In this document: piece by piece, positions 1-35,982 of the stretch
Position numbering within the stretch: the stretch's first letter is position 1
How the letters are laid out: each line of letters starts with the position of its first letter
DNA from: a virus
Direction: 5' to 3' (one strand)
Virus record (IMG/VR): IMGVR_UViG_3300010318_001167
Coordinates: 1-35,982 of that record
DNA: 35,982 nt
Position numbers and translations under genes: made by a program
Notes under the pieces: generated by a model
Told to the model about the DNA's origin: nothing
Databases searched by the model: none
What the model saw: the letters and a program-made list of their open reading frames with translations, nothing else

Positions 1-1930
1 AATAATTAACAGAATTATTTAAAAATCTTATAACATCAAAATAATCTTTTTTACCCACTATTTCTTTTGCAGAATCTATCACAGGATGATTATGAACTTC
101 TAGTTCTTTTACTTTTTCAGGATCTATCTCTTGGCTCTTGCGAATTAACCTAAACAAAGCATTTATATAATCTGTTCTAAACGCATCTTTATCATAACCT
201 GCCTTCATAATGGTTGCATATCTTACAACTGTTTTAACAACTTTTTCATACATTGTGTTGTAGTCAGCACCACCCATTATTCTAAATTCTATTAATTCAT
301 TTTCACTATCATTATCTTTTTGGTTTTTAAAATGAATACTTGAAAATTTTTCTCTGCTAATGCCTTTTTTTAATTCATTTTGTAACATTAAGAAACTGTC
401 TTTATTACCACGTTTCATATCTTCTGCATGTTTTAATAAATTTTGATATTGGCTTTTTGTATAACTGTTTCTAAGTCTACCCCATTGTGCTAATAAGTAT
501 TCGTCACCTAATAACAATGCCATTTTTAATTTGTTTGGTTCTAGTCCTCCTAATTCTGCATCTCCATCTCTAGGCCCGTTCCAGCTCATTGTGACATGCA
601 AACCTGTGGTATTGTTAGTGCCAAAGTTTTCTTCGCTCCAGTTAAAAAGACTTCTCATTTCTTCCAGCATTTTTCTAGGAGTACTATATACTGGTGATAT
701 CAATTCAGCACCAGCGCCTTCATCGGGATCAATACTGCTGTCAGTTTCTACTGCCCATGAGGTTGTTGTATAAGTGTCTCCGTAATCTCCTGATTCTGGA
801 TACTCATCAAAACTACTATATTTTTTTATCCAGCCGTTATACAATTCATCAGCAACATCTGACACACCACCTCCGCCACTACTATAGTCATACCCATAGT
901 CATCAAGGAAACTGCTCATATAACTGTATGTGTCATATACCCAGTCTTCCATACTGTAGTTGCTTTCAGCGGCTTCTCTGGCTTCATCATCTAAATCGTA
1001 TTCTTCACGAACTGCTGAGTCTAACCAAGCCAAATACTCATCTTCGTATTCTTCTTCTACATATTCTCTGACCCAGTTTATATATTCCCAACCATCTTCC
1101 TCACGGTTTTCGTATTCTTTTGGATCGTTTTCTTCAAAATCTGCTTTGTATCTTTCTATTGCTTCTGAACTTGGGCCACTACTGCTGTCTATAAAGTCGT
1201 TCAACCATTCTTCATCTTCTTTGACTTCTTGGACTTTATCACTCACTAAGTCATCTAAATATTCGTCTTGTCCTTTATCATATAACCAATCTTGATAATC
1301 TTGGTATGCTTGGTCTGGTAAGTCACCATATTCGTATTCAATGTCACCGATGCTCATATCATCAACATCAGAAGAACTTGAACCATCTACACTATAAAAA
1401 AATGTTTCTGCTTCAAAGCCACACTTTACTGGCATGTCTAAGCCTTCTGATGCAATTTCTTTTCTGTTAAAATTTATTTCAAAAAGTTTTGGATCTGCTT
1501 CTTTTAATCGTTTTCTTGTTAATTTTTTAAGTTTACTTCCTATTTTTTTAATTTGAAGTTTTTTATTTTTACGTTTTGCTATTTTAGATAATTTAGATTC
1601 TTCTACATCTGAAACATCTACTTGAGTATTTTTATCTAAAACTTGTAATTTTTTATTTTTATCTTGTACTACTACACCGTCTTTTGCCGGTAAGTTGCCT
1701 ACAGTAGAAACTACTTTTCCTAACTCATTTCCTTGTACATCTTTAACCGTAGTGTTTTTCTTTATGGTTTTAATAGGTATAGGTTGACTTTGTGGAGTAA
1801 TAGAATCTTTATTATCTGCTTTTGCATTTTGGCCAATGGATTGTTGGCCAGAGGGTGTAGGATTTCCAGAGCTTTTATAAGAATACTCTTTTAATAAATG
1901 TTCTAATGTTTTTACATCTTTGAACTTCAT
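1..1930 (-). CDS. Amidoligase-like (GCS/glutamine-synthetase-fold) protein, partial
   Basis: Reads open from an ATG at 1930 off the left edge of the window (643 codons visible, no stop), so the C-terminus is missing. Motifs expected of the COOH-NH2 (amido)ligase family appear in order: GFEAETFF near residue 171, an ETDSSIDPDEGAGAELISP block near 394-413, TTGLHVTMSW near 438-447, and IEFRIMGG near 543-550. These resemble the G-x-E-x-E metal/ATP loop, the E...SP substrate loop, the x-LHVx strand and the FR motif of glutamate-cysteine-ligase-like enzymes. Family members join a carboxylate to an amine using ATP; the substrate here is unknown. Between the first two motifs lies a very acidic, Tyr/Asp/Glu-rich insert (about 185-380), and before them a Lys-rich segment (about 110-145). 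The N-terminus contains LLKEYS, a possible prohead-protease site shared with neighbouring genes. The function is inferred from motifs only. Confidence 0.6.
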   Translation of the reverse strand, partial: MKFKDVKTLEHLLKEYSYKSSGNPTPSGQQSIGQNAKADNKDSITPQSQPIPIKTIKKNTTVKDVQGNELGKVVSTVGNLPAKDGVVVQDKNKKLQVLDKNTQVDVSDVEESKLSKIAKRKNKKLQIKKIGSKLKKLTRKRLKEADPKLFEINFNRKEIASEGLDMPVKCGFEAETFFYSVDGSSSSDVDDMSIGDIEYEYGDLPDQAYQDYQDWLYDKGQDEYLDDLVSDKVQEVKEDEEWLNDFIDSSSGPSSEAIERYKADFEENDPKEYENREEDGWEYINWVREYVEEEYEDEYLAWLDSAVREEYDLDDEAREAAESNYSMEDWVYDTYSYMSSFLDDYGYDYSSGGGGVSDVADELYNGWIKKYSSFDEYPESGDYGDTYTTTSWAVETDSSIDPDEGAGAELISPVYSTPRKMLEEMRSLFNWSEENFGTNNTTGLHVTMSWNGPRDGDAELGGLEPNKLKMALLLGDEYLLAQWGRLRNSYTKSQYQNLLKHAEDMKRGNKDSFLMLQNELKKGISREKFSSIHFKNQKDNDSENELIEFRIMGGADYNTMYEKVVKTVVRYATIMKAGYDKDAFRTDYINALFRLIRKSQEIDPEKVKELEVHNHPVIDSAKEIVGKKDYFDVIRFLNNSVNY

Positions 1931-1931
1931 T

Positions 1932-2213
1932 TTAACGCCTATTTAATTTAGCGACTCTTTTACTTATTGTATTAAATCTTTTTGTTCGTCTTGCCTTTTT
2001 GGCCATTCTTGCGCCAAATCTAGATTTGGTTCTTTTTAAAGAAATTCTTTTTTTATAATCTATAGGTGCATTACATTGGCTGGGTTTAGAAACGACACGA
2101 CCTTCTCGCCTACCAGCAGTACATCTGACAGCACGTTTAATTTTATTACCTACTTTACGCCAAACCATTCTGGCTTCATAGATAGGCTCTTCTGTAAATT
2201 CGTCTATTCTCAT
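1932..2213 (-). CDS. Small, very basic conserved phage protein with leader-like N-terminus
   Basis: A 93-aa protein in which Arg and Lys dominate (GRREGR, SLKRTKSRFGARMAKKARRTKRF). It carries the pattern RCTAGRREGR...PSQCNAPIDYKKR, which I recall from small uncharacterised proteins of T4-like marine phages. The ATG at 2213 overlaps the stop of the upstream gene as ATGA. The N-terminus MRIDEFTEEPIYEARMVW contains IYE followed by A, which fits the T4 gp21-type cleavage rule [I/L]-x-E. A basic DNA-binding protein packaged with the genome is a reasonable inference, but no enzymatic motif is present. Confidence 0.7.
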   Translation of the reverse strand: MRIDEFTEEPIYEARMVWRKVGNKIKRAVRCTAGRREGRVVSKPSQCNAPIDYKKRISLKRTKSRFGARMAKKARRTKRFNTISKRVAKLNRR

Positions 2214-2449
2214 AGTAAATTAATAATAATTCCAACTATAATACTGATTAATGTTGTGAATGTTATACCCACAATGGCAATAATCCAACTTTCTAATTTG
2301 TCTAATCTTCCTTTTGTAGTTTCTTTAAATTCACGTAATTCTGCCGTAATACTTTCTATTCTAAGCATATCAGCAATTATATGTGCCTCTATATTACCGC
2401 TTTCAACATAAGGTTTAGGTGTTAATTCAGGCTGATTTTTTTTGGGCAT
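2210..2449 (-). CDS. Small coiled-coil protein with C-terminal membrane anchor
   Basis: A 79-aa protein. Residues about 30-55 form an amphipathic, likely coiled-coil segment (IESITAELREFKETTKGRLDKLESW), and residues about 55-79 are one strongly hydrophobic helix that ends the protein. This soluble-coil-plus-tail-anchor layout is like XhlA-type hemolysin/holin accessory proteins and some phage lysis or membrane proteins, but there is no diagnostic motif. It lies in a late operon between a structural-type gene and the basic 93-aa gene, and is translationally coupled to the latter. Confidence 0.6.
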   Translation of the reverse strand: MPKKNQPELTPKPYVESGNIEAHIIADMLRIESITAELREFKETTKGRLDKLESWIIAIVGITFTTLISIIVGIIINLL

Positions 2450-2459
2450 TGTTTAACTC

Positions 2460-2864
2460 TTATAATAAATCTTGTTTAGTAAATTCCATATTGACTGAAC
2501 TTTTAGTATCTATTGTTCCTCCGTTCAGTACTATTCCATCTAATTCATCTTTAAGTGTGTCAATTGAGTGTACTCCTTCTCTTTCAAAAGCAAATTTAAA
2601 AATCCAACCTGCTCCTGTTAAACTTGGTGCTCCATAATTTTCTAATAGATTACCACCAACACCGTTTAAAGCAACTGGATTATTCATAACAACTGGTTGT
2701 GCTCTTAATCCTATTACTTGTACAACACTTTCAAAATCTTTCTGTGTATTGTCTTTATAGTCACCTGTTCTTGTAATATCTATAGTAGTAAACAATGTGT
2801 AAAATTCTATGTTGCCTGATACAACTTCTGAACTACCCATCGCTCCTGATCTTTCTATACTCAT
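2460..2864 (-). CDS. Late virion-type protein of unknown function
   Basis: A 134-aa protein starting MSIERSGAMG. I chose the ATG at 2864 because GGAGA lies at the right distance and a late promoter (2885-2893) lies just upstream; an in-frame ATG at 2915 would sit inside the terminator/promoter region. The sequence is rich in Gly, Asn and Thr with alternating hydrophobics, typical of beta-structured virion components. No catalytic motif is visible. It is first in the late operon that continues through the membrane-anchored and basic proteins into the amidoligase-like gene. I do not recognise a specific T4 counterpart. Confidence 0.65.
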   Translation of the reverse strand: MSIERSGAMGSSEVVSGNIEFYTLFTTIDITRTGDYKDNTQKDFESVVQVIGLRAQPVVMNNPVALNGVGGNLLENYGAPSLTGAGWIFKFAFEREGVHSIDTLKDELDGIVLNGGTIDTKSSVNMEFTKQDLL

Positions 2865-2884
2865 GTGTGTCTCCGTCTTTGTAC

Positions 2885-2893
2885 TATTTATCA
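2885..2893 (-). promoter_or_regulatory. Late promoter motif TGATAAATA
   Basis: Minus-strand TGATAAATA, one base from the T4 late octamer TATAAATA, 20 bp upstream of the ATG at 2864 and just downstream of a terminator hairpin. It would drive the operon 2864 to 1. Confidence 0.75.
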
Positions 2894-2913
2894 GTATTTC
2901 AGATTTCCAGATC

Positions 2914-2944
2914 AAAAAAAATCCCCAACTAGTGAGGATTTTTT
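2914..2944 (-). terminator. Intrinsic terminator after the 89-aa gene
   Basis: On the minus strand an AAAAAATCC / GGATTTTTT inverted repeat ends in a T run. It lies between the stop of the gene at 2961 and the late promoter at 2885, closing a one-gene unit. The A/T-tract symmetry means it may work in both directions. Confidence 0.8.
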
Positions 2945-2960
2945 AATAAGTTTGTTTAAC

Positions 2961-3230
2961 TTAGAATGAGACGTCTGCAATAACGTGTCCTGCTAGGTCA
3001 CCGTTTGCTAAGTTGTCTGCACCTTCTAGTATAAAGTTTACAGTTGTTTGGCTGTCTGCTGTAAAACTACCAACTTTAAGTACTGAAAGGTTTAAGTTTT
3101 GTACTGAGCTAACTAATGCTGTTAATTGTGCCGCACTAATGTTTCCTGATTGTTGTTGGAAACTTTTTAAAAATACGTCCTTACCAATAAACTCACCAGC
3201 CGCCGCCGCTCTTCGATCTGTTTGTGCCAT
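2961..3230 (-). CDS. Small abundant-type late protein A (MAQTDRR...)
   Basis: An 89-aa protein in a one-gene transcription unit: late promoter at 3273-3281, strong Shine-Dalgarno (AGGAG, 6 bp before ATG), and a strong terminator directly after the stop. Composition is Ala/Gly/Ser/Val/Asn-rich with no Cys and few aromatics, and the C-terminal half alternates like a beta sandwich. It resembles the neighbouring 82-aa gene in its MAQ...AA N-terminus and in cassette design. The expression signals suggest a high-copy virion protein such as a capsid decoration protein. That is inference from context; I recognise no family. Confidence 0.7.
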   Translation of the reverse strand: MAQTDRRAAAAGEFIGKDVFLKSFQQQSGNISAAQLTALVSSVQNLNLSVLKVGSFTADSQTTVNFILEGADNLANGDLAGHVIADVSF

Positions 3231-3272
3231 TTTATTCTCCTAATTTATATGCGAATGTATCGCTGTTACTTT

Positions 3273-3281
3273 TATTTATCA
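3273..3281 (-). promoter_or_regulatory. Late promoter motif TGATAAATA
   Basis: Exact TGATAAATA on the minus strand, 43 bp upstream of the ATG at 3230, directly after the terminator at 3291-3317. Confidence 0.75.
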
Positions 3282-3290
3282 TTTTTCCAT

Positions 3291-3317
3291 AAAAAAAGGG
3301 CATATAAAATGCCCTTT
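3291..3317 (-). terminator. Intrinsic terminator after the 82-aa gene
   Basis: Minus-strand AAAGGGCA, 7-nt loop, TGCCCTTT, then a run of seven T. It follows the stop of the gene at 3335 by about 18 bp. Confidence 0.85.
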
Positions 3318-3334
3318 AAATTGTTAATTACGGA

Positions 3335-3583
3335 TTAACCAAAAGTAACTACTAATGTTGTACCAGTAATTGAAGGTGTTGCTTGTGCACCTTGTAGTGC
3401 AATGTGACATCCGTCACTTGCTACGTCATCTTCAACTGCTACAACTACAAAACCTTCGTTTTGTGCTTCTAAACATGCCGCTTCAACTGAAACAACTGAA
3501 ACATCATCAACTGAAAGAATGTGAGTTTGTCCTACGAATCCGTTTGCCGCTCTTACTGCCGCGTTTGGGTTTGCTTGTGCCAT
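3335..3583 (-). CDS. Small abundant-type late protein B (MAQANPN...)
   Basis: An 82-aa Ala/Val-rich protein, again a single-gene late cassette with a late promoter (3628-3636), AGGAG Shine-Dalgarno and a GC-stem terminator. It starts MAQANPNAAVRAANGF, echoing the MAQ/AA start of the next gene. Alternating Val/Ile stretches (DDVSVVSVEAA, GFVVVAVEDD, TTLVVTFG) predict a mostly beta fold. Two Cys are present but no metal-binding pattern. A small decoration or accessory virion protein is the most economical reading; no family is recognised. Confidence 0.7.
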   Translation of the reverse strand: MAQANPNAAVRAANGFVGQTHILSVDDVSVVSVEAACLEAQNEGFVVVAVEDDVASDGCHIALQGAQATPSITGTTLVVTFG

Positions 3584-3627
3584 TATATTCTCCTAATATG
3601 TTTTAGAGCAAATTGCTCCGTTACATT

Positions 3628-3636
3628 TATTTATCA
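3628..3636 (-). promoter_or_regulatory. Late promoter motif TGATAAATA
   Basis: Exact TGATAAATA on the minus strand, 45 bp upstream of the ATG at 3583. Confidence 0.75.
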
Positions 3637-3649
3637 GAAAACGGTGGAT

Positions 3650-4261
3650 TTATCTTCTTTTAATTCTAGTGTTTTTAAATTTTTGGAATGCATCTGGATC
3701 TCTGAAAAAGTCGTAACCTTTACGACCTGTATCCAATGCCTTTGTAATAGGTTCTACACCTTTTGCCAGAGCCTTACCTGCACGTGATAACGTTTTACCT
3801 CCCGGTAAGTCTTGTATAAATTTACCTACAGCATCCATACCCTGTTGAAATTTTCCTGAACCGGCTCTAGCAGAACCATCTTTGTATTGGGTATATTTAC
3901 CTCTACCTACTCCTGACCCGCCCCCTGGAACTGAAATAGGTGGTCTACTAGTTGGTTCTGGACCACTTCTTTTTGCACTAACATACATAGAACTTCTTTT
4001 TTTACCTTTTAGTTCAGCATCTTTTTCTTGTCTGGCTTTTGATTTGGCCTCTCTTTCTTTAGACATTGCAACTGCCTGCTGATATGCACTATCAACAGTA
4101 CCGTATAATCCAAAGGCTTTCATAAAATCGGTTGCAAACTGTTTGGCATCAGGTATTTTCAATTGCATAATTCTATTATACTCAGCATTGGCCATTTTTT
4201 GCTGTTGAGCCTTTTCATCAGGACTTAAAGTTGCCTCTAGTATTATATCATTTATTTTCAT
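3650..4261 (-). CDS. Basic, Gly-rich late protein with internal-protein-like leader
   Basis: With the ATG at 4261 this is 203 aa starting MKINDIILEATLSP. I prefer that start because ILE followed by A is the same leader/cleavage pattern as in neighbouring genes. A TTG at 4297 has a better Shine-Dalgarno (GAGGAG), but that site also lies inside the small upstream reading frame. Residues about 70-105 are a charged Lys/Glu helix, followed by a Ser/Gly/Pro-rich linker (PPISVPGGGSGVGRG) and a basic C-terminus ending NTRIKRR. It is last in the late operon starting at 7278. No enzyme motif is seen; a DNA-associated internal capsid protein is one possibility. Confidence 0.6.
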   Translation of the reverse strand: MKINDIILEATLSPDEKAQQQKMANAEYNRIMQLKIPDAKQFATDFMKAFGLYGTVDSAYQQAVAMSKEREAKSKARQEKDAELKGKKRSSMYVSAKRSGPEPTSRPPISVPGGGSGVGRGKYTQYKDGSARAGSGKFQQGMDAVGKFIQDLPGGKTLSRAGKALAKGVEPITKALDTGRKGYDFFRDPDAFQKFKNTRIKRR

Positions 4262-4382
4262 TTGGTCTAACCCATTTACCGTTTCTAAAAACAGCAAGTT
4301 CTCCTCTATTACAAAGTGTAAACTCTCCTTCAGTAGGATATTGTGGTTCTCTTACTTTTATTTTATATTTTCTTTCTTCCAC
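4248..4382 (-). CDS. 44-aa small protein, GTG start, overlapping both neighbours
   Basis: A frame of 44 codons from a GTG at 4382 to a TGA at 4248, encoding VEERKYKIKVREPQ... and ending GELAVFRNGKWVRPNENK. It fills the gap between the 265-aa and 203-aa genes, overlapping the first by 20 bp and the second by 14 bp. The protein-like composition (alternating charged/hydrophobic, G-x-L-A-V-F-R-N-G-K-W) and the fit into an otherwise empty 100-bp gap argue that it is real. The Shine-Dalgarno is weak, so translational coupling is assumed. No family is recognised. Confidence 0.45.
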   Translation of the reverse strand: MEERKYKIKVREPQYPTEGEFTLCNRGELAVFRNGKWVRPNENK

Positions 4383-5160
4383 TTGCCCAGTATCCTGCTA
4401 TTGCACCAATTCCTGTGCCGTACTTCTTATATTTATCTATATCTTTACCTAATTTTTGTGCTATCTTCTTACCTGCGACTCTACCTGCGGCCGCACCTGC
4501 AACTGTACCTAAGGCTCTTTTCGCTAAACTTGTTTTGGGTTCTTGATATTTAGATGTATTGTAGCCTCTATATTTTGTCATAGTACTTAAAGGACTTACC
4601 ATTTCACTGCCTCTTCCTAATCTACGATACTCCTGTAATAATTTTGCTACAACTAATTGTTTAGAAGTATATTTTAAATTACTCCAATCTGAAATCAATC
4701 TTCTCCACTGTTTATACTTTCCATCTTTTATATTAAGTTGACTTTCTAATCTTAAAAAATAAGAATTAAATTCAGTACCTTTTACAGAAGAATCTTTTAG
4801 TCTCATGTAAAACATGTAATGTTTTCTAGCATCAAAGTTTAGTTTTTTTAAATACTGTTTGCTTGATATAGGATTTTTTAATGAAATACTTCTTGTATCT
4901 GGGTCTCTTAAAACGTGACCTAGCAAATACAAATCTGTTGCATGACTTCTAAATAAAGTATAAGGGCCGTATTGTACTGTTTGTTTTATATATTCTTTAG
5001 CATATTCATATTGCTTATCGTCATTTAGCATCATATATGTACTTAACGATGTCAAGTAAAATAGATTTGCAACATCTTTACCTGTAAGAGCATTAAAATT
5101 TCGGCTTGTTCTGTATAGTCTTGCTTCTGATATTTCTTTATCTATTAATTTAAATTCCAT
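4363..5160 (-). CDS. Late protein with leader-like N-terminus and glycine-zipper C-terminus
   Basis: A 265-aa protein starting MEFKLIDKEISEARLYRTSR; ISE followed by A fits the [I/L]-x-E cleavage rule. The central part is helical and Tyr/Lys/Leu-rich. The C-terminal 60 residues hold small-residue runs (GTVAGAAAGRVAGKK and GTGIGAIAGYWASG) that look like glycine-zipper helices able to insert into or cross a membrane. A membrane-active protein ejected from the capsid would fit, but this is inference. It is in an operon with the ligase-like gene 1 bp upstream. No known family is recognised. Confidence 0.6.
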   Translation of the reverse strand: MEFKLIDKEISEARLYRTSRNFNALTGKDVANLFYLTSLSTYMMLNDDKQYEYAKEYIKQTVQYGPYTLFRSHATDLYLLGHVLRDPDTRSISLKNPISSKQYLKKLNFDARKHYMFYMRLKDSSVKGTEFNSYFLRLESQLNIKDGKYKQWRRLISDWSNLKYTSKQLVVAKLLQEYRRLGRGSEMVSPLSTMTKYRGYNTSKYQEPKTSLAKRALGTVAGAAAGRVAGKKIAQKLGKDIDKYKKYGTGIGAIAGYWASGRKKI

Positions 5161-5161
5161 T

Positions 5162-6418
5162 TTACTTACCTGGTGCTCCAGTTCCGAAGTTAAGTCTGCT
5201 AAACTCTAATCTATCTACTAGTTTTAAGGCATTACCCATTCTGTCTACAGCAACAAATCCTTCTTCACCTGTTACTTCATATCCGTTTTCTGTTTCTTTA
5301 AATGTAGGTAACTGTCTAATTGTTTCTAATTTTTTTACTATTAAAACTTTTGAATGTATAATTTTTAAATATAAATCATATACACTTACAATACTTGGTA
5401 CATGTTCTTTTATAAACTTAACACCTTGTACTAACTTGTTATTCATTTCGTCTTGCTTTGCTTGAGTTTTATATCCGTCTATTTTCTTTTGCATAAAAGT
5501 AATATACTTTTGTACAAATCCCTGTGCAAATTTTGTTGGTTCATCAAATGCACCTGCTCTAATATTATTATTTACATGTGCCTTAAGTTGTTGTAGAAAG
5601 TCTTTACCAATAACATCGTTCCCTTTTTCTAACCAACTAAAAGTATCTGAATCTATGTTTTTTAAATAAGCATCTGCCTCTCTAATAGCACCCATAACTT
5701 CTTCGCTTTCATTATTAGTTAAAGTAACTACACCTGATAAATCCTTAATTAATGCGTCTCTGTGCCAAACTTTAGAACTTTGTCCTAATACTTTACTATC
5801 AAAACCGTATTTGGCCCTTGTATCGGCTAGTGTAGGGCCTCCTACATACTCTGTATGCCAAACAATACCTATATCAGCATTTGCAATTTGTTTTGCTAAA
5901 TCACTATTAGTTGGTACTGCATATACAATAGTATTTGGTTTAAATACTAATACTTCTTCTCCGTCTATATTAGTTTGCTGTAAATCTTCTTTGGAAAATA
6001 ACATGTCGCCCTGTGCTACAGTATTCCAATTTAAATTCTTTAATGTTCTTAATGCTAGTTTTAATTTTTCCTGTAAGCCTTCTGCAGGATGATTTTCTTC
6101 TATGTCTTTATCTGTAAAATTTATTTTAGGCTTTTGTGCAAATACACCCTTGGTACCCACAAAAAATTTACCTGTTGCAGGATCTCTACCTGCTATAATG
6201 GCAGGTGCTCCGTCCCATTTTGTTGTCATGCTTACAGGACTTTCTGAATTGCCTTCTAGCATTTCATGTAAACTGTATAGATAGTTTATTGCTTCTTTGG
6301 CGCCTTGATAACCTCTGTTAAAAATATTATCTTCTAAATGCTCTAGATGAGTATTTTTATTTTCTGCTTCTAGTATTATTTCCTTTAAGAAATTACCTGA
6401 AATATCATGAAATTTCAT
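5162..6418 (-). CDS. Ligase/nucleotidyltransferase-like protein with KxDG motif and leader
   Basis: A 418-aa protein. Residues 64-74 contain TTKWDGAPAI, matching motif I (K-x-D-G) of ATP-dependent DNA/RNA ligases and capping enzymes, with K67 as the predicted AMP-accepting lysine. Near the C-terminus EEGFVAV (385-391) matches motif IV (E-G-x-V), and NALKLVDR (396-403) matches motif V with K399. QGDMLF (136-141) sits where motif III is expected. A helical insert of about 200 residues separates the core motifs, so this is not a standard ligase. The N-terminus MKFHDISGNFLKEIILEAEN offers LKE and ILE cleavage sites like those of T4 internal proteins. I recall uncharacterised homologues in marine T4-like phages. 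Nucleotide-transfer chemistry is inferred; the substrate is unknown. Confidence 0.6.
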   Translation of the reverse strand: MKFHDISGNFLKEIILEAENKNTHLEHLEDNIFNRGYQGAKEAINYLYSLHEMLEGNSESPVSMTTKWDGAPAIIAGRDPATGKFFVGTKGVFAQKPKINFTDKDIEENHPAEGLQEKLKLALRTLKNLNWNTVAQGDMLFSKEDLQQTNIDGEEVLVFKPNTIVYAVPTNSDLAKQIANADIGIVWHTEYVGGPTLADTRAKYGFDSKVLGQSSKVWHRDALIKDLSGVVTLTNNESEEVMGAIREADAYLKNIDSDTFSWLEKGNDVIGKDFLQQLKAHVNNNIRAGAFDEPTKFAQGFVQKYITFMQKKIDGYKTQAKQDEMNNKLVQGVKFIKEHVPSIVSVYDLYLKIIHSKVLIVKKLETIRQLPTFKETENGYEVTGEEGFVAVDRMGNALKLVDRLEFSRLNFGTGAPGK

Positions 6419-6419
6419 T

Positions 6420-7022
6420 TCACTTAGCGAAGCCTGTAATTAATTTAGCAGGACTTATTCCAAATGTTCTATTACCTTGTTTAGTTTTAACTTGTACCAG
6501 TTCGCCTTTTTTAACCATATCTTTTAAATCTTTTGAATTAAATTCCTGTTGTAAAAGTACATTTATAGGTTCGCCCTTTTTAGATATGAAATGCATTTGT
6601 AGATTTAATGGGAATTTTTCGTTGGGACCACCAAACATTTTGTCTAATCCTCTGCCAACGATTGAACCAATCATTGCTCCTGCTTTCTTGCTTATACCGT
6701 CTTGGCTATCCATATCCTGTTTGGTTCTTCCCAATACTCCAGGTGTTTTTGATTTAAATAAATTTTTGAATCTTGCTTTTACTGTTGGTTGCAATTGGCC
6801 GCCTGACTTCACAATTCCTGCTGATTTTAATATTTCATATTCCAGTCTTGAACCTTGTTCTACTGGAGTATCAATATCATTAACTTTTACTGAAAATTGC
6901 TGATTTGCTTCGTCCCAAGTATATGTATTTCCTTTATAGGCAACTTTTTGCTTGTCATTTAAAAGATCCTGTTCTAATAAAGGAAAGGTATTGGTATTTT
7001 CTATGACTTCCTTAATCAGCAT
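6420..7022 (-). CDS. Late protein of unknown function with leader-like N-terminus
   Basis: A 200-aa protein starting MLIKEVIENTNTFPLLEQDL, in which LLE followed by Q could be a prohead-protease site. The middle has a basic stretch (KARFKNLFKSKTPGVLGR) and a small-residue segment (KKAGAMIGSIVGRG). The C-terminal 60 residues (MHFISKKGEPINVLLQQEF... to TFGISPAKLITGFAK) look like a small beta domain. It overlaps the upstream gene by 11 bp and ends 1 bp before the ligase-like gene, so the three are probably co-translated. No family is recognised. Confidence 0.6.
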   Translation of the reverse strand: MLIKEVIENTNTFPLLEQDLLNDKQKVAYKGNTYTWDEANQQFSVKVNDIDTPVEQGSRLEYEILKSAGIVKSGGQLQPTVKARFKNLFKSKTPGVLGRTKQDMDSQDGISKKAGAMIGSIVGRGLDKMFGGPNEKFPLNLQMHFISKKGEPINVLLQQEFNSKDLKDMVKKGELVQVKTKQGNRTFGISPAKLITGFAK

Positions 7023-7278
7023 TGTTTTCTCTCTGAGATTCTTTTATTATTTTCTTAATACCTCTGGAGAATTTATTAACGTCTTTGCCTCTTATACTAT
7101 TGATAAGTCTATTAGTTAAATCTTTTGCTGTTTTATCATCATAGTGTAATTCTATCTGTTCAATTAAATTAATTGCACTGGTAATTACATGTTCGCCTCT
7201 ATTAGATGTCACATGATTTCTATCACGATCAACAGAAATTTGATTTAATTCTTCTAATATACTTCTAGCCTTAGGCAT
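7012..7278 (-). CDS. Small conserved helical protein, first in late operon
   Basis: An 88-aa, mostly helical protein starting MPKARSILEELNQISVDRDRNHV. I recall similar N-termini in small conserved proteins of marine T4-like phages, without a known function. It has a good Shine-Dalgarno (GGAGA) and a late promoter 28 bp upstream (7306-7314), so it opens the late operon that runs to 3650. SILE at residues 6-9 resembles the leader motif of the following genes, but here it is part of an otherwise conserved N-terminus, so cleavage is less sure. Confidence 0.7.
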   Translation of the reverse strand: MPKARSILEELNQISVDRDRNHVTSNRGEHVITSAINLIEQIELHYDDKTAKDLTNRLINSIRGKDVNKFSRGIKKIIKESQRENNAD

Positions 7279-7305
7279 GATGTCTCCAAAAATATTGTAT
7301 AATGC

Positions 7306-7314
7306 TATTTATCA
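7306..7314 (-). promoter_or_regulatory. Late promoter motif TGATAAATA
   Basis: Exact TGATAAATA on the minus strand, ending directly before the stop of the gp41 gene at 7315. It restarts late transcription behind the early replication operon. Confidence 0.75.
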
Positions 7315-8697
7315 TTATAAGTCATTCTTTTTGAGGAACTCACGCATGTTCATGGCTTGTCCTATAGTGTCCTTTTGTTCCGGCTCTTTTGCTTTTATGG
7401 AATTGCCTCTTTTTAGTTGATCAACTAAACTTGTTGTTGTGATTGTGTCGGCATCTTCATCGCCTTCCTGTAAATCTTCTATTCTTAGTGTATCAGGATC
7501 AAATCTTAAATCCACTTTTGTGCCTACACCACTACTACTTCTTGTTTTCATAAACTGTATTTGATATCTACCCTTCTCTCGCATAGCATTACTTGTAAAA
7601 ATACCTACAACATTATCTGCTGTTTGTATTTTACTAATACCACCTGCTATGTGATGATGATCAAATTCTATTTCTTCTACTGCACCTCTGTTTAACTGTG
7701 AAGCAGTAACGAACAATAAGTCTCTTTCCACTGCTAAATTACGCAACTCCTCAGATACATATTTGTCCTTAATAAACAAATCACTACCACTTACTTTTGC
7801 ACTAATAGGCATCATCAAATCCAAATAATCCACAAGTAAACAATCTACTTTTTCACCACAGGATATTTCATATTCTCGCAAAAATACTCTGATATCATTT
7901 GCATTAACACCGTTAGGCATTTGTTTAACTCTTAATTTACCAGCACCTTTGGCTTTCATACGAACTTTTAAGTCTACATCATCCATATTACGCATAACTT
8001 CTTTTGTGCCATAACCAGATACCATACTATCTAATCTCATACTAATTAATTGCTCACTTAACTCTAAACTAATATAAACTACGTTCATACCTGCTAGAGA
8101 CCAATTTACTGCAAAGTTTTGTAAAAACAAACTTTTACCTGCACCAGAACCACCAGCAAAGATTGTCATCTCACCTCTGTTTAGTCCGCCATAAAGTTTA
8201 TGATCTATGCCTTTCCAGCCTGTGCTTACAGCACCTGCTTGATCTTTAATCCATTGTAACCTTTCCTTAGGATTTTCAAAATATTCTAAACCCAAGTCTT
8301 TAACTAGGCCTACTTGGCTTGCTTCTTTAATTTTGTTTTCCACAGTACCATAGTCTTGATTTTCCAGCAAGTCAGTACTTTCTATAATTGCTTTTTCCAA
8401 TGCTTTATGTCTACAAAATGTTTCAAACTCATTCATAAACCATTCATGATGATCAGGAGTTACGTTTGGAATAGGCTCTAAGGTTACTCCTGCGACCGCA
8501 CTTACTTGTTCTGGAGTAGGTATTGCATTAAAGTCTGTACTGTGAGAAACAAATAATTCAACTGCTTTTCTGTATTTCATATTGAAATATACAGGATTTA
8601 CAATATTTTGACACCTTGCGAATAAATCGGGATCACTAAGTAAGAATCTTAAAAATAATTCTTGTGTTTCTTCATTATATTGTTTTATATCTGCCAT
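7315..8697 (-). CDS. gp41: Replicative DNA helicase, T4 gp41-like (DnaB/RecA fold)
   Basis: A 460-aa protein of typical gp41 length. Residues 182-189 are the Walker A motif GGSGAGKS, residues 287-295 the Walker B strand LLVDYLDLM, and VKQMPNGVNANDIRVFL and SQLNRGA follow the DnaB-family pattern. The N-terminal 140 residues form the helical hexamerisation part. It unwinds DNA 5' to 3' on the lagging strand at the phage fork, working with the gp61 primase encoded upstream in the same operon. The start overlaps the SGNH-hydrolase gene by 13 bp, and a purine-rich Shine-Dalgarno (GAGATAAAG) lies within that gene. Confidence 0.95.
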   Translation of the reverse strand: MADIKQYNEETQELFLRFLLSDPDLFARCQNIVNPVYFNMKYRKAVELFVSHSTDFNAIPTPEQVSAVAGVTLEPIPNVTPDHHEWFMNEFETFCRHKALEKAIIESTDLLENQDYGTVENKIKEASQVGLVKDLGLEYFENPKERLQWIKDQAGAVSTGWKGIDHKLYGGLNRGEMTIFAGGSGAGKSLFLQNFAVNWSLAGMNVVYISLELSEQLISMRLDSMVSGYGTKEVMRNMDDVDLKVRMKAKGAGKLRVKQMPNGVNANDIRVFLREYEISCGEKVDCLLVDYLDLMMPISAKVSGSDLFIKDKYVSEELRNLAVERDLLFVTASQLNRGAVEEIEFDHHHIAGGISKIQTADNVVGIFTSNAMREKGRYQIQFMKTRSSSGVGTKVDLRFDPDTLRIEDLQEGDEDADTITTTSLVDQLKRGNSIKAKEPEQKDTIGQAMNMREFLKKNDL

Positions 8698-9437
8698 CTT
8701 TTCTTTATCTCATTGTATATATATCTAAAAATTATGTCATGACCTGCTTCGTTTGGATGGCCATCGTCAGCACTTTCTTCATTGCCTTTTGCTATATCTG
8801 TTAAAAATCTATCACAAATTATAGATTCGTCTATCATTTTATATAATTCCTTACAAAATATATTATTTGATATTCTTTGCCTGGAACCTTTAAAATAAAA
8901 TCTAGGTAAACATCTTGCTGATAGTCCTACCTGTAAAAGTTTAATTCCTTTTTGTTTACAATAATTTTGTAATAAAATTATATTTTTAAAATATTTTATA
9001 GTTTCTGTTAAATCTGATTCAACAAAAGATTTATACTGATTAAATACTTTTCTTTCTGTTTCAGTATCTGTTGTAATTTTATCTAAATCATCTATAGTAT
9101 AATTTGTCAAACTTATATCATAAAGTACATTTTCTACATTATTAATATATCCTACCCATAATTTATTTGTTGTATTAAACCATTCTCCTCTATTAGGTGT
9201 AGGGTGCTGTACTACTAGTATTGTACTGTTTAAATGTATTCCTTTATTTTTTTCAAAATATTCAATAGAAGTCCTAACAACTCTATCGTTAGATGCTCCT
9301 TCAACGGCTAAATTAACAACATTTGTAAATTCTTTTGTGTGGTTAAAACGACTAGGCCATACCCAATCTGGAGCCATACTATTTTCGGAGTCTTTATGTC
9401 CAAAAGTAAAACTACAACCGTTTGCTACTAATTTCAT
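8685..9437 (-). CDS. SGNH/GDSL-type hydrolase
   Basis: A 250-aa protein with the SGNH blocks in order: GCSFTFG at residues 7-13 (block I, nucleophile Ser9), NLAVEGASNDRVVR at 42-55 (Gly and Asn blocks), and DDGHPNEAGH near 224-233, whose D225-x-H227 gives the catalytic Asp/His. Family members are esterases or acyl/acetyl hydrolases acting on lipids or glycans; the substrate here is unknown. No signal peptide is seen, so it acts in the cytoplasm or within virions. It sits between primase and helicase in the early operon, starting ATG right after the TAA of the small membrane protein. Confidence 0.8.
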   Translation of the reverse strand: MKLVANGCSFTFGHKDSENSMAPDWVWPSRFNHTKEFTNVVNLAVEGASNDRVVRTSIEYFEKNKGIHLNSTILVVQHPTPNRGEWFNTTNKLWVGYINNVENVLYDISLTNYTIDDLDKITTDTETERKVFNQYKSFVESDLTETIKYFKNIILLQNYCKQKGIKLLQVGLSARCLPRFYFKGSRQRISNNIFCKELYKMIDESIICDRFLTDIAKGNEESADDGHPNEAGHDIIFRYIYNEIKKRWQI

Positions 9438-9596
9438 TTAATGTCCTACATGTGCTCCAAACAAATATCCCAAAAAGAAAACTATTGGTCCTAATATTAA
9501 TAAGTCTACTGCCCAATGTAGTGCAATAGATAATGTAACTATTTCTTTCCAATGTACCTTACATACATTTGCCCAATGCCTAATTTTTTCTCTCAT
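9438..9596 (-). CDS. 52-aa small membrane protein
   Basis: ATG at 9596 to TAA at 9438. The ATG overlaps the primase stop (TTATGA), and the TAA touches the ATG of the SGNH gene. Residues 1-20 are basic and Trp-containing (MREKIRHWANVCKVHWKEIV), followed by a hydrophobic stretch of about 27 residues (TLSIALHWAVDLLILGPIVF and onward) that forms one transmembrane helix or a hairpin. The exact stop/start coupling on both sides supports translation. Function unknown; membrane tethering or host-envelope change are possibilities. Confidence 0.7.
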   Translation of the reverse strand: MREKIRHWANVCKVHWKEIVTLSIALHWAVDLLILGPIVFFLGYLFGAHVGH

Positions 9597-10570
9597 AACA
9601 TTTTTGCCTTTACTTCTATTTTAAGTTTATTGTTTGTTGCATGTTTAATTATACTACTAACTGTTGCCAATCTTCCATACATATTAACCGCATCTGCGGC
9701 ATCTTTACAATCCACATGCCAAGGTGGGAAACTTACTTCCCACCCTAGTTCAGCGGCCTGCATAATTAAATCTTTGCCTGCTTCGTCCCTGTCAGGACAT
9801 ACTATAATTCTTTTGCCTAATTTTTCTATTAGATGTGCCTGCTCAGGGCCAATACTATTGCCTTGTATTGCTATTCCATCTATCATTATAGCATCAAATA
9901 CGCCTTCTGTCACTATAACAATTTCTCTTTCTGTGTCTGCAAACTTATCTACATTAAAAACATATCCTGATTGCATATTATGTAAATATTTAGGAGTTGT
10001 TTTATCTGGAGGAGCAATATGTCTTGCTGTCCAGCCAACTAACTCGCCGTTATAGGTAAAGGGGACCACTAATCTCTGCTTGTATAACTTTTCATTAAAG
10101 TATAGCAGTGGATATAGACCAAGTAGTCCTCTTTGTTCTGCATATTGTTTAATAGCATGATCGTCATCTAAATCATCTACTGTAACAACATTGTCTGGTA
10201 AATCTATTGTATTAAATTTTGCTATGGAATACACATAATCAGAAGTATTTTCTGTTTCTAATTCTTCTGTGTATTTTAAGAGTTCAATTGTGACTTTATG
10301 TACATCTTCTTCAGTTGCACCTAGTCTGGTTGCTAAGTCTTTATACTTTTTACCTAAGGTAGGGTTAGGTTCCCAACCAGTAGTAAAGCCACAATTAAAA
10401 CAATTATAGGATATTTTTGCTCCTGTAGTTATAAGTCCGCCACGTTTTCTTTTATCACTACACATTGGACAATCCATTGTGTTCCAGCCACTAGGAGTTT
10501 TACCTGTTCTAACTGGCAAATTATCTAAAAGGAGGCGATGTACACTCTCAACTAAAAAGTCTATATCCAT
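9593..10570 (-). CDS. gp61: DNA primase, T4 gp61-like
   Basis: A 325-aa protein with an N-terminal zinc ribbon (C34, C37, C57, C60) and a TOPRIM core: VTEGVFDA around E222 and CPDRDEAG at 258-265. It makes RNA primers for lagging-strand synthesis as partner of gp41. It has no Shine-Dalgarno; instead a sigma70-like promoter places its -10 hexamer 6 bp before the ATG at 10570, predicting an mRNA that begins at or near the start codon. It heads the operon primase, membrane protein, SGNH hydrolase, gp41. Confidence 0.93.
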   Translation of the reverse strand: MDIDFLVESVHRLLLDNLPVRTGKTPSGWNTMDCPMCSDKRKRGGLITTGAKISYNCFNCGFTTGWEPNPTLGKKYKDLATRLGATEEDVHKVTIELLKYTEELETENTSDYVYSIAKFNTIDLPDNVVTVDDLDDDHAIKQYAEQRGLLGLYPLLYFNEKLYKQRLVVPFTYNGELVGWTARHIAPPDKTTPKYLHNMQSGYVFNVDKFADTEREIVIVTEGVFDAIMIDGIAIQGNSIGPEQAHLIEKLGKRIIVCPDRDEAGKDLIMQAAELGWEVSFPPWHVDCKDAADAVNMYGRLATVSSIIKHATNNKLKIEVKAKML

Positions 10571-10576
10571 AGTATT

Positions 10577-10605
10577 ATTATACAGGATATAATGTTAAAA
10601 GTCAA
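10577..10605 (-). promoter_or_regulatory. Early sigma70-like promoter of the primase operon
   Basis: Minus-strand TTGACT (10600-10605), 17-bp spacer, TATAAT (10577-10582). Six bases separate the -10 box from the ATG at 10570. Confidence 0.85.
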
Positions 10606-11763
10606 CTAGTTTCTTATTAAGACTTGGCTTATATTACCTGATGTTGGCGTATGTAAAATTCTGATCCAGTTTGCATTGATATTATAATTTTTAGTAATAA
10701 TATTAGATGCAGGTTTTTTATATGTGCCTGCAGAAATACCAACGTTTGCTATGCTTTGACCACTTAAGGTATAGTCCATTCCTGCTAATCTTAATTGATA
10801 TGTTTTAGTATTTGCATCAGTATCTTCTGTTGAAACAACACTTGCTACTACATTTGCATTTGTATTTCCTGCTAAATTTATAAGAGATACAACATTTGCT
10901 AATGTGGTTGCTGATGATAAATTTATATTTGAAGAATTAATTTCAGTATTACTATTTTCATTATCTGTAATTATTATAGACTGTAATCCTAAACTAGTAA
11001 CATTTCCTGTACTTGTCTGTATATTACTATCAGTAATAATAATATTACCTGTTGTTAAAAATTTATGATATACCTGTATATTACTTTCTAAAGTTACCCA
11101 ATCAGTACTTAAATTATTAGTACTTGGTACACTTTCAACTAGACTAGCCTGTACATCTATATTACCTGTATATGCATCAGGGTAGATTGCTATAGAATGT
11201 AATGCATTTGGAAAGTTTCTATCTTGATTACCTGAAAAAGCACTTGTTGTAAAAACATTTGCTGGATCACCATCTGTTGTTGATGCTACTTGTAAAAATG
11301 TGTTTGCACTTTGAGTTGGTGTTGGAGATTGATCTATTTGTTCTGTAATCTGTATGTCAAAAACTAATCCATTATTTTGGTCTGAATATACAGGCTTGTC
11401 TATACCTGAAACATCTTGTTTTGCTATGTAAATTCTGTATAATCCTGCTGTAACGTTTCTTAAGTCACCTTCATCTAAAACTAACTTTACTTGTCCTACG
11501 TTACTGGTATGTTCTAAAAGTTTATAAAATAATCTTCTTTTAGTTGTAGGATTTATGAGATACGCACTTAAGGTATCACTAAAAACATTTTGTAATTTTC
11601 TATCTCTGTTCCTAATACTGAACAGTAATTCGTTTGTTAACCCTTTATGGGCAATTAATTTTCTATTATTCATAGGTCTGTTATCCACGTATAGGCCATC
11701 AGTACCAATAACTAAGTCAATATTGTTATCATATAAGTATAATTTGTGGTCGTTTTGGCTCAT
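10606..11763 (-). CDS. Late structural protein, possible baseplate/fibre component
   Basis: A 385-aa protein. The first 115 residues (from DNNIDLVIGTDGLYVDNRP to GLYRIYIAK) form a compact domain that recalls the N-terminal beta domain of baseplate upper proteins, where inputs are written as ranges and bounds on a fibre. The remaining 270 residues are Asn/Ser/Thr-rich with alternating hydrophobics (NIIITDSNIQTSTGNV and similar), typical of repetitive beta structure in tail fibres and whiskers. A late promoter (11785-11793) lies 22 bp upstream. No enzyme motif is visible. The virion role is well supported by composition and promoter; the precise position in the tail is a guess. Confidence 0.6.
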   Translation of the reverse strand: MSQNDHKLYLYDNNIDLVIGTDGLYVDNRPMNNRKLIAHKGLTNELLFSIRNRDRKLQNVFSDTLSAYLINPTTKRRLFYKLLEHTSNVGQVKLVLDEGDLRNVTAGLYRIYIAKQDVSGIDKPVYSDQNNGLVFDIQITEQIDQSPTPTQSANTFLQVASTTDGDPANVFTTSAFSGNQDRNFPNALHSIAIYPDAYTGNIDVQASLVESVPSTNNLSTDWVTLESNIQVYHKFLTTGNIIITDSNIQTSTGNVTSLGLQSIIITDNENSNTEINSSNINLSSATTLANVVSLINLAGNTNANVVASVVSTEDTDANTKTYQLRLAGMDYTLSGQSIANVGISAGTYKKPASNIITKNYNINANWIRILHTPTSGNISQVLIRN

Positions 11764-11784
11764 AATAAACTCTTTATATTGTAC

Positions 11785-11793
11785 TATTTATCA
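11785..11793 (-). promoter_or_regulatory. Late promoter motif TGATAAATA
   Basis: Exact TGATAAATA on the minus strand upstream of the structural gene starting at 11763. It is back-to-back with the plus-strand late promoter at 11802. Confidence 0.75.
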
Positions 11794-11801
11794 ATATTTA
11801 T

Positions 11802-11809
11802 TATAAATA
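11802..11809 (+). promoter_or_regulatory. Plus-strand late promoter TATAAATA
   Basis: Perfect T4 late octamer TATAAATA on the plus strand, eight bases past the divergent minus-strand motif. It ends 5 bp before the GTG at 11815. Confidence 0.75.
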
Positions 11810-11814
11810 GTTTT

Positions 11815-12195
11815 GTGGAGAAAGAAGAACTTATCAAACAAACAGAAGAACGATATCCGTTCCTAACCGGCATCAAATACGGTGAGAATGAATACATAGG
11901 TATCGTCATCAATCACGATAATAGTATTTTAACATTTTACGATTTAGATAAAATCCCAAACAACGAAATAAGAAAACAGTTTTTAGAATTAGGTGAAACT
12001 TGGTGGTGGGAATCAAATAGGCAGTTACCGATAGATATATTTTTATTTCATGAAATGAAACCTTATAAAAATCTTTTAAGAACTTTTGTAATGAAAGATA
12101 TAGAAATTATATTTGGTCCAATGACCTCTTTACAGAATTTAATTAAGAAAAGAATAAAAAGACGTGGGATTCAACTAGTTAGAAAACTAGACTAA
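11815..12195 (+). CDS. Only plus-strand gene; conserved-looking protein of unknown function
   Basis: I place the start at the GTG at 11815 (126 aa, VEKEELIKQTEERYPFLTG...). Upstream in-frame codons run back through the divergent promoter and into the opposite gene, and TATAAATA ends 5 bp before this GTG with no Shine-Dalgarno, so a leaderless late mRNA is predicted. The protein has a compact alpha/beta look, with GETWWWESNRQLPIDIF near 58-74 and a basic tail (KKRIKRRGIQLVRKLD). I recall related hypotheticals in marine T4-like phages, with no known role. Its stop overlaps that of the convergent DnaE-like gene by 3 bp. Confidence 0.7.
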   Translation: MEKEELIKQTEERYPFLTGIKYGENEYIGIVINHDNSILTFYDLDKIPNNEIRKQFLELGETWWWESNRQLPIDIFLFHEMKPYKNLLRTFVMKDIEIIFGPMTSLQNLIKKRIKRRGIQLVRKLD

Positions 12196-12761
12196 CTTTC
12201 ACATAATAGATTTAATTGTACGATAATAGCCAAAGCATAACCATAACTATGTGACTTCTTAAAGAAGTATGTACCATCATTTGGTTTTATCCATACATCT
12301 TCCTCTATTACCTTCCAATCCTTTCCCACCAAATGTCTTTTACCGGGTCTAATCATTGCAAGTATCATTGCTAATTCCTCAAGACTTGTAGGAGGATGTT
12401 GTTTTACTATATCCCAATGATTACTTATATGAAATAATTGTTCTACAATTTCCTTATGCTTGAATAGTTCCCACATAGGTTGTGTGTTAATTAGTTTATC
12501 CAGATGTGTTTCGTCTTTTATCCCTTCATAGATGTGATTGTTAAGAAAGTCTACCTTAAACCAACCTTCTTCTTCTGCTTCTTTGTGATCTATTGTACTG
12601 TAACCTTCTAAAGGAAACTTAGGAATGTTTTGAAAGTAGACACCAGTATTGTGTTTGGTAAACTTACCATCCTTTTCAATACTTGCAGAAGTGTGATTAA
12701 CTAACTTGAGAAAGTCATCTCTGTTAGCCATATCAATATCTACATCAAAATCAATCTTCAC
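12192..12761 (-). CDS. Miniature DnaE (DNA polymerase III alpha)-like protein
   Basis: A 189-aa protein from a GTG at 12761 (GGAG upstream). Several bacterial DnaE signatures occur in the right order at reduced spacing. DFDVDIDMANRDD (4-16) resembles the catalytic-Asp motif DFDVDF...RD. FKVDFLNN (68-75) resembles KFDFLGL. LAMIRPGK (134-141) resembles LALFRPGP. FFKKSHSYGYALAIIVQ (166-182) resembles FNKSHSAAYALVSYQ. The PHP domain, most of the palm and the clamp- and DNA-binding C-terminal parts are missing, so it cannot be a standard polymerase. I recall close relatives annotated as hypothetical in marine T4-like phages. It is the last gene of the long early operon and overlaps the MazG-like gene by 11 bp. 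A role in replication or in interfering with the host polymerase is inference. Confidence 0.6.
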   Translation of the reverse strand: MKIDFDVDIDMANRDDFLKLVNHTSASIEKDGKFTKHNTGVYFQNIPKFPLEGYSTIDHKEAEEEGWFKVDFLNNHIYEGIKDETHLDKLINTQPMWELFKHKEIVEQLFHISNHWDIVKQHPPTSLEELAMILAMIRPGKRHLVGKDWKVIEEDVWIKPNDGTYFFKKSHSYGYALAIIVQLNLLCES

Positions 12762-13011
12762 TAAACAATAAACTCCACTTCATTAGTTTTTCTTTTTTAA
12801 TTTTTTTACGTTCTTCAATTTGTTCTTCGCTGACAAGACCACTATGTTTCATAATATCAATCATACACATAACATCACCAATCTCATCTTGCAAATTACT
12901 TATATCTTCTGGGCAACTATCCTTTTCAAATCTAATAAGTTTACTACATGCCTGACTAAGTTCAGCACATTCTTCCATTGTTATTACTAACATTTCTTGT
13001 CTTTTATTCAT
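12751..13011 (-). CDS. MazG-like NTP pyrophosphohydrolase 1
   Basis: An 86-aa all-alpha protein with the EExxE...ExxD pattern of MazG-like nucleotide pyrophosphatases: E13-E14-x-x-E17 (MEECAELSQ) and DEIGDVMCMID at 42-52, with E43 and D46 as metal ligands. Such enzymes hydrolyse NTPs or dNTPs to monophosphates, cleaning non-canonical nucleotides or lowering signalling nucleotides; phage versions are linked to nucleotide-pool control. Shine-Dalgarno AAGGAAG. The start abuts the stop of a second MazG-like gene directly upstream. Confidence 0.75.
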   Translation of the reverse strand: MNKRQEMLVITMEECAELSQACSKLIRFEKDSCPEDISNLQDEIGDVMCMIDIMKHSGLVSEEQIEERKKIKKEKLMKWSLLFSED

Positions 13012-13316
13012 TATTCTTCCTTAACAAATATTCCATCTACCATACGACCTTTTCTGTCTTTTATATCGTTGTATGCTACTGCTAAACATTCTTCTAATGT
13101 TGTGCCTTCCCTTTTAGCAATATTAATTAAAATAACTAAGCAGTCTCCTATATCATCTTTAACATCTGTACCTTTACAAACACTATCAGATAATTCTCCA
13201 ACCTCTTGTATTAATTTTAACACTTGATCTTTACTTGTTGCGCCATCTATAAGATTTCTATCAACGTGCCATTTTTCTGTTAATTCTATTAATTCGGGCA
13301 TATTCCAAAATTCCAT
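13011..13316 (-). CDS. MazG-like NTP pyrophosphohydrolase 2
   Basis: A 101-aa protein from the ATG at 13316, chosen because AAGGAG sits 7 bp upstream; an ATG at 13331 would absorb that site into the coding region. QEVGELSDSVCKG (37-49) and DVKDDIGDCLVILIN (51-65) give the helix pair and acidic ligands (E38, E41, D55, D58) of the all-alpha NTP-PPase fold. It is tandem with another MazG-like gene but clearly diverged in sequence (N-terminal FWNMPELIELTEKW extension, C-terminal DRKGRMVDG). The two may act on different nucleotides. Confidence 0.7.
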   Translation of the reverse strand: MEFWNMPELIELTEKWHVDRNLIDGATSKDQVLKLIQEVGELSDSVCKGTDVKDDIGDCLVILINIAKREGTTLEECLAVAYNDIKDRKGRMVDGIFVKEE

Positions 13317-13327
13317 TCTATTCTCCT

Positions 13328-14032
13328 TCATATTCCTGCAACCTCACATGCATTTTTTACTTCTACTACTTCTTCTTTATTGTTTGCAAACTGTTTCATC
13401 CAAAACGTTGCATCAATTATGTGTTCTATCATTTTAACCTGTTCATCGCTAAACTTTACTAATAACTCATCTCCTGATTTGCAAAGATAAATCATCCAGG
13501 GAGATATTTTTGCACTTCTAATATCGTGTACTGCTCTAGAAGATGAAACTTCTTTAAAATAATCTTGCCAAGGTTTATTATTTTCTTTAGCCCAACTGTC
13601 AAGATAAATGATTGTTCTTTCTAATGCCTTCATTCCGGGTTCTTTTTTTACATATACTAATAAAAATTCGTCATAAAGACTATCCTTGTGCCAATCTGCT
13701 AATTTTTTACCTTCCTTTATAAGCCATTCTGCAAATTGTTCTGGATTTAAATATTCGTTTGTTACACAACTTCTACCAAACTTTACAAACCCTTCATAGT
13801 ATTGGCTTTTTACAAAATCTTCATAAGTTTTTGGTTTAGTGGCCGCTGTGTTCATTTCATAAAACATTTGAAAAACTCTATAACCTAATCTTGTATGTGT
13901 TAAATCTTTATCTGCCATACGTCTTTTCTTAACACACATATGAACACTAAGAGTTCGTTCACCCTTAAAACTTTTTCCACACCATTTACATGTGAAATTA
14001 TTTTCCAAAAATGTCTCTGATTGATTTGTCAT
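13328..14032 (-). CDS. Zinc-finger protein of marine T4-like phages, function unknown
   Basis: A 234-aa protein. The N-terminus has a C2HC-type finger (C15, C18, H31, C33 in FTCKWCGKSFKGERTLSVHMC), followed by a basic patch (VKKRR) and a long helical domain rich in Trp/Tyr/Lys. The first codons overlap the upstream gene by 35 bp. The finger suggests nucleic-acid or protein binding. I recall similar conserved proteins in cyanophages, always without assigned function. Its place among replication and nucleotide genes suggests an early intracellular role, not a virion one. Confidence 0.65.
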   Translation of the reverse strand: MTNQSETFLENNFTCKWCGKSFKGERTLSVHMCVKKRRMADKDLTHTRLGYRVFQMFYEMNTAATKPKTYEDFVKSQYYEGFVKFGRSCVTNEYLNPEQFAEWLIKEGKKLADWHKDSLYDEFLLVYVKKEPGMKALERTIIYLDSWAKENNKPWQDYFKEVSSSRAVHDIRSAKISPWMIYLCKSGDELLVKFSDEQVKMIEHIIDATFWMKQFANNKEEVVEVKNACEVAGI

Positions 14033-14480
14033 CGTATCCGTGTGCTTCTGCTAATTCTTTTAACTCTTCTTTACTGTTTATTTCTATTAAATTATTAATA
14101 TCCTCTGCTTTCATATGTGGATATATACTGTATATAAAATCAAATACTTTATTATTTTTCTTTTTTGCGTTAGGCGGTTTTAAAAAAGGATGAAATTGTA
14201 TTTTACCTACACCACATGCTGTAAATAATAACCATTGCAATTCTGGGTGCTGTGGTATTTTGTATTCAACTTTATGATATCTATTAAGTAATTCATTTGT
14301 CATATAGATATAATTTGCGGCATCTCTACCTTGTACACTACTGCAATATCTCATCATCATCCAGGCACTAAATGCCTTCTTTTGTTCAGCACTAAGATTA
14401 ATATAGAAATTTCTATCCTTTTTATCTATTGCCGCCATTACATCTTTTAAAGGCAAGGCTGGATTCTTTTTAGGGGACAT
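13998..14480 (-). CDS. Conserved early protein; clamp-loader small subunit possible
   Basis: A 160-aa, basic, mostly helical protein (MSPKKNPALPLKDVMAAIDKK...). The block FYINLSAEQKKAFSAWMMMRYCSS followed by a TNELLNR segment and HPELQWLLFTACG distantly recalls the way T4 gp62-type clamp-loader subunits are written in marine phages (wing-like helices, Asn-rich turn). The match is too weak to assign; gp44 and gp43 are not in this window. AAGGAG precedes the ATG at 14480, which overlaps the apt stop. Treat it as an early-operon protein of unknown function. Confidence 0.6.
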   Translation of the reverse strand: MSPKKNPALPLKDVMAAIDKKDRNFYINLSAEQKKAFSAWMMMRYCSSVQGRDAANYIYMTNELLNRYHKVEYKIPQHPELQWLLFTACGVGKIQFHPFLKPPNAKKKNNKVFDFIYSIYPHMKAEDINNLIEINSKEELKELAEAHGYDDKSIRDIFGK

Positions 14481-15019
14481 TATTCTCCTTTAAACTCAAT
14501 AAGTGTATTAACATTATAACCTTCGTTCTCTATTATAGCACTTCCTCCTAAATCGGGCAAGTCTATTACGGCCAAAATTAAAATATTTTCTTTAGGTATA
14601 TTCCAACATTGACAAATTAAACTTGCTAATGCTTTTGCTGTACCACCTGTAGCAATTAAATCATCTATAATTACAATTTTATCACTAGGTTTCAAATCAG
14701 AGTTTTGTTGTATATGAATTGTTGATTTTCCATACTCTAAACTATAATCTCTTTGGTAAGTTGGATTAGGTAATTTACCTGGCTTACGAGCAAGTATTAG
14801 AGGAAGTTCCATATCTCTAGCAATAGGACTAGCAAATAAAAAGCCTCTGCTTTCTATTGCTACAATTTTTGTAGCATTAAACATCATACATACAGCAGTC
14901 ATATCAATAAGTGCTTTATTGAAGGCTTCTGGGCTTTCTAGCATACTTGTTATATCTCTAAATTGTATACCTTCTTTAGGAAAGTTAGGTACTGTTCTTA
15001 TAGTGTCTTTTATATTCAT
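14480..15019 (-). CDS. apt: Adenine phosphoribosyltransferase
   Basis: A 179-aa protein, the usual Apt length. The ATG at 15019 overlaps the metK stop as ATGA, with GGAAG upstream. It contains VPNFPKEGIQFRDIT (Apt N-terminal signature), AIESRGFLFASPIA and the PRPP-binding loop IVIIDDLIATGGTA (115-128). It converts adenine and PRPP to AMP and pyrophosphate in the cytoplasm. Tight coupling to metK suggests recovery of the adenine released when SAM-derived by-products are cleaved; that link is inference. Confidence 0.93.
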   Translation of the reverse strand: MNIKDTIRTVPNFPKEGIQFRDITSMLESPEAFNKALIDMTAVCMMFNATKIVAIESRGFLFASPIARDMELPLILARKPGKLPNPTYQRDYSLEYGKSTIHIQQNSDLKPSDKIVIIDDLIATGGTAKALASLICQCWNIPKENILILAVIDLPDLGGSAIIENEGYNVNTLIEFKGE

Positions 15020-16134
15020 AATGTAAAATCTTCCCAAGTTATTAAACTATTTCCTGTATTTGAATCTCCAAAATGGCCGTAATTAGTTGTATCAGGTAAT
15101 ATAACATTTTCTAATTCTAAAGCATTTATAATACCCTTAGGTGTTAGGTCAACTTCTTTCTTTATCATATTAATAAAATCTAATCTTAATTCTCCATTAG
15201 TATATATTAATAATGATGACGGTTGTTCTATTCCTATAACATAACTTAGTTGCACAAAACACTCTTCTAATTCATACTTATGAACAATATTTTTTGCTAA
15301 CCATCTAGCCATATAGGCCGCACTTCTATCTACTTTTGTAAAGTCCTTACCTGAAAAAGCACCTCCTCCATGTGGAGCATACCCACCATAAGTATCTACA
15401 ACAATTTTTCGTCCAGTGATTCCTGTATCTCCATCAGGCCCACCTATAACAAATCTGCCTGTAGGATTTATTTGATATTTTGTTTTTTCTGTTAAAAAAT
15501 CTTTAGGAATAACATCTTTAACAACTTCTCTAACTAAATCTTGTACTTGCTGTTGTGTAGCATCTGCATGATGTTGTGTACTTACTACAATATTATTAAT
15601 ATCTATAGGTGTATTTGGTGCTCCATAATTTACCGTCAACTGGCACTTACTATCAGGTAAAATTATATTTTTATATTTAGAATGTGTTTTTCTTCTATTA
15701 GATAATTCTTGTAATATTTTATGTGCATATGATATTGCAAAGGGCATATATTCTTTTGTTTCTCTATTTGCATAGCCAAACATAATACCCTGATCACCTG
15801 CTCCAAAACTATCTGTACCTAATGCTATATCAGAACTTTGGCCATGTAAATAATATTCTATATTTAATTTGTCCCAATGAAATCCTTCTTGCTCATAACC
15901 TAGTTGCTTTACAGTATCAATAATAATACCTCTCACTGATTCTTCAACATCTTCTTCTCTATCTGTTCTATATTCTCCTGCTACTATTACGGTATTTGTA
16001 GTCACTAGGGTTTCTATAGCCGCTCTATTATTAATATTATGATTTATAAGCCAAGTTGCAATATGATCTGAAATTAAATCTGCAACCTTATCTGGATGTC
16101 CTTCACTGACACTTTCACTTGTAAATTGATACAT
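15016..16134 (-). CDS. metK: S-adenosylmethionine synthetase
   Basis: A 372-aa protein, slightly shorter than bacterial MetK (about 384). Motifs: SVSEGHPDKVAD (8-19), GAGDQG (111-116, ATP site), GRFVIGGPDGDTGITGRK (226-243) and the glycine-rich P-loop GGGAFSGKD (257-264). All catalytic blocks are present and no truncation is seen. It makes SAM from methionine and ATP. The phage could use SAM for DNA or RNA methylation or polyamine synthesis, or to offset host limitation; no methyltransferase gene is in this window. Shine-Dalgarno AGGAAAA, co-transcribed with apt. Confidence 0.95.
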   Translation of the reverse strand: MYQFTSESVSEGHPDKVADLISDHIATWLINHNINNRAAIETLVTTNTVIVAGEYRTDREEDVEESVRGIIIDTVKQLGYEQEGFHWDKLNIEYYLHGQSSDIALGTDSFGAGDQGIMFGYANRETKEYMPFAISYAHKILQELSNRRKTHSKYKNIILPDSKCQLTVNYGAPNTPIDINNIVVSTQHHADATQQQVQDLVREVVKDVIPKDFLTEKTKYQINPTGRFVIGGPDGDTGITGRKIVVDTYGGYAPHGGGAFSGKDFTKVDRSAAYMARWLAKNIVHKYELEECFVQLSYVIGIEQPSSLLIYTNGELRLDFINMIKKEVDLTPKGIINALELENVILPDTTNYGHFGDSNTGNSLITWEDFTL

Positions 16135-16145
16135 TTTTTGTTTTC

Positions 16146-16403
16146 CTATTTAAATTTGTTTTCCATTATGTCTTCCCAAGTAGAATATTCAATACGATCA
16201 AACGATCCTTCAGGGAAAGCAGGAGGCACCCATTTTACCGTCCTTTCTCTTTTATATATTTTTTGTAACCATACTGTCTTGCCTGACAATAGTTTTACAG
16301 GTTTCCATGCAAACCACTTTTTCCAATCTGTATATTCAGCATCAGTAGGCTGTGGTTTCAAATGTGGATACCTAGTATAAGCAGGATGGTTATAGTTCTC
16401 CAT
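16146..16403 (-). CDS. Small aromatic-rich conserved phage protein
   Basis: An 85-aa protein starting MENYNHPAYTRYPHLKPQPT, very rich in Trp, Tyr, Pro and Lys (DWKKWFAWKPVKLLSGKTVWLQKIYKRERTVKW). I recall near-identical N-termini in hypotheticals of T4-like marine phages, with no assigned role. It overlaps the kinase/nucleotidyltransferase gene by 14 bp and has its Shine-Dalgarno inside that gene. No motif is recognised. Confidence 0.7.
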   Translation of the reverse strand: MENYNHPAYTRYPHLKPQPTDAEYTDWKKWFAWKPVKLLSGKTVWLQKIYKRERTVKWVPPAFPEGSFDRIEYSTWEDIMENKFK

Positions 16404-17193
16404 CCTTTCTCATTTGTTCTCTGATTTTGGTTGCACTTATTTTTTGTGTTTCCTCATCAAGAACTTCCTCTTCAATTTTATATCCTACACCTCTGCCGTA
16501 AGTAATATTCATAATATTTGGTACAGGATAACATCTAAATTTACCTGCATATTCATAAAGTTCTTGTTCTATATTTTCGCAAATATCTTCAGGAGTCCAA
16601 GGATTATTTTCACTCAAAGGCATATCTCGAACTAATATTGCTACCTGTCCGTGTTTTGCTAGTGCCCTTTTAAATAACTTTTTGTGTCCTTCATGGAATG
16701 GTTGAAATCTTCCCAGCATCTGTGTAGTAGGTTCCTTAGATTGAAACAATGGGTCTTTAATATCCACTGCAATTAACCTAGCCCATTTTTCTATTGCTTC
16801 TTCAGTCCACCAATCTTCTTCGTTAATTTCTATATCAACATTTACAGTATCATCTGGTCTTTCAAATACTTTATTGGTATCTTCATATCGACCTTTAGAT
16901 ATAGTGTTCATCCAAATTACATATTCAGGTTTAAATTTTCTTCTTAATTCATTAGTAGGACAAACAAAATCTGCTATAGCATAATTACCATTGCCTACTG
17001 TTTTTAAACAATAGTCGTTCATTCTTTTCATTTGTCTTTCTCTGCCTTCTGGAGAGAAGTCCCAATCATTAAAAAGTTCTCTTATTTCATCTGCATTATG
17101 CCATTTAGCATTTCCTAATGTTTCAACTAGGCGTTTTGCTAACGTAGATTTACCTGAGCCTGGTAGGCCACATAGTAAAATTCTTCTATTCAT
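16390..17193 (-). CDS. Fused APS-kinase-like P-loop kinase and nucleotidyltransferase
   Basis: A 267-aa two-domain protein. The N-terminal domain carries the Walker A GLPGSGKSTLAKRL (9-22), NADEIRELFNDWDFSPEGR (33-51) and IADFVCPTNELRR (73-85), which follow adenylylsulfate-kinase (CysC) layout. The C-terminal domain carries GRFQPFHEGH (161-170) and ISATKIREQM (252-261), the HxGH and ISxTxIR motifs of cytidylyl/NMN-adenylyltransferases. Domain order is the reverse of bacterial NadR. Candidate roles are NAD salvage or nucleotide activation of a small molecule. The domain families are well supported; the substrates are not known. Shine-Dalgarno GGAG before the ATG at 17193. Confidence 0.8.
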   Translation of the reverse strand: MNRRILLCGLPGSGKSTLAKRLVETLGNAKWHNADEIRELFNDWDFSPEGRERQMKRMNDYCLKTVGNGNYAIADFVCPTNELRRKFKPEYVIWMNTISKGRYEDTNKVFERPDDTVNVDIEINEEDWWTEEAIEKWARLIAVDIKDPLFQSKEPTTQMLGRFQPFHEGHKKLFKRALAKHGQVAILVRDMPLSENNPWTPEDICENIEQELYEYAGKFRCYPVPNIMNITYGRGVGYKIEEEVLDEETQKISATKIREQMRKDGEL

Positions 17194-17208
17194 TTAATCT
17201 CCAATAGT

Positions 17209-17988
17209 TTATCTATTTTCCCTTTCCCATTCTGCATTTTCTTCAAACTCTGCAAGATATTCTTCTAAGTTTTCTTGTATGTTTTCCTGACTATCATGCC
17301 ACTTAGTATTTAACCAGCCTACCTGTGCGTCATAACTTTTACCGGTTGTATCATTATAATCATAGTCACAATCTAATTCTACTTTATCATAAAATACAGC
17401 ATCAACAAATTCTGCTAAATTTGTTTCAACTACACCCATACCAAGTTTGAATTCATCAAAAGGCTCGTCTGTATCCACAAACCAAGCACCAAAAGAACCT
17501 TTCTCACAACTGTGGAACATCAACACAGGTACATATTTGTTGCCGTCTTCATCCTCTTCGTTAATTACTTCTGGTTCTTCATCAGTATTAAAGTATCCGC
17601 CTTCTCTTCCATATACATGGATTGCTTCGCCTTCATATACTTCTTTATCATAGTCCCAATCATCTGATCCATCTGCTGGAACTTCATATACTGTGAATCC
17701 ACCATCAGCATAGGCACTATTAATGTGTTCAAACTCATCATTCTCCCACATGTTAAAGTAGTCATCTGCATCTGCGGCAGGACTAGGTGGAGTTTCAGGA
17801 TCTAAAAGAGCATCGTCTGGTTCTTCATCATCTCCATATCCCATTTGATCTGCTTCTAATACAGCATCAATTAATTCACTAGTATCGTCTAGTTCTGCGT
17901 AATAACTGGCAAATGCTGGATTTACTGAACCAAAAACAAGTTCACCTCCATATCTACCGCCTTCTATTCTATATCTATATTTTGCCAT
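17209..17988 (-). CDS. Strongly acidic early protein, possible DNA mimic
   Basis: A 259-aa protein with about 71 Asp/Glu against about 14 Lys/Arg by my count, and many Tyr/Trp/Phe (for example DDWDYDKEVYEGEAIHVYG). It starts MAKYRYRIEGGRYGGEL behind a strong AGGAGG Shine-Dalgarno. I recall relatives in marine T4-like phages without a function. The high negative charge with ordered aromatic residues, rather than low-complexity repeats, is the profile of DNA-mimic proteins that block host nucleases or DNA-binding proteins. That function is inferred from composition only. Confidence 0.65.
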   Translation of the reverse strand: MAKYRYRIEGGRYGGELVFGSVNPAFASYYAELDDTSELIDAVLEADQMGYGDDEEPDDALLDPETPPSPAADADDYFNMWENDEFEHINSAYADGGFTVYEVPADGSDDWDYDKEVYEGEAIHVYGREGGYFNTDEEPEVINEEDEDGNKYVPVLMFHSCEKGSFGAWFVDTDEPFDEFKLGMGVVETNLAEFVDAVFYDKVELDCDYDYNDTTGKSYDAQVGWLNTKWHDSQENIQENLEEYLAEFEENAEWERENR

Positions 17989-17997
17989 AATGTCCTC

Positions 17998-18498
17998 CTA
18001 ACTAACTAAATCAGCAACTTCAATATCTTTTACTTTATTTGCATCTTTTACAAAAAAAGCACACTTTGGATTTTCTCCAGACTCTAAAGGAACTGCTAAT
18101 AAATGTCCATTTTTAAGTTTAGGAAAAAACCATTTTACATCTTGATAAACATTTGTAATTTCTATAGGTTCACTATTAGGAAGTCTACTTGTAAGAGGAT
18201 TCATTACTAATGCTCTAAATTCTCTATTATTAAGACTTGCTAAAGGAAGTGTCTCTACACTATCAAAATCTTCATCACATAATAACACACTCCAGTCCAT
18301 TGGCAATTGAATATTAAATTCTCCAATTTGCAAACAAATAGCAGGAGCATGAAAACTCTCTAAAAAAATTAAAGGTAAGAAATAAAAGTCAACCCATTCT
18401 GGATCGGCTCCATCTAAAATACAATACCTAATATCATCTATTTCATCAGGTACGCAATCTATATCGTATGTATTATTTTCTATTGTTAGTATTTTCAT
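17998..18498 (-). CDS. Conserved early protein downstream of uvsW
   Basis: A 166-aa protein (MKILTIENNTYDIDCVPDEI...). Conserved-looking blocks include DDIRYCILDGADPEWVDFYF (21-40), MDWSVLLCDED and DVKWFFPKLKNGHLLAVPL near the middle. It is acidic, mixed alpha/beta, with no signal peptide or membrane segment. The start overlaps the uvsW stop by 4 bp and has a GGTGGA Shine-Dalgarno. I recall homologues next to uvsW in marine T4-like phages; the role is unknown. Confidence 0.65.
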   Translation of the reverse strand: MKILTIENNTYDIDCVPDEIDDIRYCILDGADPEWVDFYFLPLIFLESFHAPAICLQIGEFNIQLPMDWSVLLCDEDFDSVETLPLASLNNREFRALVMNPLTSRLPNSEPIEITNVYQDVKWFFPKLKNGHLLAVPLESGENPKCAFFVKDANKVKDIEVADLVS

Positions 18499-19952
18499 TT
18501 ATATTCCACCTTAGTTACTGTATGTCTAAAATTCTGCTCTCGGTAAAAAGCCTTTCTTTTTGTTAAATGCCTTTTACTATATTTTAAATTACTGGTAATG
18601 TCTACAACATTAACGTAATCTTTATCTTGTGCCTTTCTAATACCTCTTCCAATACTTTGTATTACTCTCACAAAACTTTTTCCTGGTTCTATTAATATTA
18701 AATTAAAGATCCTAGGAATGTTTATTCCTACCGCCGCTACTCCATATGTAGCAACAATAACCTTATTGTCCATTTCTGAAACGTCATCATAATTATCTTG
18801 CCTATCTTTTTGTTTCATAGAGCCTGATACGAATACCCAATCTGGATTATCTTCTGCTAACATTTCGCCTGTTTTAATTCTATCTATAAGAACTAGTGTA
18901 TTACCATTTTCAGCAAAACCATTAATAATTTTAGACAGTTGTTCTATTCTTTTAGAATCTGTTACGAGCCATTTAAGTTCTTGTGCATAGCCTCCAAACT
19001 CAATCATACCATCTTGTAGTTGTAATATACTGATATCTAAGTCTGCTAACACTCCCATATCCTGTAATTCTTTACTGCTCATTTTTCCTATAACAGGACC
19101 TAAACTACAAGTACAACCTACTGCTTCATATTCATCTTTAGGGATAGTTCCTGTTAATCCCCATCTGATAGGCACATGAGCAAACACACCACTCAATAAG
19201 TTTCTTAATACATCTGCTTTGGCTTTGTGTACCTCGTCCACCATAATACAAGCAACATCTTCTAAAAACTCATCTATTGGAAAATCTGCTTCGTAGTTTT
19301 TGCTTTTCTTTTCTAATATACTTAAACTTTGCCATGTACAAATAGTATGAGTTTTATCATATTCCTTTCTATCTCCATACAATACACCCACATCAAGGCC
19401 TAAGTTTTTATAGTCTTTTTCTGTTTGTACCACTAAATCCTTATTTGGTACTATAACTATTGTTCTGCCATATGGTTCACATTTATGACTTAGTACGGCA
19501 GTAATAAGTGTCTTACCAGCACCTGTGGCAATCTCTTGCAAACATTGTGTATTTTCTAAAAATCTATTTACAATATCTACTTGATAGTCCCTTAATATAA
19601 TAGGTTGTCCTTCTGCAGGATGTTTCTTAGGCCAAGCCACATGTTCATAACTTGTTTGAGATACTTGATCAAACTTGAATTCCCATGGTTTACGCAAATC
19701 CTTTATTTCTATTTCGTAACCTTCCTCGGTAACGATAGGAACAAGTTTGTCTAATAAATGGAAATATGTTCTGCCACCTATGTCGCAATACCTCACACAG
19801 CCGTCCCATCTACCTAATTTATAAGCAGGCATATGATATGCATAGGGAAGAAAGTATTTACAAGCATCAGAAATTTTACGCCTTGCTTTTACATCAAGTC
19901 CTGTGAAACGAACATTAACTTCGTCTCTAATTTCTAGAACACATTTTGCCAT
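18495..19952 (-). CDS. uvsW: DNA/RNA helicase UvsW (SF2)
   Basis: A 485-aa protein close to T4 UvsW length. It has an N-terminal substrate-recognition region, a Q-motif-like RDYQVDIV (121-128), Walker A ATGAGKT (142-148), DEVH box (239-242), LTGT-type motif III (WGLTGTI), and motif VI QSIGRGIRKAQ near 430. UvsW unwinds branched DNA and R-loops and shifts replication from origin-dependent to recombination-dependent. No Shine-Dalgarno is present; a sigma70-like promoter ends 5 bp before the ATG, predicting a leaderless early mRNA. It heads the long operon running to 12192. Confidence 0.93.
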   Translation of the reverse strand: MAKCVLEIRDEVNVRFTGLDVKARRKISDACKYFLPYAYHMPAYKLGRWDGCVRYCDIGGRTYFHLLDKLVPIVTEEGYEIEIKDLRKPWEFKFDQVSQTSYEHVAWPKKHPAEGQPIILRDYQVDIVNRFLENTQCLQEIATGAGKTLITAVLSHKCEPYGRTIVIVPNKDLVVQTEKDYKNLGLDVGVLYGDRKEYDKTHTICTWQSLSILEKKSKNYEADFPIDEFLEDVACIMVDEVHKAKADVLRNLLSGVFAHVPIRWGLTGTIPKDEYEAVGCTCSLGPVIGKMSSKELQDMGVLADLDISILQLQDGMIEFGGYAQELKWLVTDSKRIEQLSKIINGFAENGNTLVLIDRIKTGEMLAEDNPDWVFVSGSMKQKDRQDNYDDVSEMDNKVIVATYGVAAVGINIPRIFNLILIEPGKSFVRVIQSIGRGIRKAQDKDYVNVVDITSNLKYSKRHLTKRKAFYREQNFRHTVTKVEYK

Positions 19953-19957
19953 ACTGT

Positions 19958-19987
19958 ATTATACTACCAAGTGTACCCTAATGTCAA
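19958..19987 (-). promoter_or_regulatory. Early sigma70-like promoter of uvsW, inside the receptor gene end
   Basis: Minus-strand TTGACA (19982-19987), 18-bp spacer, TATAAT (19958-19963). The -35 lies in the last codons of the TonB-dependent receptor and the -10 directly follows its TAG stop. Only 5 bp separate the -10 from the uvsW ATG. Confidence 0.8.
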
Positions 19988-21937
19988 GTAATATTCTGTA
20001 CCTTGTGTATTATAAAAAGGAACAACTTCTACTACTTCGTCTGTTATGTTTTCTGCTTTAAAGGAAATTGTTAAACCATTTGTAAACTCTTTGGTTACAT
20101 ATAAGTTTAACTTATTCAAGTCTTCTAAATACTCCTGTCCTTCTTCTAATACATCATAAGGTCCAGGTGCTCTATCTAAATTAAATGCATATTTTAATCT
20201 AAAGTTTACATCAAAAAAGTTTTCGCTATATTGTAATACACCAGCAAATTTAGGTACTCTGGTTTGATCTGTATCTGTATATTTTAACATTACAAAAAGA
20301 GGACCAAAGTTATTTGCATATCTCATACCTGCTGTGGTATATTCCCCTGTGTTAGCATAGGTAGGCATAGTATAAACTGGATTATTGTCTTCTACTAATG
20401 TATAAACACACCCTAATGGCATTCCTTCTGATGCTGTATAATTAGGATCTAATACACAACCACCATATGTGCCGTCTGTATTTACGGATAGATCAGGATT
20501 TAGTTCCAATGTTGTTGTAATAACATCTGTGTAAAATCCTGGAACATATTCTATTGCTTCTTCAAAATCATACATGAATACACTTAATACACCATATCCT
20601 AATTCAACACCTACACCTTTTTCAGGCTCTAGTTCCTCATTGCCTTGTACAACTCCATCACCAAACTTTTCATATAAGTTAGGTTTTCTAAAACTGTTAC
20701 CAATGTTAAAAAAGAAGTCTCCTTTTTCTATACCCAGTCTAAGAGCATTCTGATCATCATTACCTAATCTAATACCAAAGTTATAATTTAAAATAAAGTT
20801 AGCATTGGCCTGAAAATATATGCCACCATTTTCATCTGAGTACTTTAGATCAGTTTGTGTTAAGGTGTAAATACCATTTCCATCAAGTACTTCAAAAGGA
20901 TTATTTAAATCTGGTTTTAAGAAGCCGTCCCATAAAGGCAACAAAGTACCATCATTATAACTTAAATTGTCATCTGTATAGGAACCTGGTATTGTATTGT
21001 AACGTTCGACAAGTTCTGTGCCTTCAACATTTTGCCAACTGCTGGTGTTATAATATTGTTTTTCTACATCTATACCAAATGCAACATTTAAACTATTACT
21101 AAGTTCTACTTGATTACCAATTCTAAAATAATCTCTATAACTTTCATTTGTATATGTCGGGTCTAGTTCTGTAAAGTATTCAGCAGTATTATAGTTTCTA
21201 CCTATTGTGATATAATCATTTCTAATAGCAACATTGTATCTTTGTCCTTCTTGAACACAATCATTGTTTTGAGTAAAATCATAATCAAAACAGTTGTCAT
21301 AATCATATTCGTATTCTGTAAATTTACCTACAATACTGAAGTCACCTGCATCTACATTAAACCTTGCTGTTTTGTTTTCGTAATTGTCTTCTTCGTCATT
21401 GTCATTACGAACACTACCCATACTATCTTTAACCATACTAAACTCTAACTGATCAACAGGAGCAATTCTAAAATAGTTTATTTCATCTTCTGCTCTAAGT
21501 GTTAGTCCACGTTCTATAGTGTCTTGTATTAGTACTGTTCCAGCCATACTACCTGAGCCGTATAAAACACCGTTAGCACCAGATATAACTTTTACTGTTT
21601 GACCACTAGCAAAGTCATGTCCAAAGTCATACCAACTTGCTCCAGGGTCGTTTGCTGGAATACCATTTACATAAACTGATGTATGTGATGTTTGAGCACC
21701 TCGCTCATTGTATCCTACAAAGCCACCATAGCCACCTGCATTCCAGGTAAAGGCTGGCGTAATAGCACTCATTAAACTACTGCTAGTAATTGGATTTGCT
21801 TTAATTGTTTTTTCTTGTTGTGCTGTCACAACAATTTCTTCTATTTCATCTGCAAATGCCCATGCAGTAAGAAGCGGTAAACATATTATAAATGTAATCT
21901 TTAATATGTGTTTGTGAAAAAATTCTTCAAAATTCAT
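19964..21937 (-). CDS. TonB-dependent outer-membrane receptor (BtuB-like) on a phage genome
   Basis: A 657-aa complete protein. A signal peptide (basic/His N-region, hydrophobic 11-25, cleavage predicted after AFA29) leads to a TonB box EEIVVTA (33-39). A plug domain of about 100 residues follows, with NERGAQTSHTSVYVNGIP (77-94) and ISGANGVLYGSGSMAGTVLI (118-137) as in the BtuB/colicin-receptor family. The rest is barrel-like: alternating aromatic strands, acidic Tyr/Asn-rich loops, FRKPNLYEKFGDG and NTGEYTTAGMRY motifs, and a terminal beta-signal ending in Trp. No frameshift or truncation is seen. It has a strong Shine-Dalgarno (CGGAG), its own early promoter and an upstream terminator. Such receptors import vitamin B12, siderophores or sugars and serve as phage receptors. 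The ligand is unknown; import or superinfection exclusion are inferences. Confidence 0.93.
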   Translation of the reverse strand: MNFEEFFHKHILKITFIICLPLLTAWAFADEIEEIVVTAQQEKTIKANPITSSSLMSAITPAFTWNAGGYGGFVGYNERGAQTSHTSVYVNGIPANDPGASWYDFGHDFASGQTVKVISGANGVLYGSGSMAGTVLIQDTIERGLTLRAEDEINYFRIAPVDQLEFSMVKDSMGSVRNDNDEEDNYENKTARFNVDAGDFSIVGKFTEYEYDYDNCFDYDFTQNNDCVQEGQRYNVAIRNDYITIGRNYNTAEYFTELDPTYTNESYRDYFRIGNQVELSNSLNVAFGIDVEKQYYNTSSWQNVEGTELVERYNTIPGSYTDDNLSYNDGTLLPLWDGFLKPDLNNPFEVLDGNGIYTLTQTDLKYSDENGGIYFQANANFILNYNFGIRLGNDDQNALRLGIEKGDFFFNIGNSFRKPNLYEKFGDGVVQGNEELEPEKGVGVELGYGVLSVFMYDFEEAIEYVPGFYTDVITTTLELNPDLSVNTDGTYGGCVLDPNYTASEGMPLGCVYTLVEDNNPVYTMPTYANTGEYTTAGMRYANNFGPLFVMLKYTDTDQTRVPKFAGVLQYSENFFDVNFRLKYAFNLDRAPGPYDVLEEGQEYLEDLNKLNLYVTKEFTNGLTISFKAENITDEVVEVVPFYNTQGTEYYLTLGYTW

Positions 21938-21978
21938 TTTATCTCCGTGACCATTAAGTCATAATAGTTTTAGTATTA

Positions 21979-22006
21979 ATTATACACGAACAATATATTT
22001 TGTCAA
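21979..22006 (-). promoter_or_regulatory. Early sigma70-like promoter of the TonB-dependent receptor
   Basis: Minus-strand TTGACA (22001-22006), 16-bp spacer, TATAAT (21979-21984), about 40 bp upstream of the receptor ATG and just past the terminator of the AAA ATPase gene. Confidence 0.85.
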
Positions 22007-22009
22007 GCA

Positions 22010-22046
22010 TAAAAAAGAAGAAACCCCCAACTAATTGAGGGTTTCT
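22010..22046 (-). terminator. Intrinsic terminator after the AAA ATPase gene
   Basis: Minus-strand AGAAACCC / GGGTTTCT stem (22039-22046 with 22019-22026), 12-nt interior, followed by a T-rich tract (TCTTTTTT). It separates the ATPase unit from the receptor unit. Confidence 0.85.
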
Positions 22047-22049
22047 AAA

Positions 22050-22079
22050 AGTGTTCAAAGTGGGAGGGTTTTGAACACT
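22050..22079 (-). ncRNA. 3'-UTR hairpin with anti-Shine-Dalgarno loop (candidate regulatory RNA)
   Basis: Perfect 10-bp arms (AGTGTTCAAA / TTTGAACACT) enclose the 10-nt minus-strand loop ACCCTCCCAC. Its CCTCCCAC is the exact complement of GTGGGAGG, the Shine-Dalgarno region of the same ATPase gene (23134-23141), and contains the 16S anti-SD core CCUCC. The terminator follows within 4 nt, so the stable 3' end of the mRNA would be this hairpin plus the terminator stem. Function as an autoregulatory or trans-acting RNA is inference. Confidence 0.4.
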
Positions 22080-22097
22080 AGGGGGAACATGAGAGAC

Positions 22098-23129
22098 CTA
22101 CTTATCGATCAGTCTCCTCATGCAAGTTGACTCTGCCAATTGTTTCCAATTATCGAAATCCATCTTGGCCAAGTCAGCAATTTTAAGTACCATTCTTAAA
22201 CTAAGTTCCCTAAGTCTAGCACTTTTCAAAACCATAAAGTCTACTATTTCTTTTTCAAATTCTTTACTAAAGCCATACTCTTTAAGCATACCGTCTCTAA
22301 TAATTTGATTAATTCTAATAAACTTATCACTAGTAGTGTCCATTCCAAGATCTATATAATGACATCTACTCATTAATGCTTCTAAATGATCTTTAATCTT
22401 TTTACTTCTAACATTTTCAAAATTAACATTAGTAATAAAAATACAACCACCTTGGAATTCAAACCTATCAGGTATACCTTCTCTTCTTAAAGCCTGGGAT
22501 TCTGCTTTCCAACTAATTGTTCTCTTTTTACCAGAGTCCAATACAGCCTTCAACATGTTCAAACAAACTTCGTCAAACAAAATACTGTCACAGTCATCAA
22601 ATACTAGGATATCACCTTTGTTTGAATTGTTAAACAATGTTTGATACAATCCAATTGGAGTCATCGAACCTTTAACTACTTCAGTTCTTGGAGGTTGTCC
22701 AGCAAGTTTAGTCATTGAGTCATACTCATCAAGTATAGTTTCTACACCAAAACTTTTACCAACTCCTGGAGGGCCACTTACAATTAGTCCTCTTACAGTA
22801 CCATTTGCTACTGCATCAGTCATTTGATCTAAAACAGCAAACCTACCTGCAATTCTATCCATTGCCTGTTGTTGCGTTTCTTTTTTCTTTTTAGTCTTCT
22901 TGACTGGCATTACAGAAATGTAATCTTCTTTACTAGCAGGTTCAACACTAAGTGGTGAGTCAACTAAAATTCTAACTCTTTTAGCATTTGGTCCCATTAA
23001 AGAACTACCATCTACAGTAACAAAAGCACCTTTCTTACCAAAGGTTAAGGGTTTTACTACTGGGAATACCGCATCTTTAATAGGTGCATTACGGTAAGTA
23101 CCTTTTTTTATTTTTACAAAGTTTTCCAT
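22098..23129 (-). CDS. AAA+ ATPase of marine T4-like phages
   Basis: A 343-aa protein from the ATG at 23129, which has GGGAGG 6 bp upstream; an in-frame GTG at 23141 would start inside that site and is rejected. After about 75 N-terminal residues and a Lys-rich linker (KKTKKKKE) come Walker A GPPGVGKS (119-126), Walker B ILVFDDCD (174-181), a sensor-1-like FITNVNF and an arginine-rich lid. It is not the gp44 clamp loader: length, N-terminal extension and motif spacing differ. It may remodel a phage or host complex. It has its own early promoter, terminator and 3' hairpin, so it is separately controlled. Confidence 0.85.
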   Translation of the reverse strand: MENFVKIKKGTYRNAPIKDAVFPVVKPLTFGKKGAFVTVDGSSLMGPNAKRVRILVDSPLSVEPASKEDYISVMPVKKTKKKKETQQQAMDRIAGRFAVLDQMTDAVANGTVRGLIVSGPPGVGKSFGVETILDEYDSMTKLAGQPPRTEVVKGSMTPIGLYQTLFNNSNKGDILVFDDCDSILFDEVCLNMLKAVLDSGKKRTISWKAESQALRREGIPDRFEFQGGCIFITNVNFENVRSKKIKDHLEALMSRCHYIDLGMDTTSDKFIRINQIIRDGMLKEYGFSKEFEKEIVDFMVLKSARLRELSLRMVLKIADLAKMDFDNWKQLAESTCMRRLIDK

Positions 23130-23164
23130 TTTTCCTCCCACGGATTAATTTAACTTATAAAACT

Positions 23165-23192
23165 ATTATAACAAATTTTAAGTATTTGTCAA
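23165..23192 (-). promoter_or_regulatory. Early sigma70-like promoter of the AAA ATPase
   Basis: Minus-strand TTGACA (23187-23192), 16-bp spacer, TATAAT (23165-23170), 36 bp upstream of the ATG at 23129. Confidence 0.85.
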
Positions 23193-23199
23193 CCTTCTA

Positions 23200-23343
23200 T
23201 TAAGAAAAAATTGAGATTAAAATTAAAATTCCTAATACAACACCAAAGAATTCTCCAATACCTTGCGATGCTAGATCAAATATTTCACTAAAAGTCCAAA
23301 CTATAGAACCTATTATTCCTAGTGTTGCTAAAAATGTTATCAT
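23200..23343 (-). CDS. 47-aa hydrophobic membrane protein
   Basis: ATG at 23343 with AGGAG 6 bp upstream, TAA at 23200. It begins MITFLATLGIIGSIVWTFSE and ends GVVLGILILISIFS: two hydrophobic segments (about 2-18 and 33-47) joined by an acidic turn (SEIFDLASQGIGEF), i.e. a likely helical hairpin in the inner membrane. A dedicated sigma70-like promoter lies 33 bp upstream. Size and topology resemble small phage membrane effectors (superinfection exclusion, lysis timing), but no motif identifies it. Confidence 0.75.
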   Translation of the reverse strand: MITFLATLGIIGSIVWTFSEIFDLASQGIGEFFGVVLGILILISIFS

Positions 23344-23375
23344 ATATTACTCCTATTTCCTAACTAACTATATAT

Positions 23376-23403
23376 AGTATAGCATTTTTTGGAGTATTGT
23401 CAA
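23376..23403 (-). promoter_or_regulatory. Early sigma70-like promoter of the 47-aa membrane protein
   Basis: Minus-strand TTGACA (23398-23403), 16-bp spacer, TATACT (23376-23381). It lies just past the stop of the gene at 23409. Confidence 0.8.
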
Positions 23404-23408
23404 CCTTT

Positions 23409-24581
23409 TTATTGATTTATTAGGAGGGATTGATTGTGTTTTAAAATGGGCATCATGTCCCAATACATTTCATGTAGTTCTTCTATAGGTTTGTCATTAA
23501 GTTCTTTAATAACATCAGTAAACATATCTACTTTCTTTTTGGGGTCTGTTTCATTATCGTAATCTTCGTTCCAATAATTACTAAATGTTTTATAACCCAT
23601 ACCTTTAAGATGGTCTAAGGTGCCCGTACAACAATAAATTAGTTGTGGGTGTAAGTTTAGCATAGGACGAGTTGTTTTTTCTGTTATAAACATTTCTGTA
23701 TGAAAAGGTTTCAAATAATTATTTAATTTTTCATCATTAAATTGATCTGCTAATGTATAACATTCTGAACTTTCAGTTGTAACAGTAAAATAAGAGTTCT
23801 CATATACATACCTGTAATCACCTACTTTATTCCAATCTCCACCGTCATCACCTGTCCAATCTATTACTTCAAATAAAGTATCAAATGCTGTTTGCCAATC
23901 ACCTTTAATATCGCATTGTATAGGTAAAAGATCTAAAAGTTCTTGTGGTATAGAAAATTGTTCCATAGTATCTACATCTTTATAGTAATGAAAACTTGTT
24001 AATTTATCTGTTTCTATTAATCCTTTTTCCCACATTGACAACATAAACCTTTGCCTATGAGGTAACATATTTCTGTTGAAACAATTAAATTTATGCTTTC
24101 TTATTTCTGTAGGTGGCTCAATAGTAAATTTTAAATTATCATAATATCTTTTGTTTTTACCATATAATTCAAAACCAAAATGCTCATAACCACATTTAAA
24201 CTTGCTATCATTAGGAGCATGTAAAGAATGCCATTTATTATATGAACTTTCTACTGTAGAACTTCCTGATAGGAATGTAATGTTTTCTAATGGTATATCA
24301 TATTTTTTTGCAAATTTATGTATTGTACCTGCCCAATACTCACCATTAACTAACCATAAGGTACCTTCACTGGTGTACCTAAAGATAATATCTATTTCTT
24401 TAGATTGTTTTGGATTTGCTTTTAATTTATCTGTAAGATCTTTTGTTAAGGTAACTGTGAAGTCTTCAAAACTTTCTTTTGATCTTTCTTCACAATTCTG
24501 TAAATTGAATTCGTAGACTAGTCTATCACTATGTCTTCCATTCCTGCTGTTCTCAATCTCGTTATGTGTCCTATCTGCCAT
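23409..24581 (-). CDS. Glycosyltransferase-like protein (fucosyltransferase-type C-terminal motif)
   Basis: A 390-aa protein. HKFNCFNRNMLPHRQRFML (163-181), YFTVTTESS (264-272), FITEKTTRPMLNLHP (298-312) and MGYKTFSNYWNEDYD (328-342) match a pattern common in marine phage proteins resembling GT10-type alpha-fucosyltransferases, where the TEK...KP and GF-x-TF-x-x-x-x-DE-x-YD blocks bind the nucleotide sugar. Virion or host-surface glycosylation is possible; donor and acceptor are unknown. The only Met in the first 170 residues is at 24581, giving a 64-bp out-of-frame overlap with the UvsY-like gene. No own Shine-Dalgarno is obvious. Confidence 0.5.
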   Translation of the reverse strand: MADRTHNEIENSRNGRHSDRLVYEFNLQNCEERSKESFEDFTVTLTKDLTDKLKANPKQSKEIDIIFRYTSEGTLWLVNGEYWAGTIHKFAKKYDIPLENITFLSGSSTVESSYNKWHSLHAPNDSKFKCGYEHFGFELYGKNKRYYDNLKFTIEPPTEIRKHKFNCFNRNMLPHRQRFMLSMWEKGLIETDKLTSFHYYKDVDTMEQFSIPQELLDLLPIQCDIKGDWQTAFDTLFEVIDWTGDDGGDWNKVGDYRYVYENSYFTVTTESSECYTLADQFNDEKLNNYLKPFHTEMFITEKTTRPMLNLHPQLIYCCTGTLDHLKGMGYKTFSNYWNEDYDNETDPKKKVDMFTDVIKELNDKPIEELHEMYWDMMPILKHNQSLLINQ

Positions 24582-24979
24582 TGCTTTGTGTCCAATCCTT
24601 TCATTATGCCTAAGTATTTATTTCGTAAAAGGCTGAATTGGTTTACAAGGTGAGTTAGATCTATAACTGATTGTTCACCATCTACAAACTTATCTGCATC
24701 TCTACTGCTCAAAGTTCTATTATAGTTTTCTAAATATTTACGGAATGTTTTAGAACGTTCTCTGCGAAGTTCTATATTTAAATGTTCGAGTATTGCTTCA
24801 ATCTCTTGTAGTTGATTGAAGCGAAACTCTGTCAGACCGGGTAGGGAGGCGGAGGCTTTCTCCAGACTCCCTTTGATCTTGACTTCCCATCTGGCTTCGT
24901 TCAATTCCTTTTCGTAATACTCGATTGCCGGAACTATATTACCTAAGTCTTGAACAATTTTATTATAATGGGTAGCCAT
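24518..24979 (-). CDS. uvsY: UvsY-like recombination mediator
   Basis: A 153-aa helical, basic protein (T4 UvsY is 137 aa). The C-terminal LLRNKYLGIMKGLDTKQW and HITRLRTAGMED segments parallel the UvsY C-terminus (…GALDAIKSRGFAIKHIQDMRAFEAG in T4), and I recall this protein annotated as UvsY in marine T4-like phages. UvsY loads UvsX onto gp32-coated single-stranded DNA. Here it follows gp32 and uvsX in one operon, the right context for such a mediator. The N-terminal part (IEYYEKELNEARWEVKIKG) has little T4 similarity, so confidence is moderate. Confidence 0.65.
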   Translation of the reverse strand: MATHYNKIVQDLGNIVPAIEYYEKELNEARWEVKIKGSLEKASASLPGLTEFRFNQLQEIEAILEHLNIELRRERSKTFRKYLENYNRTLSSRDADKFVDGEQSVIDLTHLVNQFSLLRNKYLGIMKGLDTKQWQIGHITRLRTAGMEDIVID

Positions 24980-24982
24980 TAA

Positions 24983-25213
24983 TTATTCCCAATCCTCTTC
25001 GTCATCATCTTTTAAACCGAATTCAAAATGACTAATTAGTGCTGTCTTCATTACTGAATCAAACTGGTTAAGTGCATCTTCTACTTCTGATATATCTAAC
25101 ATATCATCAAATGTTCTTACAATTTCTTCAGCAACATGAAGTCTTTCTTTTACTGAAATGTATGGTTTAATACTATCCCATACATTATAAAGTAATTCAG
25201 TTTCAGGATTCAT
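24983..25213 (-). CDS. Small acidic protein between uvsX and uvsY
   Basis: A 76-aa helical protein (MNPETELLYNVWDSIKPYIS...) ending in an acidic tail LKDDDEEDWE. Its ATG lies inside the 3' end of uvsX (11-bp overlap), and its stop is 4 bp before the UvsY-like start, so translation is probably coupled. An acidic C-terminus like that of gp32 can mediate protein contacts at recombination complexes, but no family is recognised. Confidence 0.65.
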   Translation of the reverse strand: MNPETELLYNVWDSIKPYISVKERLHVAEEIVRTFDDMLDISEVEDALNQFDSVMKTALISHFEFGLKDDDEEDWE

Positions 25214-26309
25214 CTGAATATTCCTCCATTTCTGGCTCTAATACTTCTGGTTCAATATCTTCTGGCACACCTTCTTGTGCTATAGGATTTTGACCCCATT
25301 CATCTAAAATTACTTGAAGTTTATCATCAGTCCAACCTTTTCTGAACTCTTTGATTTCCTCACCAGTAACTGGTGATACATAAGAAAGTTTGTTACCCGC
25401 TTTAACCACAATGCCTTTTGCTTCTAACATTTCTAACATACCACTATAAGGGTCCATTCCTGTTTCATATGGAATCTTGATTTGCACACCTTCAAAAGGT
25501 TTGCTATATCTGGACTTCATAACTTTACAGGCGGCTCTTATACCTTGTACTGTAGATGTTTTGTTTCCATCCTCGTCTTCTTTTAATTTTAGTTTCTTAA
25601 TTGCTACAACAATACTACTTGCATATATAAAACCCTGCCCGCCTGATATTTTATCATCAGGGTCAAACATGTCTTGTGATGCATAAGTATGGTTTGTTGC
25701 GACAATACCTATTGGAAAGGGTGCTATTTGGTTAACTGTGTTTCTAACTAAAGACGCCAATGCCTTTGGTTTTCTACCCATATCTCCTTTCATATCACCT
25801 TTCTCAAATTGTGTTACGTCTGTAGGCGTTAATAACATACCTAAACTATCAATCACAAATAATAACTTAGGCATTTCTTCGTAAGGAAGATCTCCATAGT
25901 TATTTTTATAATCTTTCATAAATTCACTTATTGCTTTAGCAACATCGTCAATCATTGAAACACTAATTTTTAATAGTTTTTCTGGTGACGTATCTACATC
26001 TAATGCCTGTAGCCATTGTTCATCCAATGCATTTTCAGAGTCAAATAATACTACTTGGCATCCTTTATCTTGTGCATTTTTTACAATGTTTCCAGAACAT
26101 ATAAACGATTTACCAGAACCTGATTCACCTGCAAATACACTAACTTTACCTAGTGGGATACCTCCATTGAAGTCCCCACTTATTAGGTAGTCTAATGTTT
26201 TGTTACCAGTGCTGATCCAATCCTTTGGGTCATGGAAACCAGCACTAATACCTGAAATGCTTTTAGTTAAACCGGTTCTGAACTTTGTTAAGTCAAATGG
26301 TTTTTGCAT
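25203..26309 (-). CDS. uvsX: RecA-like recombinase UvsX
   Basis: A 368-aa protein (T4 UvsX 391). Walker A GESGSGKS at 61-68, a Walker B strand LLFVIDSLGML in the middle, the ATNHTYASQDMFDPDDKISGGQG loop region, and an acidic C-terminus (EPEMEEYSDES). It pairs homologous DNA and starts recombination-dependent replication and repair. Shine-Dalgarno AAGGAG 6 bp before the ATG at 26309; it follows gp32 by 9 bp in the same operon, which matches their joint action on single-stranded DNA. Confidence 0.95.
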   Translation of the reverse strand: MQKPFDLTKFRTGLTKSISGISAGFHDPKDWISTGNKTLDYLISGDFNGGIPLGKVSVFAGESGSGKSFICSGNIVKNAQDKGCQVVLFDSENALDEQWLQALDVDTSPEKLLKISVSMIDDVAKAISEFMKDYKNNYGDLPYEEMPKLLFVIDSLGMLLTPTDVTQFEKGDMKGDMGRKPKALASLVRNTVNQIAPFPIGIVATNHTYASQDMFDPDDKISGGQGFIYASSIVVAIKKLKLKEDEDGNKTSTVQGIRAACKVMKSRYSKPFEGVQIKIPYETGMDPYSGMLEMLEAKGIVVKAGNKLSYVSPVTGEEIKEFRKGWTDDKLQVILDEWGQNPIAQEGVPEDIEPEVLEPEMEEYSDES

Positions 26310-26318
26310 AATTTCTCC

Positions 26319-27332
26319 TTAAGACTGACGGTTACGAATCATTGCAAGAATGTCATCTGCTGATTTTTTACCAGTATCTGCTTCTGCTGTTGCAGGTGCA
26401 GGTGCAGGTGTTGTTTCAGCAACAGGTTCAGTTACAGTTGCTTCTGCTTGTGCAGGAGCAGTTACAGGAGCCACACTCTCTGTTGCAGGCTGTTGTACTG
26501 CTGGAGCAGGTTGAGCCGATGCCACTGTTGATTGTGTGCTTGTTCCTGTATCAAGTCCATAGGGTTTGAAAAAGTTACCCCACCTTGCAGGGTCATATAA
26601 TTCACCATCTACACTTGCCTGGAACATTTCTGCTATTGCTTGAACACCTTCTGCAGTTGGTTTAGCAGGAAGAAATTCATTTAAATTAAATAATCCAAAA
26701 TTATCAATTGCCGCAAGTTGTTCTTCAGTAAGAGCACTTTCTTTTCTTGCCCACTTACTTGTGGAATAGTCTGCGTATTGACCTTTTGTAGTTTTTGCTA
26801 AACGGAAATCAGTACCTGCAACATAGTCTGTTGGGAGGTTTTCCATTTCTGGGTCCATAAGTGCTGATTTGATTATGTTAAATATTTGAGGACCAATTAC
26901 AAATCTTCTAATTGGATTCTCTGGTGCAGTTTCATCTAAAGGATTTTCATTTACAAACCCTTGGAAGATGTAACTTCTTTTTTTCCAATACTTTCTGCCC
27001 ATGTCTTCTAAACTTGGATCTTTAAACCAAGGACGTACCTCAGTTAATACTGGACAATTTTCACCAAACATTTCCATACAAGGAACTTGTACAGTAGTTG
27101 GTTTTTGATCGCCGCCTACAACTCCAGGGAATGTAAGTCTGATCATTTGTCGTTCAACCCAAAAGAACGTGTTGTTTGGATCTGAGTCAGGTAAGAACCT
27201 TAGTAAAGTACTACTACCTTCGTCTATGTTCCAAAATGGGTATATTGCGTTATCGCTTTGAGCTTGGGAATTACCTTTGGAATTGCTTTCCATTGATTGT
27301 AATTTTGCTCTTATTTCTGCTAATGAGGCCAT
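26319..27332 (-). CDS. gp32: Single-stranded DNA-binding protein, T4 gp32-like
   Basis: A 337-aa protein from the ATG at 27332 (AGGAGA 7 bp upstream; the in-frame ATG at 27356 is less likely). The basic N-terminal segment MASLAEIRAKLQSMESN matches the cooperativity domain. An OB-fold core starts at YPFWNIDEGSSTLLRFLPD. CMEMFGENC supplies two Cys where T4 has its zinc site. The C-terminus has an Ala/Pro/Thr/Glu low-complexity linker of about 70 residues and the conserved tail SADDILAMIRNRQS. It coats single-stranded DNA and recruits replication and recombination proteins. Both an early and a possible late promoter and two leader hairpins lie upstream. Confidence 0.92.
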   Translation of the reverse strand: MASLAEIRAKLQSMESNSKGNSQAQSDNAIYPFWNIDEGSSTLLRFLPDSDPNNTFFWVERQMIRLTFPGVVGGDQKPTTVQVPCMEMFGENCPVLTEVRPWFKDPSLEDMGRKYWKKRSYIFQGFVNENPLDETAPENPIRRFVIGPQIFNIIKSALMDPEMENLPTDYVAGTDFRLAKTTKGQYADYSTSKWARKESALTEEQLAAIDNFGLFNLNEFLPAKPTAEGVQAIAEMFQASVDGELYDPARWGNFFKPYGLDTGTSTQSTVASAQPAPAVQQPATESVAPVTAPAQAEATVTEPVAETTPAPAPATAEADTGKKSADDILAMIRNRQS

Positions 27333-27360
27333 GATATTTTCTCCTATATTTGCCATGTTC

Positions 27361-27388
27361 GTAATACCTTCTGTGTTTAGGGTATTAC
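27361..27388 (-). promoter_or_regulatory. gp32 leader hairpin, candidate translational operator
   Basis: Minus-strand 8-bp stem GTAATACC / GGTATTAC with a 12-nt loop (CTAAACACAGAA), beginning about 3 nt after the predicted early transcription start and ending 28 bp before the ATG. T4 gp32 represses its own translation through a structured leader; an equivalent role here is inference. I could not see a clear pseudoknot partner for the loop. Confidence 0.5.
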
Positions 27389-27397
27389 TATTTTTCT

Positions 27398-27426
27398 ATT
27401 ATAATGCCAAGATGTAAAAAAGTCAA
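27398..27426 (-). promoter_or_regulatory. Early sigma70-like promoter of the gp32 operon
   Basis: Minus-strand TTGACT (27421-27426), 17-bp spacer, TATAAT (27398-27403). It drives gp32, uvsX, the acidic 76-aa gene, uvsY-like and the glycosyltransferase-like gene. Confidence 0.88.
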
Positions 27427-27442
27427 CACCTTTTTACAACTA

Positions 27443-27462
27443 TTGGTAAATTATTTTACCAA
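27443..27462 (-). promoter_or_regulatory. Perfect 8-bp hairpin between late motif and early promoter
   Basis: TTGGTAAA, 4-nt loop, TTTACCAA. On the minus strand it would be the first element of a transcript started at the late motif 27469-27477. There is no T run after it, so a terminator for the gene at 27491 is less likely than a 5'-stabilising stem-loop. Confidence 0.4.
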
Positions 27463-27468
27463 CAAATT

Positions 27469-27477
27469 TATTTATCT
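27469..27477 (-). promoter_or_regulatory. Possible late promoter AGATAAATA upstream of gp32
   Basis: Minus-strand AGATAAATA keeps the ATAAATA core but has A where most late sites here have T. It lies between the stop of the gene at 27491 and the gp32 early promoter and could keep gp32 expressed late. Confidence 0.45.
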
Positions 27478-27490
27478 ATAAAGTACTATA

Positions 27491-29647
27491 TTACTCTACA
27501 AATTGGTCAATAAATGCTTCATATGACTCTTCAACGTCAACAGGAGCAGTTTTTACATTGTGCTGACCTGCACTTAGTAAACAACTTTTAATAGTACCAT
27601 ATTCGAATTGGTTAAGTTGCCCACCAGCACTAATTTTACTACTAATGCTATGTAAATAATTTGACAATGTATTGTCTTCTGCTGAGTAACCTAATTGGCT
27701 AACTTGATACCCAAGTTTACCATGTGGTGTATCAAAATCAACAATATCATTTTCACTCAATAAATCTTTGATATTTGCAAAAGTTTCTGATTCTACTGCC
27801 TTAACAATTTTATTTTCAAAACTTTGTTTTCTACTCGTCATTGCTTTTAGGCTATCCATAACGTTTGCAACTTTTTCATCAAAATGTGTTTCTGTAAATT
27901 TGCTTTCTAAATCTATATCATCTTGTAGTATTTCTACATTATTATAATTTAATACTGATTCTACTGCGTTTGAATAACTCTTGACGCCGCTTAATCTTTT
28001 TAAATTTGTTTTAATATCATTAATGTTTTCTATTGCCATAGTTACAAATTCTTCATTTGTTTCATTTACTAGATTTGCTTTTCTAACATAATTTACAAAT
28101 TCTTTTAATTTTTTAAACTCTCTTGACATTTCTGTAATTGCTTCACCTATTTCGTCAAAAGTTTCTCCGCCATTGTGCAAATGCCTTGCCATTGCTCTTG
28201 CGGCTGACAAATTGTTTTCTGCCATCTTGAATTTCTCTTCTCCACGTTGTATTAATATACTGTGGATGTTTCTGCCTCTAGCACCACGTACTTCTTCGTT
28301 TACTTCTTTATTATGTCTAACAATTATTTTTACATTGTCTGCTAGTGGTTGATAACTGGACTTTCTGCTACCAGTCATTTTACCTAAACTTGCTTCAGTA
28401 ACACTTTCTTTATTCTGTTGTTTTTTAATTGCCTTCATATGTCTCATGTATTTGTCATAAGGTGTTTCATCCTTAGATATTTTTTCTATATCTTTTTGTT
28501 GTGAAGGGCCTTTGCTTTTTAGCATTCTGTCTGCCAAATCTTTTTCAGTAGATTTGCTGTAAGGTACTGCTGGTGCTTTACCGTCTTTGCCTAATTCTTC
28601 AGATACATACCTTTTAAAATCACTTACATATATTTCATGTCTTTGACTTGCAATGTTTGATTTTGGTTTGTCTCTTGAAGTTTTCATTTCCCAATCATAA
28701 TAATCTTGGAAACTTAACGGAGTGTGATCACTATAGCCAGGCATCATGCCAACACTCGTTTGGAAAGATACTATTTTCTTTTCTTCTAAATCTACACTAG
28801 CATTTACAGTTTGATTGTTTTGCGATCCCGATAAACCTTGATCTCTTTTACCTGCAACATAATCTGCTAGTATTTTACCACCATATATAGCGGCGGCTAC
28901 ACCTGCCGCTGGTATACCATATTTTGCTATAATAGGGCCTGCTTTTTTAATTGTTTCTGGAGTAAAAGCATTTCCAACTGCTTTACCTAACCAACTTATT
29001 GCACCTTGTGTGGTATCTAATTCACCATCGATTGCGTCAGCGGCAATAGTTGTTGTTATAGGTCTTTTTGCACCTTGTTTTAAAATTTGTCCTAAAAGTC
29101 TTACGCCGGCGTAAATAGGATTTTCATTTAGATTTTGTTCTTCAGTTACAATTTTACCATCATCACAATGCTCACAACCTTTTGCATCACAGTCTTTACA
29201 AAGTTCACATTTGCAATCTGACATATCTTTGTCACATGCTGTACATTTATCTTTAGTATTTTCTTCTAAGCCTGATAGGCGTCTTAATATATTTAATTCT
29301 TCATTCATATCAATCTCTTGTCTACGAGCAACGTCTATTTCTTCTCCTTTAGGTTTTAACTGTTTGTCAAATACTCTAAAGTCAAAAGACAATAAACTAT
29401 CTTGTGCTAATTCTTTTAATAGATTTCTTAAATTATGATTTGCAAAATCTTCACTGGTTTGCATTGATATTTCTTTTTCCATGTCATCTACTCTAACTAA
29501 AACATTAGGTTCATCACAGACAAATCTTGTACCCTCTTGTGGGTCAATTACAATTTTACCTTCTTTATTAAAAGACCTTATATTCAATCCATGTCCTTTT
29601 AATAAATTAAATATTTTTTCTGAAATATCTTTATAATTTGTTGCCAT
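27491..29647 (-). CDS. Large late protein with cysteine cluster and membrane segment
   Basis: A 718-aa protein. Residues 1-110 form a compact domain (GTRFVCDEPNVLVRVDD to SFDFRVFDKQLKPKG) that I recall from marine T4-like phage proteins of unknown role. Residues 135-161 hold eight Cys (C135, C138, C145, C147, C150, C153, C158, C161), a likely double zinc knuckle. Residues about 243-268 (GIPAAGVAAAIYGGKILADY) are a small-residue hydrophobic helix. The rest is long and helical with acidic/basic mixing. A late motif ends 5 bp before the ATG and there is no Shine-Dalgarno, so the mRNA should be leaderless. The promoter class and the position next to terminase favour a virion or ejected protein. 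Confidence 0.65.
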   Translation of the reverse strand: MATNYKDISEKIFNLLKGHGLNIRSFNKEGKIVIDPQEGTRFVCDEPNVLVRVDDMEKEISMQTSEDFANHNLRNLLKELAQDSLLSFDFRVFDKQLKPKGEEIDVARRQEIDMNEELNILRRLSGLEENTKDKCTACDKDMSDCKCELCKDCDAKGCEHCDDGKIVTEEQNLNENPIYAGVRLLGQILKQGAKRPITTTIAADAIDGELDTTQGAISWLGKAVGNAFTPETIKKAGPIIAKYGIPAAGVAAAIYGGKILADYVAGKRDQGLSGSQNNQTVNASVDLEEKKIVSFQTSVGMMPGYSDHTPLSFQDYYDWEMKTSRDKPKSNIASQRHEIYVSDFKRYVSEELGKDGKAPAVPYSKSTEKDLADRMLKSKGPSQQKDIEKISKDETPYDKYMRHMKAIKKQQNKESVTEASLGKMTGSRKSSYQPLADNVKIIVRHNKEVNEEVRGARGRNIHSILIQRGEEKFKMAENNLSAARAMARHLHNGGETFDEIGEAITEMSREFKKLKEFVNYVRKANLVNETNEEFVTMAIENINDIKTNLKRLSGVKSYSNAVESVLNYNNVEILQDDIDLESKFTETHFDEKVANVMDSLKAMTSRKQSFENKIVKAVESETFANIKDLLSENDIVDFDTPHGKLGYQVSQLGYSAEDNTLSNYLHSISSKISAGGQLNQFEYGTIKSCLLSAGQHNVKTAPVDVEESYEAFIDQFVE

Positions 29648-29652
29648 ACAAG

Positions 29653-29661
29653 TATTTATCA
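29653..29661 (-). promoter_or_regulatory. Late promoter TGATAAATA, leaderless arrangement
   Basis: Exact TGATAAATA on the minus strand; five bases (CTTGT) separate it from the ATG at 29647. It overlaps the last codons of the gp17 gene. Confidence 0.75.
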
Positions 29662-31251
29662 GATTATGCCAATTGGCATAGGATCATCATAGTCATCATC
29701 GCCACCAGTAGAATAAAGCGAATCTACACCCAAACTGTTATTGACTGCATCATATACTTCGTCTTCAAACGTACTTACATAATCTATTACTCTAACAGCA
29801 ATCATCATACTCATTACCAAGTCATCTGAGTCACCTGGTCTGGCCGCAAAACTATTACCCTTTGCAACAAAATTTTTAAATTCTGATAAACAAGCCTTAC
29901 TATTAATAATAAGTTTATCGTTTTCTATAAGTCTTTTCATGTTTATACATGATTCCACTTTAACTTTATGTGTTGTGTGGAAGCCACGTCTACCTGTTTT
30001 ACCTTGTATTCTTTTAGGTTCGTGTAGAAAGTCACCAGGAAAAGCATCTTCTCCAGTGTCTCTGATTACCACAAGTGCGGCCTCTCCAATTGCATTGTTT
30101 TCAACTGTCCAATATATAGTATGAGCACCTTGTTCCTTTATAAAATGCATTACTTCTAACATGACCTTTATCTGCCCTTCTATAGGCGTTTTGTTATGGC
30201 ACCATTCGCCTACCTGTATCATAGAGGGAAGTTCCACAATCTGTATAGCGGCATTATCGCCGCCTGTTCCTGTACTTGGATCTAGTGTTACCACATAGAT
30301 GTGTTCTGGACTAGGATACTTGAACCAACGTACATGACCCATTTTCATAATTGGATCTTTACCTGTAAGTTCTAATAGTTTTAATTGATTGATGAGTGTT
30401 TCATCATAGATAACAAATTCACATTCGTGTTCACGTTTAAAACGTTCTGTACCTATTCTACCTCTTTCTTCTATTGCCCAGTTGGCATCTCTATCAGGAT
30501 GTTCGTCCCATTTTGCTAATAAAGGTTTAAATCCATTTACACCTACATCTTGCTCATTACCATGTTCATCAAACATTTTATTTGCAGAATTCCATATACT
30601 AGCAAATGTGTCTTCATCTGAGTTTGGTGTACTTGTAATTATACATTTACCACCTGTTGCTAGTGTTGGAGACAATGCAGTCCAAAACTCAGCCGCAATA
30701 CGTGGTGGTACAAAGGCAAACTCGTCTAAGTAAACTAAGGTTAATGACATACCCCTACCAGTATTTTCAGTGGTAGTTGCACTAACTATTCTACTTCCAT
30801 TATCAAATGTCATAGAACCTTTATTGTATTCTGTTACACCTGCTCTAATATGATCAGGAACACTTTCGTATGCATATCTAATACGTTGCATAATTTCAAA
30901 AGCACCAGCCGCCTTATGAGCCGCAACTAATATTGTGCTGTCTGGTTTAAACATGGCATACCACAATAAGTATCCTGCCGCCACAGTGGTTTTACCCATC
31001 TGTCTGCCCAGCATATTAATACTGTATCTGTAATTATTGTAGTTTTCTATTAGATCTAACTGATATGCAAAAGGATCAAAATCTATACCGCCTTTTGTAG
31101 GATGCTGTATTTTTACATGATTAGTCATAAAATACAGAGGACCATTCACAGGATCTGCACAATTCTTAAAATCTTGTAGAGAATCTGGTGTATATGCGGT
31201 TTTACTATAGCCTTGTTTGACCAGACTGGTATCTGCTGTTCCTCTTGCCAT
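29659..31251 (-). CDS. gp17: Terminase large subunit, T4 gp17-like
   Basis: A 530-aa protein. ATPase: LGRQMGKTT (81-89, the classic-deviant Walker A of gp17), Walker B LVYLDE (172-177), coupling motif SATTTENTGRG nearby. Nuclease: RNase H-type acidic residues in VTLDPSTGTGGDNAA and VENNAIGEAAL, and the late acidic DSDDLVMSMM. It pumps DNA into proheads and cuts concatemers. Slightly shorter than T4 gp17 (610 aa). A CATAAATA late motif ends 5 bp before the ATG at 31251, no Shine-Dalgarno is present, and a leaderless late mRNA is predicted. Confidence 0.95.
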   Translation of the reverse strand: MARGTADTSLVKQGYSKTAYTPDSLQDFKNCADPVNGPLYFMTNHVKIQHPTKGGIDFDPFAYQLDLIENYNNYRYSINMLGRQMGKTTVAAGYLLWYAMFKPDSTILVAAHKAAGAFEIMQRIRYAYESVPDHIRAGVTEYNKGSMTFDNGSRIVSATTTENTGRGMSLTLVYLDEFAFVPPRIAAEFWTALSPTLATGGKCIITSTPNSDEDTFASIWNSANKMFDEHGNEQDVGVNGFKPLLAKWDEHPDRDANWAIEERGRIGTERFKREHECEFVIYDETLINQLKLLELTGKDPIMKMGHVRWFKYPSPEHIYVVTLDPSTGTGGDNAAIQIVELPSMIQVGEWCHNKTPIEGQIKVMLEVMHFIKEQGAHTIYWTVENNAIGEAALVVIRDTGEDAFPGDFLHEPKRIQGKTGRRGFHTTHKVKVESCINMKRLIENDKLIINSKACLSEFKNFVAKGNSFAARPGDSDDLVMSMMIAVRVIDYVSTFEDEVYDAVNNSLGVDSLYSTGGDDDYDDPMPIGII

Positions 31252-31256
31252 AATAG

Positions 31257-31264
31257 TATTTATG
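31257..31264 (-). promoter_or_regulatory. Late promoter CATAAATA of gp17, leaderless arrangement
   Basis: Minus-strand CATAAATA followed by CTATT and the ATG at 31251, closely matching extended T4 late promoters (TATAAATACTATT). Confidence 0.7.
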
Positions 31265-31275
31265 TGGTATTGAAG

Positions 31276-31968
31276 TTAAGAAATGCTTTTTTTAAGTTTA
31301 TCTTTTATATAATTAATTAAAACTTCTTTATCTGTTGAATATTTTGCATCTTGTGGGGATATCACAGTAACTTCTTTATCTTGCGGATGATCATGATCGC
31401 TACATTCACAATCGTCGATACATGCATTACATACATCGCATTTATCATCATCATCTTTGTCATAAGGATCAGCATGTTTTTCTTTATGATCAGGGGACAG
31501 TAAAACATCTTCCTGTTCTGGCTCTTCATCATGTGCTGATGCTTTTTGATCATTATACATATCTTTTGGTAAAGTTAGTCCTGCAAGTTTAAGTACATCT
31601 GCTAAATCTTGCATTGTATCACCTGCCGCTTCAATACTTACTGAGCCTTTATCTGTATTTTTATGCTGTTTAAACTCTACTGAACCTTCTACTTCAGGTT
31701 CTGCACTTACAATACCGTATGCATCACTCATTGCTTCTTTAACTACAGAATTATCTTCTTCTACAGATTCATATCTTACCATTCTATCATATTCTTCTTG
31801 AGTCATTCGTAGAGCCGCATTTACGTTAGCAGTTTTTCGCCACATTCTCCAAAATGCTTCAGCATACATCTCACCAACCTGTCTTTTTAACATGTTGTAT
31901 TGATCGACAGCCTTACTGTCCTCTGCTGGATCGTACTCGTATTCTTTTAAAATATGATTTATTTTCAT
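31276..31968 (-). CDS. Late protein with zinc-knuckle and leader-like N-terminus
   Basis: A 230-aa acidic protein starting MKINHILKEYEYDPAEDSKA; LKEY repeats the LKEY of the amidoligase-like protein and fits [I/L]-x-E cleavage. Residues 20-70 are helical (MYAEAFWRMWRKTANVNAAL). Residues 177-194 (CDVCNACIDDCECSDHDH) carry five Cys and two His, a likely zinc site. The C-terminus is basic (YIKDKLKKSIS). The start overlaps the preceding stop as TAATG. No known family; a packaged or core protein is possible. Confidence 0.65.
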   Translation of the reverse strand: MKINHILKEYEYDPAEDSKAVDQYNMLKRQVGEMYAEAFWRMWRKTANVNAALRMTQEEYDRMVRYESVEEDNSVVKEAMSDAYGIVSAEPEVEGSVEFKQHKNTDKGSVSIEAAGDTMQDLADVLKLAGLTLPKDMYNDQKASAHDEEPEQEDVLLSPDHKEKHADPYDKDDDDKCDVCNACIDDCECSDHDHPQDKEVTVISPQDAKYSTDKEVLINYIKDKLKKSIS

Positions 31969-32666
31969 TATCTACTTCTTGAACCGTGTTGTGCAATATT
32001 ATCTACTTGTTTGGCCTGTTCTGCACCTCTACCCATATTAGGCATTCCTGTAATTGCATCATACATAGGTCTTAAATTATCACCCATTAATTCGTCTTTA
32101 CTAGGATAGTTGCGGAAATAATCTGCACCTTTTTCTGCTTTAATTTTTTCTAGTTCTTTTAAAAATGCTTCGTTAAATTCTTCACCAAATCCAAAATCTT
32201 TTGCATCTATTCCATCTTGTTGAGCTTCGTAGTGTTCCATACTTTCATCATTTAGTAAAGCATCTTCTTCACTTACTTGTCTGTCTTGATCATTAGCAAG
32301 TCTTTCTGCTTGAATATCTGCTTCTACACGTCTTGGTTCTTTAACACCATAACATAGAACTCTTTCGTGATCTATACCTAAATTTACTGCTAACCAAACT
32401 TCTAAAATTCTTTCGTTAACTGGGTATTTTAAAACTACATCTGTGCTACACACTTCTGATGTAAAATTGGCATTTTTTGCTCTTTGGAATTCCACTGGAT
32501 TTTCTTGAATTGGAGCTCTTTGAAATGGAGATGCACTGACAAAATTATATTTTGCTAAACATTTTTCTAACATATCCATTTGATCTGCACCACAGTCGTG
32601 TGCAAGTTTAACTCTATAAGCATATTCTTTTTTAAATGATTCTGCTATATAATTCTTTAATTCCAT
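31968..32666 (-). CDS. Candidate virion/internal protein upstream of terminase
   Basis: A 232-aa protein from the ATG at 32666, chosen because CTGGAG lies upstream; the longer frame to 32699 would begin inside the late promoter. It begins MELKNYIAESFKKEYAYRVK, and YIAE followed by S is very close to the T4 internal-protein leader (MKTYQEFIAE, cut after the last E). The middle is helical with a conserved-looking segment VNERILEVWLAVNLGIDHERVL; the C-terminus is Gly/Arg/Gln-rich. I recall structural-protein annotation of relatives in marine T4-like phages, so a virion role is likely. Confidence 0.6.
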   Translation of the reverse strand: MELKNYIAESFKKEYAYRVKLAHDCGADQMDMLEKCLAKYNFVSASPFQRAPIQENPVEFQRAKNANFTSEVCSTDVVLKYPVNERILEVWLAVNLGIDHERVLCYGVKEPRRVEADIQAERLANDQDRQVSEEDALLNDESMEHYEAQQDGIDAKDFGFGEEFNEAFLKELEKIKAEKGADYFRNYPSKDELMGDNLRPMYDAITGMPNMGRGAEQAKQVDNIAQHGSRSR

Positions 32667-32689
32667 ATTATAACTCCAGTTAGTATACT

Positions 32690-32698
32690 TATTTATCA
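32690..32698 (-). promoter_or_regulatory. Late promoter motif TGATAAATA
   Basis: Exact TGATAAATA on the minus strand, 23 bp upstream of the ATG at 32666, here with a normal leader and Shine-Dalgarno. Confidence 0.75.
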
Positions 32699-32763
32699 TT
32701 TTAGTTTAAAAATACCCATCAAAAATTATTATGCTTAATTTGAAAAAATGTTGCTGGACTAAA

Positions 32764-33252
32764 TTACTCTGGGGATGAATCTTTAGTATTAATAATTTTT
32801 AATAGTTCGTTTCTATCAAATACTGTTGCTTGAACTGACTCTGCTTCGTTGCCTTTATTATCAAACTTATCTATTCTTGCCTTTTTCAGCATTAAATCTA
32901 TCTGCTGTAACTTTGCTTTTGTTTTAGCATCACTGGCATCTAAGGCTATTTTTAACATATTACTTGCTTCTGCAAATACTTTGCCGGCCGCCATATCACT
33001 GACATTCATTCCTAAATTCATAAGTTGCTCGTAACTGTCTATGGCCTTTTTGGCTATATCGTTCATTTCAACTTCGTGATCTTCTAGACCTTTTATTTCT
33101 TTAAATGCTAAATTTATCTTTTCACTTACACTTAAGGCACCTTTAACTTCTTCTATGGTTTCCTGAGTTTCTTCTACAGTAGGTAATGTTTCCTGTTGAG
33201 TAACTTCTTCAATAGGAGGCAGATTAAATTCTTCTTCTAGTTTCTTAGTCAT
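32764..33252 (-). CDS. gp16: Terminase small subunit, T4 gp16-like
   Basis: A 162-aa protein, the same size as T4 gp16 (164). It has a Glu-rich N-terminus, then a helical core (LEDHEVEMNDIAKKAIDSYE, QLMNLGMNVSDMAAGKVFAE, SNMLKIALDASDAK) that matches the coiled-coil oligomerisation pattern of marine gp16 proteins. It recognises concatemeric DNA and regulates gp17, encoded two genes downstream. An AATAAATA late-like motif ends 5 bp before the ATG, with no Shine-Dalgarno. Confidence 0.8.
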   Translation of the reverse strand: MTKKLEEEFNLPPIEEVTQQETLPTVEETQETIEEVKGALSVSEKINLAFKEIKGLEDHEVEMNDIAKKAIDSYEQLMNLGMNVSDMAAGKVFAEASNMLKIALDASDAKTKAKLQQIDLMLKKARIDKFDNKGNEAESVQATVFDRNELLKIINTKDSSPE

Positions 33253-33257
33253 ACTTC

Positions 33258-33265
33258 TATTTATT
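33258..33265 (-). promoter_or_regulatory. Late-like promoter AATAAATA of gp16, leaderless arrangement
   Basis: Minus-strand AATAAATA then GAAGT and the ATG at 33252. It sits at the 3' end of the gp4-like gene, so gp16 may also be reached by readthrough. Confidence 0.55.
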
Positions 33266-33731
33266 TGATTCTAGGCTTAGAAATTCTTTTTTTCGCCTTA
33301 CGAGGTTTCTTATTAGAAAATATTTGATCTTCGTTGATTACTTTAAATCGTATGCCTTTACGTTTGCACCACTCTTGTGCCGCTGTCCACTTAGCCGCAT
33401 TTATTACTGTTTGAAGTTTTTGTCCCTGTGATCTAGCACTTTCCATTGTGGTCTGATTACGAGGTTTAATCTCTATTAATTCTACATGTGGATTTTCATT
33501 TTTATCTACATATTGTATCATAAAATCAGGCACATAATTTGTATAGTTTCCTGATACCGGATGTCTATATGGAATCTTTACATTTTCACTAGCCCATTTT
33601 GTAATATTAGGATGATTATCACACATACGCATAAATGCTAATTCCCAACTACTTCTATAGGTAGGATTTCTATTACCAACAAATTTTTGTTTGTTGACTA
33701 CTTCATATTTTCCTGTAGCGAATTTGCCCAT
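33261..33731 (-). CDS. gp4: Head-completion protein, T4 gp4-like (PD-(D/E)xK nuclease fold)
   Basis: A 156-aa protein, matching T4 gp4 length (150). YRSSWELAFMRMCD (25-38, E30), VPDFMI (67-72, D69) and LIEIKPRNQ (85-93, E87 and K89) give the E...PD...ExK layout of PD-(D/E)xK nucleases, and the C-terminus is basic (KKPRKAKKRISKPRIK). gp4 is needed to finish packaged heads before tail joining. The ATG follows the preceding stop by 1 bp with AAGG upstream. Confidence 0.8.
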   Translation of the reverse strand: MGKFATGKYEVVNKQKFVGNRNPTYRSSWELAFMRMCDNHPNITKWASENVKIPYRHPVSGNYTNYVPDFMIQYVDKNENPHVELIEIKPRNQTTMESARSQGQKLQTVINAAKWTAAQEWCKRKGIRFKVINEDQIFSNKKPRKAKKRISKPRIK

Positions 33732-33732
33732 A

Positions 33733-34167
33733 TTAGGCCTTGATTAATTTAGCAACTTTACTTCTTGAATTATCTATTGTAGTTTTTAGGTCAACTTTAT
33801 TACCTGCTGGACGTACAGCATTCATGGCTTCAAATGCATCTACACTTAATTTTAAAACATCTGCATTCATATCAAAATAACTAGTTGGATCTACATTTTG
33901 TACATTTGATATTTGTATGAGAACTTTTGCCATTGCATTAGCATTGGATTTACCAAAACCTATAGCAACTAATTTTGTTTTTATAACATCTAATTTTTGA
34001 GGATCTATAGCAACTTCCTTTACTTTAGCCAAATCTGCAAGAATTTCAGAACTTGCCTCCGGAAGAGGAAATTTAACACTGGCGTTCTCTAGATATGCTT
34101 CTAATTTTCCTGCTGTGAATTTGTAATTTATTTCACTGCCAAATGTTTCGTATAAAGATGTACTCAT
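33733..34167 (-). CDS. Late structural-type protein of unknown function
   Basis: A 144-aa protein (MSTSLYETFGSEINYKFTAGK...). It is helical and Ala/Lys/Val-rich with no Cys or Trp. It is coupled to the tail-tube-like gene upstream (TAATG overlap, GGAGA Shine-Dalgarno) and to the gp4-like gene downstream. In T4-like phages this neighbourhood holds baseplate, tail and head-completion proteins, so a small tail or neck component is likely. No motif identifies it. Confidence 0.65.
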   Translation of the reverse strand: MSTSLYETFGSEINYKFTAGKLEAYLENASVKFPLPEASSEILADLAKVKEVAIDPQKLDVIKTKLVAIGFGKSNANAMAKVLIQISNVQNVDPTSYFDMNADVLKLSVDAFEAMNAVRPAGNKVDLKTTIDNSRSKVAKLIKA

Positions 34168-35255
34168 TAACTGTCTCCATTATCTTTTGAGGGTCTAGTT
34201 ACTGCATTTGCTATTCCACTAACTACACTATCAATGAGATCATTTTCTACTTTTTGTTTCCAATCACCATATGTTGGTTTGACTCCAACAGCACTTTCTA
34301 AAGCATCACCTAAAAATCCGCCCACAGTATCACCTAAATTATCTTCTAACCAATCACCTATAGGATCACTTGGACTTTGTAGAGGTTGTGCAGATCTAGG
34401 TCTTGTACCAACACCCGGTAAACTGTTGCCTGATTTATTACCAAGAAACGCAAAGTCTGTTTCAGTTTCAAGTGATATAGGTTTGAGATTTTCTTCGCCT
34501 GGTAAAGTAAAGTCGCCTATATCTTCAAATCTATCTAAATCCACAGTTGCTAAATCAAAATTTACAATATCGAATGTAGTAAAGTTTTCATATACCAATT
34601 GAAGTTGGAATTCCATAAAGTCACTGGAAGCATAATCTATATTTTTTGGAGCAAATGATTTAATCATGGGTTTCATTATACTATACTGAACACCTTTACC
34701 GCCGGCATACAAAATATAATCTACACGTTCAAAAAAGTTTTGATCAATTTGTAAATTTATACCTGCTTCGTTACTGTTAAAGTTTCCTTTAGCACCAAAG
34801 CCTGGTGTAAGTTCTTCTGTCATAGGCGTATAGAAACTGATATCTCTATTACCAAACGTATTTTTATTTCTAGGGTCCATGTGTAGATATGCAAAATATT
34901 TCATTAACACGGTTAACCATTCATTATTTACTGTATCAAAAACAGTAATATCTACAGGATTATAAGAAACACCAGTAGTAATATTTCTTTTCTTATTGAA
35001 ATTGTTTTTTTCTTCTATATTAAATTCTACCGAAGGAAGTTGAGCAGTTCTTACCAAACTGCTCATACTTGTTTTAAATGTTAGATTCTCATTTCCTAAT
35101 AACTGTAACACATTCCTGTTGAATATGAAATTAACATATCCTTGGAACTGCTGTCTAGGAGGATTAACTTCAGGTCTAAATCTGTAGTTATTCCTAAAGT
35201 CTCTAGCATAAAAATTGTTTACTGTATTTTTACCAGTAAAACGTGTATATTTCAC
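34167..35255 (-). CDS. Tail-tube-fold protein, possible baseplate tube initiator (gp54/gp48-like)
   Basis: A 362-aa protein with a GTG start at 35255 (CGGAG 7 bp upstream). The region from GYVNFIFNRNVLQLL through SLVRTAQLPSVEFNIEEKNNFNKKR to FDTVNNEWL follows the LP-x-x-x-x-x-x...tube-fold pattern of phage tail-tube and tube-initiator proteins. The Gly/Asp-rich C-terminal 90 residues (DWLEDNLGDTVGGFLGDALESAVG) look like a separate amphipathic tail. It sits next to another tube-like gene, which fits baseplate cap or initiator roles. The fold is plausible; the T4 counterpart is uncertain. Confidence 0.5.
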   Translation of the reverse strand: MKYTRFTGKNTVNNFYARDFRNNYRFRPEVNPPRQQFQGYVNFIFNRNVLQLLGNENLTFKTSMSSLVRTAQLPSVEFNIEEKNNFNKKRNITTGVSYNPVDITVFDTVNNEWLTVLMKYFAYLHMDPRNKNTFGNRDISFYTPMTEELTPGFGAKGNFNSNEAGINLQIDQNFFERVDYILYAGGKGVQYSIMKPMIKSFAPKNIDYASSDFMEFQLQLVYENFTTFDIVNFDLATVDLDRFEDIGDFTLPGEENLKPISLETETDFAFLGNKSGNSLPGVGTRPRSAQPLQSPSDPIGDWLEDNLGDTVGGFLGDALESAVGVKPTYGDWKQKVENDLIDSVVSGIANAVTRPSKDNGDS

Positions 35256-35270
35256 TAGAGTACTCCGTTA

Positions 35271-35912
35271 TTATACTATAACGCCGCTATTATCTGCTAG
35301 TGTGTTATCATCAGGGAACGGATTACCCGCTTCAACTCTTCCATTAACATCATTATCGCCTTGGAAGTGTGTTGCGTTATCATAACGTATCATCATAGTA
35401 ACAGTCTGTTGTTCGTTAGAACTATAGTCTGCTTCACTGTAATCTGATTGTGTTAAGAAACACCCTTCTAAGAACCAAACTTCACTAGCACCTGCATTAA
35501 CACCGTCTAATACTTCAATTTGCATATCAAATTTATAGTCGGAACCTGCGGCTGGTGTTGTTTGTTGGAAATGGTTAAGTTGTCTTTGTACCTGTGCACC
35601 TACCAACTTAGCAACCTTATTCTGTATATCATCCCTAATTGTTACACTAATTGGGTCCCAAGTATGTTTACCTTGTAAATAAGTTCTTGAGTTGTAACTA
35701 TCAATAACTACTTCCTCATAATTTATTTTAGGTCTTACAACACTTTGAACATTCTGTGTTAGTGAAACAGTATTAGTTGAACCACCAAAGTTGTTTAGAA
35801 AACTTACACGGAATCTATACTTTAATTTAGGCATTAAGATGCCAGAAGTACCAGTTCCTGTAGGTACACCAAACTTACTTTTGGTTTCTGTTGTTGCTGA
35901 TGATGTTGCCAT
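35271..35912 (-). CDS. gp19: Tail tube protein, T4 gp19-like
   Basis: A 213-aa protein (T4 gp19 163 aa). KLKYRFRVSFLNNFGG opens the tube domain; QSVVRPKINYEEVVIDSYN, TYLQGKHTWDPISVTIRDD and VWFLEGCFLTQSDYSEADYS, and then QQTVTMMIRYDNA, match the strand order of tail-tube monomers (entry strand, P-x-I loop, W-x-P-I-x-V-T-x-x-D hairpin, final strand). Short Ser/Thr-rich N- and Asp/Gly-rich C-extensions are added. A late promoter and GGAG Shine-Dalgarno precede the ATG. It forms the inner tube of the contractile tail. Confidence 0.7.
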   Translation of the reverse strand: MATSSATTETKSKFGVPTGTGTSGILMPKLKYRFRVSFLNNFGGSTNTVSLTQNVQSVVRPKINYEEVVIDSYNSRTYLQGKHTWDPISVTIRDDIQNKVAKLVGAQVQRQLNHFQQTTPAAGSDYKFDMQIEVLDGVNAGASEVWFLEGCFLTQSDYSEADYSSNEQQTVTMMIRYDNATHFQGDNDVNGRVEAGNPFPDDNTLADNSGVIV

Positions 35913-35951
35913 TTTTTACTCCATTTGTTCTTTATGAACTAATTATACGAA

Positions 35952-35960
35952 TATTTATCA
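35952..35960 (-). promoter_or_regulatory. Late promoter motif TGATAAATA
   Basis: Exact TGATAAATA on the minus strand, 39 bp upstream of the ATG at 35912. Nothing else is recognisable between it and the right edge of the window. Confidence 0.75.
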
Positions 35961-35982
35961 TCTTTGGGTCAATTTAATTAAC

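Follow-up and report, generated by a model that had tools for sequence, protein, structure and literature searches.

We found that an uncultured phage lineage carries an intact gene for a TonB-dependent transporter (TBDT) in a slot between the genes for an AAA ATPase and a UvsW-like DNA helicase. The gene was read in the window, the whole 35,982-base record from the viral collection that was analysed here, and it is nearly fixed in this lineage. The phage TBDTs are an old phage family and not a recently captured host gene, and whole or nearly whole alleles pass between phages by recombination at the gene ends. We lean towards the view that the protein is a phage-native TonB-dependent outer-membrane importer, energised by the TonB of the host, that would raise the micronutrient uptake of the infected cell.

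Results

The gene and its phage

The gene is a single open frame of 657 codons plus a stop on the minus strand of the window (Table 1), and the plus strand across the same positions has many stops. Relatives with 44–96% identity lie at 24 further loci and have no internal stop in the matched stretches, so the frame is not a product of chance. An earlier sequence-only reading had claimed an intact TBDT, which the uninterrupted frame bears out, with a signal peptide, TonB box and Plug domain all present; it had also placed the gene between uvsW and an AAA ATPase gene and on their strand, which holds for all three genes and can now be specified as minus. The hydrophobic leader ends in AFA and the protein in GYTW, and among PHROG families it matches only phrog_5687, which has no stated function.

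Table 1. Features of the TBDT gene and its slot in the window.
Feature	Position	Strand	Basis or remark
TBDT gene, 657 aa	19964-21937	-	stop codon 19964-19966
Signal peptide, residues 1-29, AFA then DE	21851-21937	-	predicted, by inspection
TonB box IEEIVVTA, residues 32-39	21821-21844	-	by inspection; conserved in family
Plug domain PF07715, residues 37-134	21536-21829	-	Pfam match
Predicted transmembrane beta-barrel, residues 144-657, with invariant C216/C227 pair	19967-21508	-	model
GGAG ribosome-binding site 5' of the TBDT ATG	21943-21946	-	by inspection
Perfect sigma70-type promoter TTGACA-16-TATAAT before TBDT	21979-22006	-	consensus match
Terminator-like hairpin between AAA ATPase and TBDT promoter	22019-22046	-	
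Perfect promoter TTGACA-18-TATAAT in TBDT 3' end, before uvsW	19958-19987	-	consensus match
AAA ATPase (phrog_1250), upstream border of TBDT slot	22098-23141	-	
UvsW-like DNA helicase, downstream border of TBDT slot	18495-19952	-	

The TBDT sits among replication genes of T4 type (UvsW, UvsX, Ssb, helicase and primase), and to that extent the earlier label 'T4-like' stands; the window terminase, however, is closest to the PA5oct group of jumbo phages (57%), and the contig of one relative spans 250 kb. We regard the source phage as a member of a jumbo myovirus lineage that is uncultured and distinct from T4 itself. The Pseudomonas jumbo phages of the PA5oct group are its nearest named relatives, also by the AAA ATPase (48%), but a search of the phage collection found no TBDT relative in them, and the same collection gave no DNA-level match of the window. 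A clue to the host was sought: the window contains no tRNA, and the consensus promoters suit many proteobacteria.

The window holds other genes of note on the minus strand. A hydrophobic 47-aa ORF (23200-23343) separates the AAA ATPase gene from its upstream neighbour and is accompanied by a promoter-like TTGACA-16-TATACT at 23376-23403; an apparent fusion joins a P-loop kinase domain to a cytidylyltransferase-like domain (16390-17193); and a phage protein at 13328-14032 weakly matches a C2H2 zinc finger in its N-terminal region (E 5e-4, below the cut-off).

Spread of the family

The TBDT family occurs on about 80 viral contigs, down to about 30% identity. Locus searches with the TBDT (24 loci) and the AAA ATPase (80 loci) as queries were scored jointly, and the slot between the AAA ATPase and UvsW genes was fully visible in 49 distinct contigs. 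It holds a TBDT in 44 of these (46 loci) and is empty in the other 5, where it is 104-113 nt long; 22 further loci have a TBDT and a slot truncated where the contig stops.

A sister set (L007-L012, L014, L016-L019 and L024) has no AAA or UvsW gene near the TBDT. In the two of these loci that were read fully, a gene of the MTA/SAH-nucleosidase superfamily lies directly upstream (L012 9444-9989 and L017 9444-9995, both plus strand) and ends 2 nt before the TBDT start or touches it, and large genes, structural in kind as judged by eye, surround the TBDT. No isolated phage carrying the family was found in the phage collection, whose BtuB matches include plain bacterial sequence, namely Salmonella contigs annotated with 16S rRNA and Acinetobacter contigs.

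Two leader types occur within the family. The leader MNxFDKNFHxNFSPLYxxFxFMLFMLWASEAKA begins most of its TBDTs, even distant members, and also opens two ORFs unrelated to TBDTs, one of 159 aa (L107 7305-7784, minus strand) and one of 61 aa (L106 18222-18407, plus strand); it is perhaps a phage-specific secretion leader shuffled between genes. Near the shorter of these ORFs lies a DUF481 outer-membrane-type protein with a signal peptide (L106 17169-17831, plus strand; E 5e-18).

Origin

Cellular relatives were sought in a sample of two bacterial classes and by a motif scan. The scan covered 84,980 species genomes without detecting a relative of the family, and a profile search of 369 gammaproteobacterial and 289 alphaproteobacterial genomes returned distant matches only (best E 8e-16). 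A tree that also included BtuB and 14 bacterial proteins joined all 25 phage proteins in a single clade (100/100), whose stem measures 2.58 changes per site. The sister group of the phage clade is uncertain, since the bacterial part of the tree has several long branches; the grouping of the phage TBDTs with one another is well supported. We rejected a recent capture from a host on account of this long-stemmed clade and the lack of a close cellular relative. SAR86 was likewise rejected as donor: 18 genomes reached through their proteorhodopsin loci, mostly SAR86, gave matches of E 2e-6 or weaker. The search and tree that the sequence-only reading had proposed thus give a single phage clade, with only distant relatives in some 660 proteobacterial genomes.

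Selection and allele exchange

The TBDT is under selection, as had been supposed earlier from the intact frame together with a proposal to measure dN/dS, and this selection is purifying. In pairwise Nei-Gojobori comparisons of the window with seven relatives, dN/dS is 0.12-0.24 for the whole gene and 0.06-0.15 for the TonB box and plug.

The history of the gene differs from that of its flanks. Between the window and L001, dS is 0.17 in the TBDT as against 1.26 in the AAA ATPase and 1.18 in UvsW; between L072 and L073 the amino-acid identities run the other way, at 97% for the AAA ATPase, 53% for the TBDT and 92% for UvsW. Nucleotide identity in 100-base steps shifts sharply at the TBDT borders, in both directions. 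Together, the differing history and the sharp borders show that whole or nearly whole alleles pass between phages, recombining at the gene ends. In the pair of the window and L001 the leader differs (dN 0.70, versus 0.008 in the plug), which puts the breakpoint there near the border of leader and mature protein. The barrel diverges fast. The earlier reading, which is partly supported overall, had not foreseen a phage family that is old, almost fixed and passed between phages one allele at a time.

Plug, TonB box and barrel

The window TBDT matches a full-length Plug (PF07715) above the cut-off (E 6e-10), and the domain was matched in all 29 family members compared, among which E33 and V37 of the TonB box are invariant. 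In the same Pfam search it does not reach the barrel family PF00593 (2 of the 29 members do), so the barrel assignment rests on a predicted model. This AlphaFold2 model, built on an alignment of 29 relatives, is of moderate confidence (mean pLDDT 70, pTM 0.67); it fits whole plugged barrels (Z 33) in overall fold, with a count of 22 strands as a candidate.

BtuB of Escherichia coli (PDB 1NQE, 2GSK) is the closest known protein by both routes, in keeping with the BtuB-like character noted earlier. Residues 31-657 of the model align with BtuB 8-594 at Z 33.1 (rmsd 3.1, 465 residues aligned, 19% identity), with other TBDTs nearly tied by Z (FyuA, 32.1) but lower in identity (11-16% versus 19-20%), and BtuB ranks first in a PDB profile search with the family (E 6e-16). 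The phage protein, as predicted, and BtuB are plugged barrels of similar length with a TonB box. Of the 29 members, 26 match the NCBIfam model of B12 receptors (TIGR01779), though far below its cut-off (best E 4e-21), and the window TBDT misses the curated BtuB equivalog cut-offs widely (18.7 bits versus 599.7 for TIGR01779; 31.7 versus 836 for NF007926).

Conservation is uneven along the protein. The plug stretches aligned with the BtuB apical loops are among the best-conserved parts of the family, with a mean pairwise identity of 69-72% versus 45% in the barrel strands. An acidic DNxExD stretch in the barrel part is invariant and lines up with BtuB TDND; for the other residues of the calcium site there is no clear alignment. 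We take TDND to be part of that site in BtuB. A deep clade lacks the terminal aromatic residue, and inserts are present in some members and not in others, which makes the details of the barrel flexible. The phage proteins differ from BtuB in their low identity to it in structural alignment (about 20%), in an invariant loop cysteine pair (C216/C227, 29 of 29 members) absent from BtuB, and in the setting of the gene, which has no riboswitch and lies in a phage replication block.

Promoters

The only three perfect sigma70-type promoters in the window, called as consensus matches, precede three consecutive genes, those for the AAA ATPase (23165-23192, minus strand), the TBDT and UvsW, where shuffled sequence would yield 0.10; the last of them sits in the final TBDT codons. 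The TBDT promoter position scores 11-12 of 12 matches in main-clade loci and is absent in the deeper clade (for example, L080, L093 and L097), in which the TBDT closely follows the AAA ATPase gene. Terminator-like hairpins number 3 in the scanned stretch versus 2.3 expected, which is weak evidence alone. That promoters of host type stand among the replication genes suggests that the TBDT is expressed early; the earlier placing of the gene inside an early or replication block was right, and the gene has a strong promoter of its own in addition.

Candidate ligands

Taken alone, the identity of the ligand is a matter for a tentative best guess, a corrinoid such as vitamin B12 or one of its relatives, with iron or another metal complex as the next candidate and a real alternative. 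What favours a corrinoid is the kinship with BtuB, the B12-binding radical-SAM proteins of related records and the nucleosidase gene coupled to the TBDT in the sister set. Records G007 and G011 show both Pfam domains of such radical-SAM proteins, G001 and G006 have homologues, and G691 has a B12-binding match; G001, G006 and G691 also have a TBDT. Against a corrinoid, G011 encodes the radical-SAM protein and yet has an empty slot (L101), and most fragments, which are incomplete, lack a B12-binding gene. Cobalamin use by these proteins is putative; their genes lie at L229 168-2057, L230 430-2265, L228 3-1640 and L231 1-1731, all on the minus strand, and one adjoins a gene resembling nucleotide-sugar epimerases. 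A need for B12 through a class II ribonucleotide reductase was considered and rejected, since the enzyme in the relative's record that was read is class I (NrdA with NrdB), which has no B12 requirement; this enzyme also counts against a corrinoid, as do the B12-receptor scores far below the curated cut-offs. No cobalamin riboswitch was found.

Discussion

Under the reading that we favour, TonB-driven import, the phage would infect a Gram-negative cell whose RNA polymerase would transcribe the TBDT from the gene's own consensus promoter. The product would be secreted, cleaved and inserted in the outer membrane as a plugged barrel, as its predicted fold and leader suggest, and host TonB-ExbBD would pull the TonB box and open the plug, a step to which the conservation of both points. 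Uptake of a scarce micronutrient would then rise while the jumbo phage infection runs, the early-made importer feeding the infected cell. No TonB gene was found in the 12 phage records searched. Import is favoured because a passive mask or decoy requires neither TonB box nor plug, and both are kept; the divergence of the barrel and the swapping of alleles probably reflect exposed parts that other phages or bacteriocins target, or that are fitted to different hosts or ligand forms. Nutrient uptake is also the best supported of the three functions that the sequence-only reading had offered, through the conserved TonB box and plug and the B12-binding radical-SAM proteins of some relatives. The five contigs without a TBDT in the slot count against it.

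A second of those functions, surface retyping or superinfection exclusion, is unlikely but deserves weight. The phage TBDT would crowd out, replace or outcompete, for the TonB or BAM machinery, a host TBDT that the phage itself or its rivals use as receptor. Gene-precise exchange of alleles between phages is the pattern of surface-specificity genes, and the fast divergence of the barrel and the host-type promoter are in keeping with such a role; TBDTs are, moreover, often phage receptors, and phages block them (Cor on FhuA, PMC11436027). However, the exclusion factors known so far that act in this way are small inhibitors and not whole transporters, the strong conservation of TonB box and plug would be unneeded unless the phage TBDT acts by competing for TonB, and the new TBDT might itself be a door for other phages. 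Exclusion is less supported than uptake, but the data fit either, and the two could both be true at once.

We consider it improbable that the protein is an outer-membrane barrel with some other role (membrane integrity, a metabolite pore or help in lysis) to which import is incidental. The missing terminal aromatic of the deep clade, the variable inserts and the other outer-membrane-type protein (DUF481) of a related record would suit such a role, but the best-conserved parts are those that mark an importer, the TonB box and the plug. A decoy shed on vesicles or debris at lysis, binding rival phages or bacteriocins, is very improbable: apart from its being surface-exposed and variable in its outer parts, we found no positive support for this third earlier proposal, and the TonB box and plug are retained and the host-type promoter lies in the replication block, not among late genes. 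Scarcely credible is an assembly chimera, named earlier as a possible refutation, or a recent host-gene capture without phage function, for although the TBDT borders show abrupt shifts in nucleotide identity to relatives, the phage proteins group in a single long-stemmed clade, selection is purifying, no close cellular relative was found, and tens of independent contigs (44 distinct ones) have this gene in this slot, which excludes a chimera as far as sequence can show.

Some precedents for phage TBDTs exist. The marine megaphage Mar_Mega_1, in the part of its description available (PMC9723777), has a full SusC-type TBDT that has been proposed to raise uptake (BFVD A0A8D9FQQ5), and the SusC of an uncultured marine phage was the only clear TBDT among the viral structures matched in our fold search. 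It differs in type, in length (805 aa) and in its 12% identity to the window TBDT in the fold match, and that part of the source reports it from single genomes and describes no lineage-wide slot or allele exchange. Pelagiphage Skadi-1 likewise has a gene annotated as a TBDT, but, in the portion of the paper available (PMC10504331), it lies among structural genes and its authors treat it as a clue to the receptor used in adsorption; the phage collection gave no match to the window TBDT family. A search of full-text literature, with subscription papers mostly outside it, found no publication on the family described here. In the sources as far as they were available, phage TBDTs have isolated precedents, and none was found for an ancient, near-fixed and allele-swapped family.

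Versions of a TBDT that vary between phages in a fixed slot suggest that viruses remodel the uptake or the surface display of the infected cell. More speculatively, and with considerable doubt on our part, the slot might be an exchangeable outer-membrane specificity module, its allele resetting import and surface, swapped like tail fibres and partly tied to the phage B12-binding radical-SAM enzymes. Phages use TBDTs as doors, and seawater is poor in vitamin B12 and iron. With phages that make their own TBDT as a near-fixed lineage gene, viral change of outer-membrane uptake becomes testable, as does retyping of the infected-cell surface, with natural controls in the five contigs whose slot is empty and in the alleles that were swapped.
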